DNA from: Candidatus Abyssobacteria bacterium SURF_5
GTDB taxonomy: Bacteria > Abyssobacteria > SURF-5
Direction of reading: 5' to 3'
Assembly: GCA_003598085.1 (NCBI GenBank)
Contig: QZKU01000105.1
Coordinates: forward strand, 1 to 46,284
Length of the DNA: 46,284 nt
Shown piece after piece: positions 1 through 46,284 of the stretch; position 1 is the first letter of the stretch; each line of letters begins with the position of its first letter. The translations under genes and the position numbers were made by a program. The notes below the pieces were generated by a model. That model ran no database searches and was not told where the DNA came from. It saw only the letters and a list, made by a program, of their open reading frames with translations.

Positions 1-115
1 AATACCCTCTGCGACATTGCTCTATTCCTCTTTCACCATAAAAACCCTGTCTTTGTGCCCTTTCACTCACTTCCGAATGTCGGGTTGCGGAATCGCTGAA
101 CGGCACGGGTGTTTT

Positions 116-144
116 TTGAGAAAGACGCCGCTCTCTGCTATAAT
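116..144 (+). promoter_or_regulatory. Sigma70-type promoter for the His/Cys protein and SPFH operon
   Basis: TTGAGA at 116-121, a 17-base spacer and TATAAT at 139-144. The -10 is preceded by TG at 136-137, an extended -10. Transcription should start near 151, ahead of the ATG at 187. This argues against the in-frame GTG at 109 as a start. Seen directly; activity is inferred. Confidence 0.65.
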
Positions 145-186
145 TGTGTTTTGACAGGAACAAACGGTCAGCAAATGAGGAGCTTT

Positions 187-495
187 ATGCTCGACACAAG
201 CAAGAGAGTGTTTGTTGCCCGCAGCGCGTTGGCAAATACAATCGCATTGGTTTTATTGGTAGCGTTTCTGTCAGCATCCTTCCTGGGAAGTTTTCATCTC
301 GCCTTATGCCATTCCGACCACGCAGAAGAACTGTGTCCATATTGCAAGTACAGCCAATTGTCAGTGGATATCCCCGTTGCCGCCAATCTATGTGTCTTTG
401 TCCCCGTGGCAGCGACATCGCCTCCGATCTGCTTCGCCGGCGGTGGATTCTTTGCCGTCCCTCCGTCAGAGCCTCGCGCCCCGCCGTCCGCCTGA
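187..495 (+). CDS. Small exported His/Cys-containing protein (unknown; loosely DUF2946-like)
   Basis: A 102-residue protein of unknown function. The ATG at 187 is chosen because GAGGAG lies just upstream and a strong promoter ends at 144. Residues about 12-37 form one hydrophobic segment that could be a signal peptide or anchor. It is followed by a short motif, CHSDHAEELCPYCKYSQ, with two His and three Cys. The remainder is Ala/Pro/Gly-rich and low in charge. His/Cys motifs after an N-terminal hydrophobic segment occur in DUF2946-like small proteins linked to metal handling, but the match is weak and by eye only. It lies 104 bases before the CDF-HflK fusion on the same strand, so a role with metal transport is an inference. 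Confidence 0.5.
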   Translation: MLDTSKRVFVARSALANTIALVLLVAFLSASFLGSFHLALCHSDHAEELCPYCKYSQLSVDIPVAANLCVFVPVAATSPPICFAGGGFFAVPPSEPRAPPSA

Positions 496-599
496 ATTTG
501 ACCGGGCGGTATCAGTCGTTTTTCTCTCATTGAAATATAAATCCGACGCCGGTCTCAGCCAATCCAATGAGACCGTCGGGCACTTCCTTAGAGGAACCC

Positions 600-2486
600 A
601 TGACAAAGCAGGAAAAAGCGGCGATAGTTTCCATAGCCGTTAACCTTGCGCTTACACTGATCAAATTTGTTCTCGCCTCTGTTACCGCCAGTATCGCACT
701 TCTGGCCGAGTCATATCATTCCATGGCCGACATCCTGTCGTCTGTCATGGTCCTGCTGGCTGTTAGAGCTGACCGGTTAGATCACTCAAACTTCCTGGAG
801 GCGCAAGAAGGGACGAAAGGCAAGCAGCCTCCGGCCAGGAACAAGCCTAAGATCTTCACCCCGGGTACATGGGGAAATAAAGCGGCAATGATAATAGGGG
901 GTCTGCTCATCCTGGCCGCCGTCAACATTTTTGGCAGGGTCAGCCAGTCCGGAACTGCATCAGTTCGCTATCCGCTGAGCGCGGCGGCGATACTCGGTTT
1001 TCTTGCGCTGTGCTCCTATCTGCTTTACCGCTTCGAAAGCTCAGTGGGTGAAGACACCCGGTCAAACGCATTGATTGCTGATGGACGGCATGCGCAAACC
1101 GACATGCTGGCTTCGGTTCTTGTCGTGATTTCCCTGATTGCAGACAAGGTTGGATTGGGATTTGACAGAATCGCGGCGGGCATAATCGCCCTGTACATCC
1201 TCACGAGCGCCCTCTTTATCCTGGCCAAAGCCTTGCGTTCGTACGCCGCTACGTCCGGATTACAGGCTTTATCACGCGACGTCATCTATGAAGATATCCT
1301 TTTCCTCCTCGTCTATCGCGCTTATTCGAGAATTGACGAATCTCTGTGGGAAAGAGTGAGCCGGTTTCCAGGCCTGAAAGGTACAAATGAAACGGTAAAG
1401 AAGCGAGTCGCGTCCGTGTTGATTGTTCTGTTGTTCCTGATTGTATCGTGTGCCTACGCCGCGTCCGGAATTTACGTCCTGGGGCCGGGAGAAGAGGCGA
1501 TCATAGAGCGGTTCGGAAAACCGCTGCATACAGACTCGCCGGTCGGCCCGGGACTCCATTATCATTGGCCATGGCCCGTCGAGCGCGTGAAGATGGCCGA
1601 CGTAAAAAGCATCAGACGCTTGACGATCGGATATAAGACCGGCGATGAACAATTCCTGATATTGTGGACCAACAAGCATTATCTCCGTGAATATTCGTTA
1701 ATCACGGGAGAGGGGCCTTTTCTCGATGTGGCGATGAATGTGCATTACCGAGTGCAGAATCTCTACAATTATCTGTTCAACAGCGCCGAACCGGACAGCG
1801 CCATCAAAAAGATTGGCTATAACGTCCTCCGAGAAACCCTTGGAATAAGGCCTTTCTTTTCCTCGATTACCGCAGACCGAGACGCGTTGGAGGATACCAT
1901 TCTCGCTGAAATGCAGCGGCGGGTTGATGATCTGGGTCTCGGCCTTCTGGTACAGAACGTCTGTTTCCGAGATCTGCATCCTCCGACTCAGGTGGCATCG
2001 GCTTTCGAAGACGTGGTGAGCGCGCAGGAGGATTATGAGACATACATAGAAGAAGCCCATGGTTACCGCATGGACCTGTTACCGCGTGTCCGAGCTGCCG
2101 CCACAACAACACTCAACGATGCCGAGGCCTACCGCATTGCCCAGATAGCGCAGAGCCAAGGCAAAGCGCGCTTCTTCTTGCTGCAACAAGAGGTGTATCG
2201 GAACCGACAAGACGTTACCAAACTGCGGATGGTGCTCGAGACCATCGAGGAGGCTCTTTCCGGCACGCCCAAGTATGTCGTCAGCCGGAATGGGACCGGT
2301 GAAAATCCCGACTTGTGGTTCTCAGTGCCTCCGTTCGCCCAAATACCCCCTCTCAGCACTCAAACAGGAATGGAAGCACAGCCCAAGCAGATGAACGTCC
2401 AGAAGAAATTCGAAATCAATGGAGAAGAAGATTTGATTGATGCCATTACACGGTTTCATCAGGAAAGAGCGGGAGCAAAAAAATGA
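600..2486 (+). CDS. Fusion of a cation diffusion facilitator membrane domain with an HflK-type SPFH domain
   Basis: A 628-residue protein; the ATG at 600 follows AGAGGAA. Residues about 8-212 look like the six-helix membrane part of a CDF zinc/cation exporter. Both metal-site motifs are present: H40-x3-D44 in helix 2 (ESYHSMAD) and H164-x3-D168 in helix 5 (DGRHAQTD). A hydrophilic insert of about 40 residues lies between helices 2 and 3. The usual soluble CDF C-terminal domain is replaced by a linker, a further helix at about 270-291 and an SPFH/HflK domain to the end. HflK landmarks include VLGPGEEAIIERFGKP and GLHYHWPWPVE. HflK and HflC form a membrane cage around FtsH in other bacteria. 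The last four bases overlap the hflC-like start. The transporter half could be functional or a metal sensor. Confidence 0.85.
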   Translation: MTKQEKAAIVSIAVNLALTLIKFVLASVTASIALLAESYHSMADILSSVMVLLAVRADRLDHSNFLEAQEGTKGKQPPARNKPKIFTPGTWGNKAAMIIGGLLILAAVNIFGRVSQSGTASVRYPLSAAAILGFLALCSYLLYRFESSVGEDTRSNALIADGRHAQTDMLASVLVVISLIADKVGLGFDRIAAGIIALYILTSALFILAKALRSYAATSGLQALSRDVIYEDILFLLVYRAYSRIDESLWERVSRFPGLKGTNETVKKRVASVLIVLLFLIVSCAYAASGIYVLGPGEEAIIERFGKPLHTDSPVGPGLHYHWPWPVERVKMADVKSIRRLTIGYKTGDEQFLILWTNKHYLREYSLITGEGPFLDVAMNVHYRVQNLYNYLFNSAEPDSAIKKIGYNVLRETLGIRPFFSSITADRDALEDTILAEMQRRVDDLGLGLLVQNVCFRDLHPPTQVASAFEDVVSAQEDYETYIEEAHGYRMDLLPRVRAAATTTLNDAEAYRIAQIAQSQGKARFFLLQQEVYRNRQDVTKLRMVLETIEEALSGTPKYVVSRNGTGENPDLWFSVPPFAQIPPLSTQTGMEAQPKQMNVQKKFEINGEEDLIDAITRFHQERAGAKK

Positions 2487-3385
2487 AGAGCATAATCGCC
2501 TTTGTATCAATTATTGTTGGCATCCTGATCGCCGCCACTTCCTTCTTCTTTACAGCGGACGAATCGGAATACGTGGTAATGACGCAGTTCGGGAATCCGA
2601 TCAGAACGATCCGACAGGCCGGCCTGCACCGGAAGCTGCCCTGGCAATCCGTTAATCGGGTCGATCGCCGTATGCAGCTTTATGAAACACCCCTGATAGA
2701 ATACCTCACCAGCGATAAGAAAAATGTCGTCCTTCAGGCGTTTGTCTGTTGGCATGTCGATGACCCACTCGAGTTTTTCCGCGCCATGAGGACGTTCGAG
2801 AGCGCGAATCAGAGGCTGGATGACCTGGTAACCGCTTCAATGGGAGCAAAGCTCGGTGATTACGAAATGTCCAATCTCATTTCAATCAACCCGGACGAGG
2901 TGAAGATTTCAGAAATGGAAAAGACCATCGCCTCGGAGATAAACGCAAAAACCAAGGCGGGATATGGCATTCACGTCAGCCGCGTCGGCGTTTCCAGACT
3001 CGCTCTGCCGGAGGATAATGCCCAGAGCGTTTACAAGAGAATGGAGGCCGAGCGCTCAGCCATCGCAAACGAGTATCGCGCTCTCGGACATGAGGAGGCG
3101 GATAAGATCAAGTCGGAGGCTGACAGAGAAAAAAGCGACATCATTGCCAAGGCCTATAGCGAAGCTCAGATAATTCGGGGTGAGGGAGACGCAAAGGCCG
3201 CCGAAATCTATGCAAAAGCATATTCACAGGCTCCCGACTTCTTCGAACTGATGAGAACTCTGGAGGTATACAAAAAAATCCTTAACAAAGAAACCATCAT
3301 CGTCATGTCGGCCGACTCAGACCTCCTGAAATACCTGGACGGAACCCTGACTGCCGGAATGAAAGAAACTGGTGCAGCACAGTGA
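2483..3385 (+). CDS. hflC: HflC-like SPFH membrane protein
   Basis: A 300-residue stomatin/prohibitin-family protein. One N-terminal membrane segment (about 4-24) is followed by an SPFH domain starting with EYVVMTQFGNPIRTI and the HflC-like GLHRKLPWQSV. A charged, Ala-rich helical stretch from about 185 to 245 should form the coiled coil that assembles the cage. HflC normally pairs with HflK to modulate the FtsH protease. The start overlaps the previous stop by four bases (ATGA), and its own stop overlaps the next GTG start. The three genes are therefore translationally coupled and probably give one hetero-oligomer. Family assignment is firm; the partner protease is not in the window. Confidence 0.87.
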   Translation: MKSIIAFVSIIVGILIAATSFFFTADESEYVVMTQFGNPIRTIRQAGLHRKLPWQSVNRVDRRMQLYETPLIEYLTSDKKNVVLQAFVCWHVDDPLEFFRAMRTFESANQRLDDLVTASMGAKLGDYEMSNLISINPDEVKISEMEKTIASEINAKTKAGYGIHVSRVGVSRLALPEDNAQSVYKRMEAERSAIANEYRALGHEEADKIKSEADREKSDIIAKAYSEAQIIRGEGDAKAAEIYAKAYSQAPDFFELMRTLEVYKKILNKETIIVMSADSDLLKYLDGTLTAGMKETGAAQ

Positions 3386-4383
3386 AATGGGCAGATAACA
3401 GATCGGAATTCTCTTCGGAGCTGCTGATCCTCAGGAGAATCAGCCGGCGTCTGCTCTTCTGGATTTTCATTCTCGCCGTCATTTGTTACCCCCTCAGCGG
3501 AATCTACATCGTCGGTGTAAACGAGACAGGTATCCTCAAGAAATTCGGCCGCGTCGTTAATCGCCGGGTTTCTTCCGGCCTGCATTACCGCATCCCATGG
3601 CCGGTGGACAAAGTGATAAAGGTCTCTACCAAAGAAATCCGCCGGTTCCAGGCCGGATTCGGAGCCGACCCCGAGGAAGTGAACCGGTATGAGCGCGATT
3701 TCGGGGCCTTGGACGGAAATCGGCTGGGATCGTTCGTTGTCCCCTACTGCATTACGGGCGACAAGAACATCATTCACATGAAAATAATCGCCCAATACCG
3801 CATTGATGATCCGAAGGCCTACTTGACCCGCTTCAAAGATGCCGAAGGCGTGGCTCTTCGTTGCATCCAGTCCGCAATCCTGAAAAGACTCAGCTATGCG
3901 GATGTCGATTCTGCGCTCACGGCAGGAAGGGTCGTGCTCCAGAAGGACATCCTTGCAGACGTCCAGAAACAGTTGTCCGATTTGAATACCGGCATAACTG
4001 TTTTCTCAGCAGAAATAAAGAACGCGCGGCCCCCCGCCAGCGTCGCCCAAGCTTTTAAAGATGTCATAAATGCCCGAGAAGAACTGCGGGCAATGGTCCA
4101 TGACGCCCAGGCCTATCGAAATCAGATAATACCGGAAGGCAAAGCCGAAGCCGCACGAATCCTGAATGAGGCCCAAGCCTATAAAACCAAAAAGATAGCA
4201 CATGCCCGGGGCGAGGCACAAAGATTTGAACTGCTGGCAAGTGAGTTTAACAAAGACAAGGAGCTCACTACCCGCCGCCTGCGCCTAGACACCCTCGCCG
4301 AGATACTCCCGTCAGTCCGAAAACTCATTGTCGGAACCGAGCAAGGTGAGGATATCGCAAACCTCAGATTCCTAACCAGGTAA
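3382..4383 (+). CDS. hflK: HflK-like SPFH membrane protein, second copy
   Basis: A 333-residue HflK-type protein starting with GTG at 3382, overlapping the hflC-like stop by four bases. A membrane helix lies at about 23-45. It is followed by GIYIVGVNETGILKKFGRV and LHYRIPWPVDKV, which match the opening of the HflK SPFH domain. An Ala/Glu/Arg-rich coiled-coil region covers about 230-300. Unlike the 600-2486 protein it has no transporter domain, so the operon encodes two HflK-type proteins per HflC. This could allow alternating or mixed cages. A hairpin with a short T-run lies about 145 bases downstream. Confidence 0.87.
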   Translation: MKWADNRSEFSSELLILRRISRRLLFWIFILAVICYPLSGIYIVGVNETGILKKFGRVVNRRVSSGLHYRIPWPVDKVIKVSTKEIRRFQAGFGADPEEVNRYERDFGALDGNRLGSFVVPYCITGDKNIIHMKIIAQYRIDDPKAYLTRFKDAEGVALRCIQSAILKRLSYADVDSALTAGRVVLQKDILADVQKQLSDLNTGITVFSAEIKNARPPASVAQAFKDVINAREELRAMVHDAQAYRNQIIPEGKAEAARILNEAQAYKTKKIAHARGEAQRFELLASEFNKDKELTTRRLRLDTLAEILPSVRKLIVGTEQGEDIANLRFLTR

Positions 4384-4745
4384 AGCCCTCAGAATACCCG
4401 CATGATCGTCCCGTTTTCCTTGGCACGTTGTGATCCGCAGATTTGAACCAAACGCGGGTGTGCGCGATAGAGATTCGTCAAGCTGAACATTCAATAACAA
4501 GGAGAGAATTTTCCGGGGGATGCGGGTAGGGCATTGCCGGTGGGGGGGACTTGCCGGCAATGCCCTCTCTTTTATCTGGTTCGTGGCCGCACGACGGGCT
4601 TTACATCGTGCTCATACCCGCACGTCATATGGGCTCATCTGGGGAACCTTGGGGTCTTGAACTTTCTTTCCTCCCTCATTAGGCGTTCTAGGAGTCATCT
4701 ATATTAACCCGCCTCTCGCTTCAAGCGATGCAAGCGGCGAAACAC
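4384..4745. other. Intergenic stretch after the SPFH operon
   Basis: 362 bases between the HflK-like stop and the end of the small minus-strand gene. It contains the hairpin at 4528-4566. I see no coding sequence with a ribosome-binding site and no RNA gene. Confidence 0.5.
4528..4566 (+). terminator. Likely intrinsic terminator of the SPFH operon
   Basis: A perfect 13-base stem (AGGGCATTGCCGG pairing with CCGGCAATGCCCT) with a 13-base G-rich loop, followed by CTCTTTTATC at 4567-4576. The T-run is short, so termination may be partial. On the minus strand there is no T-run, so it would not serve the convergent genes well. Confidence 0.6.
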
Positions 4746-4955
4746 CTAAAGTTTTGGCCGTCCAAGAAAGAACTTCGATGAAGCTGCTCCGCCAAGTGTC
4801 TTCGCCTCATCAGAGCCGCTTTTCGAGCTCTTTTTCGCCGGGAACACGATTTCCTTTTTTAAACTGTCGATCAGCCGGTCCAATTCCTTAAGTTGATCAG
4901 TATCCAGCTTTATCGGTCGCAGCGCTTTTTCGTCTGCTTTTGTCTCTTTTGCCAT
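4746..4955 (-). CDS. Small charged protein of unknown function
   Basis: 69 residues, not recognised. The ATG at 4955 is preceded by AGAGGTAAGG, a good ribosome-binding site, which is the main reason for calling it. The protein is Lys/Asp-rich with an amphipathic stretch (LDTDQLKELDRLIDSLKKEI), a basic Ser/Lys region and a Phe/Leu tail. There is no signal peptide or membrane segment. It lies 74 bases after the TetR gene, and the gap holds a second copy of the TetR operator. It may therefore be a member of that regulon with separate control. A soluble helical or phasin-like granule-binding role is possible but unsupported. Confidence 0.5.
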   Translation of the reverse strand: MAKETKADEKALRPIKLDTDQLKELDRLIDSLKKEIVFPAKKSSKSGSDEAKTLGGAASSKFFLGRPKL

Positions 4956-4998
4956 TGCCTTACCTCTTCAAGCTTCCTGTTCAAGCGGTTGCCTCTAA

Positions 4999-5012
4999 AC
5001 CGACCAGTCGGT
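4999..5012. promoter_or_regulatory. Second TetR-type operator, upstream of the small charged protein
   Basis: ACCGAC-CA-GTCGGT, the same core as the operator in front of the tetR gene at 5650-5667. It sits between the tetR stop and the downstream small gene. On the minus strand GATAAT lies just upstream of the operator and could be part of a promoter, but no good -35 is visible. Confidence 0.65.
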
Positions 5013-5029
5013 ATGTCATTATCAAATTT

Positions 5030-5641
5030 TTAAGAGGCCACTCCTTCAAGCACCAGCAACCGCAAATTCTTGAACAGCCACGATAGCTCGAGGCGGTCCG
5101 GGTCCAGATGCGCCATCATCGTCGTCCCCTGAAGCGCACCGATGATCAAAAGAGCCAAAGAATCCGGATTCACCCATTCCTTGAACAAACCCTCTTGCTT
5201 TCCCTGCTCGAGGATCTGGACAATGCTCTGCTTCCAATTCATGTAGATCTTCCGAAGGCGTTCGGAAAAATGCTGCTCGACCTCCATCATTTCCGCCGTC
5301 AGGACCGCCAGCAGGGCGCACCCATGGAAAACATTGCCCTCGTGCGTCTTGATCATGATATCAAACATCCGTTCAATCTTGGCGAGGGCCCCTTTTTCCC
5401 TGGCAACCTCATTCAGCACGTTTTTTACCCAAAAATCCTTCATATATTCAATAACTGCATCGCCAAGTTCTTCCTTGCTCTTGAAATGGAAGTAGAATCC
5501 GCCTTTGGTAATGCCCGAGGCGGTCAGTATCTGAGTCAACGAAGTGCTGTGGAAGCCGTTCTTTCTGAACAGTTCAGCCGCAACTTCCACGATCCGTTCG
5601 CGAGTGTGCTTCCCTTTTTCTAAGGTTGTAGTCATCATCAT
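5030..5641 (-). CDS. TetR/AcrR-family transcriptional regulator
   Basis: 203 residues when started at the first of three consecutive ATGs (5641, 5638, 5635). The N-terminal 60 residues are a typical TetR helix-turn-helix: TRERIVEVAAELFRKNGF, then TSLTQILTASGITKGGFYFH, then FKSKEEL. The C-terminal ligand-binding part is helical, with short runs such as CALLAVLTAEMMEVEQHF. An in-frame GTG at 5686 is rejected because it lies inside the promoter. A palindromic operator lies between the -10 box and the start, so autorepression is expected. A second identical operator core precedes the next gene. The ligand is unknown. Confidence 0.9.
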   Translation of the reverse strand: MMMTTTLEKGKHTRERIVEVAAELFRKNGFHSTSLTQILTASGITKGGFYFHFKSKEELGDAVIEYMKDFWVKNVLNEVAREKGALAKIERMFDIMIKTHEGNVFHGCALLAVLTAEMMEVEQHFSERLRKIYMNWKQSIVQILEQGKQEGLFKEWVNPDSLALLIIGALQGTTMMAHLDPDRLELSWLFKNLRLLVLEGVAS

Positions 5642-5649
5642 TCTCTTAA

Positions 5650-5667
5650 AAACCGACCAGTCGGTTT
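5650..5667. promoter_or_regulatory. TetR autoregulatory operator
   Basis: Arms AAACCGAC and GTCGGTTT around a CA centre, a perfect 8-base inverted repeat. It lies immediately downstream of the -10 box of the tetR promoter and just upstream of the ATG run. A bound repressor would cover the transcription start. The core recurs at 4999-5012. Confidence 0.8.
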
Positions 5668-5676
5668 CTAACACAA

Positions 5677-5705
5677 ATTTTACCACGCTCCCCCTGTCTT
5701 GTCAA
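5677..5705 (-). promoter_or_regulatory. Promoter of the tetR gene
   Basis: On the minus strand TTGACA (5705-5700), 17 bases, TAAAAT (5682-5677). This is a near-consensus sigma70 promoter. It places the transcription start inside the operator and fixes the start codon at 5641-5635. Confidence 0.75.
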
Positions 5706-5869
5706 TACAAAATGACAAAAATTTCAAAATTTATTCCTTATCTTCGCGCATTTCAAGAGGCAGGTTGATCATGAAGTCGAAGTTTCCATGACCACAGCAT
5801 GAGACAATCAGGGCTGGCCGAGACTGGGTGTGAGATTCGTATGTAACTGATTAATAATGAAGGATTTAC

Positions 5870-6130
5870 TTAACCGATAATGTCAATCAGGTGGTCGGTA
5901 TCGCCGGCAACGTTGGATGGCGCTTGAGACTCGTTTTCGGCTGTGGCGGCGGGCAACACTTCAAACTTTTTCAGCATCTGACCGGCGCTTCTTCTTACAC
6001 CCTGATCCCGGATATCAACCGGCATCTTCCTGGCGGAACTTTGTTCCGGGACGTTTTTTTTAACCGCAGCCGCTTCTTGAATTTCGTTTAAATCAGGACG
6101 GCCCGGGTCAAGCGGAAATCGAACTCCCAT
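5870..6130 (-). CDS. Small hypothetical protein
   Basis: 86 residues, not recognised. The ATG at 6130 is supported by GGAGGAA five bases upstream and by a promoter at 6153-6181; a longer in-frame start at 6247 would lie upstream of that promoter. The sequence is hydrophilic and probably disordered, with no signal peptide or membrane helix. It starts MGVRFPLDPGRPDLNEI, has a basic middle (RRSAGQMLKKFEVLP) and ends acidic and hydrophobic (DHLIDIIG). It is divergent from the phosphatase gene, and the two promoters lie about 10 bases apart. No function is proposed. Confidence 0.5.
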   Translation of the reverse strand: MGVRFPLDPGRPDLNEIQEAAAVKKNVPEQSSARKMPVDIRDQGVRRSAGQMLKKFEVLPAATAENESQAPSNVAGDTDHLIDIIG

Positions 6131-6152
6131 CAGATTCCTCCATGCACCAAAA

Positions 6153-6181
6153 ATTGTAGCATGTGCAAAACGTGGCGTCAA
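6153..6181 (-). promoter_or_regulatory. Promoter of the 86-residue protein gene
   Basis: Minus strand TTGACG (6181-6176), 17 bases, TACAAT (6158-6153). It is near consensus and about 23 bases upstream of the chosen ATG. Confidence 0.6.
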
Positions 6182-6191
6182 TATAGGGAAG

Positions 6192-6221
6192 TTAGATGCT
6201 TTTGCCATAGTGTGGTATAAT
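6192..6221 (+). promoter_or_regulatory. Promoter of the phosphatase / Mut7-C / MEMO operon
   Basis: TTAGAT at 6192-6197, 18 bases, TATAAT at 6216-6221, with TG at 6213-6214 making an extended -10. The first gene starts about 75 bases past the expected transcription start. Confidence 0.55.
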
Positions 6222-6301
6222 GCTGAAAAAATTCGGGCCGCCTGCATCGATTACGTAAGTTTTTCTGTTGAGGGATAAGAAGCTTGCTGGATCTCTGAAC
6301 G

Positions 6302-6805
6302 ATGGAATACAGACGAACACTTTTAAACTTCAGCTTCGTGGTGCCCGGGCTTTTAGCGGGGATGGCAAGGCCGGGAACGACCGGCTCGCTGGAGCAGGAT
6401 TTGATTTTCCTTCAGATGCAGGGAATCAAGGCGCTGCTTTCGCTGTCGGAAGCGGAAGTGGATGAGCAGACGGTGCTTCAACGCGGCTTCGATTTTTTGC
6501 ACATTCCAGTTGCCGATTTCACGGCTCCCACGCTCAAACAGGTGGAGCAAGCGATGGAATTCGTAGAGAGAAAGATCGATCTCGAAGGGAAACCGGTCGT
6601 CATCTTTTGCGGGGCCGGATGTGGAAGAACGGGGACGTTCCTTGCATGTTACTTCGTGAAAAAGGGAAAATTACCGGAAGAAGCGATCCACCATGTCCGC
6701 TCGATCAGGCCCTGCTCGATCGAGACAGGCAGCCAGCGCGAGTTGATATACAAGTATGCGGAACATTTGAGGGTCAGCGGCAGGGACGGCAAAGTGGAAT
6801 CGTAG
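6302..6805 (+). CDS. Dual-specificity / tyrosine protein phosphatase
   Basis: A 167-residue cysteine phosphatase. The catalytic CX5R loop is intact: C103-GAGCG-R109-T in FCGAGCGRTGT. A general-acid Asp is at D72 in VADFTAP. The opening NFSFVVPGLLAGMARPG matches the start of DUSP23-like phosphatases, so the ATG at 6302 gives a full-length domain, although its ribosome-binding site is weak. It should dephosphorylate phospho-Tyr/Ser/Thr proteins or small phosphorylated substrates in the cytoplasm. It heads a plus-strand unit with a Mut7-C protein 37 bases later and a MEMO-AMMECR1 fusion. The substrate cannot be told from sequence. Confidence 0.9.
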   Translation: MEYRRTLLNFSFVVPGLLAGMARPGTTGSLEQDLIFLQMQGIKALLSLSEAEVDEQTVLQRGFDFLHIPVADFTAPTLKQVEQAMEFVERKIDLEGKPVVIFCGAGCGRTGTFLACYFVKKGKLPEEAIHHVRSIRPCSIETGSQRELIYKYAEHLRVSGRDGKVES

Positions 6806-6842
6806 GCGAAGTCTACCTCCTATCCCTCACAGGTTTTTTCCT

Positions 6843-7331
6843 TTGAAAGATCTTTCCCGCGCACCTTCGACACGACCGGCTTTCCTTGCCGATGAGATGC
6901 TGGGCCGCCTTGCGAAATGGCTGAGGCTGCTGGGTTATGATACGGCATATGCAAAGAATGTCGACGACGCAGTCGTCCTCGATCTGGCAATACAAGAAGA
7001 GCGCATTATCCTGACGCGCGACACGCTGCTGATTCGCCGCAAGCGGTGTCGTAATTATATCTTCGTCAGAAGCGACCATTGGCGCGAGCAGTTGCAGCAA
7101 GTGTATGTCGAGGCGCATCTCTCGGTCGAATCGGCTCTCACTATTTGTCCGGTCTGCAATTATCCGCTCCGCCTTGAAAACAGGGAATCATTGCGGCCGG
7201 TGGTTCCACCGTACGTGTATCAGACACAGAAAACGTTTTCTCGCTGTGATCGTTGCGCCCGCATCTATTGGCAGGCATCTCATGTGCAGCGGATTATCGA
7301 GGAACTGAGGACATTGCCGAAGGAGTCCTAG
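6843..7331 (+). CDS. Mut7-C RNase-domain (PIN-like) protein with zinc ribbon
   Basis: 162 residues starting with TTG at 6843. No ATG or GTG allows inclusion of the conserved FLADEMLGRLAKWLRLLGYD opening. Residues about 13-90 match the Mut7-C/DUF82 PIN-like nuclease fold, with acidic residues in FLADEM, YAKNVDDA and ILTRDTLLI. The C-terminal part has a zinc ribbon with CPVC and CDRC pairs. These proteins are thought to act on RNA, but bacterial substrates are not established. The stop is one base before the next ATG, so it is translationally linked to the MEMO fusion. The TTG start has little visible ribosome-binding site. Confidence 0.85.
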   Translation: MKDLSRAPSTRPAFLADEMLGRLAKWLRLLGYDTAYAKNVDDAVVLDLAIQEERIILTRDTLLIRRKRCRNYIFVRSDHWREQLQQVYVEAHLSVESALTICPVCNYPLRLENRESLRPVVPPYVYQTQKTFSRCDRCARIYWQASHVQRIIEELRTLPKES

Positions 7332-7332
7332 T

Positions 7333-8904
7333 ATGCGGAAATATTACATCGTCATCCTTTGGACAGCGATACTGCTTTTTGCTTTTTGCTGCGGGGAAAA
7401 CCAGCCCCGCGCCGAAAATGCGCCGCTGCCGCAAGCGCTCGAAAAAATACCGCGAGAGGCATCCTCAATCATTCCTCCTTCAGTGGCGGGAGCCTTCTAT
7501 CCCGCGGATGCGGCCCGGCTGAAGGCGGATATCGCTTCATGTGTCGAATCCGCGGAAATTCCGGAGATGGAGGGAGAGATCGTCGCCGCCATCGTGCCTC
7601 ATGCCGGATACGCATATTCAGCGCCGGTCGCGGCATACGCTTACAAGGCAATCGCGGCCCGGCTGGAGCGGCAAAAATCTGAGAAACCGGAGGCCATCTT
7701 TATCCTCGCGTTCAGCCACAGGATTTCATATCCACATATCTCGGTTCTCCCCCGCGGCGCGATGGAAACTCCGCTCGGCCACGCTCAGGTCCACGAGACA
7801 AGCGCGGCGGAATTCATCAAGTCAAGCCCGCTCTTCTCTTTTGCGAAACAGCTTTTCATTGGAGAGCATTCGGCGGAAGTCCAGCTTCCCTTTCTGCAGG
7901 TGCTCCTGCCAGATGCTCCGATTGTTCCGGTTATTTTCGGTCAGCAAAGCGGTGCGAATATCCAAGCCGTCGTCGATGGACTCGAAAAGGCCGCCAAATC
8001 ACATCGGATCCTGGTTATAGCCACTACCGATCTCTCTCACTACAATCCGTACGAAACCGCTAACGCGCTTGATAAAGAAACCATCGATGTCATGCTCGAA
8101 GGAAATCCGAGACGGGCGGCTGCATTTCTCAGTGAACACTACGACCGAATGTGCGGAAGAGCGCCCGTCGTGGCTGCACTTTCTTTTGCCGAGAGTCAGA
8201 ATGCGGTTCCCGTTCTCCTGAAATACGCCAACTCGGGCGATACTGCGGGACGAAAAGACGCCGTCGTCGGATACGCAGCTCTTGTCTTTGTGAAAAAACA
8301 CGATGCGCCGCCGGCCGCCGCCCCGGAAACAGCCGATCAAGTTTCCCATGATGAATATCTCACCGAGGACGAAAAGAACATCCTTCTGCGGATCGCAAGA
8401 AACTCCGTTGAGACATATGTCCGCGAGAAAAAACAATATTCCCTTGAAGTTCCTTCAAGTGAACGATTGCAGGAGAAAGGAGCGGCCTTCGTAACCCTTA
8501 CCAAGAACGGTTCACTTCGCGGCTGCATCGGCCAGATGCAGGCCACTTTGCCCCTGTACCAAACGGTCGCTCAAATGGCGGTCGCCGCCGCCTCGCAGGA
8601 TCCTCGCTTTCCTCCCGTTCGTCCCGATGAACTCGACAGCATCCATATCGAGATCTCAGTCAATACTCCGCTTGCGCCCGTCGCCGGCCCCGAGGAAATC
8701 ATTCTGGGCAAACACGGAGTGGTCGTGGCGAAGGGATTGCGTCAGGGAGTGTTTTTACCGCAAGTGGCAACAGAGACGGGATGGACCAAAGAAGAATTCT
8801 TGCGGAACCTCTGCGTCCAGAAGGCCGGACTCTGGCCAGATTCCTACTTGAATGGAGCCCGCCTGTTCGTGTTTACCTCGATCGTATTCGAAGAGAAAAA
8901 ATAG
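7333..8904 (+). CDS. Secreted or membrane-tethered MEMO1-AMMECR1 fusion (AmmeMemoRadiSam B + A)
   Basis: 523 residues; ATG at 7333 with AAGGAG eight bases upstream. Residues 1-20 are a hydrophobic signal sequence ending in a Cys pair (LLFAFCCG), possibly an atypical lipobox. Residues about 48-320 are a MEMO1 domain: GAFYPAD, IVPHAGYAYSAPVAAYAY and TTDLSHYNPYE. Residues about 340-520 are an AMMECR1 domain with the hallmark LRGCIGQMQATLPLYQTVA and SQDPRFPPV. The fused A/B arrangement belongs to the AmmeMemoRadiSam system, which usually includes a radical SAM enzyme. None is adjacent here. The biochemical role of the system is not settled. The N-terminal export signal is unusual for these normally cytoplasmic domains. 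Confidence 0.9.
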   Translation: MRKYYIVILWTAILLFAFCCGENQPRAENAPLPQALEKIPREASSIIPPSVAGAFYPADAARLKADIASCVESAEIPEMEGEIVAAIVPHAGYAYSAPVAAYAYKAIAARLERQKSEKPEAIFILAFSHRISYPHISVLPRGAMETPLGHAQVHETSAAEFIKSSPLFSFAKQLFIGEHSAEVQLPFLQVLLPDAPIVPVIFGQQSGANIQAVVDGLEKAAKSHRILVIATTDLSHYNPYETANALDKETIDVMLEGNPRRAAAFLSEHYDRMCGRAPVVAALSFAESQNAVPVLLKYANSGDTAGRKDAVVGYAALVFVKKHDAPPAAAPETADQVSHDEYLTEDEKNILLRIARNSVETYVREKKQYSLEVPSSERLQEKGAAFVTLTKNGSLRGCIGQMQATLPLYQTVAQMAVAAASQDPRFPPVRPDELDSIHIEISVNTPLAPVAGPEEIILGKHGVVVAKGLRQGVFLPQVATETGWTKEEFLRNLCVQKAGLWPDSYLNGARLFVFTSIVFEEKK

Positions 8905-8962
8905 CATACGCTGTGCCAAATGCCCGCCTAAAAAAATTTTTTTTACCAGCTAAATTTTTTTG

Positions 8963-8994
8963 TTGACAAACCAAGATTTGGTGATATTATATCA
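8963..8994 (+). promoter_or_regulatory. Promoter with overlapping palindrome for the receiver-domain gene
   Basis: TTGACA at 8963-8968, 16 bases, TATTAT at 8985-8990. A perfect 13-base palindrome, TGATAT-T-ATATCA (8982-8994), covers the -10. A smaller inverted repeat, ACCAA-GAT-TTGGT, lies in the spacer. Both could be repressor sites. Seen directly; function is inferred. Confidence 0.6.
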
Positions 8995-9035
8995 CTGCAT
9001 CGGCGCTCTTTCCTCTGATGGCGGTCGGAGATTTC

Positions 9036-9473
9036 ATGAAAGCAAGCTCAAAGAAGACCAAGCGTGTCTCGCATCCTTCCAAGCCGACAAAAACCAAAAT
9101 ACTTGTCATCGACGACGATTCCGCAGTCGCGGAAATGCTGAGGAACTATCTCGGCGGGAAAAGATGTTTTGTCGTCCTCTCGGCTTCGACCGGAGGCGAG
9201 GGAATTCAGCAGGCCATCGAGCAGATGCCGGACCTTATCCTGATTAATACCCGGCTCAGCGATATGAACGGACTCGATGTTCATGAGCACTTGAAGCAAA
9301 ATTCGGGCACGCGAGCGATTCCCGTTATCTATATTTCGTCTTTCTCCTCACTCCGAATAATCGAACAGGCCACAAAGCAAGGTGCAAAAGGATTCTTCAT
9401 GAAACCGTTTACCCTTTCGAATATCTACACCAAGATGGCCTCCGTCCTTCAAATGTCCCAGCCCGTCCACTAA
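9036..9473 (+). CDS. Single-domain response-regulator receiver with phospho-acceptor Asp replaced by Asn
   Basis: 145 residues. The ATG at 9036 follows GGAG at the right distance; the ATG at 9018 has no ribosome-binding site. A basic N-terminal tail of 20 residues precedes a CheY-like fold: acidic pocket D26-D28 (LVIDDDS), S101 at the Thr/Ser switch, and the conserved K123-P124 (FFMKPF). At the phosphorylation position the sequence is LILINTRLSDMNG, with N71 where Asp is expected. The codon is AAT, so this is not a reading slip. It probably works without Asp phosphorylation, as an atypical receiver. There is no output domain. It has its own promoter with a palindrome and converges on the frdB-like gene. 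Confidence 0.9.
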   Translation: MKASSKKTKRVSHPSKPTKTKILVIDDDSAVAEMLRNYLGGKRCFVVLSASTGGEGIQQAIEQMPDLILINTRLSDMNGLDVHEHLKQNSGTRAIPVIYISSFSSLRIIEQATKQGAKGFFMKPFTLSNIYTKMASVLQMSQPVH

Positions 9474-9491
9474 CAGTTCTAAGACACCCCG

Positions 9492-10148
9492 CTAACTCTC
9501 TTGCCCCAGCAACATCCCAATCGCATCCCTCCTGATCGCGATCCCCTTGACGCACCTGCACGCCGAGCAGCCGGCGCATTCATCCACCCCAAGCGCGCGC
9601 GCCTGCGCCCGCCTGTCTTCCTGGTCGCGAGGATCGAGATGCAGCAACGCGAGCCGCACAAAGACGTACGGGCCGCCGAAGCTTTCGTCTCTCCAGTCGA
9701 AGCGGGGACAGCTCGCCATACACCCATAGCATTCGAGACAGCCGATCAGCCGCCCGTATGCTTCCGGGACAGACAACTCCCCGAGCGCCGCCTGAATCGG
9801 TGGCATGACGTAAAGACGCTGCGACGAAATCCGGCGATCGACAGCAGAGCGATCAAAAATCAGATCGCGCAATGACGGAAGATTCTTTAAAGGGGAAAGC
9901 GTCATTCCGTCCCGCGCTCGCGTTGCGCACGCCAGCCGCGGCATCCCGTCCACCTGCAGCACGCATTGCCCGCACCTCGAGCCCCGGCAGCCATGCCGGA
10001 ACGCCAGCGTAGAATCACGCTCTTCGTAAATGCGCAGAAGCGCCTGGAGAACGGTGTCATTTTCTTTCAGTTCGACCGAATATGTTTCGGTTCGACAGGC
10101 GCCGCTCTCCGGATCGTATCGTTCGATGTGCACGTTTGCGGTCTGCAT
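9492..10148 (-). CDS. Fumarate reductase / succinate dehydrogenase-like iron-sulfur subunit
   Basis: 218 residues. The N-terminal ferredoxin domain has C54, C59, C62 and C74 for a [2Fe-2S] cluster (CRGSRCGQC). The C-terminal half has CLECYGCMASCP (C137, C140, C143, C147) for a [4Fe-4S] cluster. A second set, CAGCSACRC (191-199), is spaced differently from the classical 3Fe-4S site. The start overlaps the stop of the flavoprotein gene (TGATG), so the two are coupled. No membrane anchor subunit follows, so the complex is probably soluble or docks on another electron carrier. It is the last gene of the redox operon. Confidence 0.85.
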   Translation of the reverse strand: MQTANVHIERYDPESGACRTETYSVELKENDTVLQALLRIYEERDSTLAFRHGCRGSRCGQCVLQVDGMPRLACATRARDGMTLSPLKNLPSLRDLIFDRSAVDRRISSQRLYVMPPIQAALGELSVPEAYGRLIGCLECYGCMASCPRFDWRDESFGGPYVFVRLALLHLDPRDQEDRRAQARALGVDECAGCSACRCVKGIAIRRDAIGMLLGQES

Positions 10149-11959
10149 CAGTCGCTGTCTCCGAGGTTCAGACGCGCGTTGAGTATCTTCTCCTGTGTCT
10201 TGCGCGGCAGGAGCCCGAGTATGATGAATTGGATGCGCTCGCGGATGGGGTTCGGACCTCCCTTTGTTTCAAGACCATATTTTTCAAGTTTGACGTCCTC
10301 CCTCTCGACCGAAAGAGAGTCTTCGCTTTTCTTCACAACAACGCTCTTCAGCCGGTTCTCATCGCGCCGCGGGAAATCCGTCCGGACGTGTCCGCCTCGT
10401 GTTTCGGTTCGCTCAAAAGCGCTCCGCGTGACCGCCTCGGCTGTCACAAGCATTTTCTCCAACTCGAGCGCGTCCAGCCATTCCGGATTGTAGTCTCTCC
10501 GGGCGGCAACTGAAACATCCTCACTCCGCAGCCGTATCTCTTCTATTTTTTTGAGAGCCGCCTCAAGACCGCTTGCGTTTCGCACCGGCCCGACGTTCTC
10601 CCACATCGCCGCTCCAAGCTCGCGCATCAACTGGACGGGGCGCACCGAACCCTTTTTATCCCGCCACCGCCCGGCCCGCTGCTGTACCTCGCGCGCGTGA
10701 TCGAGATCTATCCGCGGGCGTTCCGTCTCATGAGCCGACTTCGCGGCGCACTCGCCCGCCAAAGAGCCGAAGATGAAAAGCTCGGCCAGCGACGTCGACC
10801 CGATGCGGTTCGCGCCGTACAGGCCGCCCATCACCTCGCCGGCCGCAAAAAGATTCGCCACCCCGCGCACGCGACACCGAGTATCCACCCGTACGCCGCC
10901 AAGTTGGTAATGCGCGGTCGGGAAAACATCCCACGGGATTTCCCCGCGCGCCGCCTCCTCGCCGTACGCATGCCGCACCGCATCGATCATCGAAGGAAAC
11001 GTCCGCTTGATGAACGCGAACATCTTCTTTCCGATTGGCCGCCGCAGGTTTGGCGAAAGATCGAGCAGGAGCCCGCCGTGCCCGGTCGCTTCGCCGCGTT
11101 GTCTCGCGAGCGCCATCGCGGCCGAAATCTCGGCCCGCGTCTTTGTGCGGATTCCCTTGATTATCTCCTCGCCGCGCGCGTTCAGTAATCTCCCGTACGG
11201 TCCCGCTATTGCGGGCTCTCCGCAGACGATGCCCACACTCGATTCCGGATGCGTGATCGCGAACGGAATGAACTGCTGCTGCTCCATATCGACAAGCTCG
11301 GCGCCAGCGTCGAGCGCCAGCGCAAACCCGTCGCCCGTAACCGAGCTTGAGTTGCTCGTGTGCGGATAAAACAACCGGCACAAGCCGCCGGTCGCGAGGA
11401 TCGTCTGCTTCGCTGAAATGCAAATGATTTCGCCGGTCGCCCACCGAAGACACACTGCGCCCGTAACTGATCCGTCTCTTTTCAGCAGGCTGAGGGCGAG
11501 GGTTTCATCGAGTACCGAGACGCCCGCTCCTGCCGCCGCAGCCCTGAGTGCAGTCCCGATCGGTATCCCCTCACAATAGCCGGTGAGCGTTCGCGGAAGG
11601 CTGTGGCCGCCCATTGCGGTGGGAAGAGGGGCCGGTTGACCCGATGAGTTGCGCGAGAAGATGATGCCGAATCGCTCCATCAGTTCCGCGGCGAGACCGG
11701 CGCGCTTGCAATATTCATGAACCAGCGCCTGATCGCTCAAGAACTCGCCGCCGACGATGATATCGCGCATCAAGGAATCGAGTGAGTCTTTCGGTGAGAT
11801 GTTTGGCCGTAGCACCAACCCGCCGGAAATGCGGGTGTTGCCGCAGCCGTAAGGCATTTTCGAGATGACTATCGTTCGCGAGCCCGTCCCTGCGGCGGTC
11901 GCGGCGGCAACCAGGCCGGCGCCGCCGGCGCCAATGCACAGGACGTCGCATTCGAACAT
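10148..11959 (-). CDS. Fumarate reductase / succinate dehydrogenase-like flavoprotein
   Basis: 603 residues. The FAD-binding start is CDVLCIGAGGAGLVAA (GAGGAG at 10-15). Active-site landmarks of the family include R275 in TKTRAEIS, H350 in PTAHYQLGG and R385 in RIGSTSLAEL. The usual QxHP motif reads QQFIPFA, so the His that helps bind the dicarboxylate is Ile (about residue 231). The C-terminal capping region RGGHVRTDFPRRDE is present. This points to a fumarate-reductase-like oxidoreductase, perhaps with a different substrate. The stop overlaps the FrdB-like start. The ATG at 11959 is 54 bases after hypA. Thiol:fumarate reductase or another enoate reductase is an alternative. Confidence 0.85.
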   Translation of the reverse strand: MFECDVLCIGAGGAGLVAAATAAGTGSRTIVISKMPYGCGNTRISGGLVLRPNISPKDSLDSLMRDIIVGGEFLSDQALVHEYCKRAGLAAELMERFGIIFSRNSSGQPAPLPTAMGGHSLPRTLTGYCEGIPIGTALRAAAAGAGVSVLDETLALSLLKRDGSVTGAVCLRWATGEIICISAKQTILATGGLCRLFYPHTSNSSSVTGDGFALALDAGAELVDMEQQQFIPFAITHPESSVGIVCGEPAIAGPYGRLLNARGEEIIKGIRTKTRAEISAAMALARQRGEATGHGGLLLDLSPNLRRPIGKKMFAFIKRTFPSMIDAVRHAYGEEAARGEIPWDVFPTAHYQLGGVRVDTRCRVRGVANLFAAGEVMGGLYGANRIGSTSLAELFIFGSLAGECAAKSAHETERPRIDLDHAREVQQRAGRWRDKKGSVRPVQLMRELGAAMWENVGPVRNASGLEAALKKIEEIRLRSEDVSVAARRDYNPEWLDALELEKMLVTAEAVTRSAFERTETRGGHVRTDFPRRDENRLKSVVVKKSEDSLSVEREDVKLEKYGLETKGGPNPIRERIQFIILGLLPRKTQEKILNARLNLGDSD

Positions 11960-12013
11960 CGATGCAGGGTTTTCGCTTGTGATCGATTGCGTCTTTTCTT
12001 CCCCGTCTTTCCC

Positions 12014-12355
12014 CTATTCTATCTCGATCTCCTTCACCGCCAATTCCATTCCCTGTATCACGTCAACGTCTTTGGATTGGCACTGCGCGCAGACGAATTC
12101 GTAGTTCTGCACCATGAAGACATTCTCGCACGACTTGCATTTCCCCTTGATCGGAACGGTTTCGACCTCGAGGACCGCTCCTTCGGCGGGCGTATCTTTC
12201 GTGATGAATTGGAAGAAGAACGAAAGCTGGGTCGGCACAATCCCGCGCAGCTCGCCGGCCCGGATGCGAACCGTCTTCAGTTTTTTCGCGCCGTTCGTTT
12301 GCGCCGCGTTCAGCGCGATCTTCAATATGCTTTGCGCTATCGACATCTCGTGCAT
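12014..12355 (-). CDS. hypA: Hydrogenase/urease nickel chaperone HypA
   Basis: 113 residues, the normal HypA length. The start MHEMSIAQSI carries the Ni-binding H2. The zinc site is two CxxC pairs, C73/C76 and C89/C92. The ATG at 12355 is six bases after the Fe-S protein stop. HypA passes Ni to [NiFe]-hydrogenase with HypB. No hydrogenase, hypC, hypD, hypE or hypF lies in the window, so the Ni enzyme served may be encoded elsewhere or be something other than hydrogenase. The identification is firm. Confidence 0.92.
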   Translation of the reverse strand: MHEMSIAQSILKIALNAAQTNGAKKLKTVRIRAGELRGIVPTQLSFFFQFITKDTPAEGAVLEVETVPIKGKCKSCENVFMVQNYEFVCAQCQSKDVDVIQGMELAVKEIEIE

Positions 12356-12360
12356 GATTA

Positions 12361-13428
12361 TTACAGCTTCCCTTTTTCCTGCATGATGGTGAAGATCATC
12401 TCGCGCAGGTCGCGCGCCGGCTGGGTGATTTCCTCGCGCCTCTTCATCGAGAGCGATTCCGTCGGACACACCGTGTTGCACAGACCGCAGCCGAGACATT
12501 TCTCGGGATCGACCTCGGCGACCTCGTTCACCGTGATAGCGCCAAAATAGCATCTGTCGGCGCATGCCCCGCATGCGACGCAGGTCTCGGCGTCTATATT
12601 TAACGTGAAATGAGAAGTGGCGATCGCTTTGGGATTTTTAAGCCGCGTCACGCCGCCAAGCAACCCGCAGCAGCAACCGCAGCAGTTGCAGATGAAATTG
12701 ATGCGCTTCTGGTTGTTGTCCGACAGGTGCACCAGGCCTTCCTCTTCGGATTTCTTAAGGGCCGCGTACGCCTCCTCTTTCGTTATCCGGCGCCCGAAAC
12801 CGCGCTCGACGACGTAGCGCGCGAACGGCCCGAACTGCAGGCACACGTCTTTTGAGCGGCCGCACGATTTTCCGAGCAACTCCATCTCGTGCCGGCAATA
12901 ACAGATTGCGAGCGCGAGATAATCGGCCTCGTCGATAAACTTGGACACGCACTCATAGGGGAATACCTCCACACCGCGCGGTATTTCCTGCTCGATCACG
13001 ACCACGCGCGCCATCTGCGTCTTGGACGCGAACAAATCCTTCGCCCAGCCCGTCTCGTACAACTTGTGAAACATGCCAGCCAGTTTTTTCGTCCGCTCGT
13101 TCACTTCGCCCTTCATGAACTGCAGCTCAGCGATCCCCGGCATCAGCGGAAGCAGGCTGTAGTAGTCGATCCCCTCCTGCGTGCGATGGTACGCCAGCCC
13201 TTTGTCGGCCATCGACTCGAACAGCGGCCTGAGGTCGGCCGCGGAGCGACCGGCATCTTCGCAAATCGCCGGCAGCGGCGTCGGCAGGATCGGCATGATT
13301 ACCGCCGCCCGCGCTTCGTCTTCCGTGAATAGTTCCTTCAATAGCTCGACAAAATTCTCCGTCCGCGGTGCGCCCGCAGGAAACTGGTTGAGCTTGTCGA
13401 TGAGTTGATCGTAAACTGATTCAGCCAT
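12361..13428 (-). CDS. Cys-rich multi-cluster ferredoxin-type protein
   Basis: 355 residues. The ATG at 13428 has GGGAGG upstream. Residues about 20-90 resemble a winged-helix fold. The middle has CYCRHEMELLGKSCG and VCLQFG (C176, C178, C189, C196), then the Cys cluster ICNCCGCCCG at 246-255. Two classical [4Fe-4S] motifs follow: CVACGACADRC (283-293) and CLGCGLCNTVC (311-321). Such proteins occur in anaerobes next to electron-transfer and acyl-CoA genes, but no reaction is established. It is likely an electron carrier or a cofactor-insertion partner between HypB and HypA. The dense CNCCGCCC stretch may hold an additional cluster or metal. Confidence 0.8.
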   Translation of the reverse strand: MAESVYDQLIDKLNQFPAGAPRTENFVELLKELFTEDEARAAVIMPILPTPLPAICEDAGRSAADLRPLFESMADKGLAYHRTQEGIDYYSLLPLMPGIAELQFMKGEVNERTKKLAGMFHKLYETGWAKDLFASKTQMARVVVIEQEIPRGVEVFPYECVSKFIDEADYLALAICYCRHEMELLGKSCGRSKDVCLQFGPFARYVVERGFGRRITKEEAYAALKKSEEEGLVHLSDNNQKRINFICNCCGCCCGLLGGVTRLKNPKAIATSHFTLNIDAETCVACGACADRCYFGAITVNEVAEVDPEKCLGCGLCNTVCPTESLSMKRREEITQPARDLREMIFTIMQEKGKL

Positions 13429-13459
13429 TTCGGCCTCCCGTGATTTCAACGGCAACTGC

Positions 13460-14131
13460 TTATCGCTTCTTTGCTTTCCGCTTCTTCTTCAGCTCCTTGC
13501 TCACCCATTCGACCCAGGCGCCCATTCCGTCCCCGGTCGTGCAGGAAAGCGGGAAAATCAGGAGTTTCGGGTTTATCTTGCTCGCGTTCGATTTCGCCTC
13601 CGTCATGTTGAAGTTCGTGTACTGCAGCAGGTCGATCTTGTTTATCAGCATCGCCGACGACTCGCGGAACATCAGCGGATACTTCAGCGGCTTTTCGTCG
13701 CCTTCGGTCACGCTCAGAAGCATCACCTTGTGGTCTTCGCCGATCTTGAATTCGGCCGGACAGACCAGATTGCCGACGTTCTCGACGAAGAGCACGTCGA
13801 TCTTCGAGCAGTCGATGTTGTTGACCGCGTTGAGCGTCATATTTGCGTCGAGATGACACGCGCTGCCGGTATTGATCTGCACGATTGGAATGTTGAAGCG
13901 CCTGAGGCGATCCGCATCGCGCGTGGTTTCGATATCGCCCTCGATCACGCCGACCCTGATCTTTTTCGGCTGCAGCTTCTCGATGGTCCGCTCGAGCAAG
14001 GTCGTCTTGCCCGCTCCGGGCGAACTCATCAGATTGATCGCGAGCACCCGATGCTCGGCGAGGCGGCCGCGGATCTCGTCCGCGATAACGTCATTCGCTT
14101 CAAGGATGTTGTTGAGTACTTTGATCTTCAT
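13460..14131 (-). CDS. hypB: Nickel-insertion GTPase HypB
   Basis: 223 residues from the ATG at 14131, which has GTGGAG upstream; an in-frame TTG at 14152 is less likely. The P-loop is SSPGAGKTT (36-44), followed by GVIEGDIET, the metal-site GSACHLDA (C92/H93) and the guanine-specificity motif NKID. There is no His-rich N-terminal nickel-storage stretch. A basic Lys/Arg tail closes the protein. HypB hydrolyses GTP to deliver Ni with HypA; here the two genes are split by the Cys-rich ferredoxin. It starts 21 bases after the acyl-CoA dehydrogenase stop. Confidence 0.92.
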   Translation of the reverse strand: MKIKVLNNILEANDVIADEIRGRLAEHRVLAINLMSSPGAGKTTLLERTIEKLQPKKIRVGVIEGDIETTRDADRLRRFNIPIVQINTGSACHLDANMTLNAVNNIDCSKIDVLFVENVGNLVCPAEFKIGEDHKVMLLSVTEGDEKPLKYPLMFRESSAMLINKIDLLQYTNFNMTEAKSNASKINPKLLIFPLSCTTGDGMGAWVEWVSKELKKKRKAKKR

Positions 14132-14152
14132 GTTCGTCAACTCCACGTTCAA

Positions 14153-15307
14153 TCATGTAAACGCGCTGATATCGGTCGCATATCGTCCGATCAGCAATTT
14201 CAGTATCTGGCTCGTGCCTTCATACAGGCTGGCCACGCGCGCGTCGCGCATGTAGCGCTCGACCGGATACTCGTTCGAGTAGCCGTATCCGCCGAACACC
14301 TGGATCGCACGGTTCGAGCACCGAAGCGCCGCCTCCGAAGCATACAGCTTCGCAAGAGCCGTCTCGCGCGTGTTGCGGACGCCCTTGTTCTTCAGGTGGC
14401 CCGCCTGGAAAACGAGCAGGCGCGCCGCCTCGGTATCCACGACCATGTCGGCAATCAGTTCCTGGACAAGCTGGAATCCCGCAATCGGGCGGCCGAACGC
14501 CATTCGCTCCTGCGAGTATTTGACGCTCGCGTCGATGCAGGCCTGGCAGATGCCGACACAGCCGGCGGCCACGCTGTAGCGCCCGTTATCGAGCGCGCTC
14601 ATCGCTATCTTAAAACCGTCTCCGACCTTGCCCAAAAGCGCGTCGTTGCTCACTTTCACGTCCTCGAGCGTGAGCGAGGAGGTATCGGCCGACTTCAGTC
14701 CCAGCTTCCCGTGAATCTGCCGCGAGGAAAACCCTTTTATATCGGTGTCCACGAGAAAGGCCGCCATTCCCTTATGCTTGAGGCTCTTGTCGGTCTGCGC
14801 GAAAATAATCGCCAGCTTCGACACGCCGCCATTCGAAATCCACATCTTATTGCCGTTCAGAATCCAACTATTGCCGTCCTCTTTCGCGGATGTCGAGATA
14901 TTCGCCGCGTCGCTGCCGGCATCGGGTTCCGTCAATCCGAAGCACGCGATGATCTCGCCCGCGCACGTTTTCGGAAGATATTTCTTTTTCTGCTCCTCGG
15001 TTCCCCACTTCAAAATCGTGAGCGCGCACAGAGAACTGGTGACCGACAGAACGGTCCGCACCGATGAACACGCGCGGCCGATCTCCTCCGTGATCAGCGC
15101 GTAAGAAATGAAGTCCATGCCTGCGCCGCCGTATTCTTCCGGGATCGCCGCCCCGAGAAATCCGAGTTCGGCCATCTTCTGTACGATATCGGCGGGGAAC
15201 TTCTGCTGTTCATCGTTCTCGCGGGCGACCGGTACGATCTCCTTTTCCGCAAACTCGCGCGCCGTTTGCCGGGCTGCCCGCTGCTCATCCGTCAACTCAA
15301 GATGCAT
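14153..15307 (-). CDS. Acyl-CoA dehydrogenase
   Basis: 384 residues. The ATG at 15307 is preceded by GGGAGGAGC. The family signatures are intact: CFGLTEPDAGSD near 125-137, WISNGG near 160, and QVFGGYGYSNEYPVERYMRD near 340. The catalytic base Glu lies in LYEGTSQI near 365. FAD-dependent alpha,beta-desaturation of an acyl-CoA is expected, with electrons passed to ETF or another carrier. No etfAB is in the window, so the neighbouring iron-sulfur and FrdAB-like proteins are candidate partners by context. The start overlaps the QueG-like gene by 11 bases. Confidence 0.93.
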   Translation of the reverse strand: MHLELTDEQRAARQTAREFAEKEIVPVARENDEQQKFPADIVQKMAELGFLGAAIPEEYGGAGMDFISYALITEEIGRACSSVRTVLSVTSSLCALTILKWGTEEQKKKYLPKTCAGEIIACFGLTEPDAGSDAANISTSAKEDGNSWILNGNKMWISNGGVSKLAIIFAQTDKSLKHKGMAAFLVDTDIKGFSSRQIHGKLGLKSADTSSLTLEDVKVSNDALLGKVGDGFKIAMSALDNGRYSVAAGCVGICQACIDASVKYSQERMAFGRPIAGFQLVQELIADMVVDTEAARLLVFQAGHLKNKGVRNTRETALAKLYASEAALRCSNRAIQVFGGYGYSNEYPVERYMRDARVASLYEGTSQILKLLIGRYATDISAFT

Positions 15308-16103
15308 AGCTCCTCCCTCTCTTTGGCTTTTCAGCGGCCCCGATCGGACAGGCCGCCTGGCATCTGAAACAAGTGTAATACATGCCAACCATGAAGTTCT
15401 GCCACAACTCGCGCAGCGAGCAGCTCTTCAGCAGTTCCATCTGCTCCGCTTGATTTGAGCCGGCCCAGCGAAGCCCGAACCGCATCAGCCCGCGCAGGCC
15501 GTGTTCGAAAACCACCTTCCCGCAGGCCGTCTTATCTGTTTTCCCCGGCTCATCCAGCGCGTGCACAGGACACGCCTCTACACAGGCGCGGCACTCAGTG
15601 CAGATTTTCTTCCTGGGACGCGGGTGGGCGGGTTTGATCTCGGCGGTCGTCAGAACCGTCGCGAGCCGCACGCGTGGCCCGAACTGTTCCGTTAGCAGAA
15701 GATTATTAAGCCCATACTCGCCGATGCCGGCGAGAACCGCCGCGCGCCGATGGTCCACTTCTCCGCGCATCCCTTTGAACTCGTCGCTCATGTCGATCGG
15801 CAAAAAACTCGGAACCGCGACCGCGTCGTGGCCGCCGTCCTCCAGAATGCGCACGAGCGCATGACTTACGGCATCAACCTGTGCGTATGCGTACGACGTG
15901 TCATGCTGCGCGATCTGGACCACATTCGAATTCAGCGCGGCAAAGCTCTGGCGCACGCCCAAAACAATGGCGCTTTTCGCGCCGTCGATCGGCTCGTTCA
16001 AGATAGCGCCTTCCTCCGCCAGTCGTTCCGCCCCGGCCACACCGGCAATATCCGCCCCCAGCCGCCTCGCGCGCGCAAGCAGTTTTCGTTTATCAACTCT
16101 CAT
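15297..16103 (-). CDS. QueG-like double [4Fe-4S] protein
   Basis: 268 residues. The first 150 residues resemble the corrinoid-binding part of epoxyqueuosine reductase-type proteins (GIGEYGLNNLLLTEQFGPRV). The C-terminal half has ICTECRACVEACPVHAL and CFRCQAACPIG, a two-cluster ferredoxin module. It is shorter than true QueG (about 350 or more residues) and is more likely a QueG-like paralogue of the type linked to corrinoid or iron-sulfur redox activation. It is the first gene of the redox operon. The ATG at 16103 has no clear ribosome-binding site and sits 11 bases from the -10 box, so it may be translated from a nearly leaderless message. Confidence 0.75.
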   Translation of the reverse strand: MRVDKRKLLARARRLGADIAGVAGAERLAEEGAILNEPIDGAKSAIVLGVRQSFAALNSNVVQIAQHDTSYAYAQVDAVSHALVRILEDGGHDAVAVPSFLPIDMSDEFKGMRGEVDHRRAAVLAGIGEYGLNNLLLTEQFGPRVRLATVLTTAEIKPAHPRPRKKICTECRACVEACPVHALDEPGKTDKTACGKVVFEHGLRGLMRFGLRWAGSNQAEQMELLKSCSLRELWQNFMVGMYYTCFRCQAACPIGAAEKPKRGRSYAS

Positions 16104-16113
16104 TTCGGCAATA

Positions 16114-16142
16114 ATTCTACCCTGTTTTCCGCCGAATGTCGA
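16114..16142 (-). promoter_or_regulatory. Promoter of the redox operon
   Basis: Minus strand TCGACA (16142-16137), 17 bases, TAGAAT (16119-16114). The expected transcription start is only a few bases upstream of the ATG at 16103. Confidence 0.5.
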
Positions 16143-16214
16143 CTCGCACCTACCGCTATATGTAGCATATGCGGTTGACTTATCGCCTCGCCTAATCTAT
16201 CCACTCACCGGTAG

Positions 16215-16258
16215 GGCCGAATTCATTCGGCCAGCCCCCCGTGCGAATAAATTCGCAC
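16215..16258. repeat. REP-like inverted pair of hairpins
   Basis: GGCCGAAT-TC-ATTCGGCC at 16215-16232 and GTGCGAAT-AA-ATTCGCAC at 16241-16258, perfect 8-base arms each. GGTAG precedes the first and CTACC follows the second, so the two units are arranged head to head. Another copy of the first hairpin with CTACC is at 30657-30679. Confidence 0.75.
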
Positions 16259-16280
16259 CTACCAAATGCTGATTGCCACG

Positions 16281-16318
16281 CATTTCTCCCCCTTTGAAAA
16301 AGGGGACTAAGGGGGATT
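16281..16318. repeat. Dispersed repeat, copy 1
   Basis: Contains CCCCTTTGAAAAAGGGGACT followed by AAGGGGGATT. The reverse complement recurs, with a few differences, at 30553-30590. Both copies neighbour a REP-like hairpin. Confidence 0.7.
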
Positions 16319-16357
16319 CCCGCCAATCCACCAAGAAATATATTTAATTGATTCGGA

Positions 16358-16393
16358 CTTTGTGCCTTGTGTCTTAGTGTCTTGGTGGTTCAT
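16358..16393. repeat. Low-complexity intergenic repeat
   Basis: CTTTGTGCCTTGTGTCTTAG followed by TGTCTTGGTGGTTCAT. Degenerate internal CTTNGTG units of a kind often seen as dispersed intergenic repeats in bacterial genomes. A more decayed relative may be present near 23950-23980 on the other strand. Confidence 0.45.
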
Positions 16394-16461
16394 TTCTTTC
16401 TTAACCTTGAATCTTGAATCCCGGATCAGAGTCCGGGGCATGCTTTGAATCTTGAACCTCT

Positions 16462-17871
16462 TCATTTGCTCACAATCTTGTCGATCACGCGCATGAGCTG
16501 GCGCGCATTCCGGCACTCGTGAGTTTCGTGGCAATACGGCATGTACTCATACATAACGCTGTCGCCCAGCCGCCAGCCGTTGCGCGACTCGGGATTCAGC
16601 CAGATCACGCGCTTCGCCTTCTCTGATATCTCCTTGAAGGTCCACACGCGCGGGTCGTTTCGATTGTTGCGTGCGTCACCCATCACGATGACCGTCGTCC
16701 GGGGTGTGACCGACTCAAGATACTCGTTGTGGAACCGGTGAAACGCATACCCGAAATTGCTGTGGCCGTTGTAATCCACGTAGCGTGAGCTGAGCGCCAT
16801 GTTGATCGCGGTCTGGATTTCATGTTCGGAGAACAACTGCGTCACTTCCGCGATCTCGGTGACGAAGACGAACGTCCTCACCTTCGTGAACAATTCCTGC
16901 AGCGTGTACAGGAACTGCAGCATGAAACGCGAGGCGTACGCGACGGAATCGGAAATATCGCACAGCGCGAACACGTTCGGCCGCTCGCGGCGGCGATCCT
17001 TGAAATTCAGCTCGACCGGCACGCCGCCGTACTGCATGTTCTGCCGGATGACGCGCTTGACGTCGATCCGGCCGCGCTTCCTGTGCTTGGTGCGGATCAC
17101 CAGCTTATCCTTCATCTTGCGCCCGAGCCGGGTCACCAGGTCGCGCATCATCTCCATCTCGCGCCGCGAAAGCTGATAAAAGCTCTTATCGAGAAGATCG
17201 TCTTCCCTCATCTTCTCCATCTCGAGCAGGTTCCTTCGCTCGAATTCGCGCCGAACAAACGCCTTGATCGTCTCGAACACCCGCTTCATGCGTCGCTCAA
17301 TGAATTCCTTGAGTCTGCCGATCTCTTGAGGCGAATAGCCGGCGCCCGCAAGCTCTTCGGCCAATTTCTCAATCTCTTCCTGGAGCGCGTTCCAGCCGAG
17401 GCTGTCGCGGATTTTCTTCGAGAAGAAACCGACCTGCAGCGGATTGCTGATCTCGCCAAGTCCCATCTCGATGCCCTGCTGCATCATCACGATCTGGAAA
17501 TCGCCATTGAGCTGCCAGCGAAGCAGTTGGACGAGCGCGGGAAACTGGTCGTCGTGCTCGTCAAGCAACTGATCGATGAATTCCTGCAGCGACATCGAGC
17601 CGAATGGGATATCATCGGTGGGTTCATCATCTTCATTGGTGGGCTGAAGCGGTTTCGCGAGCGACGTAAAATACCGCTCGAACAGTTTCTCGAACGTCGG
17701 CATATCGCTTCCGCGCTTGACGAGGGTCGAGCGGAGCACTGACTTGAACGTCTGCTTGTCCGCAAGGGAGAGAATGTCGAGCGCGCGGAAGCAGTCGATG
17801 CCTTCGGACAGCGTGATCTTGACTCGCGCCGCCCGCAGCGCCTCGATGAAGTCGAGTATCTTCTTCTCCAT
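16462..17871 (-). CDS. CoxE-like von Willebrand factor A domain protein
   Basis: 469 residues. The C-terminal 170 residues form a VWA domain with a DxSxS metal-ion site (CDISDSV, D305/S307/S309) and VIVMGDARNN further on. The N-terminal 290 residues are helical and highly charged, as in CoxE proteins. MoxR ATPases paired with VWA proteins act as chaperones that insert metals or mature enzyme complexes; CoxE with CoxD matures CO dehydrogenase in aerobes. Here the moxR-type gene lies nine bases upstream and no CO dehydrogenase is nearby. The target is unknown. Confidence 0.87.
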   Translation of the reverse strand: MEKKILDFIEALRAARVKITLSEGIDCFRALDILSLADKQTFKSVLRSTLVKRGSDMPTFEKLFERYFTSLAKPLQPTNEDDEPTDDIPFGSMSLQEFIDQLLDEHDDQFPALVQLLRWQLNGDFQIVMMQQGIEMGLGEISNPLQVGFFSKKIRDSLGWNALQEEIEKLAEELAGAGYSPQEIGRLKEFIERRMKRVFETIKAFVRREFERRNLLEMEKMREDDLLDKSFYQLSRREMEMMRDLVTRLGRKMKDKLVIRTKHRKRGRIDVKRVIRQNMQYGGVPVELNFKDRRRERPNVFALCDISDSVAYASRFMLQFLYTLQELFTKVRTFVFVTEIAEVTQLFSEHEIQTAINMALSSRYVDYNGHSNFGYAFHRFHNEYLESVTPRTTVIVMGDARNNRNDPRVWTFKEISEKAKRVIWLNPESRNGWRLGDSVMYEYMPYCHETHECRNARQLMRVIDKIVSK

Positions 17872-17880
17872 GACGCCGCC

Positions 17881-18807
17881 TCAGTTCATTTTTCCTTCGC
17901 CCGTCGTGATCAGCGTGTGCAGGTTCGCGCGCACCTTCTTGATGTCGCCCTCGTATTTGAGGAACAGGTTGAGCGTCGACTTGAGCAGGTCCTGATCGAG
18001 ACTGTCCGCGTTCAGGATCGTGAGCGCGCGCGCCCAATCGAGCGTCTCGCTGATGCTCGGCAGTTTCTTCAGGTCGATCTTACGGACCTTCTGGATCACG
18101 TCGACGACCTGGCGCGCCAGCTTTTCGTCAATGTCCGGCACCTTCAGTCTCACGATCTCCATCTCCTGCTCGGACGGCGGAAAATCGATAAACAGGTGCA
18201 GGCACCGCCGCTTGAGCGCGTCGCTCATCTCGCGGCTGTTGTTGCTGGTGAGAACGACATTGGGAACATGTTTTGCCCGAAGCGTGCCCAGTTCCGGCAC
18301 GCTCACCTGGAAATCGCTGAGCACCTCGAGCAAAAACGCCTCGAACTCGGGATCGGCCTTGTCGACCTCATCGATGAGCAGAACGACCTTCTTGTCCGAC
18401 AGGATCGCGCGCAGCAGCGGGCGCGGCAGAATGAATTCCTTCGAAAAGAAAATGTCCTCGTGCCGGTTGATCCGGTCCACCGCCTCCCTGAGCCCGCGGC
18501 AATCGCTGATGACCTCGTTGATCTTTTCCTTCAATATCTGCGTGTACAGGAGCTGCTTTGCATACTCCCATTCATAGAGCGCCTTGCCCTCGTCGAGTCC
18601 CTCATAACACTGCATCCGGATCAGTTCCAGTCCAGCCGCCTCCGCCCATACGCCCGCCAGGCTCGTCTTGCCGACGCCGGCCGGACCCTCCACCAGCACC
18701 GGCTTCTGCATCTGTTCGGAAAGATAGACAACAGTCGATATCTCCGGCCCGCAAATGTATTTCTGTTTTCTGAAATTGTCGATGACGTCCTGCCGCGACA
18801 AAAACAT
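17881..18807 (-). CDS. MoxR-family AAA+ ATPase
   Basis: 308 residues. Walker A is GPAGVGKTS (41-49) and Walker B is VVLLIDEVDKAD (141-152). Sensor 1 is VLTSNNSREMSDALKRR, with the Arg finger region following. The size and order fit CoxD/MoxR-like ATPases. It sits between the padR and coxE-like genes with gaps of three and nine bases, so the three are one operon. It should remodel a substrate complex together with the VWA protein. Confidence 0.9.
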   Translation of the reverse strand: MFLSRQDVIDNFRKQKYICGPEISTVVYLSEQMQKPVLVEGPAGVGKTSLAGVWAEAAGLELIRMQCYEGLDEGKALYEWEYAKQLLYTQILKEKINEVISDCRGLREAVDRINRHEDIFFSKEFILPRPLLRAILSDKKVVLLIDEVDKADPEFEAFLLEVLSDFQVSVPELGTLRAKHVPNVVLTSNNSREMSDALKRRCLHLFIDFPPSEQEMEIVRLKVPDIDEKLARQVVDVIQKVRKIDLKKLPSISETLDWARALTILNADSLDQDLLKSTLNLFLKYEGDIKKVRANLHTLITTGEGKMN

Positions 18808-18810
18808 GAA

Positions 18811-19467
18811 TCAGCCCTTCCTCCGTGGCCGCCGCGAACGAGAGGCGACCGGTTGCATGAACTGCGCCGGCTCGTGTATCTCCGGCCCGACTTTCTTTTT
18901 GCGCGAAGCCTTCTCCCGAAGCTGCAGCTCGAGCAGATCGCGAATCCAGCGGATTTTGAGTTGCTGAAGCTCGATCCCGAAATCAACGATCTTGATCTTG
19001 TAGGCGCTCAGCCCGCGCTCGAGCATTTCCTCGCGCATCATTCGATACTCGGCTATCTTCTGTTCGAGGTTCTCGATCTGCCGCTTCAGTTTCGCCGCCT
19101 TCTCGCGCTTCGGGAGATGTTCGAAGAATATGCATTTGACCAGAAACGCGTACTGCATGAAAAAATCGCACCGGACCGGATCGAGTTCGTCGTCCGGCCC
19201 GCTCAGCCACTCGAAAAACTCGTCGCTTCCCTTCCGGGTGATATGGTACAGGTTCTTGTTCGGCGACTTCTGCTGGCGCACGATCTCCTTGCGCACCAGC
19301 TTTTCCTTCTCGAGCTGGTTGAGGATCGGATACAACTGGCCGTCGTTGATACCGTCCTTCGCGATGAACGGCGCAAACAGTTTCTTGATGCGATACCCAT
19401 GTGCCGGCCCCTGCATCAGCACGCCGAGGATCGCATTCCGTATATTCAGCTTCGCTCTGCTCTTCAT
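18811..19467 (-). CDS. PadR-family transcriptional regulator
   Basis: 218 residues from the ATG at 19467. The winged helix is AILGVLMQGPAHGYRIKKLF, then DGQLYPILNQLEKEKLVRKE and YHITRKGSDEFFEWLSG. The C-terminal coiled-coil part (about 120-190) is rich in Lys/Glu, as in PadR dimerisation domains, and ends in a basic tail. It leads the padR-moxR-coxE operon. A near-palindrome over the transcription start suggests autoregulation. The inducer is unknown. Confidence 0.9.
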   Translation of the reverse strand: MKSRAKLNIRNAILGVLMQGPAHGYRIKKLFAPFIAKDGINDGQLYPILNQLEKEKLVRKEIVRQQKSPNKNLYHITRKGSDEFFEWLSGPDDELDPVRCDFFMQYAFLVKCIFFEHLPKREKAAKLKRQIENLEQKIAEYRMMREEMLERGLSAYKIKIVDFGIELQQLKIRWIRDLLELQLREKASRKKKVGPEIHEPAQFMQPVASRSRRPRRKG

Positions 19468-19486
19468 GGTCTGCCTATAAATGAGA

Positions 19487-19534
19487 TACCTTAATTTTAG
19501 GTAATAGCATATCAAAAGAGAAACAGAAAAGCAA
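19487..19534 (-). promoter_or_regulatory. padR promoter and candidate operator
   Basis: Minus strand TTGCTT (19534-19529), 17 bases, TATGCT (19511-19506). An imperfect palindrome, TACCT...AGGTA (19487-19503), spans the expected start site about 30 bases before the ATG. Just upstream is a short direct repeat of CAGAATCG. Confidence 0.5.
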
Positions 19535-19810
19535 GAAGTCTCGATTCTGTCCCGATTCTGTCCCTCTAGCCTCCGGGCGAGATTGAGAAAGGCGTCTGGA
19601 GTCGGGAGTCCAGATGTTCGAGCGAAACCTAAACACCCCGAAGAGAATGAAAATTGGAGGAGCAAGAAACTAATGGTTTATGCTATCACCGATAAAATCT
19701 AATTACGGCTGTCAGTTGTTTGGGCTCATCCAATTCTTACAGATCGAGCATGAACGGTGAATGGGTGTTAGCGGAGGATTGCTTTTTTAAGATGGAGAGC
19801 GGAAGCCGGG
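19535..19810. other. Intergenic stretch between padR and the zinc-ribbon gene
   Basis: About 276 bases (343 from the padR start). No coding sequence or RNA gene is evident, and no convincing terminator hairpin follows the zinc-ribbon gene. Confidence 0.4.
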
Positions 19811-20470
19811 CTAATCCAGCTCGGTCAGTATCTCTGCAGTCTTGTCTGCAAATTCCTCCTCGGTTATCAGTCCGATTTTCAGTTGTTCCTTTAATTCGGC
19901 TATGCGCAAAGACTGGTCCTGGCTCAGGGGCTTTATCACCTTACGATTTCTTCGCGCTCGCACACGGGCTTCTCTTCGCTTTCTCGATGGACTCATGAAC
20001 ATGCGTGCGAAACCGTCGATGGCCGCGGTTCGCGCTTTCTGTTTTTCCAGACTCTGGAGCCTTTCGCCGTAGCCCGATACGTCGGAGACCAGTTGCTTCA
20101 CATAGCTCCGATGTTCGGCCTCATTCAAGAAATACTCCCGAATAAGCAAGAGCTCGCCCGCATCGAGAAAAAAACCTCCGCACGAGGCGCATTCATCGAC
20201 ATACACCTCTGGCGCCCGTTTGTACCTGTGAACATACATGGGGATGCCGCACTTGGGACAATTCAGTTTGCCCCTGCGCGTATCGTCGCTTCTAGGAGGC
20301 GCAGCCAGCGCCTCTTCCAGCAGATCTCCGAATCCTTCGGAATGCTCGTCGAGTTTGCCGAGTTCCGCCCAGTCGAACCACATGCTCTTGCAGCCGCTCT
20401 TGCATACGTCAACACGCACACGGCCGAAATCTTCCTCCACCATAGATGCGTGACAGGCAGGACAAATCAT
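19811..20470 (-). CDS. Zinc-ribbon (zf-TFIIB type) protein with C-terminal SHOCT-like segment
   Basis: 219 residues. The ATG at 20470 follows AGGAGG. The first ribbon is CPACH with CKSGCKSMWFDWAEL; the second is CPKCGIPM with CASCGGFFLDAGEL, the standard zf-TFIIB pattern. The C-terminus LRIAELKEQLKIGLITEEEF looks like a SHOCT oligomerisation motif. A basic stretch (SRKRREARVRARRNRK) precedes it and could bind nucleic acid or membrane. It is the last gene of the TPM/zinc-ribbon operon. Function is unknown; the paired ribbons may bind zinc or act as an adaptor. Confidence 0.75.
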   Translation of the reverse strand: MICPACHASMVEEDFGRVRVDVCKSGCKSMWFDWAELGKLDEHSEGFGDLLEEALAAPPRSDDTRRGKLNCPKCGIPMYVHRYKRAPEVYVDECASCGGFFLDAGELLLIREYFLNEAEHRSYVKQLVSDVSGYGERLQSLEKQKARTAAIDGFARMFMSPSRKRREARVRARRNRKVIKPLSQDQSLRIAELKEQLKIGLITEEEFADKTAEILTELD

Positions 20471-20519
20471 ATCGCGCCTCCTTGTCGAGTGGAAATGAAC
20501 TGCTGTAGCGGCCCGGCTC

Positions 20520-20948
20520 TTACCAGATTTCCAATTCATCAATCGCGGCGTCAATGAAGCGGAGCAGTCCCCCCTTGACCCCGCCGGGCAAAGCGTATTC
20601 TTCGAGCTTCCCGCGTTTTTCGAGGGATTTCCGAATCGTCTTGATTTCGGTAAATTCGCCGCCGTCAAGCCAGAGGCCGCGGCACTCTTTGCACATATCG
20701 ACCCGTACCAGTGTTTGCGGATACTCGAAATGGAAGAGGCGAGAGAGACAGCGAGGACAGGAGAGCGTTTCCGATTCGCGCGCTTTCGAGGGGATATCGA
20801 GTTCCTTGGACGCGACGTCCATCACCGCCTCCAATTCCTGCGCGTCGAACCACACTCCCTTGCACCGCGGACAATGGTCGATCGTTGCGCCTGCGCTCCT
20901 GACTCTCACCTCTCGCAAATTCGTATCTCTGCATTTCGGACATCTCAT
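20520..20948 (-). CDS. Zinc-ribbon (zf-TFIIB type) protein
   Basis: 142 residues with two ribbons: CPKCRDTNL with HCPRCKGVWFDAQEL, and CPRCLSRL with MCKECRGLWLDGGEF. Both carry the WFD/WLD-x-x-E ending typical of zf-TFIIB proteins. The ATG at 20948 has GAGG upstream. It is ten bases downstream of the TPM membrane protein gene and 49 bases before a second zinc-ribbon gene. The tandem pair looks like an ancient duplication. Biochemical role unknown. Confidence 0.75.
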   Translation of the reverse strand: MRCPKCRDTNLREVRVRSAGATIDHCPRCKGVWFDAQELEAVMDVASKELDIPSKARESETLSCPRCLSRLFHFEYPQTLVRVDMCKECRGLWLDGGEFTEIKTIRKSLEKRGKLEEYALPGGVKGGLLRFIDAAIDELEIW

Positions 20949-20958
20949 GAAAAATTCC

Positions 20959-21765
20959 TCACCAACCGCCGGTTGCGCCGCCGCCGCCGGAGAAGCCGCC
21001 GCCGAAGCTGCCCAGTCCGCCGCTTCTCCTCGGCATGTGTCTCAGCGTCTGGCGGAGAATCCAGATGAGCGCAAGTATGAGCACGATCAACAGGCCGACG
21101 CTGATCCAGCCCCAGCCGCGTTTGCCATTGCGGAACAGACTGACAGCGATCAGACCAACCACCGGAATGGACAGAGCCACCCCGATGAGCGGCCAGTTGG
21201 GCCCGACGCGCAGCCCGCCAAACTCGCGTAGTATTCCCTTCACTCCATTCCGAATGCCGGCGGCATAGTCTTCCTGCCGGAAGGCCGGCAGGATGTCCTC
21301 ATCCATTATCCGCTGGGCGTCGCGATTCCGTGCGTGGCCGTAACCGGCGCCAAGCTCTATCCGGGCCTTCCTGTCTTTGACGGCCACCAGCAAGAGCACA
21401 CCATCATTCGCCGGCATGTTGCCGATGCCGTAGGTGTTAAAAAGCCCCCGCGCGAATATCTCGATCGAGGATGAGGGCGCGCCCGGATAATCCCTGATGG
21501 AACCGATGGTAACGACAACGACCTCCAGACCTGCCTTCTCCTCCGCCTGCCACAGCCACCGCTCGATCCGCTCTTCCTCTTCCCGCGTGAGCAGGTCCGC
21601 ATTGTCGCTCACATAGCCGAGATCGGGTGCGGGGAAGGGGGTATAATCTTTCGTCTGATTTTCACTCGACTCCGCGGGAGCGCGCTCGGCGGAGAAACTC
21701 TCCTGCGCCCGCGACGTCGGCATCCACAGGGACACAGCGAGCAATGCAATGAACAGCCTATTCAT
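20959..21765 (-). CDS. TPM-domain membrane protein (YgcG-like)
   Basis: 268 residues. A signal peptide (1-19, ending TSRA) is followed by a TPM domain at about 45-170 (YVSDNADLLTREEEERIE, VVVTIGSIRDYPG, NDGVLLLVAVKDRKARIE, GYGHARNRDAQRIMDE). Two membrane helices lie at about 185-205 and 215-240. The Gly/Ser-rich tail ends GGGFSGGGGATGGW, a typical YgcG feature. TPM proteins are proposed to act in envelope or photosystem repair, but no enzymatic role is fixed in bacteria. The start overlaps the preceding TPM gene by eight bases. LemA, the usual partner, is not here. Confidence 0.87.
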   Translation of the reverse strand: MNRLFIALLAVSLWMPTSRAQESFSAERAPAESSENQTKDYTPFPAPDLGYVSDNADLLTREEEERIERWLWQAEEKAGLEVVVVTIGSIRDYPGAPSSSIEIFARGLFNTYGIGNMPANDGVLLLVAVKDRKARIELGAGYGHARNRDAQRIMDEDILPAFRQEDYAAGIRNGVKGILREFGGLRVGPNWPLIGVALSIPVVGLIAVSLFRNGKRGWGWISVGLLIVLILALIWILRQTLRHMPRRSGGLGSFGGGFSGGGGATGGW

Positions 21766-22207
21766 GATGTGCAATGTGGTTCGATATCTCATCGGTGTCA
21801 TCCGCCAGAGGGGGAAAGAACTGGGCGAGCTTCTCGCCGATAAGGCGGACTCCCTCGGCCAGACCGTCGCCGAACCGATCCTCTTTGAAGCAAACACTCA
21901 TCCGGTCACGCACGTCGTCCCAGAATTCCTGCCCTACCCTTTCGTGGATTCCCTGATCGCCGTGGATATGAAACTCATGGTTGGTAAGCACCAGCAAAAT
22001 CATGACGCAGTTGCGATGGCGGGTTCGGTCAAGATTAAGCTTATTGAACAGGCGCGACGCCTTGGACTCGATACTGATCCAGCAATGTCGGGCCAGCGTC
22101 ACCTTGATTTCGCCGGAGGTAAACTTCTCGGCCTGTTCGACTGCCGCCGTAACCTGCCGCGATTCTGCCGGGGTGAGGAATTTGCTGGGATTTGTCGACC
22201 TTCTCAT
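21758..22207 (-). CDS. Cytoplasmic TPM-domain protein
   Basis: 149 residues from the ATG at 22207, which has GGGGGAT upstream; an in-frame GTG at 22276 falls within the promoter and is rejected. The sequence carries AVEQAEKFTSGEIKVTLARH, then VMILLVLTNHEFHIHGDQGI and FKEDRFGDGLAEGVRLIGEK, the second type of TPM protein that often accompanies YgcG. There is no signal peptide. It heads the operon TPM, TPM-membrane, zinc ribbon, zinc ribbon. Confidence 0.83.
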   Translation of the reverse strand: MRRSTNPSKFLTPAESRQVTAAVEQAEKFTSGEIKVTLARHCWISIESKASRLFNKLNLDRTRHRNCVMILLVLTNHEFHIHGDQGIHERVGQEFWDDVRDRMSVCFKEDRFGDGLAEGVRLIGEKLAQFFPPLADDTDEISNHIAHHE

Positions 22208-22266
22208 GGATCCCCCGCGTGTGTGTCCATGCAAAGCGGCATTTCCTCTGCAGGTGATTTCAGCTT

Positions 22267-22295
22267 CTTTTATCACGTTTTCGATGAGTTGTCAA
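22267..22295 (-). promoter_or_regulatory. Promoter of the TPM / zinc-ribbon operon
   Basis: Minus strand TTGACA (22295-22290), 17 bases, TAAAAG (22272-22267). It is upstream of the ATG at 22207 and directly abuts a 15-base tandem repeat. Confidence 0.55.
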
Positions 22296-22324
22296 CGCAA
22301 AGCGCCATCACGCAAAGCGCCATC
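22295..22324. repeat. 15-base tandem repeat next to the TPM operon promoter
   Basis: ACGCAAAGCGCCATC occurs twice in direct tandem, at 22295-22309 and 22310-22324, upstream of the -35. It could be an activator site or a slippage product. Confidence 0.7.
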
Positions 22325-22634
22325 TGACGGTTGCTTGAGCCGTCCATTCCAACCAAGAGCAGCTGCGAGAACAAGATATTGGCTTGGGGCCTCGCTTTCA
22401 GGATAAGGAATAAAAATGAAGATTTGATAACGGAAATTTGATTTTCAATCGCTGATCAAGAAAAGGACGTTTTGGGCCGCGAATTCGAACGAACTAGGCG
22501 AATCAGAGAAGCGGACCACAGTCCATAATCCCAAAGTTCATGGAAAGACTCTTCATATCCGCAGACGCCGTCCTGGACTCGATCCGCATGGGAACCACAA
22601 GTGCCCACGGATGCACGCTGATTTTTCATGAGCC

Positions 22635-22690
22635 TGCGCCGGACCCCGATCCGGGGTCATTTCTGCGAAAGCAGGAATCCAGGATACGCG
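22635..22690. repeat. Palindromic dispersed-repeat-like element
   Basis: Two adjacent hairpins, CCCCGATCCGGGG and TTCTGCGAAAGCAGGAA, then a GCGGCGCCAGCCGC palindrome. Elements of this type (ATTTCTGCGAAAGCAGGAAT) are common intergenic repeats in several bacterial groups. There is only one clear copy here. Confidence 0.45.
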
Positions 22691-22770
22691 GCGCCAGCCG
22701 CGTCATATGAACCTTCCTCTTCACGTTGAGCGTAAGCGAAATACAGTTTCTTAACCCTGCTTCAGCAGGG

Positions 22771-22827
22771 CGCCTCGCGGGATGACTGTGGACTGTAGAC
22801 TGTTACCTGCCTTTTTCTGTTCCAACC
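22771..22827. repeat. Direct repeat copy A flanking the M23 peptidase gene
   Basis: About 57 bases starting CGCCTCGCGGGATGACTGTG; contains TGTAGACTGTTACCTGCC. Copy B at 24053-24110 differs at a handful of positions. Confidence 0.65.
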
Positions 22828-23079
22828 TTGAACTGTTCCTCAGACTCGCCGCTGAGGGTTGTTTCGGGAAAGCTCGGCAACAGCCGATTTATTCTGTTTG
22901 CCCTGGGCAACTGCGCGTGATTCGCGGGAACGTGCTCGAAATACAGCCGAAAAGAAAAAACGATCTTCACGGGAGCCAACAAACGAAACGGAGAATGCCT
23001 TCTTCTAACCTGAATTTGGATACTGAAACTTTTGAACCTGAAGCAGCAATTGATTGAAACTGATACGGATCATCACCGA

Positions 23080-23904
23080 TTATCGTGAAACGGTGTATTC
23101 TTTGCCTTGTTCAAGTGCAATGCCGGCGCCTTCGCCGGTCTTAAATCGTATAGGAATCGATTCCGTCTCCAATCCGTCTTTCGGCTTGTATACATTGAAA
23201 TGCAGGTGCGGCACGGTGGAAAAGCCCGTGTTGCCGGAGTATCCGATCAGACCGCCCTCGAGTATTCTCTCGCCAACACGCACGGCCACCCCGTCTTTCT
23301 CCAAATGCAGGTATTGCCCAAGAGTGCCGTCTTCATGCAATACGATGACGTAATTCGCCTTTTCTTTGAATTCAGGAGTCGGTCCGCCTTCCGAGTGCTG
23401 CGATTCCACCGCAACGACGGTTCCTTCCCTTGATGCATGTATGGGAGTACCCTCCGGCACCCTCCAGTCAATGGAATACCTTGATCCGCCGTGGTGACTG
23501 AATTTACCGCCAAATCCCTGCGTTACCACGACCCTTTTGCCTTCCTCGAAAGGCAATCTGTATATGAACGCGTCATCATGTCGCGCAGTCATATTTCCCA
23601 GCTTGTACCGCCATTCGAAGGAGTAGCGCCACGGCATGTTCCGGATTCTACTCGTGATCCGACAAACGCGAACCAGCTCGTTTGGTCGAACGACAAACGC
23701 GGCACAGTCTTGATCCACCTCTGCATTCTCCCATGTGAACTTGAAGCTGATGGTCACATCGACCGGGCGTCCGTTCCGAACGTATAATGTGGCTTCTCGC
23801 GCGTTCTCCTCCTTCACTACATGTACGAGTTCCTCAGCCGTTGCAAGAGCCGGCAAAGAGAGAACGGCAGAAAGGCAAAAAGCAAGTATCCATTTTCCTT
23901 TCAT
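23080..23904 (-). CDS. Secreted M23-family (LytM) peptidase
   Basis: 274 residues from the ATG at 23904. Signal peptide MKGKWILAFCLSAVLSLPAL, cleaved near ATA-EE. The C-terminal half is an M23 domain: H138 with D146 (SHHGGSRYSIDW), H200 (QYLHL) and the HxH pair H233/H235 (VPHLHFNV). The zinc site is complete. The N-terminal 25-115 region is a beta-rich domain of unknown role. It should cleave peptidoglycan peptide cross-links in the envelope, or serve as a scaffold if inactive. A TAGAAT -10 almost abuts the start and no ribosome-binding site is visible. The gene is flanked by two direct repeats. Confidence 0.88.
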   Translation of the reverse strand: MKGKWILAFCLSAVLSLPALATAEELVHVVKEENAREATLYVRNGRPVDVTISFKFTWENAEVDQDCAAFVVRPNELVRVCRITSRIRNMPWRYSFEWRYKLGNMTARHDDAFIYRLPFEEGKRVVVTQGFGGKFSHHGGSRYSIDWRVPEGTPIHASREGTVVAVESQHSEGGPTPEFKEKANYVIVLHEDGTLGQYLHLEKDGVAVRVGERILEGGLIGYSGNTGFSTVPHLHFNVYKPKDGLETESIPIRFKTGEGAGIALEQGKEYTVSR

Positions 23905-23911
23905 GACATGA

Positions 23912-23939
23912 ATTCTATCATAGTCTTCCCTGCCCACAA
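23912..23939 (-). promoter_or_regulatory. Promoter of the M23 peptidase gene, nearly abutting the start codon
   Basis: Minus strand TTGTGG (23939-23934), 16 bases, TAGAAT (23917-23912). The ATG at 23904 is seven bases past the -10, so the message may be leaderless. Confidence 0.4.
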
Positions 23940-24052
23940 AACTCTTCCCACCAAGAGTCGCAGACGCCAAGAATGATTTGGAACACGAAGTAAACGAATT
24001 TGACGAATTACGCGAACGCCTCTCCCCGAGCGGAGCGCCTAAGCTGACGCGG

Positions 24053-24110
24053 CGCCTCGCGGAATCGCTGTGGGTTGTAGACTGTAACCTGCCTTTTTCT
24101 CTTCCAACCC
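24053..24110. repeat. Direct repeat copy B flanking the M23 peptidase gene
   Basis: Starts CGCCTCGCGGAATCGCTGTG; contains TGTAGACTGTAACCTGCC. It is in the same orientation as copy A at 22771-22827, about 1.28 kb away. Confidence 0.65.
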
Positions 24111-24254
24111 GGAACAATGAAACCTCGAACCTGAAACTTATCCTCGCCACGAGGATTAAGGAAGCACGGAGGAAGAAGAGAAGATCGGAAAGGACACTAA
24201 CCTTTCTTGTCCCACAGACAATGGGAGTCGAGCGCCGGCACGAGTTCCTTGTTT

Positions 24255-26480
<2,226 letters not shown>

Positions 26481-26536
26481 TTACGCCGAGGCCACGCCGC
26501 CGGCGCTTCGTCTTTAACCTGATCTGAGGGGGATGT

Positions 26537-26998
26537 CTAACTGCTGTTCTTCACAAGGGATCGGCAGCCGGTGCACACGCCCCTTACCTCCACGTGCAGT
26601 GACACAGGTTCGCCAAATGCTTCTGCCTCTTCCGGACATGCAATGTTTTCCAGATGCCGAGAGTGGAAGTCGCGAATCAGCCCACACCGTACACAGACAA
26701 AATGGTGGTGCGGCTTGAGGTTGGCGTCAAACCGAACTCTCTCGTGAGATGCTCCGAGGCTGGTTACCAATCCCAGATCAAGAAGCACCCATAAGGTGCG
26801 GTAGACAGTATCCAGCGATATGGTTGGCACCCTCTCGCGTACTCCATTGAATACGGTTTCGGCGTCAGGATGTATGCCGGATTTTGCCACCTCGCGAAAG
26901 ATCTCCAGCCGCTGATGTGTCGATTTCAGGCCGGACCGCTTCAGCCCGTCTTTTAGACGACTCATTCGTTCCTGCAGTTCTTTCGAGTCAATCTCCAT
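26537..26998 (-). CDS. perR: PerR-type peroxide-sensing Fur-family repressor
   Basis: 153 residues. The winged helix is KSTHQRLEIFREVAKSGIHP with ISLDTVYRTLWVL. Structural zinc Cys pairs are C102/C105 and C142/C145. Regulatory metal ligands H43, D91, H97, H99 and D110 match B. subtilis PerR (H37, D85, H91, H93, D104) with a constant offset of six. Asp at the last position favours PerR over Fur or Zur. Metal-catalysed oxidation of the site His should release it from DNA. It precedes katG on the same strand, the expected target. No clear Per box was picked out by eye. Confidence 0.9.
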   Translation of the reverse strand: MEIDSKELQERMSRLKDGLKRSGLKSTHQRLEIFREVAKSGIHPDAETVFNGVRERVPTISLDTVYRTLWVLLDLGLVTSLGASHERVRFDANLKPHHHFVCVRCGLIRDFHSRHLENIACPEEAEAFGEPVSLHVEVRGVCTGCRSLVKNSS

Positions 26999-27161
26999 GC
27001 CGTCTGATTCCTATTTCGGTTTCATTCTTATTTAAAAATATGCCATCAATGAGGACTTTTGGCAAGCGGGTCCCAGACGGCCACCTGACTGACAAGCTTC
27101 CATGATCATCCGCTGAGAAATTGAAAGAATTGTATGCGATTCGGCATCAGGGAAGAGAAGG

Positions 27162-27204
27162 GGTCGCGTCTATTCTTGACAAGTTGTAAAAATGAGGTCG
27201 CATT
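27162..27204. repeat. Short imperfect direct repeat between perR and the NRAMP-like gene
   Basis: GGTCGCGTCTATTCTTGAC at 27162-27180 and GGTCGCATTCTTGAT from 27196. This resembles transposase-associated intergenic repeats, but no transposase is nearby. Confidence 0.4.
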
Positions 27205-27253
27205 CTTGATTGCGCTGTCTAATCCATGAAGTCGGTGGCTTCCAAAAGACCTC

Positions 27254-28555
27254 TTAATTCCAAAGGCCGAAGACGCGGACCAGGAGGAGCAGCGTTACGC
27301 CGACAAGCGAATACGCGACTCCGCAGCAGGCGAGGGCGAGGTTGAGGCGCGACGGGCGGAACTCCGGCGGCACGAGTTTCGTGACGGCGTAGATGTTCAT
27401 GAGATAGATCATCGGGTAAGCGATCAGGCCGGCGGAAACTGCCAGGATCACCAGGAAGACCGGGCGCTGGGCGAGAACGGCAAGAAGCAATCCGCCCCCC
27501 ATTAACATAGCGGTGTAGACCATCCTGAGCGGACTCAGCTCCGCCGTCTGATTCTTTTTTTTTGCCGAGTTATACAGCGACTCGAACATGCGGGGAACAC
27601 CGTCGGCATTGGTGTAGTAGCTGCCCCACAACGCGATGAAGGCGACGCCGATGAAGAGTGGGAACGTCCAGGCGCCCACCGATTCGGTGTAAATCCGCGA
27701 CAGCTTGATTGCGACATCGACCCCCTCAAGGCTTATTCCGCGCGGGCGCAGGACCGTTGCCCCGAGCGACAGGAAAATGAAGGCGATCATCAGAGAGAAG
27801 ACAAAGCCGACGCGCAGATCGAGCAGGCTCTTGCGCAACCCGGCCTGCAGGCCGTCGCCGCGAATCCACTCGTCCCGCTTCTTGACGGCCCAAACGGAAT
27901 GCATGATCGAGGTCGCCGGATCGGTCGGCATGCGGATCAATGCGACAAGAGTCACCAGCGAGCCGGCCGGAATCGCCGGCAGCAGTCCGCCCGCCAGGAA
28001 CTCCTGCGGCTGTGGAAACCGCAGGAAAAAGGCGAGCAGAGTTGTGACAACGAGCACGCCGGACATCGCGATACAGGTAATCTCGAGCCCCTTATAGCGT
28101 CCGGCGAAGATGAGGGCGGCGGTGGCAACGGTAATGATAACGCACCACGCGTTGAACGAGAGCTGTGGAAACGCCGCGAAGAGGACCGACGCGCTCACGC
28201 TGAGCAGCGACGCGACTCCGAGGAACGGGATCGTCAGCAGCAGCATTCCGAAGAAGACCATCATGAACATTCGCATTCGCCGGAACTGCATATACGCGCC
28301 GAGGAGAGAGTCGCCGGTCGCGACGGCGTAGCGCGGGCCGTACTCGAATACGGGATACGTGAACAGGTGCGCGAGCATGATCACCCACAGCAGCGAGAAC
28401 CCGAATCGCGCTCCGGCATACGTTGAGAGGATGACGTGCGTTTGCCCGATGGCGACCATCGCCCAGATCAGGCCCGGCCCGAACTGCGCGAGAAACCGCC
28501 TCAGCCGGTTGGGTCTTTTTTCAGCAACGGATGGTTTTGTCAATGTCGCATTCAT
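27254..28555 (-). CDS. NRAMP-related membrane transporter with altered metal-site motifs
   Basis: 433 residues with about 11 membrane helices. The ATG at 28555 has AGGAG upstream and overlaps the beta-glucuronidase stop by one base (TGATG). The opening QFGPGLIWAMVAIG and AGARFGFSLLWVI match helix 1-2 of NRAMP transporters. Helix 1 DPGN reads GQTH (37-40) and helix 6 MPHN reads MPTD, so the Mn/Fe-binding residues are not conserved. Related non-canonical groups transport Mg or Al, or have unknown substrates. Coupling to a glucuronidase suggests, without proof, an organic or different cation substrate. Confidence 0.8.
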   Translation of the reverse strand: MNATLTKPSVAEKRPNRLRRFLAQFGPGLIWAMVAIGQTHVILSTYAGARFGFSLLWVIMLAHLFTYPVFEYGPRYAVATGDSLLGAYMQFRRMRMFMMVFFGMLLLTIPFLGVASLLSVSASVLFAAFPQLSFNAWCVIITVATAALIFAGRYKGLEITCIAMSGVLVVTTLLAFFLRFPQPQEFLAGGLLPAIPAGSLVTLVALIRMPTDPATSIMHSVWAVKKRDEWIRGDGLQAGLRKSLLDLRVGFVFSLMIAFIFLSLGATVLRPRGISLEGVDVAIKLSRIYTESVGAWTFPLFIGVAFIALWGSYYTNADGVPRMFESLYNSAKKKNQTAELSPLRMVYTAMLMGGGLLLAVLAQRPVFLVILAVSAGLIAYPMIYLMNIYAVTKLVPPEFRPSRLNLALACCGVAYSLVGVTLLLLVRVFGLWN

Positions 28556-30393
28556 CAATCCTGCTCCTGTGATCGTGGCCGCTGGCCGGACTGCCATATC
28601 TGGCGCACGACGTGAGCGGCCAGCTTCGGCCTGCGGTCGCGCGTGAACAGCCCTTTCCGGTTGAAGACGGTTCGCGTGTAATTCTGCGGCGTCTTGAAGT
28701 CGGCGAAATTCCAGATGTGCTCGCCGGCGGTGAAGTTCTTGGAGCGGATCACGTCGATATAGGTCCGCAGCAGCGCCGCCTGATATTCTTCGGTGTAAAC
28801 TTCGGGCGGGTCCGAATGGAGTCCGGCAATCGAGTCGGCGCCGAATTCGGACACGATGATCGGTTTCCTGTGTTTCGCATGGATCGCGTCAAGCTCGTCG
28901 CTGAGTTTTTGCGCGGCGACGTCGAGCCGGCCCGGCTCGGTGTACCAGCCATAGTAGCGATTGATGGAGATCACATCGACCACGTCAAACGTGTAGTCTT
29001 GCGGGCTGTGCACGGCGGCCAGCGTGACCGGCCGCGAAGGGTCGAGCCGTTTCGCGTGTGCGCGCAATTTTCCAAAGAACTCGCCCGCGCTCTCGGTGAA
29101 AGGATCGGGCTCATTGGCGATGCTCCACATGATGACGCTCGGGTGGTTGCAATCGCGCTCGATCAGCTCGGTCAGAATGCCGGTGCACTTGCTGAGGATA
29201 GCATCATTATACATGCCGTAATTCAGGCCGACAGCGGGCATCTCGTCGATCACGAGGAATCCCATGCGGTCCGCCAGCATGAGCTGTTCTTCGGCGTATG
29301 GATAATGCGAGGTCCTGAACGAATTGGCGCCCATCCATTTCATGAGCGAGAAATCTTTCACCATCACCGGCTCACTGACAGCCTTGCCCAATATGGGGAA
29401 ATCCTCATGCTTGCAGGCGCCGTTCAGGTAGACGGGCTTGCCGTTGAGCAGAATCCGGTTTTCGGTCACCTCAATCGAGCGGATGCCGATCTCGGTGTGG
29501 TACTCATCGACGGCTTTCGTGCTTTTCAGCAGATCGAGGCTTAGCCGGTAAAGGTGAGGGCCGTCGGGATGCCAGAGGTCGGGGCGCGGAACGGTAAATT
29601 CGAGTGTCGCGCGGCCGTCCTTCAGAGCGGCTTCCGCTGTTAAAGATTTGTTTCCGCGGCTGAGCGATCCGCGGATGGAGGTTGCGCGTCCGGCCGTCTC
29701 TACTTCGCATGAGACAGTCGCCTTCGCACGCTTCAATTGTGTGCGCACCCGTATCCGTTCGATGCGGTCCTTAGACGTCGCATAGAGCTTGACCGGCCGA
29801 TGGATACCGGCGAATGGCAGGAAATCGAACGGCACGTCCGGGTACTGGCGTCTCATCTCGAGCAGCAGCGGGAGCATTTGGATTTCGGGCACGATCAAGG
29901 CGAAGTTGGAGATGGCTTCGGTCATGAAGTCGGGCGCCTCGCCGCCCGAGACGTGCTCGATGCCGCCGGGCGGGATCGACTGCGAGCCAAGCCGGTTGTT
30001 GATCTTGACAACAAGCTTGTGCCGCGCGCCCGGCTTGGCCAGCGTGCTCAGGTCAAATTCGAATGGGAGCGAATTCCCCTCATGTTCTCCGAGTGTAACT
30101 CCATCGAGCCAGACGTCCGTTTTGTAGCCGGCCGCTCCGAACCGCAGCCGCACCAGGCGCCCGCGCCATTCTGCGGGAATATGGAAATCGGTCTGGTACC
30201 AGGCGCTGCCGTTGTAGAACATGGTATCCTCATACTGCTCGTTCCAACTGCCGGGCACCCCGATGGGCCTGCTCGACGGCAGTCCTTCGAACCAGCATTT
30301 TTCTTCTCCCTGTTCATCCCTATCGAGCGAGAACTGCCAGAGCCCGTCGAGCGCCACGAGATTTCTGTGGGCGTTCACCTGAGGATATAACAT
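28555..30393 (-). CDS. Beta-glucuronidase (glycoside hydrolase family 2)
   Basis: 612 residues, close to E. coli UidA in length and order: sugar-binding domain (about 1-205), immunoglobulin-like domain (206-310) and TIM barrel. The acid/base is E428 in WSIANEPD and the nucleophile is E516 in IIVSEFGADS. The glucuronate-binding N-x-K motif is N578-R-K580 (FNRKGLFTRDRRPK), and SINRYYGWY is conserved. The start follows GGAGG. There is no signal peptide, so it should act on imported glucuronides in the cytoplasm. The N-terminal domain has an insertion around 150-190. It heads a two-gene operon with the NRAMP-like transporter. Confidence 0.92.
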   Translation of the reverse strand: MLYPQVNAHRNLVALDGLWQFSLDRDEQGEEKCWFEGLPSSRPIGVPGSWNEQYEDTMFYNGSAWYQTDFHIPAEWRGRLVRLRFGAAGYKTDVWLDGVTLGEHEGNSLPFEFDLSTLAKPGARHKLVVKINNRLGSQSIPPGGIEHVSGGEAPDFMTEAISNFALIVPEIQMLPLLLEMRRQYPDVPFDFLPFAGIHRPVKLYATSKDRIERIRVRTQLKRAKATVSCEVETAGRATSIRGSLSRGNKSLTAEAALKDGRATLEFTVPRPDLWHPDGPHLYRLSLDLLKSTKAVDEYHTEIGIRSIEVTENRILLNGKPVYLNGACKHEDFPILGKAVSEPVMVKDFSLMKWMGANSFRTSHYPYAEEQLMLADRMGFLVIDEMPAVGLNYGMYNDAILSKCTGILTELIERDCNHPSVIMWSIANEPDPFTESAGEFFGKLRAHAKRLDPSRPVTLAAVHSPQDYTFDVVDVISINRYYGWYTEPGRLDVAAQKLSDELDAIHAKHRKPIIVSEFGADSIAGLHSDPPEVYTEEYQAALLRTYIDVIRSKNFTAGEHIWNFADFKTPQNYTRTVFNRKGLFTRDRRPKLAAHVVRQIWQSGQRPRSQEQD

Positions 30394-30437
30394 GCGCGCC
30401 TCCGTTTTGGGTGGTGCCGGTTAATGGACAGGTTTCG

Positions 30438-30446
30438 ATTATATCA
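30438..30446 (-). promoter_or_regulatory. Extended -10 promoter of the glucuronidase operon
   Basis: Minus strand TGA-TATAAT (30446-30438), an extended -10. The -35 region is poor. It lies next to a GGGGACAGGCACC repeat-like sequence at 30453-30465. Confidence 0.5.
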
Positions 30447-30552
30447 TGCTCCGGGGACAGGCACCATTCTATGCCGGGAGGCGCGGGCTGTATGACGAGA
30501 AGCGGGCGGCCACGTGGGACCACCCCTACGGTTCAGGGGTGAGGGAAGAGAG

Positions 30553-30590
30553 AAAATCCCCCGTAGTCCCCCTTTTTCAAAGGAGGAATG
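30553..30590. repeat. Dispersed repeat, copy 2
   Basis: Contains AATCCCCCGTAGTCCCCC then TTTTTCAAAGGAGGAATG, the reverse complement of the 16281-16318 element with a few changes. Confidence 0.7.
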
Positions 30591-30656
30591 CTTCGGTGGA
30601 TTTAGTAATGGACAGTCGAAGGTTTAAAGGCTCAGGTTGGGCAGGCATCATCGCGG

Positions 30657-30679
30657 GGCCGAATGAATTCGGCCCTACC
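30657..30679. repeat. REP-like hairpin, third copy
   Basis: GGCCGAAT-GA-ATTCGGCC (30657-30674) followed by CTACC. It is the exact reverse complement of the 16215-16232 hairpin and keeps the same flanking pentamer. Confidence 0.75.
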
Positions 30680-30789
30680 GGCGGTGGACACGATTTGGGT
30701 GTGGAGATTAGGAAATTCGAGAAGACATGAATTCCGTAAATGGAGCCAGTCCGCTACGGTTTCCGTGAATGGTGTCAGTCCCTTTGCCG

Positions 30790-30819
30790 TTGACTTTTTT
30801 CCGGTTGATGCGTTATGTT
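30790..30819 (+). promoter_or_regulatory. Possible promoter of the BON-domain gene
   Basis: TTGACT at 30790-30795, 18 bases, TATGTT at 30814-30819. The match is moderate. It favours a start at 30835 or 30862 over earlier in-frame codons. Confidence 0.35.
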
Positions 30820-30861
30820 TGTCTTGTGAATGCGATGGTTCTGGTTGTTCCGGCGATCCGT

Positions 30862-31647
30862 ATGATTCTTGGCGCCTCAAGAACAGGCGCAAGATTCAGG
30901 GCTTTCCTCTGCATTTGCTTTGTCTTCATCTGTTGCTCAACCGCGCTTGCAGACGACCCTCCTGCGGCATCGTCTTCATCGGCGTCGCCAGAGGAAACCA
31001 TTATCACTCAGCAGCATGTGATCGAGTTGAAGGCGGGCGAGAAGAAGCGCGTCCGGGCGGAAGCGAATGTGCTCGAAGTGGCGGTGACGCGGCCGGAAAT
31101 CGTCGAAGGCTTCCTTTCGGGGACACAGCATCTCGTTCTGGTCGCGAATTCTCCCGGCATCGGCAAAATCATTCTGCGGCTGGACAATGAAAAGACGGTC
31201 GCCTATACGGTTCAGGTTTACGTCAGCGATCCGGAAAAATTTGCGGCCGAATTGAGGGAACAGCTCAAGGATGTCCAGAACCTGAATATCGAGGTGGTGA
31301 AAGAGAAGATACTTGTCGAGGGGCGGGTATTGTATTTGAAGGATATGGATGCGATCGAGCGCGCGGTCGGCAACAACCCTTCGATCATCAACCTCACATC
31401 GCTCAGTTCGCGGAACGCGCGGATTCTGGCGCGCGAGATCGAGCGGGAATTGAGGGAGTCGGGCATCTATGGGGTCGAAGTCGAGGTAAGAAAAAACAAG
31501 GTGACGCTGGTGGGAACGCTGGCATCCGAGGTGCTGATAAAGAAAGCCAGGCAAATAGCTTCATCCTACACCCCCAATTACGACAGTCTCCTGACGACCG
31601 GGAAGCCAAAAGAAAAGGAGAAGCTTCAGGCCGCTCCGCCGGGATAA
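30862..31647 (+). CDS. Exported pilus-secretin N-domain / BON-like protein without a secretin domain
   Basis: 261 residues from the ATG at 30862; ATGs at 30835 and 30808 are also possible and none has a good ribosome-binding site. A signal peptide ends CICFVFICCSTALA-DD. The segment VIELKAGEKKRVRAEANVLE and VAYTVQVYV match the N-terminal domain of CpaC/RcpA-type secretins (T2SS-T3SS_pil_N). Two BON-like repeats follow (about 130-190 and 190-240). The protein ends before any secretin barrel, so it cannot be an outer-membrane pore itself. It may be a periplasmic accessory of a Tad or type IV pilus. Its 3' end overlaps lpxK (convergent) by 22 bases. Confidence 0.75.
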   Translation: MILGASRTGARFRAFLCICFVFICCSTALADDPPAASSSSASPEETIITQQHVIELKAGEKKRVRAEANVLEVAVTRPEIVEGFLSGTQHLVLVANSPGIGKIILRLDNEKTVAYTVQVYVSDPEKFAAELREQLKDVQNLNIEVVKEKILVEGRVLYLKDMDAIERAVGNNPSIINLTSLSSRNARILAREIERELRESGIYGVEVEVRKNKVTLVGTLASEVLIKKARQIASSYTPNYDSLLTTGKPKEKEKLQAAPPG

Positions 31648-32705
31648 CTCCCGATAATCTCCAACTCGATTCCCAGCAGAAAGATGTTGGCCGGCTTATC
31701 CACGAGCAGGTTGAGGCGAACGGCGTCTTTCTCGGTAGTGATAATCAGTTCCGCGCCGCATTTTTCCGCCGCCTTGCGGATCCGCTCCGCATCGGCAGCG
31801 ACATACCAATGATGATCGGGGAAGCTGAGCGAGCCGACGACTTCCGCCTCGAGTCTTTTCAGAGTTCGCCCGAACGACTTCGGATTCCCGATGCTCGAAA
31901 GCGCGAGCGCTTTTTTCCTCTTGAGAAAATCAAGCGGAAACGGCTCGTTCTTCGAAAAAGAGACCAAGCTCGAGGGGTGGTGCCGGCTCAGGATCAGTTC
32001 CGCCGGCGGATTCAATCCCTTAAGCTTCTCGACGACATCGGCGTGTTTTCGTTCGTCCACTCGCGTCAACAGAAAACACGTCGCCCGTTTCAACGCGCTC
32101 ATCGGCTCGCGCAGCAAGCCGCGCGGCAGCAGATGGCCGTACCCGAACGGCTCGCTGCAGTCGATAACCACGATGTCTTCGTCGCGCGCGATCGCGCGAT
32201 GCTGGAATCCGTCATCAAGCAGAATGACATCGGGAGAGAAACGCTCGATCGCGAGCCGCGCCGCCCTGATCCTGTCTCCACAGACGATGACCGGCGTCCC
32301 AGGCAGTTTTTTTGCGAGCAGGTACGGCTCGTCGCCGGAGACGCAGGGCGTGACGAGGATTTTTCCTCCTGCATCGGACACAACGACAGGCTCGTCCGTT
32401 TGCGACAGGCGGCCGTAGCCGCGGCTGATAACGGCGACTCGTTTTCCTTCGCCGGTGAATCGCCTGGCGTAGTAGATGACGGCGGGGGGTTTACCGGCGC
32501 CGCCTGCCACTATGTTTCCGATGCTGACGACGCGGGCGCCGACTTTGCGAATCGGAAGAATGCCGAGACGATATCCCGCCTCACGCGCCGCCCATACCGA
32601 GTAGTAGAGGAGGGAGGCGCCGGCGAGAACGGCTCGAGATATGGCGGGAACAATTCCTTTGGCCTCACCGGAAATTACCCGCATATACCATTCGAGATTC
32701 GTCAC
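31626..32705 (-). CDS. lpxK: Tetraacyldisaccharide 4'-kinase LpxK
   Basis: 359 residues. Matches LpxK across its length: VVSIGNIVAGGAGK, VISRGYGR, DEPYLLAKKLPGTPVIVCGDR, VILLDDGFQHRAIARDEDIV, LLPRGLLREPMSALKRA and ELIITTEKDAVRL. It phosphorylates the lipid A precursor at the inner membrane and implies a lipopolysaccharide-bearing outer membrane. The P-loop reads GGAGKPP where most LpxK proteins have GGTGKTP, so the residue after Lys is Pro. The start is GTG at 32705, ten bases after dprA. It is the last gene of the block. Confidence 0.9.
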   Translation of the reverse strand: MTNLEWYMRVISGEAKGIVPAISRAVLAGASLLYYSVWAAREAGYRLGILPIRKVGARVVSIGNIVAGGAGKPPAVIYYARRFTGEGKRVAVISRGYGRLSQTDEPVVVSDAGGKILVTPCVSGDEPYLLAKKLPGTPVIVCGDRIRAARLAIERFSPDVILLDDGFQHRAIARDEDIVVIDCSEPFGYGHLLPRGLLREPMSALKRATCFLLTRVDERKHADVVEKLKGLNPPAELILSRHHPSSLVSFSKNEPFPLDFLKRKKALALSSIGNPKSFGRTLKRLEAEVVGSLSFPDHHWYVAADAERIRKAAEKCGAELIITTEKDAVRLNLLVDKPANIFLLGIELEIIGSYPGGAA

Positions 32706-32715
32706 GTGAATCGGT

Positions 32716-33831
32716 TTACATCCTTCGGATAAACATTTTGCCCGAGAGCTGCTGCGCCAATCCTTTGATCTCGAGCACCATGAGGGCGGCCGCCGTCTGA
32801 GAGGCGCTCAAGCCGCACTCTTCGCCGATCATGTCGATGTGGGCCGGCACCATGGACAGGAAATTGAATATCTTCTTCTCGTCAGGTTTAAGGGGAATCT
32901 CTTTCGGCGTCGCCGGCTCCTGATCGGGCGGCGCGTTTCCCTCGATGTTTCGCTCGACCTCAGCGATGATATCATACACGTTTTCCACGAGTTTCGCGCC
33001 GTCCTTCAGCAGTTTATGGCAACCTTCATTGTAAGGAGAGAAGATGCTGCCGGGCACGGCAAACACCTCTCGCCCGTGTTCGAGCGCGTACCGCGCGGTG
33101 ATGAGGGCGCCGCTCTTTAAGGGAGCTTCAATAACGAGCGTGCCAAGCGAGATTCCGCTTACGATGCGGTTGCGCATGGGGAAGAATCCGGGATCGGGCT
33201 GAGTGCCCATCGGGAGCTCCGATATAACGGCGCCGGAGGCGGGAATCTGCTCGTACAATTTTTCATTGGAGCGTGGATAAACGACATCCACGCCGCATCC
33301 GAGAACCGCAAGTGTGCGTCCGCCGGCATCGAGTGCGCCTTTATGCGCGGCCGCATCTATTCCGTACGCAAGACCGCTTATTATGGTCACGCCGAGACGC
33401 GCCAGGTCGCCGGCAAGTTTTACGGCGGCCGTCTTGCCGTAATGGGTGGCGCGGCGGGTGCCGACGATGCTGATCGAATTCAGGTCTTCGGGCGCCAGAC
33501 CCCCTTTCACGTAAAGGAGCGGCGGCGGATCGCAGATGTGGCGGAGCCGGTCGGGATAGGCCGGGTCGTTGAAGCACAGGAGTGAAACATTATGCTGTTC
33601 GATGGATTTGAGGGCTCGATCGAGGGGATCTTTTGCGCCTGCTCGAAGCGCACGGACGGCGTGGGCGGGCAGGTCCGGGATGTTTCTCAAGGCCGATTCA
33701 GACGCATCGAGCGCCTTCCGGGCACTCCCGAAAAAGTCGATCAGTTTGAAAAAAGACTTGGGCCCTATGCCTGGGACCAGACTCAGTTCCAGCCAATCGT
33801 GAACGTCTTCTGTTTTCGCAGGAGCTCCCGT
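32716..33831 (-). CDS. dprA: DNA-processing protein DprA, with a non-standard start codon
   Basis: The Rossmann-like DprA domain is clear: SIVGTRRATHYGK, IISGLAYGIDAAAHKGAL, TLAVLGCGVDVVYPRSN, GFFPMRNRIVSGIS and ALEHGREVFAVPGS, with a C-terminal winged-helix-like region. The first ATG/GTG/TTG in frame is TTG at 33690, which would drop a conserved N-terminal helix-hairpin-helix segment. That segment (LELSLVPGIGPKSFFKLIDF) is encoded in frame just upstream. An ACG at 33831 lies seven bases after GGAG and would give 371 residues, the normal DprA length. Either ACG or another rare codon starts it, or the start is mutated. It loads RecA on single-stranded DNA during uptake. Confidence 0.85.
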   Translation of the reverse strand, partial: TGAPAKTEDVHDWLELSLVPGIGPKSFFKLIDFFGSARKALDASESALRNIPDLPAHAVRALRAGAKDPLDRALKSIEQHNVSLLCFNDPAYPDRLRHICDPPPLLYVKGGLAPEDLNSISIVGTRRATHYGKTAAVKLAGDLARLGVTIISGLAYGIDAAAHKGALDAGGRTLAVLGCGVDVVYPRSNEKLYEQIPASGAVISELPMGTQPDPGFFPMRNRIVSGISLGTLVIEAPLKSGALITARYALEHGREVFAVPGSIFSPYNEGCHKLLKDGAKLVENVYDIIAEVERNIEGNAPPDQEPATPKEIPLKPDEKKIFNFLSMVPAHIDMIGEECGLSASQTAAALMVLEIKGLAQQLSGKMFIRRM

Positions 33832-33848
33832 AGCCTCTCTCCAAAGGG

Positions 33849-34916
33849 TCAGATCAGGCCGCGCAGTCTGAGCGAGAGGTCTTTTGGACTGGTGGCATAC
33901 GCCAGCGCCGTCTCTTCAGATATCTCTTCAGCCTCCCAGAGTTCGTACAGATGTTGGTCAAACGTCTGCATTCCGTAGGTCTCCCGCCCTTCGCACATCA
34001 GGGAGATGATTTGCGAGGCGTCGGCCTGGATGCGGATTCTCTCTTTCACCAGTTGGGTCCCGATCAGGATTTCGACGGCAGCGATGCGGCCGGTGCCGGT
34101 TTTTCGGGGAACGAGTCTCTGCGAGACGATGGCTCGCAGACATATGGAAAATTGGTTTCTCACCTGCTGGTGCTGTTCGGCCGGGAAGAAATCGGTGATT
34201 CGGTTCACGGTATCAATCGCATCAGGCGTATGCAGAGTCGAGAGCACCAGGTGGCCGGTTTCAGCGGCCTGCATGGCGGAGAACACGGTTTCCGCGTCTC
34301 GCATTTCTCCCAGCATGATCACGTCGGGGTCCTGGCGAACGACTGCTCTCATCGATTGCACAAAGGAGTCTGTGTCAATGCCTACCTGTCGCTGGGTCAC
34401 CATTCCCTGCCGGTCGGTGTGAACAAACTCGATAGGGTCTTCAATCGTGACGATGTGCCGCGGATAATTGGCATTGATATGCGATATCATAGCAGCTAAC
34501 GTGGTCGATTTTCCACTTCCGGTCGGCCCGGTTACCAGAACCAGCCCGCGCGGGGTCTTGCAAATCTCCTCGAGGACGAGCGGGAGTTTCAGTTCCCGGA
34601 TGGCTGGGATTTCGAAGGGAATCAATCGGAAGACGAGCCTGACGCTTCCCATTTCGCGGCAGATGTTCACGCGGAACCGGGACAGCTCCGAGACCGCATA
34701 GGAAACGTCGAGGTCGCGGCGTTCGCGAAACAATTCGAGTTCTTCTTCGGTCAGGATTTGATGCAGGACATCGTCAATGTCTTTCCTGCTCAAAGGCGAG
34801 TAATCGAGTCTCACCAAGCGGCCATCATAGCGAATAACAGGGGGATTTCCCGCTTTGAAATGGATGTCTGAGCCGCACTGTCCGACGACAGTGTGAAGCA
34901 AGGCGTGTAGATTCAT
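33849..34916 (-). CDS. pilT: Type IV pilus retraction ATPase PilT
   Basis: 355 residues. The ATG at 34916 follows GAGGAG. The Walker A is GPTGSGKST, the Asp box is VTIEDPIEF, the Walker B is VIMLGEMRDAET and the His box is TGHLVLSTLHTPDAIDT. This is the PilT arrangement rather than PilB, with the N-terminal SDIHFKAGNPP motif. The hexamer retracts pili from the cytoplasmic face. It is the only pilus gene in the block. The stop is 18 bases before the inferred dprA start. Confidence 0.93.
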   Translation of the reverse strand: MNLHALLHTVVGQCGSDIHFKAGNPPVIRYDGRLVRLDYSPLSRKDIDDVLHQILTEEELELFRERRDLDVSYAVSELSRFRVNICREMGSVRLVFRLIPFEIPAIRELKLPLVLEEICKTPRGLVLVTGPTGSGKSTTLAAMISHINANYPRHIVTIEDPIEFVHTDRQGMVTQRQVGIDTDSFVQSMRAVVRQDPDVIMLGEMRDAETVFSAMQAAETGHLVLSTLHTPDAIDTVNRITDFFPAEQHQQVRNQFSICLRAIVSQRLVPRKTGTGRIAAVEILIGTQLVKERIRIQADASQIISLMCEGRETYGMQTFDQHLYELWEAEEISEETALAYATSPKDLSLRLRGLI

Positions 34917-34972
34917 AAAATGTCTCCTCGTGCTGCGTCCGCTTATCCAAAAACGGATAATTGGTCCGGACT

Positions 34973-35968
34973 TCAGGGGGAGCAAGACTCATGCCACTGA
35001 TGCTCTAAGTCGCGACATATCAAGATGATCTCGCCGGTCGTCTGCGCTTTGTTTATCCGTTCTCGGGCACTTGCGGCGTTCTGGAGGCCTTTGATGTACC
35101 AGCCGGCATGTTTTCGCATTTTCAAGGCGGCGGTGCGCTCGCCCTCGTATTGCGCCAAAATTGTACAATGCCTGATCAGAGTTTGTACCCTCACATGGGG
35201 AGAGGGTTGCGGCAGTGTCTTTCCTTCTTGCAGGAAATAATTTCCTCTCTGAAATATCCAGGGATTGCCGCGGGCGGCGCGGGCGACCATTACCAGATCG
35301 CAGCCGGTTTGCTCGAGCATCCGTTTTGCATCTTCGGGCGAGGAAACGTCTCCGTTGCCGACAACGGGTATCCGGACCGCCTGTTTGACTTGCCGAATGA
35401 TGTTCCAGTTCGCACGGCCGGTAAACCGCTGGGCTTTGGTTCTTGGATGAACGACAATCGCCGAAGCGCCCGCCTCCTGGAGCATCAGCGCAATTTCGAC
35501 GGCGTTGGTCGAACGCTCGTCCCAGCCGGACCGGATTTTAGCGGTCACGGGTTTGCCCGCCGCCTGAACAGCGGCCCGGACGATCTCGGCGGCGAGACCG
35601 GGATCGCGCAGAAGCGAGGAGCCGCCCGCGTGACCGGCCACTTTGGGAGCGGGACATCCCATATTGATATCGACCAGATCAAAAGGATAGGGCTTCAGAA
35701 TCTCGACTGCCCTGCCGATGACATCGGGCTCGCCGCCGAAGAGCTGTACAGCGACGGGTTTCTCGGCCGGGTCTGTCTCGAGAAGTTCAAACGTTTTGCG
35801 GCTGCCCAGGACGAGGGCCTTCGCGCTGACGAGGGGCACGTATCCGAGAGAACATCCGAAAGATTTTGAGACAAGGCGAAAGGCCAAGTCGGTGATTCCC
35901 GACATCGGCCCCAGCACGAGCTTTCCGATTATCCCGACGTTCCCTATGCGTGTTGCAGTTCCTTCCAT
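34973..35968 (-). CDS. dus: tRNA-dihydrouridine synthase
   Basis: 331 residues from the ATG at 35968, overlapping the end of tsaD by 25 bases. FMN-barrel landmarks are LGPMSGITDLAFRLV, DINMGCPAPKVAGH with the catalytic Cys, GSSLLRDP, TAKIRSGWD, VHPRTKAQRFTG, VVGNGDVSSPEDA and RAARGNPWIF. The C-terminal helical domain binds tRNA. It reduces uridines in the tRNA D-loop with NADPH. DusB-like by general look, but the subtype is not certain. Confidence 0.92.
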   Translation of the reverse strand: MEGTATRIGNVGIIGKLVLGPMSGITDLAFRLVSKSFGCSLGYVPLVSAKALVLGSRKTFELLETDPAEKPVAVQLFGGEPDVIGRAVEILKPYPFDLVDINMGCPAPKVAGHAGGSSLLRDPGLAAEIVRAAVQAAGKPVTAKIRSGWDERSTNAVEIALMLQEAGASAIVVHPRTKAQRFTGRANWNIIRQVKQAVRIPVVGNGDVSSPEDAKRMLEQTGCDLVMVARAARGNPWIFQRGNYFLQEGKTLPQPSPHVRVQTLIRHCTILAQYEGERTAALKMRKHAGWYIKGLQNAASARERINKAQTTGEIILICRDLEHQWHESCSP

Positions 35969-36972
35969 AGATTCGAGTGAAGTCGCAGATTCGGCTCGGC
36001 ATTGAGCGTCATATCTGCGCGGTAACCGGCGCGGAATCTCGCATAGCCGGCCGCAGCCGTCATTGCGCCGTTGTCGATGCACAAGTGCCGCGGCGGGACG
36101 AAGACTTCGCCCTCGACGCGCGAGAGCAGCATCTCCCTCACGCAGGTATTCGCGATGACTCCGCCGCCGAGCGCGAGCCGTTGCAGGCCGGTCTCGGTCA
36201 GTGCGCGGCGGCTTTTTTCCGCCAGCACCTCCGCAACCGCCAGTTGAAAGCTCGCCGCGATGTCCGGAGTTTTCTCCGCAACCGTCCCGGATTTTTTTAA
36301 ATCATCCACCGTGTACAGAACCGCCGTCTTCAAGCCGCTGAAGCTGAAGTCGAAGCCGGCGTCGGCCAGCATGGGCCGCGGAAAAGGGAACGCGTGGGGA
36401 TTTGCGGGGGCGGCCGAACGCTCGATGGCGGGTCCGCCCGGATATCCGAGCTCGAGCATTTTGGCCACTTTATCGAAGGCCTCGCCGGCGGCATCATCGC
36501 GCGTGCGTCCGAGAATCTTATACTGAAGCGGGGCGCGGCATTCGATCAGGTCGGTGTGTCCGCCTGATGCTATAAGGGCGACGAAGGGAAATTGGAGGTT
36601 GGCGCCCGCTGCGATATTCGCGAAAATATGACCTTCGAGGTGATGGACCGGCACGAGCGGTTTTTGTTTGACGTACGCCAATGATTTGGCGAAGCTGATG
36701 CCCACGAGCAACGAACCGACGAGGCCGGGGCCGGCGGTCACGGCGATGGCATCGATTTCGTCCAGAGAACACGCTGCGCTTTTGAGCGCCTCATGGAAGA
36801 GCGGGACAATCACTTTGAGGTGTTCGCGCGAGGCCAATTCCGGAACGACTCCCCCGAAGCGGCCATGGAGTTCGGTTTGGGATGCGACCTCGTTGGAAAG
36901 AATCCGGTTCCCGTCTTGGACGACGGCAATTGCGGTCTCGTCGCAGGAAGTTTCGATTCCCAGGATCAGCAT
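35944..36972 (-). CDS. tsaD: tRNA N6-threonylcarbamoyladenosine transferase TsaD
   Basis: 342 residues. LGIETSCDETAIAVV opens the ASKHA fold. The metal site is HHLEGH, followed by ALIASGGHTDL, GEAFDKVAKMLELGYPGGP and LGGGVIANTCVRE. It transfers threonylcarbamoyl to A37 of ANN-decoding tRNAs with TsaB and TsaE. The ATG at 36972 is six bases after the polysaccharide deacetylase-like stop, which suggests a shared transcript. Confidence 0.96.
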   Translation of the reverse strand: MLILGIETSCDETAIAVVQDGNRILSNEVASQTELHGRFGGVVPELASREHLKVIVPLFHEALKSAACSLDEIDAIAVTAGPGLVGSLLVGISFAKSLAYVKQKPLVPVHHLEGHIFANIAAGANLQFPFVALIASGGHTDLIECRAPLQYKILGRTRDDAAGEAFDKVAKMLELGYPGGPAIERSAAPANPHAFPFPRPMLADAGFDFSFSGLKTAVLYTVDDLKKSGTVAEKTPDIAASFQLAVAEVLAEKSRRALTETGLQRLALGGGVIANTCVREMLLSRVEGEVFVPPRHLCIDNGAMTAAAGYARFRAGYRADMTLNAEPNLRLHSNLWKELQHA

Positions 36973-36978
36973 CTTAAG

Positions 36979-38127
36979 TTACCTTACTATCTCCGAGACG
37001 TAGACGAGCTTAAAGCCCCGCTTTTCAATGAGGGGGAGCATTTCCCGAAGGACTTTCACGGTCACCGGATGAACGTGACAAATGCCGATAGCTTCTCCGT
37101 TTTCCTCGGCTTTTTCCATCAGAAGCTCGAAGCGCTCTTTTATATAATCGACGTCTTTTTCGTTATCCAGGAAGACGTCATTTTCCGCCGCTTTGAGGCC
37201 AAGCTGTTTCGCCACCTCGAAAGCAACGGATTCGCTCGTCGTGCGGCTGTCGACGAAGTACAGGTCCTTACGCCGGAGGTAGTCCATGACAAGCTCCATT
37301 GCTGCTTCGTCTCTTGTCATCTTCGAACCCTGGTGGTTATTGACTCCGCTAACATGCGGAATCGACTTGAGGTCGGTCTCCAACATCCATTGAAGCTGGT
37401 CGCGGTCCATATCCTGCAAGATAAGACCAGGGTTCCGTTTCCAGTTTTCGTCGGGCTCCATGGGGAGATGCATCATGATCTCGTGCCCCATCTTGTGGGC
37501 GGACTCCGCAATATGTCGAGAATACAATAGCTGAGGGAATATGGAAAAAGTCAAAGGCCGCCGCAGGTTGATAATTTCCATCGCCCGTTCTAGATCATAT
37601 CCGATGTCGTCGACGATCAGAGCGATTTTGGGCATCTCATCTTCCTGCTCATCCACCGCAGCCGGCGCCGCCGCCATGGTGGACTCGACTGGGGGAACCT
37701 CCTGTTGAAACAGGACCTGATACAAGAGCAGTTCATGAAAAAATACCGACAGGTGCGATTTCCTGTAATCTTTGGACGAATTTTCGACTTTTTGAAGAGA
37801 GACACCCGGCAGGAGCAAAGCTTTCTTCAGTTCATCCTGAATGTGGCTCAGAGAATCCGTCTCCGTCAGTTGAACCACCAGTTCCACCTGATCCCAGGCT
37901 GCATCGTTCTTTTCCTTTCTCACGACATTTCTTTTTACGGACGATTGCGGGACCTGCGCTTCCGTCAAAACTTCGATGACGGTCTTGTCTATGGTGCTCG
38001 ACAGAAAGAGGATGGTTTTATGGTCGTCAAAGAGCAGACGCGAGAAGACGTAGGCTCCTCCAAACAGCATGATAAGCGCCGAAAGGAGAATGACGACTTT
38101 AACTTTAATTTTTGATTTTGTACGCAT
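36979..38127 (-). CDS. Divergent polysaccharide deacetylase family protein
   Basis: 382 residues. A signal anchor at about 8-30 (VVILLSALIMLFGGAYVF) is followed by a charged coiled region. The divergent deacetylase domain spans about 165-382: IALIVDDIGYDLERAMEIIN, FSIFPQLLYSRHIAESAHKM, GHEIMMHLPMEP, GVNNHQGSKMT, FVDSRTTSES and ICHVHPVTVKVL. The Asp and His residues of the fold are kept. It probably acts on peptidoglycan or an exopolysaccharide in the envelope. Such genes often follow amidase and C-terminal protease genes; here the amidase and GerMN genes lie upstream. Confidence 0.88.
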   Translation of the reverse strand: MRTKSKIKVKVVILLSALIMLFGGAYVFSRLLFDDHKTILFLSSTIDKTVIEVLTEAQVPQSSVKRNVVRKEKNDAAWDQVELVVQLTETDSLSHIQDELKKALLLPGVSLQKVENSSKDYRKSHLSVFFHELLLYQVLFQQEVPPVESTMAAAPAAVDEQEDEMPKIALIVDDIGYDLERAMEIINLRRPLTFSIFPQLLYSRHIAESAHKMGHEIMMHLPMEPDENWKRNPGLILQDMDRDQLQWMLETDLKSIPHVSGVNNHQGSKMTRDEAAMELVMDYLRRKDLYFVDSRTTSESVAFEVAKQLGLKAAENDVFLDNEKDVDYIKERFELLMEKAEENGEAIGICHVHPVTVKVLREMLPLIEKRGFKLVYVSEIVR

Positions 38128-38176
38128 CTTTTCTAGTATACATTATTGCCGCGAACGCGCCGGTTGGCTTGCGCGC

Positions 38177-38197
38177 GGGCGGATTGGAAATCCGCCC
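38177..38197. repeat. REP-like hairpin in the 225-base gap before the deacetylase gene
   Basis: GGGCGGATT-GGA-AATCCGCCC, perfect 9-base arms. No T-run follows on either strand, so it is not a normal intrinsic terminator. It has the same layout as the 16215 family (GC-rich arms with ATT/AAT at the tip) but a different arm. Confidence 0.55.
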
Positions 38198-38352
38198 CTG
38201 CAGAGGTGGTGTCGACGAATTAACAATTCCTTCTTTTCGTTTAATTTTTCTGCTGCCTGGATAGTAACACAAATCTCGCCACAACAACTCATGATTCTGG
38301 AACCGAAGCGGCCCGGGGGCACGGTTATCTGGTTGCCGATGTAAGAGATCTT

Positions 38353-38961
38353 TCAAGATGTGGAATTGGTTCGCGGCAGCTTTTTCATCCATTTGACATC
38401 GGGGTGAAGCGGCCGGGAGAGATCGAGATGCCCCGCCAGGGTCTCTATTTCAAGCCCCTCGACCAGGATTTGGACCTTTTTGACGCCACGCAGATTTTCC
38501 GTCATCGAATTCACGATCGAGTAAATGGTTGTCAGTTCGCCCGCCGAGCCTCCCGTATGATTTTTCTGCAGTTCCTGCGAGAAATCAAGGACAAGCGTAT
38601 CGCCGATGAAATATGCATTGATCAGGCGTGTGTCCGGCGGAATAGTGGGAGAGAGGTTTTCGAGCTGCGGCCCTCGAATGAGCTCGTTGGCGATGCCGGC
38701 TGCATCGGACTGGATGCCGGCGCCGAGACTGATCGACCTTTTTTCTTGCAGGAGCGAACTGGCATCGGCGTCGGAAAAATAGAGAATGACTTCTCGTTTT
38801 TCGGGTTTTGGGGGAGGCTGAATCACTGCGGGAGGGGCGGCCGCCTGCTCGGGAGTCGAAACGAAATCCTGCAATAATTTAATGGCAAAGCCGAGAAGCG
38901 TGATGACCAGCAAGGCCCATACAGACGCGAGCAGGATTTTGATCGTTCGCTTGCTGGTCAA
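38353..38961 (-). CDS. GerMN-domain lipoprotein-like or membrane-anchored protein
   Basis: 202 residues from a TTG at 38961 that overlaps the amidase stop (TTGA), with AAGGA upstream. An N-terminal membrane helix (ILLASVWALLVITLLGFAIK) is followed by a Pro-rich linker and a GerMN domain at about 75-185 (VILYFSDADASSLLQEKRSI, ANELIRGP, LINAYFIGDTLVLDFSQEL, YSIVNSMTE, VQILVEGLEIETLAGHLDLS). GerMN domains occur in sporulation GerM and in Gram-negative proteins beside AmiC-type amidases. A role in cell-wall binding or remodelling is inferred from this pairing. Confidence 0.87.
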   Translation of the reverse strand: MTSKRTIKILLASVWALLVITLLGFAIKLLQDFVSTPEQAAAPPAVIQPPPKPEKREVILYFSDADASSLLQEKRSISLGAGIQSDAAGIANELIRGPQLENLSPTIPPDTRLINAYFIGDTLVLDFSQELQKNHTGGSAGELTTIYSIVNSMTENLRGVKKVQILVEGLEIETLAGHLDLSRPLHPDVKWMKKLPRTNSTS

Positions 38962-40505
38962 TGCTTCGCATCCTTCTTTAAGAGGCCGAGTCTGACATCG
39001 TGGCGCTCTTTGAAATTCAGCACGGCCGCCGAGACGGCTTCGGCGCATCTCTCTTTAAAATCGGGCGTTTTCATTTTCGCTTCTTCGACCCGATTTGAGA
39101 TGAAGCCGACTTCTATGAGAACCGAGGGCATGGCCACACCTGAGAGAACAATAAACCGCGCCTGTCTCACGCCGCGGTTCCGCGTATTCAACCGGTTTGC
39201 CAGTTGCTCCTGCGCAATAAAGGCGAGTTCGCTGCTCTGAGAGATGAACTCCATGAATTGCAGGTCCCAGAGGATAGGAACGAGAGAATCGGGCGCCGGA
39301 CCCTTTCCCTGTTTCTCGAAGGCAACAACGGCGTTTTCGAGCGCCGCCGTCGCCTCAGCGCCGGGATCAACTGCATCGGAGATGTAATAGGCTTCAAACC
39401 CGCCGATCTTCGGGCTCTTGTGCGAGTTGGTGTGAATACTGATAAAGAGATCAGCCGGAGCGCCCTCCTTGGCGCTGTTTGCGATCATCGTCCTTTCTTC
39501 GAGCGAAACAAAATAGTCGCTGTTCCGGGTAAGAACCACCTTCATTCCATCCTTCTGTTCGATAAGTTTTTTCAGGCGCAGTGCGATATCGAGGACGACC
39601 TCCTTTTCCATTAGCCCGCCGGCGCCGCGGGCGCCGACGTCCTTTCCGCCGTGCCCCGGGTCGATGACGACTGTAGTCAAGAGCAATCGCTCGCGTTGCG
39701 GCTCGGGCTCGATCTCAGTCAGTCCATTGGGCTGCGGCAATACGGTTCTCTGTCCGAGAGTCGTGACCAAAGGTTCATCCGGCAACACATCGACCACAAT
39801 TCTTGGAGGATCGTTATATCGCTGCATCTCATAGGTTCTTCTCTTCGCTTGAGTCTTGATGAGCAATTTGCTCGAATGGTCCGCCTGCAAAAATTCGAGG
39901 CGCGCGATTACTCCATCGTTAATGTCAACCGGTGGTTCAAGTCGAGAAAAACGAGCATCGGAAAAGATAACCGACAGATCATGTTCATCCACACACTGAA
40001 CCTTCACGGTCTCGACATCCGGCGCCCCTCGCAGATTTATGATGAAACGCGTGAACTCCGGATAAGAGATATAGTGCACGTCTTCGATAGTTATCCCCCG
40101 CCTCGCGGTCTCAGGCTGTGCCGCCAGCCCTGCGGCGAGGAGTTCCGACGCCGTTACTTCGCGCTGGAGCAAGCGGGAAAAGAGAGCCGCCGCGTCTTGA
40201 ACCCCCACGCGCACCAGCCCGTCGCTGATATGAACGGGAGCGGATATGGTGAGGACGTAATCGCCGATAAGGATGCGGTTGCTTCCCAGCAGAATCTGCG
40301 CCTCGCTGCCGTTGAAAGCGAGGACGATTTTTCCCTCGGCCGGTTTCCAGGAGACGGTCGCTCCAAAAAAACGAGCCGCCTCGGATAGCGTGATGACGTC
40401 ACCTCGAGGAACGGCTTCAATACGTTGTTCGGCGGGACTGTTTAGAGACAAGGCCAGGATGGCCAGGACTGCGAGGAATAATGCGCTGCTTCTTGATGCA
40501 CCCAA
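38958..40505 (-). CDS. N-acetylmuramoyl-L-alanine amidase (AmiC-like, Amidase_3)
   Basis: 515 residues from TTG at 40505, with GGGAG six bases upstream. Longer starts would run into the tmRNA 3' end. A signal peptide (ALFLAVLAILALSLNSPA) is followed by a copper-amine-oxidase-N-like domain (about 30-115), an AMIN domain (about 140-250) and Amidase_3. Zinc and catalytic residues lie in VVIDPGHGGKD, GLMEKEVVLDIA, LFISIHTNSH and SVLIEVGFISN. It cleaves septal peptidoglycan in the periplasm. It lies directly downstream of ssrA and is coupled to the GerMN gene. Confidence 0.92.
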   Translation of the reverse strand: MGASRSSALFLAVLAILALSLNSPAEQRIEAVPRGDVITLSEAARFFGATVSWKPAEGKIVLAFNGSEAQILLGSNRILIGDYVLTISAPVHISDGLVRVGVQDAAALFSRLLQREVTASELLAAGLAAQPETARRGITIEDVHYISYPEFTRFIINLRGAPDVETVKVQCVDEHDLSVIFSDARFSRLEPPVDINDGVIARLEFLQADHSSKLLIKTQAKRRTYEMQRYNDPPRIVVDVLPDEPLVTTLGQRTVLPQPNGLTEIEPEPQRERLLLTTVVIDPGHGGKDVGARGAGGLMEKEVVLDIALRLKKLIEQKDGMKVVLTRNSDYFVSLEERTMIANSAKEGAPADLFISIHTNSHKSPKIGGFEAYYISDAVDPGAEATAALENAVVAFEKQGKGPAPDSLVPILWDLQFMEFISQSSELAFIAQEQLANRLNTRNRGVRQARFIVLSGVAMPSVLIEVGFISNRVEEAKMKTPDFKERCAEAVSAAVLNFKERHDVRLGLLKKDAKH

Positions 40506-40567
40506 TGGACACTCCCGTCTTCTTCCCGCGCGCCTTCCCCTAAAATAAGGCCTTTCCCTTTGGTTCG

Positions 40568-40920
40568 TGGTGGAGGCGGGGGGAATTGAACCCCCGTCCA
40601 AAGATATCGCTCGTTGAGCGTCTACATGCTTATCTCATGTTTTGATCTTGCCGATAGCGCCTCCCATGAGAAGGATGCGCCACTGGCCAGCCCGTAAATT
40701 TCGCGCCGATAGGCCGGGCCGTTTACCGGCGCCATCCTGCTAATCGACGGCTCTTCCCGATCCGCAGGCTGATCGAGGGAGCCGGGCCACTTTGTTAAGC
40801 AGCCATTGCAAATTCGTGATCTGCAGTTACATTTTGTTTCCCGACCGTTTAACGAGTGGTACGGGGTGCTCGGCATGCAACCCAAGAAGCAGCTATCCCT
40901 GTCGAACCCTTTTCGCCCCC
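40568..40920 (-). ncRNA. ssrA: tmRNA (one-piece ssrA)
   Basis: A 353-base RNA. The 5' end GGGGGCG (40920-40914) pairs with CGCCTCC before ACCA (3' end at 40568), giving a 7-base acceptor stem with one G-U pair. The T-arm GGGTTCAATTCCC precedes it, and GGTTCGACAGGGATAGC is near the 5' end. The tag frame is preceded by TGTAACT, with resume codon GCA: ADHEFAMAA then TAA. It rescues stalled ribosomes and marks the product for proteolysis. The 3' ACCA is encoded. It starts one base after the smpB stop. Confidence 0.96.
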
Positions 40921-40921
40921 G

Positions 40922-41374
40922 TTATTGCTTGCTCTTCAGTTCTCTCCTGATTTCTCTTTCAGTGTCCCTTCTCTTTATTTGCTCCCGCTTGTCGTACTGT
41001 TTTCGACCGCGGGCAAGACCGAGTTCCACCTTGGCTTTTCCTCGGAGAAAGTATACTTTTAGAGGGATGAGCGTAAGCCCTTTTTCCTCGGTTTTTCCGG
41101 TTAATCGCTTTATTTCAGCTTTGTGCAGGAGCAGTTTCCTTTCCCGGAGCGGGTCGTGATTTTGAATGTTTCCGTGTGAATACGGGCTGATATGCGCATT
41201 CACAAGAAACACTTCTCCTTCCTGGACTTTGGCGAAACTGTCCTTTAGATTCATGCGGCCCTCACGAAGCGATTTCACCTCGGTCCCTTTGAGAGACATA
41301 CCGGCCTCAAGAGATTCAAGAATTTCGTAATCGCTTCGTGCCTTGCGATTTATCGTCACAATTTTCTCACTCAT
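40922..41374 (-). CDS. smpB: SsrA-binding protein SmpB
   Basis: 150 residues. Core motifs are VTINRKARSDYEILESLEAG, SLKGTEVKSLREGRMNLKDS, HISPYSHGNIQNHDPLRERK and LIPLKVYFLRGKAKVELGLA, with the charged C-terminal tail (KRREQ/RREIRRELKSKQ type). It binds the tRNA-like part of tmRNA and carries it to stalled ribosomes. The TAA stop is separated from ssrA by a single C. A promoter (41384-41412) ends ten bases from the ATG, leaving little room for a ribosome-binding site. Confidence 0.96.
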   Translation of the reverse strand: MSEKIVTINRKARSDYEILESLEAGMSLKGTEVKSLREGRMNLKDSFAKVQEGEVFLVNAHISPYSHGNIQNHDPLRERKLLLHKAEIKRLTGKTEEKGLTLIPLKVYFLRGKAKVELGLARGRKQYDKREQIKRRDTEREIRRELKSKQ

Positions 41375-41383
41375 AACTACATT

Positions 41384-41412
41384 ATCATAGCATAAAAAGA
41401 AGGAGAACTCAA
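41384..41412 (-). promoter_or_regulatory. Promoter of smpB (and probably ssrA)
   Basis: Minus strand TTGAGT (41412-41407), 17 bases, TATGAT (41389-41384). The expected transcription start is two to four bases before the smpB ATG at 41374. Confidence 0.55.
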
Positions 41413-41472
41413 GGGTTACCGCGCGGGATAACAGCCGCACAAGTTATTGATATTAAAGTGTTTATCATAAAT

Positions 41473-42282
41473 CTATCTGACAGAAAATATCTGGACTCCG
41501 TTTTCGGCGGGCCAGTTTACCAATGAGATAGCCTTTTTATTCAATTCTACATTCTGCGATTCGATCGTCACGACAAGAGAGCCGCTCCGGCCGATGGTCA
41601 TCTGGTTGAGCACGCGTTTTTGACTGGCTAATATCTGAGCCAATTGGCTAGCCGCACCAGGATTTTTGCACCGGAAATAGAAAGCTACCAGCTTTGAATG
41701 GCCAGCGAGAAAATCCTGTGAAAGCGCCGCTTCGATAAGAGTCGATGCTGACAGTGAATTTTGAAGGCCGGCAAGTTCATTTTCTAGAAATATCCACTCC
41801 TGTTTCAGGCCCCAGTTTTGCGGAAGGCTGTTGAATTTCAGTTTCAGGAGAAACACAGGATCTGGATGAAGGGATTGCAGGATTTCGCGCTCCAGCTCTT
41901 TAGAAGGAGTGGCAATCTGCAGCAAGACGGAGTCGATGACGGAAATGCAACTCCTGTTTCCATCGATCTCAACAAGGTTGGAATACCCCTCGGCAAGCCA
42001 TGCGGCATTCATAGTCAGAACGTAGTTGACCTGCGCCTGTTCGTTTTCAGTAGTGACGACTTGATTCAATAAAGCAGTGACAGGAATGCCCAAGCGCAGG
42101 CGCAGCCGGTTAAGTTGATCGGCCGAGCCCCAGACCTCTTTGACTATTCGAGCGTTTTTTGGAAGCGCATTCTCGTGGAGTTTCACTTTGGAAATCGACT
42201 CGACATCTTGCTGTCCGAGCGCACGGCGGACGGGCAAAACCATTAAGAACAACAGAGCGATCAGAAGAATCTTCTTATTCAA
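41473..42282 (-). CDS. Secreted protein of unknown function
   Basis: 269 residues, not recognised. A TTG start at 42282 has AAGGAAGG six bases upstream and overlaps the radical SAM stop. A clear signal peptide (ILLIALLFLMVLPVRRALG) should be cleaved before QQ. The mature part is about 245 residues, mixed helical, with two Cys (in NRSCISV and YFRCKNPG). The end VVTIESQNVELNKKAISLV could be beta-rich. It sits between the radical SAM and smpB genes. No domain is proposed. Confidence 0.65.
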   Translation of the reverse strand: MNKKILLIALLFLMVLPVRRALGQQDVESISKVKLHENALPKNARIVKEVWGSADQLNRLRLRLGIPVTALLNQVVTTENEQAQVNYVLTMNAAWLAEGYSNLVEIDGNRSCISVIDSVLLQIATPSKELEREILQSLHPDPVFLLKLKFNSLPQNWGLKQEWIFLENELAGLQNSLSASTLIEAALSQDFLAGHSKLVAFYFRCKNPGAASQLAQILASQKRVLNQMTIGRSGSLVVTIESQNVELNKKAISLVNWPAENGVQIFSVR

Positions 42283-43918
42283 TTGAAACCTTCCTTGCCG
42301 GCTTTTTTTGCGTGGAGGGCGGTGCGATCACGTGCCACGGGCACATAGCGTCCTCCGGTTGTGCGCCTGCGAACTCCTCAATTATCTTACCATAATCTCG
42401 TGACAGTTGGGCGACTGAGCGATCGCCGGCTGCAGACTCTATGAGAGCGCCAACCCTTCTGTCGCCTCGTGCGAAAGCGCACTGCAGCCTTGCTGTTCGA
42501 GGACTTTCGACCAGCAGAGAAGTATTACCGAGCCGGCCAATACCGATTCGGAGCAAGCGGATGCGACGCATGAGCGGCGCCTCATTAAGGAAGGGCTCGG
42601 CTTCCATCGGCGTGAAAGGTTTAGGGATGAAAGGATTAATGCTGATGGTCAGTTTACCGATCTTATGCGTCTCCTTCGCCGACTCCTGCATGGCTTTGAG
42701 AACTCGTGACGCCAGTTCGATGATGGCGTGGATATCGTCCTCATCCTCTTCGGGGAATCCGATCATAAAATACAGTTTAAAGCTCAATATTCCCTGTTGC
42801 AGGGCCCGCTGGACGGCCCCAAGCAAAACATCAGAAGAGATTCTTTTACCGGTGATTGACATCAGCTTTTCAGAGGCGACTTCAGGCGCGACCGTCAGAG
42901 TTCTCTGTCGACTCCTTCTCATGCCCGCCAAAATATCCTCGGTGATCGCATCCGCCCGTATAGATGAGACGGAAAACGCCAACTGTTTCTTCATGAGATA
43001 GTGGAGCAGCCTTTCCCTGTGCGGGTAATCGGAGAGATCGGATGTCACCAGTCCCACCCGATCAGTCAGCGTTTGTGCTTCCTCGATCTGCTGAATAATC
43101 GAGTCAGCCGACCGGTTTCGCCTGAAATAGGTATAGCAGGCGGAGCAGAATTTGCATCCTCGCCGGCACCCTCTCCCCAGTTCGATAAGGAACATATTGG
43201 CGAACTCCGTGTTCGGGGTCAGAATGACCGAGGCGCACGGGTGGCGATCCAGATCCTCCACGACGCGGGCCGATACAGGCAGAGCCGGCCCTTCATTCCG
43301 GTTCATCTTCTTAAGGAATCCGCCGGCGTCATAAACGGGCTGATAAAAGGAAGGGACATAAATTCCCGGGACTTCCGAGAGTTGCCGCAGCAACTCGTCT
43401 CGGCTGCGGGAGCGCCTGCCGGTGCGGGAATAAAGGTCAAGGATATCGCCGATCATCTCCTCCCCTTCGCCTACCGCAAGCAAATCGAAGAAATCGGCAA
43501 TCGGCTCCGGATTGGAGAAGACACACGGACCACCTGCGATGATGAGCGGGTGGTCCGCGCTGCGCTGGTTCGAGCGCAGGGGAATGCGCGCCGCATTCAG
43601 GATTTTGAGGATCTTGGGATAATCAAGCTCGAATGAGACCGAAAAGGCGAGCACGTCGAAATCGGCGAGAGAGGAGGCCGTCTCCAGCGAATATCCGGTG
43701 AGCGGTTCCTCGAAAAAGCTTCGCTCACAGCAGGCATCCTTCCGCGAGTTTATTACGGCATACAGGCAATGAACAGCGAGATTGGACATTCCCACGTGAT
43801 ACGAATTTGGGAACACCAGGCACACTTTCAAGCGGGCATCGGCAGGCCTCACCCTTGCTTTTTCGGCGGAAAGCTTCGCGTTTCGATATTTCTCGAGTTG
43901 GCGAAAGCTCCTTCTCAT
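42275..43918 (-). CDS. B12-binding-type radical SAM protein (TIGR03960-like)
   Basis: 547 residues. The N-terminal 200 residues resemble a cobalamin-binding-like domain (VCLVFPNSYHVGMSNLAVHC, LAFSVSFELDYPKIL, IIAGGPCVFSNPEPIADFFD, VGEGEEMI). The radical SAM cluster motif is CRRGCKFC, followed by the usual barrel strands (LTVAPEVASEKLM and KLYFMIGFPEED). It matches the N-terminal part of TIGR03960 radical SAM proteins, but the C-terminal DUF2344 extension seen in some is absent. Substrate unknown. It is 14 bases after ftsZ and overlaps the next start. Confidence 0.87.
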   Translation of the reverse strand: MRRSFRQLEKYRNAKLSAEKARVRPADARLKVCLVFPNSYHVGMSNLAVHCLYAVINSRKDACCERSFFEEPLTGYSLETASSLADFDVLAFSVSFELDYPKILKILNAARIPLRSNQRSADHPLIIAGGPCVFSNPEPIADFFDLLAVGEGEEMIGDILDLYSRTGRRSRSRDELLRQLSEVPGIYVPSFYQPVYDAGGFLKKMNRNEGPALPVSARVVEDLDRHPCASVILTPNTEFANMFLIELGRGCRRGCKFCSACYTYFRRNRSADSIIQQIEEAQTLTDRVGLVTSDLSDYPHRERLLHYLMKKQLAFSVSSIRADAITEDILAGMRRSRQRTLTVAPEVASEKLMSITGKRISSDVLLGAVQRALQQGILSFKLYFMIGFPEEDEDDIHAIIELASRVLKAMQESAKETHKIGKLTISINPFIPKPFTPMEAEPFLNEAPLMRRIRLLRIGIGRLGNTSLLVESPRTARLQCAFARGDRRVGALIESAAGDRSVAQLSRDYGKIIEEFAGAQPEDAMCPWHVIAPPSTQKKPARKVSIE

Positions 43919-43932
43919 TTTACGGAGTTTTC

Positions 43933-45138
43933 TTATTGTTTGTCCGGATCGATGGAGGCGGGCAATCGTTGCGCCGCCTTGCGCCGGATAAAAGTTGGTA
44001 TCTCGAGGTTTTCCTTGAACAGTTTCTCATTGTTCTGAGTTGGAACGACACGCAGCCGTTTGCCGCCGGAATGGCGGACATAGGCCGGCGTGTTACCCAG
44101 TTCCTCGAAGGAAAAAAGCTCCATCGGCTTGCCGGGCTCATCGGAGACAGCCATAACGGCACGTTCCTCTTCTGTCTTGAATCCGGTAGCGATTACGGTT
44201 ACCTTTATTTCCTCCTTGAGTTCCGGATCGATGACCGCGCCGAAAATAACGTTGGCTTCGCGATCAGCCGCCTTCGAGACAATGGTAGCGGCCTCGTTCA
44301 CCTCATACAGGGCGAGATCGGTGCCGCCGACGATATTGATGATAACGCCTTTGGCGCCGCTCATATCCGAGCTTTCGAGCAGCGGCGAAGTGATCGCTCT
44401 TCTGGCGGCCGCACCCGCTCGTCCTTCACCGGACGCCGAGCCGACACCCATCAGGGCCGCTCCCTGATTGGACATTATTCTGCGCACGTCGTTGAGGTCG
44501 AGATTGATCAAACCGGTCATTGTAATCAAGCCTGAGATGCATTCGACTCCCTGTCGCAGGATATCGTCGGCCATCCGAAACGCCTCGACGATGGTGGTGT
44601 TCTTATCTATCATTTCCACCTCGAGCAGTTTCTGGTTCGGCACGACGATCAACGTGTCGGCGCATCCGCGCAGTTGTTCGACGCCCGCCTTCGCATTATC
44701 GTGGCGCGGCTTTCCTTCGAAACTGAACGGTTTGGTCACGATTGCGACGGTTAACGCGCCCATACTCTTTGCGATTTCCGCGATGACCGGGCCGGCGCCC
44801 GTCCCCGTTCCTCCGCCGAAACCGGCAGTAACAAACACCATTTCGGCGCCCCGCAGGGTCTCCCTGATGAGGTCAACGTCTTCGAGAGCTGCCTGCCGGC
44901 CCACTTCGGGATTGCCGCCGGACCCGCGCCCCTTAGTATAAACGGCGCCGACCTGCATCTTGATCGGGGCGCGTGAACGTTCGAGAGCCTGGGCGTCGGT
45001 ATTTACTGCGATGAATTCCACTCCGGAAATCTTCGCCTCGATCATGTGATCGACGGCATTGCTTCCGCCGCCGCCGACACCGATGACCATTACCCGTCCC
45101 CCCACATGGGGTTCGTTAATAAATTCAAAAGCCACCAT
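43933..45138 (-). CDS. ftsZ: Cell division GTPase FtsZ
   Basis: 401 residues. The GTP-binding signature GGGTGTGAGP is intact, with GVGGGGSNAV near the start, the T7 loop NLDLNDVR, and the ATGF turn. The conserved C-terminal peptide LEIPTFIRRKA, which binds FtsA and other partners, lies close to the end after a short linker. It polymerises into the Z-ring. It follows ftsA by 18 bases, the classical order. Confidence 0.97.
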   Translation of the reverse strand: MVAFEFINEPHVGGRVMVIGVGGGGSNAVDHMIEAKISGVEFIAVNTDAQALERSRAPIKMQVGAVYTKGRGSGGNPEVGRQAALEDVDLIRETLRGAEMVFVTAGFGGGTGTGAGPVIAEIAKSMGALTVAIVTKPFSFEGKPRHDNAKAGVEQLRGCADTLIVVPNQKLLEVEMIDKNTTIVEAFRMADDILRQGVECISGLITMTGLINLDLNDVRRIMSNQGAALMGVGSASGEGRAGAAARRAITSPLLESSDMSGAKGVIINIVGGTDLALYEVNEAATIVSKAADREANVIFGAVIDPELKEEIKVTVIATGFKTEEERAVMAVSDEPGKPMELFSFEELGNTPAYVRHSGGKRLRVVPTQNNEKLFKENLEIPTFIRRKAAQRLPASIDPDKQ

Positions 45139-45156
45139 TTTCGATTCCCTCCCGGC

Positions 45157-46284
45157 CTACAAGGTGGTCCGCATCCAGCTTCCAACGCGACTGAAGAGTT
45201 TTCCCATGGCCCCGAACATTGCCGGCCCGAATTTTTCCTTCTTGTCTTGCTGGAGAAGGGCGTAGCGGGCGAGGCCGAACAGGGTTGCATATTTGGGTTG
45301 ATCGAGTTCTTTGCGCTCCTCCAGATTTGCGATGAATCTCGGGGTGCCGATTCTCACGGGACACCCGAAGATTTCCTCGCTCATTTCGCACACCCCCGGC
45401 AAGAGAGAGGCGCCGCCGGTAAGGACTACGCCGCCGGCTATGAGGTCGCGGTAGCCGGTGAGTTGGATCTCCATCTGGATGAGTCGCATCAATTCGTCCA
45501 TGCGGTATTCGATGATTTCGGCGAGGTCGCGGAGCGCGACTTCCCGATCGCGGCGGTCGCCCACGCTTGTCACAGCTATTGTCTGGCCGTTGCTGACCAT
45601 GGAAACGAGCGCGCAGCCGTGCTCCAGCTTGACCAGCTCGGCCTTCTCGTGCGGCGTGCGAAGGCCCAGGGAGATGTCGCGGGTGACATGTTCTCCGCCG
45701 AGGCTGACGACCTCGCTGTGGCGCACCGAACCATTCAGATAGATGACGATGTCGGAGGTCCCGCCGCCGATGTCGATTAAGGCGACGCCGAGGTCTTTCT
45801 CGTCATCGGTGAGCGCGGCTTCGGCCGATGCCAGCGGTTCCAGCACGACTCCGTCGACGTCGAAGCCGGCTCGATTGACTGTTTTCACGAGGTTTTGAAT
45901 AGAGGTGACGGCGCCGGTAACGATATGAACGTCGACCTCGAGGCGGACGCCCAGCATGCCTACCGGATCGCGAACGCCGTCCTGCCCGTCAATGATAAAT
46001 CCGTAGGGAAGCACATGGACGACTTCGCGATCGATGGGAATTGCGACCGCCTTGGCGGCCTCGATCGCTCGTTGCACGTCGGCCTGCGTTATTTCGCGGT
46101 CATTGCGGGAGACGCCAGTCATCCCCCTGCTGTTCAGGCTCTTGATGTGCCCACCCGAGATGCCCGCCATCACGGAATCGACCTCGACACCTGCCTGGGT
46201 TTCCGCCTCTTCGACGGCTCGCTGGATGGCGGAAATGGTCCGTTCAATGTTTATGATGACTCCCTTTTTTAATCCATCGGACTT
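45157..46284 (-). CDS. ftsA: Cell division protein FtsA, 5' end outside the window
   Basis: 375 residues are visible and the frame stays open to the window edge; about 30-40 N-terminal residues are missing. Actin-fold signatures: VMAGISGGHIKSLNS, ITQADVQRAIEAA, VGMLGVRLEVDVHIV, GVALIDIGGGTSDIVIY, SLGGEHVTRDIS and GVVLTGGASLLPGV. The C-terminal amphipathic tail KLFSRVGSWMRTTL should anchor it, with FtsZ, to the membrane. The gene order to ftsZ is standard. Confidence 0.96.
   Translation of the reverse strand, partial: KSDGLKKGVIINIERTISAIQRAVEEAETQAGVEVDSVMAGISGGHIKSLNSRGMTGVSRNDREITQADVQRAIEAAKAVAIPIDREVVHVLPYGFIIDGQDGVRDPVGMLGVRLEVDVHIVTGAVTSIQNLVKTVNRAGFDVDGVVLEPLASAEAALTDDEKDLGVALIDIGGGTSDIVIYLNGSVRHSEVVSLGGEHVTRDISLGLRTPHEKAELVKLEHGCALVSMVSNGQTIAVTSVGDRRDREVALRDLAEIIEYRMDELMRLIQMEIQLTGYRDLIAGGVVLTGGASLLPGVCEMSEEIFGCPVRIGTPRFIANLEERKELDQPKYATLFGLARYALLQQDKKEKFGPAMFGAMGKLFSRVGSWMRTTL

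Follow-up and report, generated by a model that had tools for sequence, protein, structure and literature searches.

HflK and HflC belong to the SPFH3 family and form a cage of 24 subunits that encloses FtsH. Why bacteria build SPFH cages is a question of long standing, since the cargo is in most cases unidentified and bound non-covalently. CDF exporters hold their metal in a tetrahedral site built from (H/D)-x3-D in TM2 and (H/D)-x3-D in TM5. A cytosolic ferredoxin-like C-terminal domain is typical of these proteins without being universal, and by the established CDF topology the sensor domain lies in the cytosol. In E. coli, HflKC encloses FtsH and the SPFH domains of HflK are periplasmic (PMC12005517). 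Stomatin domes surround two membrane transporters, aquaporin-1 (AQP1) and urea transporter-B (UT-B) (PMC12407830, preprint).

A locus in Candidatus Abyssobacteria bacterium SURF_5 brings these protein families together in one operon. It lies in a window of 46,284 nucleotides, the whole stretch of DNA analysed (contig QZKU01000105.1), and consists of three genes, the first of which joins a CDF exporter domain to an HflK-type SPFH domain (see table). The enclosing reading frame of this fusion gene opens at 567 and runs to 2486; the likely start is the ATG at 600 (MTKQEK..), preceded by AGAGGAAC. The coupling to an HflC-like and a second HflK-like gene proposed in an earlier note, whose coordinates proved correct, is confirmed by two 4-base overlaps, ATGA at 2483-2486 and GTGA at 3382-3385. 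The immediate neighbours in the window encode a TetR regulator, a phosphatase, Mut7-C and Memo/AMMECR1, and include no metal genes. An upstream reading frame (187-495) contains a Cys/His-rich stretch and has no Pfam match.

Features of the three-gene operon, in window coordinates
Feature	Position	Strand	Evidence
CDF-HflK fusion gene	600..2486	+	628 aa from ATG 600; PF01545 and PF01145/TIGR01933 above cut-offs; fusion conserved
CDF six-helix transmembrane domain (Cation_efflux)	624..1238	+	PF01545 E=5.3e-21; AF2 helices match YiiP
TM2 metal-site motif HSMAD (H-x3-D)	717..731	+	Sequence; H-x3-D in 22/23 CDF fusions
TM5 metal-site motif HAQTD (H-x3-D)	1089..1103	+	Sequence; H-x3-D in 22/23 CDF fusions
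Predicted cytosolic linker replacing CDF C-terminal domain	1254..1388	+	Low-confidence model segment; alignment
TM7, equivalent to the single TM helix of HflK	1389..1466	+	Model helix 264-289; E. coli HflK alignment
HflK-type SPFH domain and coiled coil	1470..2288	+	TIGR01933 residues 302-574; PDB 7vhp/7wi3/9cz2
HflC-like SPFH gene, system-specific clade	2483..3385	+	TIGR01932 189.2 bits vs 134.4
Second HflK-like SPFH gene (HflK2), start GTG	3382..4383	+	TIGR01933 198.1 bits vs 159.4

Both halves of the fusion protein are recognized by curated models. Cation_efflux (PF01545) matches residues 20-224 (E=3.4e-21; 76.4 bits against a cut-off of 26.6), Band_7 (PF01145) matches residues 304-499 above its curated cut-off (E=9.3e-17), and the NCBIfam hflK model TIGR01933 scores 177.1 bits against a cut-off of 159.4. 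The full-length CDF model TIGR01297 reaches 70.1, under its cut-off of 82.4. The same fusion is shared at 59% identity with Ca. Abyssobacteria SURF_17 and at ∼26-31% with other genomes, and the CDF type was found in at least 15 sampled genomes and on the complete plasmid NZ_CP018172.1. This sharing excludes both a chance match and a joining artefact, and the claim of the earlier note that the gene joins a CDF domain to a complete SPFH domain of HflK type is thus borne out by the domain models and by conservation alike. Both carrier genomes within the family of the window are draft assemblies, which might invite the suspicion that an assembly error or a chance read-through unites two genes. Such an origin is hardly conceivable and was rejected, as the frame stays open across the junction with neither stop nor frameshift, codon-position G+C is similar on both sides, and the fusion recurs in many genomes, one of them a complete plasmid record.

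The CDF half retains the six-TM fold and both HD-HD tetrahedral-site motifs of YiiP/FieF, ZitB and MntE, as had been claimed from the sequence. Both HxxxD motifs occur together in 21 of the 23 aligned CDF fusions and, judged by this alignment, the metal site of the exporter is under strong constraint. The cytosolic C-terminal dimer/sensor domain of CDF exporters is missing, again as predicted: a Pfam search gave no match to it in the fusion protein, and the six helices are followed by a short linker, which is rich in His in the homologues from Clostridia and Aquibium (alignment; Aquibium sequence), and then by a seventh TM helix and the SPFH domain. Alignment with E. coli HflK begins at residue 286. 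In a predicted monomer model of low confidence (mean pLDDT 62, pTM 0.36), six TM helices match YiiP with an rmsd of ∼3 Å, and a seventh leads into an SPFH domain whose fold matches that of E. coli HflK. The topology common to the fused part and HflK, one TM helix, then an SPFH domain in the periplasm and a coiled coil, places that domain across the membrane from where the missing CDF sensor would be. The proposal that the SPFH cage takes the place of the metal-sensing domain was therefore rejected: the sensor is cytosolic, whereas the SPFH domain is periplasmic and stands behind an additional TM helix, so that a dome on the opposite membrane face is no simple replacement.

A profile built from the HflC of this operon, used in a census that did not select for the fusion, recovered the three-gene system in ∼40 of the 387 genomes sampled, spread over 27 families; no intact system with a plain HflK as first gene was found among them. 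Named loci include those of Clostridia, a spirochaete and a conjugative alphaproteobacterial plasmid, and the operon order is identical in distant lineages. In trees, the HflCs of the system split from all canonical HflCs (100/99), the fused HflKs split from both canonical and third-gene HflKs (98/95), and the third-gene HflKs form one group (99/93); the SPFH genes of the system thus fall outside the canonical HflK and HflC clades. The sequences show that CDF-HflK, HflC and HflK2 are paralogues encoded and inherited together, separate from the housekeeping HflKC. The system is widespread and belongs to no standard arrangement, in keeping with the earlier impression of a non-standard locus. It is apparently undescribed: no description of HflK-transporter fusions was found in the open-licence literature, and the words 'cation', 'fused' and 'transporter' never occur in a 2009 survey of prokaryotic SPFH proteins.

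The fused partner varies among systems, being a CDF domain, an SO_0444-type Cu/Zn exporter, a P1B metal ATPase or, in a single case (L185), an EamA transporter in place of a metal exporter. The SO_0444-type partners match PF03773, retain the CSC and YxCA motifs and, in all four fusions scanned, also exceed the cut-off of NF033936 ('SO_0444 family Cu/Zn efflux transporter'). The P1B partners match PF00122/PF00702 and TIGR01525 ('heavy metal translocating P-type ATPase'), likewise above cut-off where scanned, and CPC, DKTGT and GDGIND are present in 5/5. For known members of these two families, HflK fusion is described in no open-licence paper found. Eight genomes carry a fused 6-TM domain without recognisable transport motifs, together with a P1B-type ATPase as fourth gene; some of these ATPases lack the CPC motif, and the branch with the motif-less partner nests beside the CDF branch. 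The CDF fusions do not form one clade but are spread over several branches; the tree, being unrooted, does not decide between partner swapping and independent fusion. The EamA fusion weakens the notion that the partner is always a metal exporter; the cage may be associated with transporters of any kind. An exchangeable partner is more readily explained by a cage that serves transporters than by a sensing device specific to CDF proteins, and the CDF-specific metal-sensing role envisaged earlier is accordingly disfavoured. The broader link of metal export to an SPFH complex holds up; the partners are nearly always metal exporters.

The products of the three genes probably form a dedicated SPFH dome of the HflK/HflC type, into which a metal exporter is built covalently. 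The SPFH parts of CDF-HflK, HflC and HflK2 would together form a closed ring and dome that faces the periplasm or, in bacteria with a single membrane, the cell exterior. The six-helix CDF domains would sit in the membrane patch enclosed by the ring, pairing as CDF dimers, and proton-driven efflux would deliver metal into the dome. The motifs and families, and the HD-HD site in particular, make Zn(II) or another divalent ion of this kind the most likely exported metal. On balance the exporter would be physically confined by the dome, which may hold it in a lipid patch of its own, protect or regulate it, and limit or direct the destination of the exported metal. The cage would be the constant part and the transporter an exchangeable cargo, with CDF, SO_0444-type or P1B ATPase supplied in cis; where the fused domain has lost its transport motifs, the P1B-type ATPase encoded by the fourth gene may provide the cargo. 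A role of the operon in metal homeostasis or tolerance is highly probable.

The context at other loci speaks for this reading and in part also bears on a different use of the exported metal. The conjugative plasmid of Aquibium oceanicum encodes a two-component system, CDF-HflK/HflC/HflK, a PPIase, a ZntA-like ATPase, PCu(A)C and SCO, together with DsbB and thioredoxin-domain proteins; the spirochaete and Clostridia loci contain PPIase and two-component genes, the former with an additional HMA-P1B ATPase; and Fe-S type MinD/NUBPL and NifU_N genes adjoin several operons. The PPIase, SCO, PCu(A)C, DsbB, thioredoxin-domain and Fe-S type genes would suit a dome that supplies metal, the exporter loading a protected compartment in which metalloproteins or copper/zinc sites mature with the help of the linked PPIase and copper chaperones. 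PPIase and copper-chaperone genes are, however, present in only part of the loci examined, and the ZntA-like and HMA-P1B neighbours point to detoxification, which leaves metal supply a rather unlikely account. It is very unlikely that the transporter domain is a mere membrane anchor or assembly module of transporter descent, with no transport job: the eight systems whose 6-TM domain lacks metal motifs would agree with this, but metal and catalytic residues stay conserved in three unrelated families of partner, among fusions that share ∼25-30% identity, and systems that have lost the motifs come with a P1B-type ATPase gene.

The earlier note had pointed in the direction of FtsH. The NCBIfam assignment of the SPFH parts of all three genes to HflK/HflC, and the enclosure of FtsH by E. 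coli HflKC (PMC12005517), would be compatible with an FtsH-control cage in which the CDF domain acts as a metal sensor (transceptor) and metal flux or binding sets FtsH proteolysis. Several observations speak against it: no ftsH was found next to any of the operons examined, the source genome retains its own canonical HflK-HflC pair and a single FtsH, the SPFH genes of the system form separate clades, and swaps to P1B ATPases and SO_0444-type permeases do not suggest a sensor. A tie to FtsH is unsupported and the reading unlikely. The interpretation in that note stands in part, for the fusion, the coupling, the missing CDF C-terminal domain and the metal-export link, and falls for sensor replacement and FtsH.

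The preferred reading, a dome with a built-in metal exporter, departs from the closest known SPFH systems. All three SPFH parts match HflK/HflC profiles and the fused part resembles E. coli HflK (SPFH3; PDB 7vhp, 7wi3, 9cz2) in sequence and fold, but here there are three genes rather than two, in distinct clades (HflC 100/99), a transporter is fused to HflK, and FtsH is not indicated as cargo. Stomatin domes offer the same proposed membrane-encapsulin principle, an SPFH dome with membrane transporters; their cargo is non-covalent and in erythrocytes, whereas here the association is known from covalent linkage and the fused transporter is usually a metal exporter. These operons may well represent undescribed SPFH 'membrane encapsulins', a third HflK/HflC paralogue lineage whose purpose would be to enclose a covalently attached, interchangeable metal exporter in a dome, with toxic metal pumped into a confined compartment and the system spread between phyla, sometimes on conjugative plasmids.

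As the cargo is fused to the cage and has been exchanged several times, the relation between the two can be read from sequence and is directly testable, and one version is available in a cultured species, Aquibium oceanicum, on a conjugative plasmid. The findings suggest that in some bacteria metal pumps reside within protein domes. If confirmed, this would be a bacterial counterpart of the stomatin-transporter complexes and a new form of metal resistance, and would provide a natural scaffold to study how a membrane microdomain alters a transporter.

The first genes of the window form a compact operon (see table). The reading frame of the leading gene is uninterrupted along its whole length and encodes a six-helix transporter domain of the cation diffusion facilitator (CDF) type and, after it, a full SPFH domain of the HflK type. 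Both metal-site motifs are kept, HSMAD in TM2 and HAQTD in TM5, and a search of PDB sequences gives an alignment of residues 286-576 to E. coli HflK. In an AlphaFold2 model, whose confidence is modest, six helices match those of YiiP, a zinc transporter, to about 3 A; a linker and a seventh helix come next, and then an SPFH domain that matches HflK. The profile matches, the motifs and the overlaps at both junctions bear out the earlier note, which had described a CDF domain with two H-x3-D motifs joined to a full SPFH domain and coupled to HflC-like and second HflK-like genes. The ordinary HflK-HflC pair of the same genome sits on a separate contig, and the genome has one FtsH and two stand-alone CDFs: the operon is thus additional to the housekeeping set. 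The surrounding genes say little on function. A small upstream ORF, for which a Pfam search gave no match, possibly encodes a small metal-binding protein.

Coordinates of features in the window and at fetched loci (L-numbers)
Feature	Locus	Position	Strand	Remark
Small ORF, upstream of operon	window	187-495	+	signal-like helix, Cys/His-rich stretch (CHSDHAEELCPYC)
CDF-HflK fusion gene	window	600-2486	+	PF01545 E=3.4e-21; TIGR01933 177 bits vs cut-off 159
HflC-like gene	window	2483-3385	+	four-base overlap with fusion gene
Second HflK-like gene (HflK2)	window	3382-4383	+	four-base overlap with HflC-like gene
TetR-family regulator gene	window	5030-5686	-	downstream of operon, convergent
tmRNA gene	window	40568-40920	-	tag ADHEFAMAA
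MinD-type ATPases flanking SURF_17 operon	L078	5240-6133 and 9901-11798
EamA-HflK fusion, then HflC, HflK2	L185 (G119:C137)	4924-7311

A search for the same fusion in other genomes finds it in Ca. Abyssobacteria SURF_17 at 59% identity and in unrelated families at about 26-31%, where the order CDF-HflK, HflC, HflK is unchanged. Named records come from Clostridia, a spirochaete and an alphaproteobacterium; a Nitrospirota contig, cut at the first gene, has the HflC and HflK2 genes. H-x3-D is complete at TM2 in 22 of 23 CDF fusions, at TM5 in 22 and at both in 21. In proteins that are otherwise identical at about one position in four, this retention indicates that the metal motifs are under strong selection.

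Inspection of HflK-like frames of excess length revealed other transporters ahead of an HflK domain of this type, with HflC and HflK genes following in nearly all. Ten first-batch fusion proteins match the ArsP_1 profile family (seven confirmed by Pfam, the remainder grouped with them by sequence), and all four scanned with NCBIfam score above the cut-off for SO_0444-type Cu/Zn exporters. Five genomes carry fused P1B heavy-metal ATPases and one a fused EamA (drug/metabolite) transporter, the sole system found with a partner other than a metal exporter. The SO_0444-type fusions keep CSC and YxCA (two judged by eye, the pattern having missed a substituted residue) and CPC, DKTGT and GDGIND are intact in the P1B fusions. 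At the sequence level the transporter parts are demonstrably constrained as transporters. Three SO_0444-HflK loci (L096, L097, L150) have an extra HflC-like gene upstream, separated from the locus in L096 and L097 by an FmdA_AmdA (acetamidase/formamidase) gene.

A census of 386 genomes used a profile built from the system's own HflC, so that selection was not by fusion; ambiguous loci were then fetched. About 40 genomes from 27 families carry the system, the window's genome counted. An intact CDF fusion is present in 15 (in G092 on a different contig) and an SO_0444-type fusion in 13; one genome has a fused P1B ATPase alongside a CDF fusion, and another an EamA fusion alongside an SO_0444-type one. 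In eight, whose sequences were read, a six-helix partner without metal motifs is accompanied by a P1B-type ATPase as fourth gene. In one genome (G070) the partner is a degenerate CDF next to a contig end, and in three more the system is truncated where the contig stops. No intact system with a plain HflK as first gene was found among the 386 genomes.

In HflC trees (40 system against 34 canonical sequences in one, 52 against 20 in another), a branch supported at 100/99 parts all system HflCs from all canonical ones. In the HflK tree the third-gene proteins cluster together (99/93). Fused HflKs, irrespective of the transporter they carry, all split from canonical and third-gene HflKs together (98/95). 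Subgroups are broadly alike in fused and third genes, as expected if these are inherited together. Sequence comparison shows that the genes are coupled and inherited as a set, and that they differ from housekeeping HflKC. CDF fusions do not form a single clade, and partner swapping is the simplest reading of these unrooted trees. Systems with a degenerate partner cluster together in the HflC tree (100/98). They neighbour the CDF group to which the window belongs (96/88), a position that fits a fused transporter losing its function and a separate ATPase replacing it, although some of their fourth-gene ATPases lack the CPC motif: those of L190, L191, L192 and L187 are P1B-type with altered versions (VPC, CPT, CPG), which suggests a changed substrate or role.

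The clearest neighbourhood is a metal island on the conjugative plasmid of cultured Aquibium oceanicum (L112, NZ_CP018172.1). Here a response regulator, sensor kinase, CDF-HflK, HflC, HflK and peptidyl-prolyl isomerase occur with PCu(A)C copper chaperones, an SCO protein and a P-type ATPase scoring highest with zinc/cadmium models. The isomerase and two-component genes are common to the Aquibium, Clostridia and spirochaete loci, the last with an additional HMA-domain P1B ATPase. Further loci adjoin Fe-S type MinD/NUBPL or NifU_N genes. MinD-type ATPases flank the SURF_17 operon (also L071), two of them shown with ferredoxin domains; related genes come after the operon in Nitrospirota and are absent at the window operon.

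The sensor domain of CDF proteins is cytosolic. The SPFH domain of HflK is periplasmic (PMC12005517), so the cage is not the simple stand-in for the sensor that the earlier note had proposed: the two lie on opposite sides of the membrane. A role in regulating FtsH is possible but unlikely. We favour instead a model in which the three SPFH proteins would co-assemble as a periplasmic-face dome resembling that of E. coli HflKC (PMC12005517). The exporter would sit within the enclosed membrane patch, an arrangement like that of aquaporin-1 and urea transporter-B inside stomatin (PMC12407830, preprint). The dome would receive the exported metal, which, to judge by the HD-HD site, may be zinc or an ion like it. 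Protection and control of the exporter would fall to the cage, which would also limit where the metal can go. The parts belong to known families; their combination, its breadth and the exchangeable cargo are apparently undescribed in the open literature searched. The proposed mechanism is concrete and testable, and the Aquibium plasmid provides a tractable test case.
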